Assembly: GCA_002372735.1 (NCBI GenBank)
Contig: DFIE01000023.1
Coordinates: 1,746-10,590 of the forward strand
DNA length: 8,845 nucleotides
Direction of reading: 5' to 3'
DNA from: Clostridiales bacterium UBA3705
GTDB taxonomy: Bacteria > Bacillota_A > Clostridia > Oscillospirales > Oscillospiraceae
In this document: in pieces, positions 1 to 8,845 of the stretch
Numbering within the stretch: the first letter of the stretch is position 1
How the letters are laid out: each line of letters begins with the position of its first letter
The notes under the pieces: generated by a model
The model's input: the letters and a program-made list of their open reading frames with translations, nothing else
Told to the model about the DNA's origin: nothing
Databases searched by the model: none
Translations under genes and position numbers: made by a program

Positions 1-297
1 CATGCCGTGGTTGTCCCAGCCGGGGGTGTAGGGGGTGTCGTAGCCCCGCATGGCATAGGAGCGGACGATGAAGTCCTTGAGGGTCTTGTTCAGGGCGTGG
101 CCCATGTGGATGTCGCCGTTGGAGAAGGGAGGGCCGTCGTGCAGCACAAACCGGGGCTTGCCGGCGTTCTTCTTGCGCAGCTCGGCGTAGACGTCGATCT
201 TGTTCCAGCCCTCCAGCATGGCGGGCTCCCGCTGGGGCAGGCCGCCCCGCATGGGAAAGGCCGTCTTGGGGGTGATGATGGTGGTTTTGTAGTCCAT
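1..297 (-). CDS. ileS: Isoleucyl-tRNA synthetase, N-terminal part (runs off left edge)
   Basis: Class I aminoacyl-tRNA synthetase that charges tRNA-Ile with isoleucine in the cytoplasm. Only the first 99 residues are present; the reading frame is open at base 1. The visible part contains [20 protein letters not shown], which includes the class I signature HIGH as HMGH (residues 64-67), followed by TPGWDNHGM, the typical IleRS stretch after it. The ATG at 297-295 is chosen because AAGGAG (312-307) sits 9 bases upstream and the N-terminus aligns with known IleRS proteins. It lies downstream of a T-box leader whose specifier reads as an Ile codon, which independently supports the identity. An S23-type gene and its flanking repeats now separate the leader from this start. 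The ribosome binding site lies outside the inserted segment and appears intact. Confidence 0.97.
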
Positions 298-332
298 ATG
301 ATTTTGCTCCTTATTCGCAAGGTTTTTGTATG

Positions 333-367
333 AATTGAGAAGTGAGAATTGAGAAGTGAGAATTTGA
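333..367. repeat. Terminal inverted repeat, ileS-proximal arm
   Basis: Plus-strand bases 333-367 match the reverse complement of 733-767 at 29 of 35 positions. Mismatches are at arm positions 10, 14, 18, 30, 33 and 34; position 30 would be a G-U pair in RNA. The arm contains a perfect 14-bp tandem repeat of GAATTGAGAAGTGA (332-345 and 346-359) plus a partial third copy, GAATT, to 364. Confidence 0.85.
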
Positions 368-370
368 GGA

Positions 371-396
371 GATTTTCAAATTGCCATTTGAAAATC
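371..396 (-). repeat. Perfect 11-bp-stem hairpin overlapping the S23 stop codon
   Basis: GATTTTCAAAT (371-381) and ATTTGAAAATC (386-396) are exact reverse complements separated by a 4-base loop. The stop codon of the S23-type gene (397-395) lies within the hairpin's edge. No T-run follows on the minus strand, so it does not look like an intrinsic terminator. An mRNA-stabilising or processing structure is more plausible. It lies inside the inserted element, next to the ileS-proximal inverted repeat. Confidence 0.8.
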
Positions 397-733
397 AGGA
401 TTCTTTTGTGGTTTTTACAATGCTGGCAAGAATGCGTCTGATTTCGTCGCAGTCCTTATAGATGGAATTGAACTCCCGATCTGACAAATAGCCTGTTTCG
501 TGAAGCAGTCTGAGCCAATAGGCTGTTTCCACCGCTTCTTTCAGCGCAATGGAGTTTTTAGACAGAAAATCAGCCCGGCTCTGGCCCTGCTTTGCTTCGA
601 CGACGTTTGCACCGATGCTGCAGCCGGATCGTTCCAGCTGGTTTGAGAGAATATGCTCCCTTCTCCGCTCGCGAAGGATACGGCACAGCCGAACGATGCG
701 CACGGAAAAAGTGAAGGATTTGGCTTCAATCAT
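395..733 (-). CDS. Four-helix-bundle protein, S23/IVP (23S rRNA intervening-sequence protein) family
   Basis: A 112-residue, all-helical, basic protein. The core ILSNQLERSGCSIGANVVEA, followed by QGQSRADFLSKNSIALKEA, then ETAYWLRLLHETGYL and a final IRRILASIVKTTK, is the recognisable pattern of the four-helix-bundle family first known from proteins encoded in 23S rRNA intervening sequences. The length is normal for the family and the frame is intact. The function of the family is not established; an RNA-binding or nucleic-acid partner role is often suspected. The ATG at 733-731 abuts the inner edge of the right inverted repeat. The nearest Shine-Dalgarno-like sequence, GGAG at 750-747, is inside that repeat with a longish 13-base spacing. 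The gene has lower GC than its neighbours and lies between the ileS T-box terminator and ileS. Transcription therefore probably depends on T-box read-through, unless the element has its own promoter, which I do not see. Confidence 0.9.
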   Translation of the reverse strand: MIEAKSFTFSVRIVRLCRILRERRREHILSNQLERSGCSIGANVVEAKQGQSRADFLSKNSIALKEAVETAYWLRLLHETGYLSDREFNSIYKDCDEIRRILASIVKTTKES

Positions 734-767
734 TCAACTCTCACTTCTCCATTTTCAATTCTCAATT
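733..767. repeat. Terminal inverted repeat, T-box-proximal arm
   Basis: This is the partner of 333-367. On the minus strand it starts with AATTGAGAATTG immediately after the terminator's CTC (770-768). With the preceding bases it forms a 14-bp palindrome, TTCTCAATTGAGAA (772-759). It contains GGAG (750-747), the only plausible ribosome binding site of the S23-type gene. Pairing of the two arms in RNA would hide that site. Confidence 0.85.
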
Positions 768-808
768 GAGAAAAACGTCCCTGTCTCAGTAAGAGACAGG
801 GGCGTTTT
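768..808 (-). terminator. T-box intrinsic terminator
   Basis: On the minus strand AAAACGCCCCTGTCTC pairs with GAGACAGGGACGTTTT around the loop TTACT, with a single C-A mismatch, and a run of five T (775-771) follows. The helix can be extended outward because GAGG (813-809 region) pairs with TCTC at 771-768, burying the T-run in the stem. Its 5' arm contains CGCCCCT (804-798), the strand that the antiterminator would use, so the two folds are mutually exclusive as in a transcriptional T-box. Confidence 0.88.
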
Positions 809-1012
809 CCTCTGCGGTACCACTCTTTTTGCCGCGGGGGAAGCCCACGCGGCCGCTTTCTCATGGGGTAACGGCCATGACTCGTCCCGGTCTACTGGCA
901 AAAGGCGGTTCGGCGGGATGCTCGGGGAGGATCTGCGGGCGGGTGTGCCGCTGCCTTGCACCAACCGGCAGCTCTCTGAGGGCAGGGGCCTGCTCGCCTG
1001 TTCCCTTCAACG
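768..1012 (-). promoter_or_regulatory. T-box riboswitch (tRNA-Ile type), leader of ileS
   Basis: A leader RNA that reads tRNA charging: uncharged cognate tRNA stabilises an antiterminator and lets transcription continue. On the minus strand the parts occur in canonical order. First comes the Stem I base AGAGAG and hairpin GCTGCC-loop-GGCAGC (loop GGTTGGTGCAA). Next is a specifier region in which ATC (932-930) stands directly before CTCCCCGAGC, the position of the specifier in related leaders. Then come AGTAGACCGGGACG and the CCGTTAC stem II pseudoknot core, and the T-box GAGTGGTACCGCAG. The bulge TGGT (822-819) would pair with an ACCA acceptor end, as expected for tRNA-Ile with discriminator A. 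The T-box departs from the usual GGGTGGTACCGCG at two places, leaving mismatches in the antiterminator helices. The 5' boundary is approximate. No convincing promoter is visible, so it may be transcribed from within or upstream of divIVA. Confidence 0.92.
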
Positions 1013-1024
1013 CATTGGCAGGAT

Positions 1025-1759
1025 TTACTTGTTGGGGGTGTAGTTCTTGCCGAACTGGAGATCCGCAAACTTTTCGCTGGTCCGGCGGTCCAGATCCAGG
1101 GCGGGCATCACCCGGGTGGCGGCGCTGAGATCGGGATTGGGAATGCCGACCACGGCCTTTTCCACGTTCTCTTCGATCTGGGCGGCAATCTCCTCCTCGG
1201 TGGGGTGGCGGTTCTTCCGGGCGTCGTCAGACTCAGACTCGTAGTCGTAGGCGGCGCGGCGGTTTCTCAGCCCGGCCTGGGCAGGGGCTGCCGGGGCGGC
1301 GGCGGAGAGATTCATGCTTTTCAGGGCGTCCAGGGCGCTCTGCTGCTTGGCCAGCTGGGCCTCAACGGCGGTGATGAACTCCGCAGTGGCGGCCTTGGCC
1401 CGGCTCAGCCGCTCCTGCTCGCCGGTGACGGCGGTGTCAAGGTCACGGCTCTTGTACTGGGCGCTCTGCTCGGCCTGGCGCATCAGCTCGGCGCTGCGGC
1501 GCTGGGCCTGGGCGATCATCTCGTCGCACTTCTGCTGGGTCTCGTCCATGGCGGCCTTCATCTGGCCCTCGCCGGCCCGGTATTCCTCCAGCCGCTCTAC
1601 CAGAAGGCGCATCTTGCTTTTGAGCACGGCGTTTTCTTTGTAGAGGGTGAGATAGTCGTCAATCAGCGGCTCAAGGAAGTCGTCCACAGACTTCATCACA
1701 TAGCCGCCGAAGGTTGCCTTGTCAAAGGAAACCTCTTGGAGATCTTGCGGTGTAAGCAT
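1025..1759 (-). CDS. divIVA: DivIVA-family division/polarity protein
   Basis: A 244-residue coiled-coil protein of the DivIVA/GpsB family, which binds negatively curved membrane at septa and poles and recruits division or polarity factors. The N-terminal domain (about residues 1-50) has LTPQDLQEVSFDKATFGGY and then SVDDFLEPLIDDY, matching the DivIVA membrane-binding module. A long heptad-rich helix follows (about 40-155), then a disordered Ala/Pro/charged segment (about 155-190) and a short C-terminal tail. The tip Phe is present (F17), but the Arg that follows it in Bacillus subtilis is Gly here. The ATG at 1759 has AAGGAAG upstream and follows the sepF stop by 18 bp. In B. subtilis divIVA also lies just before ileS. 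The adjacent T-box leader starts almost at the divIVA stop. Confidence 0.93.
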   Translation of the reverse strand: MLTPQDLQEVSFDKATFGGYVMKSVDDFLEPLIDDYLTLYKENAVLKSKMRLLVERLEEYRAGEGQMKAAMDETQQKCDEMIAQAQRRSAELMRQAEQSAQYKSRDLDTAVTGEQERLSRAKAATAEFITAVEAQLAKQQSALDALKSMNLSAAAPAAPAQAGLRNRRAAYDYESESDDARKNRHPTEEEIAAQIEENVEKAVVGIPNPDLSAATRVMPALDLDRRTSEKFADLQFGKNYTPNK

Positions 1760-1777
1760 GATGTAGCTTCCTTTCTG

Positions 1778-2278
1778 TTAGAAGTAGATGCCGTTGTTCT
1801 CCAGCTCTTCCACCAGGTCGCCCACGATTTCGACGTTGTAGGGGGTGATGATGTAGGTGGAGATGGCAACCTTCTTGATCTTGCCGTCCAGGGCATAGGC
1901 GCAGCCGGAGAGGAAGTCAACCAGGCGGCGGGCCACGTCCTTGTTGGTGGATTCAAGGTTCAGCACAATGGACTTTTTGTCCAGCAGGTGGTCGGCAATG
2001 TCGGAGACGGTATCGAACCGGTCGGGCTTGACCAGAATGACCTGCATGGCGGCGTTGGCGTTGAGATTGACCACCTTGGAGGGGCCGGGGTTGGCAGCGG
2101 CGCGGCGGCCGGTGTCGCGGGGTTCTGCGGGGGCGCTGTAGGAAGAACGTCTGGCCGGAGCAGCGGCAGGTGCCGGGGCGGGTGCTTCGGTCTCTTCTTC
2201 GTCACCGTAATCGAAATCGTCCACGTCGTCCTCGTTGTACGGCCTGGTCAGCTTTTTGAGTTCATCCATAAATCCCAT
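1778..2278 (-). CDS. sepF: SepF cell division protein
   Basis: A 166-residue SepF. It polymerises into rings or arcs, ties FtsZ filaments to the membrane and shapes the septum. The short N-terminal segment MGFMDELKKL could serve as the amphipathic membrane anchor. It is followed by an acidic, then Ala/Pro-rich linker (about residues 15-70). The C-terminal SepF domain (about 70-166) contains VILVKPDRFDTVSDIADHLL, VVNLN and FLSGCAYALDG, then ITPYNVEIV. A longer upstream extension to 2362 is open, but the ATG at 2278-2276 is preferred because AGGAGG lies 9 bases before it and SepF proteins begin with this motif. The ylmG and ylmH genes, which follow sepF in Bacillus, are missing; divIVA follows directly. 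Confidence 0.95.
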   Translation of the reverse strand: MGFMDELKKLTRPYNEDDVDDFDYGDEEETEAPAPAPAAAPARRSSYSAPAEPRDTGRRAAANPGPSKVVNLNANAAMQVILVKPDRFDTVSDIADHLLDKKSIVLNLESTNKDVARRLVDFLSGCAYALDGKIKKVAISTYIITPYNVEIVGDLVEELENNGIYF

Positions 2279-2309
2279 GGTGAGGTTCCTCCTGTATCTA
2301 TTTTCATTT

Positions 2310-3017
2310 TTATTTTTCTTGTGTAGGGTAGTGTCGGGCGCCGAAAATAGCGGTGCCCACACGGATCATGGTGGAGCCGCAGGCAATGGCGTCTTCAAAG
2401 TCGTCGGTCATTCCCATAGAGAGGCATACCATGGATACATTATCGTATTTTTCCCCGGCAATGTCAATATAAAGATTTTGCATTTTTTCAAAATATTTAC
2501 AATTATCGCCCTTTTTTTCGGAAATGGGAGGAATTGCCATGAGTCCCCGGAGAAAAACCCCGGGATACTCCCCCATCCGGGCGGCCAGCGCCCTGGCCTC
2601 GGCAGGGGTGAAGCCGGACTTCTGGGGCTCGGCGCCGATGTTGATCTCCAGCAAAATATCCTGGCGGATGCCCAGGCGGCGGGCGGTCTTGTCCACCGCC
2701 TCCAGCAGGGGCAGCCGGTCCACAGACTGGATCAGGTCCACCCTGCCCACCACCTTGTTCACCTTGTTGGTCTGCAGGTGGCCGATGAAGTGGACGGGCA
2801 CCCCGGTATAGGCCCCCTGGGGCAGCTTTTCGGTCAGCTCCTGGACCCGGTTTTCCCCGCAGCAGTCCACCCCGGCCTCCACGGCCTGGCGGACGGCGGC
2901 GGTGTCGTTCATCTTGGTGGCGGCCAGCAGCTGGATCTGCCCCGGGTCACGGCCGGCGGCCAGGGCCGCGGCGTCCATCCGCGCCCGGATGGCGGCCACG
3001 TTTTCACGGATACTCAA
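2310..3017 (-). CDS. yggS: YggS/YlmE family pyridoxal-phosphate-binding protein
   Basis: A 235-residue single-domain protein of the PLPBP family. It has an alanine-racemase-like barrel fold, binds PLP without a known catalytic activity and helps control PLP and amino-acid homeostasis. Visible landmarks are the PLP lysine in LLAATK (K35), CCGENRVQE, HFIGHLQTNKV, the LSMGMTDDFEDAI phosphate-binding stretch and the final GTAIFGAR. The start is TTG (3017-3015), overlapping the preceding gene's TGA as TTGA, with AAAGGTGATG just upstream, which implies translational coupling. In Bacillus ylmE precedes sepF in the same cluster. One internal stretch (about 2440-2530, residues around 165-192) uses strikingly A/T-rich codons compared with the rest of the gene. 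Confidence 0.95.
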   Translation of the reverse strand: MSIRENVAAIRARMDAAALAAGRDPGQIQLLAATKMNDTAAVRQAVEAGVDCCGENRVQELTEKLPQGAYTGVPVHFIGHLQTNKVNKVVGRVDLIQSVDRLPLLEAVDKTARRLGIRQDILLEINIGAEPQKSGFTPAEARALAARMGEYPGVFLRGLMAIPPISEKKGDNCKYFEKMQNLYIDIAGEKYDNVSMVCLSMGMTDDFEDAIACGSTMIRVGTAIFGARHYPTQEK

Positions 3018-4237
3018 TTGAACATCACCTTTCCTTCAAACATCTCCTCCTTGGTGAGAATGATCTCATCGTCGGGCCAGAGATTGTCGGTGCTGGACTT
3101 GTCCAGCTCTACAATATAACTCTCGCCGTTGTCGTAGAGGATATTCACCGATTTCCAGGCGGCCTCGGCCCCCTCCAGCACGTAGACGCCGCTTTCCTTG
3201 CTGCCGTCCTCCAGGTCGCGGACGTAGATGGCCGTTTTGGGCACCCGCAGGCCGGAGATGTCGTCAAAAATCAGGTCTGCAGACTGGACCCGGGTGACCA
3301 CTGCGTCCTGGATATACTGCTCGGAGGACAGGACGATCACACACCGGCCGTCCTCGTCCGGGCCGATGCGGTCAATGCGCATGGGGACGTTCTCGTAAAA
3401 GTCATAGGCAAAGCTCACCTGGACCTGCTGGCCGGTGCGCCGGCCCTGGATGCTGTCGCTGTCCACCACCGCCAGGTACCGCCAGCGGGGGGAGAGCACC
3501 AGCTTGCCGATGACGTCTCCGCCCACCTCCAGGGGCCGCACCTGGTCCACCTGGGAGGGGGTGGCACTGTTCAGAAAGTCCAGGGTCAGGACGGTCTCAT
3601 ACCCGTCCACCATGCCGGAAAAATAGCCCGCCTGGTCGGTGAGAATGCTGCCGGTCTCGGTTTTGGACAGGGTGTAGAGCTCGCTGAGCTGGTCGCGGGT
3701 GTCGGTGATCCGCTTCCAGAGGGTTTCGGAGTCCTCGGCGGTGATGTACCGGCGCAGGATGTAGGACTTCAGCTGCTCGGAGGAGCCGGCGGCAAAGTCA
3801 AAGTCCCGGCGCTCGTTGTACACGGTGATCTGGTTGATGGTGCGGATGATGTCCGCATCCAGGGTGGCGGACTCGGCATCGGAGGCGGAGAAGGAATAGG
3901 CGTACTCCATCTGGGCCAGCTCCTCCTCCAGGGCGTCGATGCGGTTTTGCCGGGCCTGGGCCTCGGCGTCGTGGAAGGTGGAGGCCACGCTCTGGCCCTT
4001 GCCCACCCGCTCGCCCTCTGACCGGGTGAGCACCACAATGTCCCGGGCGCCGGTGATGGTCTGCTCGTCACGCACCACAAAGCCGGAGGTGGAAATTCCA
4101 TCGCCGACTTCATACAACACCGCTTTATAAGTGGCATACCCGCTGTTGGGCGTGCGTACCACGGAAAACACAAAATAGCTTGCCACCACGCTGCACAGCA
4201 CAATGACAATGACCCGTAAAAACTTCTCCCCACGCAT
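3014..4237 (-). CDS. Membrane-anchored HlyD-like (adaptor-type) protein of unknown role
   Basis: A 407-residue protein with one N-terminal transmembrane segment (about residues 8-27, RVIVIVLCSVVASYFVFSVV) and a large domain predicted outside the membrane. The pieces resemble HlyD/membrane-fusion adaptors. There is a first half-lipoyl strand (STSGFVVRDEQTI, about 50-62) and a second with the typical turn SEGERVGKGQSVAS (about 73-86). Helical, partly coiled segments follow (about 90-200), then a beta-barrel region with VIGKLVLSPRWRYLAVVD and the family-like GLRVPKTAIYVRD. No transporter partner is next to it. It sits between hfq and the yggS-sepF-divIVA cluster and its last bases overlap yggS, so a cell-envelope or division-linked role is possible but unproven. 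The ATG at 4237 has AAAGGAGCG about 8 bases upstream. Confidence 0.8.
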   Translation of the reverse strand: MRGEKFLRVIVIVLCSVVASYFVFSVVRTPNSGYATYKAVLYEVGDGISTSGFVVRDEQTITGARDIVVLTRSEGERVGKGQSVASTFHDAEAQARQNRIDALEEELAQMEYAYSFSASDAESATLDADIIRTINQITVYNERRDFDFAAGSSEQLKSYILRRYITAEDSETLWKRITDTRDQLSELYTLSKTETGSILTDQAGYFSGMVDGYETVLTLDFLNSATPSQVDQVRPLEVGGDVIGKLVLSPRWRYLAVVDSDSIQGRRTGQQVQVSFAYDFYENVPMRIDRIGPDEDGRCVIVLSSEQYIQDAVVTRVQSADLIFDDISGLRVPKTAIYVRDLEDGSKESGVYVLEGAEAAWKSVNILYDNGESYIVELDKSSTDNLWPDDEIILTKEEMFEGKVMFN

Positions 4238-4268
4238 GGGCGGACGCTCCTTTCAGACCTCCGCCGCC

Positions 4269-4290
4269 GGGCCCGGCCGGGGCCGGACCC
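4269..4290 (-). repeat. GC-rich hairpin between hfq and the HlyD-like gene
   Basis: On the minus strand GGGTCCGG and CCGGGCCC pair over 8 bases (one G-U) around a 6-base loop, within an unusually GC-rich 65-bp gap. No T-run follows, so it is not a standard intrinsic terminator. A 3'-end stabilising or pausing structure for the hfq mRNA is possible. Confidence 0.5.
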
Positions 4291-4302
4291 GGTGTGCCGG
4301 GC

Positions 4303-4536
4303 TCAGCCTGCCGCCGGGGGTCCGAGCCGGACCGGATGGGCCGGCACCACGGTGGAGATCGCGTGCTTGTAGATCATCTGCTGCCTGCCCTCGCTGACCA
4401 GGCAGACAACAAAGCTGTCAAAGCCCGTGATGGTGCCCTTCATCTGGAAGCCGTTCATAAGAAACACGGTGACCAGCTGACGCTCCCTGCGGGCCTCGTT
4501 CAAAATCAGTTCCTGCAAATTTTCTGTAGCTGCCAT
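4303..4536 (-). CDS. hfq: RNA chaperone Hfq
   Basis: A 77-residue Sm-like protein that forms hexameric rings and binds U-rich and A-rich RNA. The Sm1 motif is [18 protein letters not shown] (about residues 25-42) and the Sm2 motif is YKHAIST (56-62). The proximal-face residues known from Escherichia coli can be matched: Q8, D40, F42, K57 and H58. The C-terminal tail is short and Pro/Ala-rich, as in other Firmicutes. Position 45 is Cys in VVCLVSEG, where hydrophobic residues are usual. The ATG at 4536 has GAGGG 6 bases upstream. It lies directly after miaA, the classical bacterial order. Confidence 0.97.
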
Positions 4537-4577
4537 TGGGATTCCCTCTTTTCTGTGTGGATGCCCCTATGGTAGCA

Positions 4578-4617
4578 CGGCAGGGCTGTCGGATGCAGTT
4601 GAAATCCGGCAGGGCTG
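4578..4617. repeat. Pair of 11-bp direct repeats between miaA and hfq
   Basis: CGGCAGGGCTG occurs at 4578-4588 and again at 4607-4617, 29 bp apart, in the 82-bp gap after the miaA stop. The remainder of the gap holds the hfq ribosome binding site and no clear promoter or terminator. Spacing and function are unexplained; it may be chance in GC-rich DNA. Confidence 0.45.
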
Positions 4618-4618
4618 C

Positions 4619-5542
4619 TCAGGTTGTTTTTTTCCCCCCCAGCAGGGCCAGGGCCGCTGCCAAGGGGTCCGGGGTCTCGTCCCGGAGGATCCAGTGGATT
4701 TGATCGTTGCGGCGCAGCCATGTGAGCTGTCGCTTGGCGTACCGGCGGGAGCCCTGCTGAATTGCCAGCCGGGCCTGGTCCAGGGTGAGCTCCCCCCGCA
4801 GGGCGCGGACAATCTCCTTGTAGCCGATGGCCTGCAGGGCGGTGGCCCGGTCAGGGATGCCGGTTTGCAGCAGGCGGGTCACTTCCTCTACCAGGCCCTG
4901 GGCAAACATCTGATCCACCCGGGCGTCGATGCGCCGGTAGAGCTCGGCCCGGTCCCCATAGGTCAAAGCCAGCCAGAATGGTCGGTACTTGGGGGGCTTG
5001 CGCCGGGTTTGGGCGTTGTGGTAGGAGATGGGCAGCCCGGTCTGCAAAAAGACCTCCATGGCCCGGATGATCCGCTTTTGGTCTGACAGGTGCAGCCGGG
5101 CGGCGGTTTCGGGGTCCGCATCCAGGAGCATATCGTAGACAAAGCCGATGCCCTTCTCCCGGGCCGCCTGCTCCAGCAGGGCCCGCTCGGCAGAGGGCGG
5201 GGCAAACTCCCGGCCCTGGACCAGGCTGTCCATGTACAGGCCGGTGCCCCCGGTGATCAGGGCGGTTTTGCCCCGGGCCAGAATGTCCTGCAGGATCTCA
5301 TCGGCCATGGTCACATAGCGGCTGACCGAGAACTCCTCCCCGGGGTCGGCCACGCTTAGCATATGGTGGACCACCCCGTCCATCTCGGCGGCGGTGGGCT
5401 TGGCGGTGCCGATGTCCATGCCCCGGTAGACCTGCATGGAGTCGCAGGAGAGGACCTCCCCGTCCAGGGCCTTGGCCAGGCCCACCGCCAGGGCGGTCTT
5501 GCCCGAGGCCGTGGGGCCGGCCACACAGATAATTTGGTTCAT
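4619..5542 (-). CDS. miaA: tRNA dimethylallyltransferase MiaA
   Basis: A 307-residue enzyme of normal family length. It transfers the dimethylallyl group from DMAPP to N6 of A37 in tRNAs that read codons starting with U (the i6A modification), stabilising codon pairing. The P-loop GPTASGKT is at residues 9-16. SCDSMQVYRGMDIGTAKP (32-49) carries the catalytic Asp (D34). GGTGLY (98-103) supplies the conserved Thr, and the C-terminal part has IGYKEIV and the RRYAKRQLTWLRR tRNA-contacting helix. The ATG at 5542 has AAGGAGG 5 bases upstream and follows the mutL stop by 16 bp, so translation is probably in one operon with mutL and hfq. Confidence 0.97.
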   Translation of the reverse strand: MNQIICVAGPTASGKTALAVGLAKALDGEVLSCDSMQVYRGMDIGTAKPTAAEMDGVVHHMLSVADPGEEFSVSRYVTMADEILQDILARGKTALITGGTGLYMDSLVQGREFAPPSAERALLEQAAREKGIGFVYDMLLDADPETAARLHLSDQKRIIRAMEVFLQTGLPISYHNAQTRRKPPKYRPFWLALTYGDRAELYRRIDARVDQMFAQGLVEEVTRLLQTGIPDRATALQAIGYKEIVRALRGELTLDQARLAIQQGSRRYAKRQLTWLRRNDQIHWILRDETPDPLAAALALLGGKKTT

Positions 5543-5558
5543 AATGCCTCCTTGGGGC

Positions 5559-7664
5559 TCAGACGATCCGCTTGAACTGCTTTTCCAGCTGGCGCTGGGT
5601 GAGCACCACGCAGATGGGCCGGCCGTGGGGACAGTATTTCAGGTCCTCCCGGCTGAGCACCTGCCGGGCCAGCTTCTCCCGCTCCAGGTCGGAGGTGATG
5701 TAGCCGGCCTTGATGGCCGCCTTGCAGGCCACGGTGTGCAGCAGCTCGTCGCGCAGCTCATCGGCCTTGTCCAGCTTGCCCCGGCGCAGATGCTCGGCAA
5801 TCTCCTCCAGGGTGGCCTGGGCGTCCTGGGGCAGAATGTCTGCAGGGATCTGGCGCAGCAGCAGGGTGCCGCCCTCCAGATCGTCCAGGTCGTAGCCCAG
5901 GCCGGAGAGCAGCTCCCGGTGGGCCAGCAAAGCGGCGGCGTCCTCCCGGTCCAGGCTGCAGGTGATGGGCTCCAGCAGCAGCTGGCCCATGACCTCCACC
6001 CCCCGGGCCTTGAGCTGTTCAAACAAAATGCGCTCGTGGGCGGCGTGCTTGTCGATAAATATGATATCCGTGCCCTGCTCCACCACCAGATAGGTGTTCA
6101 GCACCTCCCCCACCACCCGGAAGGACGGGGTCTCGGGCAGGGGCAGGCTCTGCTGGACGGGCGCCGGCGGAGACTCCGGGTCCGGAGGCGGGACGGTGGT
6201 CAGGGGCGGGACCTCGGGGTCCGCGGCGGTGCGGGGCAGATGGACGTTTTGGCGCAGCAGCGCCTCGTCCTCATCCTGCTGCTGCCGGTTCTGCTCCCGC
6301 AGGGCCCGGAGCAGCGCGGGGCTGGCGTCGGGCAGCAGGGCGGGGTTCAGGGCGGCGGTCATGGCGTCGTACTGGGCCCGGGTCATGGTGCGGAAGGGCG
6401 GGGCCTTGGAGGGCTCCGGACGGGGCTTGGCGGGCGCAGGCGGCTTGGCCGCAGAGATGTATTTGCGGTATTCCTCGGCGTTCATCACCTGGAAATAGCC
6501 GGGTCTGGGCTCCGCCGCGGCCCGGGGCTGGGGCGCCGGCTGGGGCCGGGCATCCGCAGCAGGCCGGGGCGGCTCGGCAGCGTCAGGCCGGGGGGCCCGG
6601 GCCGGCTCGGCCTGGGGCCGGGGGGCCTTGGGCTGGGCGGCGGGCTGATCCGGCAGCTGCATCTGCACCTGGCCGGGGGCCTTGCGCAGGGCGCCCAGCA
6701 CGCCGTAATAGACGCAGTCAAAGAGCTCCTTCTCCCGCAGGAACTTCACCTCGGTCTTGGCCGGGTGGACGTTGACGTCCACCGCGGACAGGGGCACGGT
6801 GAGATTGAGCACGCAGGCGGGGAACCTGCCCACCATGATCTGGTTGCGGTAGGCCTCCTCCAGGGCGGCGGTGAGGGTTTTGGAGCGGATATAGCGGTGG
6901 TTCACAAAGAAGATCTGGCCGGTGCGGTTGCCCCGGGTGGCCGTGGGCCTGGACACAAAGCCGGAGACGGAGAGCTTTTCCCAGCTGCTCTCCACCGGGA
7001 CCATGTCCCCCGCGGCCTGGCGGCCCAGCACGGTGTACACCGCGGAGGCCAGCGCGCCGTCGCCGGGGGTGGAGAGCTGCAGCTGGCCGTCCCGGATCAG
7101 CCGGAAGGAGATCTCCGGGTGGGCCAGGGCCTGCTTTTGCACCACGCCGGTGACCGCAGAGCCCTCGGCAGTGTCCTGCTTCATAAACTTCATCCGGGCG
7201 GGGGTGTTGAAAAACAGATCCCGGACAATGATGGTGGTGCCCACGGGGCAGCCCGCCTCCTCCCGCTGGAGGACCTTGCCGGCCTCCAGGTGCAGGCGGA
7301 CCCCCAGGGGATGGCCGGCGGTGCGGGTCAGCACGTCGATGCGGGACACCGCCGCCGTGGCGGCCAGGGCCTCACCCCGGAAGCCCAGGGTGCCGATGGC
7401 CTCCAGATCCTCCTTACAGCGGAGCTTGCTGGTGGCATGGCGGAGAAAGGCGGTTTCCACCTCGTCGGGCTCCATGCCGCAGCCGTCGTCCTGGATGCGC
7501 AGGAAGGTCATGCCGCCGTTTTGGATCTCCACGGTGACGGTGCGGGCCCCGGCGTCCACGGCGTTTTCCACCAGCTCCTTGACCACAGAGGCAGGCCGCT
7601 CCACCACCTCACCGGCGGCAATCAGATTGGCCAGATGGGGGGAAAGCTGAATGATATGGGGCAT
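5559..7664 (-). CDS. mutL: DNA mismatch repair protein MutL
   Basis: A 701-residue MutL, the ATP-driven matchmaker and nicking endonuclease of mismatch repair. The N-terminal GHKL ATPase (about 1-330) shows the helix with E30 and N34 (KELVENAVDAG), DDGCGM (59-64) and GFRGEAL (94-100). A long Pro/Ala/Arg-rich linker covers about 340-500. The C-terminal dimerisation/endonuclease domain (about 510-701) has D538-KHAAHER, matching the metal motif DQHA(x)2E(x)4E except Lys for Gln. It also has ACKAAIKAG with C647 and CPHGRP with C678 and H680, as in nicking-competent MutL. QLLLEP, soon after the metal motif, aligns with the clamp-binding site of Bacillus MutL. The ATG at 7664 is chosen for GGAGGT 6 bases upstream and the MPHIIQL start; the frame is open further upstream without homology. 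Confidence 0.97.
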   Translation of the reverse strand: MPHIIQLSPHLANLIAAGEVVERPASVVKELVENAVDAGARTVTVEIQNGGMTFLRIQDDGCGMEPDEVETAFLRHATSKLRCKEDLEAIGTLGFRGEALAATAAVSRIDVLTRTAGHPLGVRLHLEAGKVLQREEAGCPVGTTIIVRDLFFNTPARMKFMKQDTAEGSAVTGVVQKQALAHPEISFRLIRDGQLQLSTPGDGALASAVYTVLGRQAAGDMVPVESSWEKLSVSGFVSRPTATRGNRTGQIFFVNHRYIRSKTLTAALEEAYRNQIMVGRFPACVLNLTVPLSAVDVNVHPAKTEVKFLREKELFDCVYYGVLGALRKAPGQVQMQLPDQPAAQPKAPRPQAEPARAPRPDAAEPPRPAADARPQPAPQPRAAAEPRPGYFQVMNAEEYRKYISAAKPPAPAKPRPEPSKAPPFRTMTRAQYDAMTAALNPALLPDASPALLRALREQNRQQQDEDEALLRQNVHLPRTAADPEVPPLTTVPPPDPESPPAPVQQSLPLPETPSFRVVGEVLNTYLVVEQGTDIIFIDKHAAHERILFEQLKARGVEVMGQLLLEPITCSLDREDAAALLAHRELLSGLGYDLDDLEGGTLLLRQIPADILPQDAQATLEEIAEHLRRGKLDKADELRDELLHTVACKAAIKAGYITSDLEREKLARQVLSREDLKYCPHGRPICVVLTQRQLEKQFKRIV

Positions 7665-7693
7665 GAATGCACCTCCAAAACAGGTTACAGGGG

Positions 7694-8434
7694 CTACACC
7701 GGCAGCTGCATGGACATGGCCAGCACCGCCAGGAAGGCGACGCCGTTGTTGAGCATATGCAGGGCGATGGAGGCCCAGAGATTGCGGCAGCGCTCGTACA
7801 CCCAAGCCAGGGCAAAGCCCATGGGCAGATAGGTGACAAAGCTGACCAGCACGCTGACCAGGGGCTCACCCCCCAGCAGGGGCTGGTAGACGTGCAGAGA
7901 GGAGAACAGGAACATGCTGACCGCATAGGCCCAGAAGCGGGATTTGCGGTGCAGCAGGCCGAAGACCAGGCCCCGGACCAGGGTCTCCTCCACAATGGGG
8001 GCGGAGATCACCACCATCACCAGGGCCGCCAGGGGCGCGCCGGAGATGATATCCTCGGCAGCGGCCTGGTTGGCGTTGGAGGTGACGATGCCGGCGCTCT
8101 CCAGCAGGCTGGTGAGCAGGCCGGAGAGCATATTGCCGCCGAGGATCATGGCGTAGCCCAGGAAAATCGTGCCGATGGTCCGGCCGGGCCGGGCAAAGAG
8201 CCGCTGGGGCTGGTGGGTGTAAAACCGGAAGAAGATCAGCCCCACGGCCACCAGATTGACCAGGTCATTCCAGAGATTCAGCCGGACTAAGGTATCCTGG
8301 GCTTCCAGGTCATAGCCCAGCAGGGCCAGCACCGTGCCAACGATCACTTGGGTGAGCAGGATGAAAAAAGGCAAGTAGACAAAGCCCAGAACCTTTTCGT
8401 AGGTCTTCATAGGGGCAAGACGCTGTGCTTCCAT
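7694..8434 (-). CDS. CPBP family intramembrane glutamic endopeptidase (CAAX protease/bacteriocin-processing type)
   Basis: A 246-residue polytopic membrane protein with about seven hydrophobic segments. The CPBP (Abi/Rce1) signature is complete: EETLVR with E149, E150 and R154, then FSSLH ending in H181, and HMLNN with H226 and N230. Members are membrane proteases or putative ones; the substrate cannot be told from the sequence. The ATG at 8434 is supported by AGGAG 6 bases upstream, which overlaps the mutS stop, and the mutL start follows 29 bp after its own stop. It is therefore wedged tightly between two mismatch repair genes. An alternative ATG at codon 9 has no better ribosome binding site. 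Confidence 0.92.
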   Translation of the reverse strand: MEAQRLAPMKTYEKVLGFVYLPFFILLTQVIVGTVLALLGYDLEAQDTLVRLNLWNDLVNLVAVGLIFFRFYTHQPQRLFARPGRTIGTIFLGYAMILGGNMLSGLLTSLLESAGIVTSNANQAAAEDIISGAPLAALVMVVISAPIVEETLVRGLVFGLLHRKSRFWAYAVSMFLFSSLHVYQPLLGGEPLVSVLVSFVTYLPMGFALAWVYERCRNLWASIALHMLNNGVAFLAVLAMSMQLPV

Positions 8435-8443
8435 AACAGTCTC

Positions 8444-8845
8444 CTATAGCATTTGCTTGAGCTCGTAAAGGACGTTCATGGCCTCGATGGGGGTCATGGC
8501 CTCTACGGTGATTTGTTCCAGCCGCTGCCGGATGGCGCCAGCCCCCAGGTCCGCCAGGGAGATCTGGGGCTCCGCCGGGGCGGGGGCAGGGGCCGGGGCG
8601 GGAGCGCCCTGGGTCTCCAGCTGCCGCAGCAGGTCTCTTGCCCGGCGGATCACCCGGTCGGGCAAGCCGGCCAGCTTGGCGACCTCAACGCCGTAGCTGC
8701 CGTCGGCAGGGCCGGGGAGTATTTTGCGCAGGAAGAGGATGTCGTCCTTGCGCTTTTTCACGGCGATGTTGTAATTTTTGACCCCGTCCAGCTCCCCCTC
8801 AATGTCGGTGAGCTCGTGGTAGTGGGTGGCAAAGAGGGTCTTGGC
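8444..8845 (-). CDS. mutS: DNA mismatch repair protein MutS, C-terminal part (runs off right edge)
   Basis: The last 133 residues of MutS, the mismatch-recognising ATPase; the frame is open at the right edge. It begins in the ATPase domain at [15 protein letters not shown], which contains the conserved His of the ABC-type signal region. It continues through [28 protein letters not shown] and the helix-turn-helix [19 protein letters not shown] low-complexity Ala-Pro repeat linker follows (about 8575-8620), then the C-terminal helix [17 protein letters not shown]. The sequence QISLADL after the linker lies where many Firmicute MutS proteins have a clamp-binding QLSLF-like site, but the final Phe is absent. 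The stop TAG overlaps the ribosome binding site of the next gene. Confidence 0.97.

Follow-up and report, generated by a model that had tools for sequence, protein, structure and literature searches.

The window studied here, a stretch of 8,845 nucleotides analyzed at its full length, contains ahead of ileS an S23 gene placed between two inverted arms, each of them built from tandem copies of a seven-nucleotide unit, and comparable period-7 arrays were found beside S23 genes elsewhere. The layout recurs with a separate 7-letter word in each copy, which points to a type of small genetic element that has been little described. On balance, the evidence favors the view that the unit at 332-767 belongs to a widespread group of small elements resembling RAYT/REPIN systems, in which a pentameric S23 protein would bind the heptad arms of its own element, and of which the intervening sequences (IVSs) of 23S rRNA would be the rRNA-resident members. 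The window unit is an IVS-like S23 element located outside rRNA, and the heptad rule is its new part.

The minus strand of the window has the order DivIVA, T-box leader, terminator hairpin, 435-bp unit, and ileS (Table 1). The presence of an S23 gene between inverted 35-bp arms ahead of ileS, which a preliminary description had reported together with the higher AT content of the unit and its lack of a transposase, is confirmed. The arms 333-367 and 733-767 match at 29 of 35 positions, versus 16-19 in 15 mononucleotide shuffles of the region 301-800, which rules out a chance inverted repeat as their source. The GC content is 45.5% in 333-767 versus 61.1% and 65.5% on either side. No transposase-sized ORF appears within the unit in the ORF list, and S23 is the sole family match there, with no nuclease, transposase, or other catalytic domain. 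The reported IVS-like layout in an mRNA leader was also found, the unit being located between the T-box and ileS, outside any 23S rRNA gene, and no rRNA match was obtained in the window. The RF00230 match that marks the T-box is below the family gathering score of 93, and nothing in the window reached that score; PADLOC gave no match for a defense role. The arms had been described as terminal inverted repeats, but they are not fixed repeats: both are tandem arrays of a 7-nt unit of the AATTGAG type, and the word differs from locus to locus. Lag-7 arrays with a score of at least 9 occur only twice in the window, and these are the two arms. The predicted RNA fold pairs both arms around the S23 ORF (MFE -181 kcal/mol, z -7.2, the terminator contributing in part), a pairing that would suit release by RNase III or synapsis of the arms alike. 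Palindromes comparable to the one that overlaps the S23 stop adjoin S23 arms in relatives and are present in the loop of the S23-less doublet of the relative L001 (read by eye).

Table 1. Coordinates of features in the window.
Feature	Position	Strand	Basis
ileS (isoleucyl-tRNA synthetase), 5' part, truncated by the window edge	1..297	-	start read from sequence
Downstream (3') heptad arm	332..367	-	strict lag-7 array 332-362
Palindrome GATTTTCAAATGGCAATTTGAAAATC, overlapping the S23 stop	371..396	-	read by eye
S23 / 23S_rRNA_IVP four-helix-bundle gene, 112 aa, intact	395..733	-	profile matches and model
Upstream (5') heptad arm	733..767	-	strict lag-7 array 739-767
T-box leader terminator hairpin; the 5' arm begins immediately past it	768..812	-	inverted repeat and fold
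T-box leader of ileS	795..1019	-	RF00230, 72.9 bits, E 8.9e-16
Site close to the end of miaA, ahead of hfq; L001 has an S23-less heptad doublet here (~2041-2140), absent from the window	4604..4640		comparison with L001

The protein encoded by the unit matches Pfam PF05635 (E 2.7e-25, 89.1 bits, cut-off 33.8) and NCBIfam TIGR02436 (E 4e-30, 104.2 bits, cut-off 24). Its AlphaFold2 model (pLDDT 97.6) agrees in fold with 2RLD (TMq 0.94), and it resembles the Avd structures 4DWL, 8UB7, and 8UBE weakly (TMq 0.70-0.80, Foldseek E-values above 0.1). A sequence profile search of the PDB returned 2RLD and 2GSC (XCC0516 of Xanthomonas campestris), with five chains per entry, a figure that counts chains and not assemblies. 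Avd is a pentamer. The five chains of 2RLD and 2GSC may correspond to a pentamer that is functional and in which each subunit would account for one heptad. The S23 proteins of the window and of L001 share 91% of their amino acids, while identity at third codon positions is 73%; judged from this comparison, the window S23 looks to be under constraint.

S23 genes were searched in the genus, family, order, and phylum of G001, the genome of the closest relative, and were found in 16 of 23, 26 of 120, 94 of 197, and 57 of 299 genomes, respectively; these searches overlap, the fetched loci are part of the listed places, mostly the better-scoring ones, and the sample also drew on plasmids, a phage record, and further regions. 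The census set comprised 187 full-length S23 genes, all flanked on either side by no fewer than 200 nt, and an array was counted when a lag-7 run score of at least 9 was reached within 300 nt of S23. Arrays were present upstream of 104 genes, downstream of 82, on both sides of 76, and on either side of 110, the loci not being independent (38 pairs were flagged as same-site). For lags 5, 6, 8, and 9, either-side arrays were present at 2, 2, 5, and 5 of the 187 genes. In a FastTree phylogeny of the S23 proteins, read by eye, most array-less genes fall in one derived clade: arrays accompany 106 of 114 genes outside this clade and 4 of 73 inside. The nine loci of the derived-clade type whose flanks were inspected (L007, L008, L010, L021, L022, and L030-L033; two of them, being partial genes, do not belong to the 187) have no heptads and show instead short hairpin-repeat arrays, with words such as AGTTATATT, TGATGT, and ATGAAGCG around small stem-loops.

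Of 31 S23 genes on plasmids and viral contigs, 29 had arrays on one or both sides (some are duplicates, and 11 loci already belong to the 187). The array-bearing ones come from Cyanobacteria, a Bernardetia (Bacteroidota), Treponema saccharophilum, Chlorohelix, and eight of nine viral loci; the array of Azospirillum is downstream only, and none was found beside S23 in Gemmatirosa or in the viral locus L302. Viral contig L303 contains two tandem S23 genes, each flanked by a different heptad. In several records S23 is located between cas2 and cas1, between cas6 and cas4, or between restriction-type genes, and S23 at cas loci is mentioned in PMC3936711. With the score raised to at least 12, arrays numbered 194 in 261 kb near S23 (0.74 per kb) and 62 in 385 kb away from it. 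Around genus genes fetched regardless of S23, 14 arrays were counted in 171 kb of S23-bearing genomes (0.08 per kb), and the same style of count gave 3 in 81 kb (0.04 per kb) in genus genomes without S23 matches. Arrays are also present in the draft genomes G013 and G018, in neither of which S23 was found.

The two arms of a locus resemble each other in their heptads (similarity 0.79, n=76, versus 0.50 across loci). The word is AATTGAG in the window and G001 and AAGTGAC in G002; others are AGGCAAT, AGTCACT, AGGGATC, and AGGCACC. Three S23 genes of G001 have three heptad words, and a fourth S23 gene of this genome has no heptad. These three words within one genome indicate that the heptad word belongs to the element and not to the host, and they disfavor a host-wide factor fixing it. 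Heptads and proteins covary: across pairs from different sites, the more alike two S23 proteins are, the more alike their heptads tend to be (rho 0.267, the maximum of 500 permutations being 0.074), a correlation that can derive partly from shared descent. A motif of about NNARTKR is common to 143 arms in register (3.38 bits versus a maximum of 2.69 in 20 permutations), and it points towards the gene in both arms, falling to 2.59 bits with the downstream arms on the gene strand; a fit of 186 arms settles in another register (about AAKKNAN, 3.33 bits, with no null run), which leaves the exact motif unsettled. The most frequent arm length in the 186 arms is 32 nt, and the most frequent number of contiguous heptad-spaced cores is five, with five in 67 arms, four in 29, and six in 32. 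Five cores in both arms occur at just 14 of 76 two-arm loci, and long arrays also exist.

A dispersed family of small S23-carrying elements, as the preliminary description had proposed, was largely borne out by the census and by comparisons between loci. Heptad-bearing S23 genes that are at least 70% identical form 56 pairs, of which 38 differ in their flanks and 18 have a flank in common; the flank test sees ORFs only, misses tRNA-flanked sites, and may overcount unlike flanks, and at least one of the 38 pairs was misjudged. This is L073/L087, which was dropped as evidence of dispersal, both loci preceding a tRNA-like gene (by eye). Heptad-bearing pairs were tallied separately because the 305 of 453 S23 pairs that do not share a flank (92 share one and 56 are unjudged) include the array-less clade, to which most of the 40 listed pairs belong. 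In L068/L223 and L077/L217 (2 of 69 listed pairs), DNA similarity stops on each side at the outer edge of the arm, with unlike flanks. Similarity stops inside the arms in L110/L109, and in most of the remaining listed pairs it either stops close to the ends of the ORF without reaching the arms or continues through shared flanks. By tblastn, the flanks of L068/L223, L077/L217, and L110/L109 are unrelated, save one 25-residue match (E 2e-4) in L068/L223. No target duplication was noticed by eye in the closely compared arm-to-arm pairs.

Near-identical copies at unrelated loci, which had been proposed as a check, did not appear: the highest identity in a judged unlike-flank pair is 0.92, and the near-identical pairs that were tested proved to be rRNA copies or a plasmid segment. 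The candidates L166-L168, L170/L171, and L175/L176 were rejected as recent transpositions, being 23S rRNA copies (Rfam on L166, L170, L175, and L176), and so were two Calothrix NIES-22 plasmids, which have a 3.6-kb segment in common. In genome G288, L173 and L174, two contig starts with S23 genes of the array-less clade that are 87.6% identical, have a common 5' side. In the fetched loci, S23-less arrays away from S23 genes look like the S23 arms of the locus in which they lie (0.69 versus 0.54, n=60), and for 22 of 67 such arrays an inverted partner is located no more than 150 nt away. L001 also contains, at 567-1130, a GIY-YIG ORF (E 2.1e-14) framed by inverted GTCATTGCGAGCCAGTG-type repeats and absent from the window (plus strand, ~5554), which is another small gene-in-repeats insertion.

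The ileS leader site could be read in 19 relatives and is polymorphic. S23 is present in G001, G002, G019 (where the search flagged one in-frame stop), and G022 (where a contig end cuts the gene), and it is truncated in G005. Only arrays or array remnants are found in G016, G023, and G006, another ORF framed by heptad arms in G003, and other sequence in G009, G015, G010, G021, and G017. Relatives with an empty site between the T-box and ileS, the search for which had likewise been proposed as a check, are five of the 19 (G018, G007, G013, G014, and G012). The G003 ORF (L142:2464-2799, 112 aa) has no Pfam match, and its two arms are unlike words. Site states are scattered on an ileS tree of weak support, to which the window contributes just 297 nt. 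The window ileS shares 95% of 99 residues with that of L001, and S23 identity is close to this value for the ileS N-terminus, which would fit vertical descent; the ileS-site S23 genes of the window, G001, G022, G019, and G002 may be orthologous and vertically inherited, and the window's own copy may be old. The preliminary description had set against its own reading the case of one S23 gene with its arms at this site in all relatives, diverging vertically, and no copies elsewhere; vertical inheritance at the ileS site would amount to half of that case.

Two further sites vary among relatives. The RNase J site could be read in 17 genomes; three of them (G008, G007, and G001) have S23 there, each with its own word, and in all three the 5' arm is placed upstream of a promoter-like stretch that is also seen in S23-less relatives (by eye). 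This position upstream of an apparent host promoter indicates that arms can enclose host sequence, unlike a simple cut-and-paste unit. The gyrB-gyrA gap, viewed in 14 of 20 loci, contains S23 in G022 and G005, a broken S23 in G011, and arrays in G013, G017, and G007. In the same gap, G019 and G003 (L249 and L259) have weak Y1_Tnp-like ORFs below the Pfam cut-off, accompanied by GC-rich inverted repeats in a RAYT-like manner.

S23 units are also located inside stable RNA genes. In seven genomes (G382, G441, G506, G384, G598, G425, and G539) S23 lies within 23S rRNA (RF02541 in the first three), and in G374 it lies within RNase P RNA on the same strand (RF00010, L120:1229-2003, 775 nt versus a model of 367 positions). 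A lag-7 array with a score of at least 9 was found on at least one side in all eight genomes; in G382, G441, and G506 this applies to one side only, the opposite side scoring 6.0-7.5. One 23S copy of G506 has near its 5' end an S23-less hairpin of two inverted heptad arms and a short loop, and the other copy does not; beyond the hairpin, the copies show 3 differences in ~2,476 aligned positions. Since the stem beside the hairpin also differs, gene conversion from another lineage could explain the difference between copies. In L175, a 23S rRNA of G506, a heptad hairpin interrupts the S23 gene of the IVS, and L176, the other 23S copy, has a second heptad hairpin located elsewhere.

In RAYT, REP, and REPIN systems a gene is flanked by inverted short repeats, and gene-less repeat pairs occur elsewhere. 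The S23 elements are similar in that the gene lies between inverted repeats and gene-less array pairs occur in some of the fetched loci, and the Y1_Tnp-like ORFs of G019 and G003 add to the likeness. They differ in that S23 has no HUH or other nuclease domain, the unit has no Y1/HUH transposase gene, and the repeats are heptad arrays with a word per element, whereas REPs are single palindromes. A fixed-TIR transposon would leave near-identical copies and target duplications; among the judged S23 pairs no near-identical copies in unlike flanks were found, and by eye no target duplication was noticed. The four-helix fold of S23 is similar to that of Avd of diversity-generating retroelements, and a kinship between PF05635 and Avd is noted in PMC10053308; no reverse transcriptase was found among six window ORFs compared with Pfam, and no template repeat was noticed in the window, which spans just 8.8 kb. 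Like the IVSs of 23S rRNA, the window unit has its S23 gene between stem-forming inverted arms. PMC4990558 reports heptamers beside the S23 gene of the Coxiella IVS, and the seven S23 units inside 23S found here are similarly accompanied by heptad arrays on one or both sides. The window unit differs by its place in an mRNA leader and by its conserved S23, as against the reductive evolution reported there for the Coxiella gene. Heptameric repeats are described in PMC4679880 and PMC4692102 for Beggiatoaceae (TAACTGA), Xanthomonas (GGGAATC), and Nostoc, and they share period-7 intergenic arrays with the S23 arms; PMC4692102 gives 70 close convergent heptamer pairs for Xanthomonas campestris pv. 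campestris. A word search of these texts returned none of the S23-related terms sought, which for PMC4679880 included S23 and 23S themselves. Beyond the Coxiella IVS, no description of S23 with heptad arms was found in the portions of the literature consulted, which does not establish its absence from print.

The unit could instead be an immobile regulatory device of the leader, in which the arms would pair in the ileS mRNA, RNase III would cut the stem, and S23 bound to the 5' heptads would tune its own translation and that of ileS in a TRAP-like manner. We consider this unlikely. The predicted pairing of the arms, the apparent purifying selection on S23, and its presence ahead of ileS in the window as well as in four relatives fit such a device, but the empty sites in relatives and the occurrence of S23 units beside numerous other genes and within 23S rRNA do not, and arm pairing by itself leaves the equal units within one arm unexplained. 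Moreover, among 97 long-flank heptad loci both neighbors are co-directional with S23 in 40 and neither in 25 (by a longest-ORF proxy, 12 locus ids being left out as known or presumed RNA-resident), indicating that S23 units are not generally tied to one position within a transcript.

Rather improbable, in our judgment, is that the ileS unit is the decaying, vertically inherited relic of an old insertion whose family is now immobile. The truncated S23 of G005, the arrays or remnants of G016, G023, and G006, and the broken S23 of G011 at gyrB-gyrA would be expected of a relic; however, the window S23 is intact and constrained, and array pairs differ between the two 23S copies of G506 and between the window and L001. 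We disfavor, as very improbable, the explanation that the heptad arrays are simple sequence repeats produced by slippage or recombination, beside which S23 genes merely gather or are tolerated. Arrays do exist away from S23 and in genomes without S23 matches, their length varies, and PMC4692102 reports heptamers as over-represented in Xanthomonas and Nostoc. Against this stand the density near S23, the elevation of period 7 alone, and arms that are inverted, matched, and provided with a common motif and polarity.

Under the RAYT/REPIN-like reading that we prefer, S23 would assemble into a pentameric ring that reads the heptad word of its own element, about one heptad per subunit, which would give five cores per arm. 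The S23-bound arms would mark and pair both ends of the element, either at the level of DNA or in the RNA stem produced by their pairing. Units running from arm to arm, whether they contain S23 or are reduced to arm-loop-arm doublets, would spread rarely into intergenic gaps and stable RNA genes, with host enzymes lending the catalysis, much as REP doublets relate to RAYT, and the units residing in rRNA would be the classical 23S IVSs. The ileS-leader element would now be inherited perhaps mostly vertically, would be transcribed together with ileS under T-box control, and would still yield a conserved S23 protein. Counting against this reading are the lack of a nuclease or transposase in the unit, the absence of near-identical S23 elements in unlike flanks among the judged pairs, the small share of pairs whose similarity ends at both outer arm edges, the arrays in draft genomes where S23 was not found, the arms that enclose host sequence at RNase J, the unlike arms around another ORF in G003, and the scarcity of loci with five cores in both arms. 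A broader claim, which we advance tentatively and hold to be somewhat doubtful, is that S23 proteins act as pentamers that read a heptad code, every S23 lineage recognizing and co-evolving with its own word, repeated five times per arm, and that S23-heptad units form a distinct class of small mobile elements, full and gene-less, in several bacterial phyla, to which the 23S IVSs and at least some heptameric intergenic repeats would belong or from which they would derive.

To our knowledge, no function is established for S23/IVP genes and no origin for the intervening sequences of 23S rRNA, and nothing is known to make the heptameric repeats found between genes. Matched heptad arms link the three, and through them each S23 protein gains a predicted target. 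Should S23 prove to bind in a word-specific manner, it would provide a small protein whose repeat code can be read.
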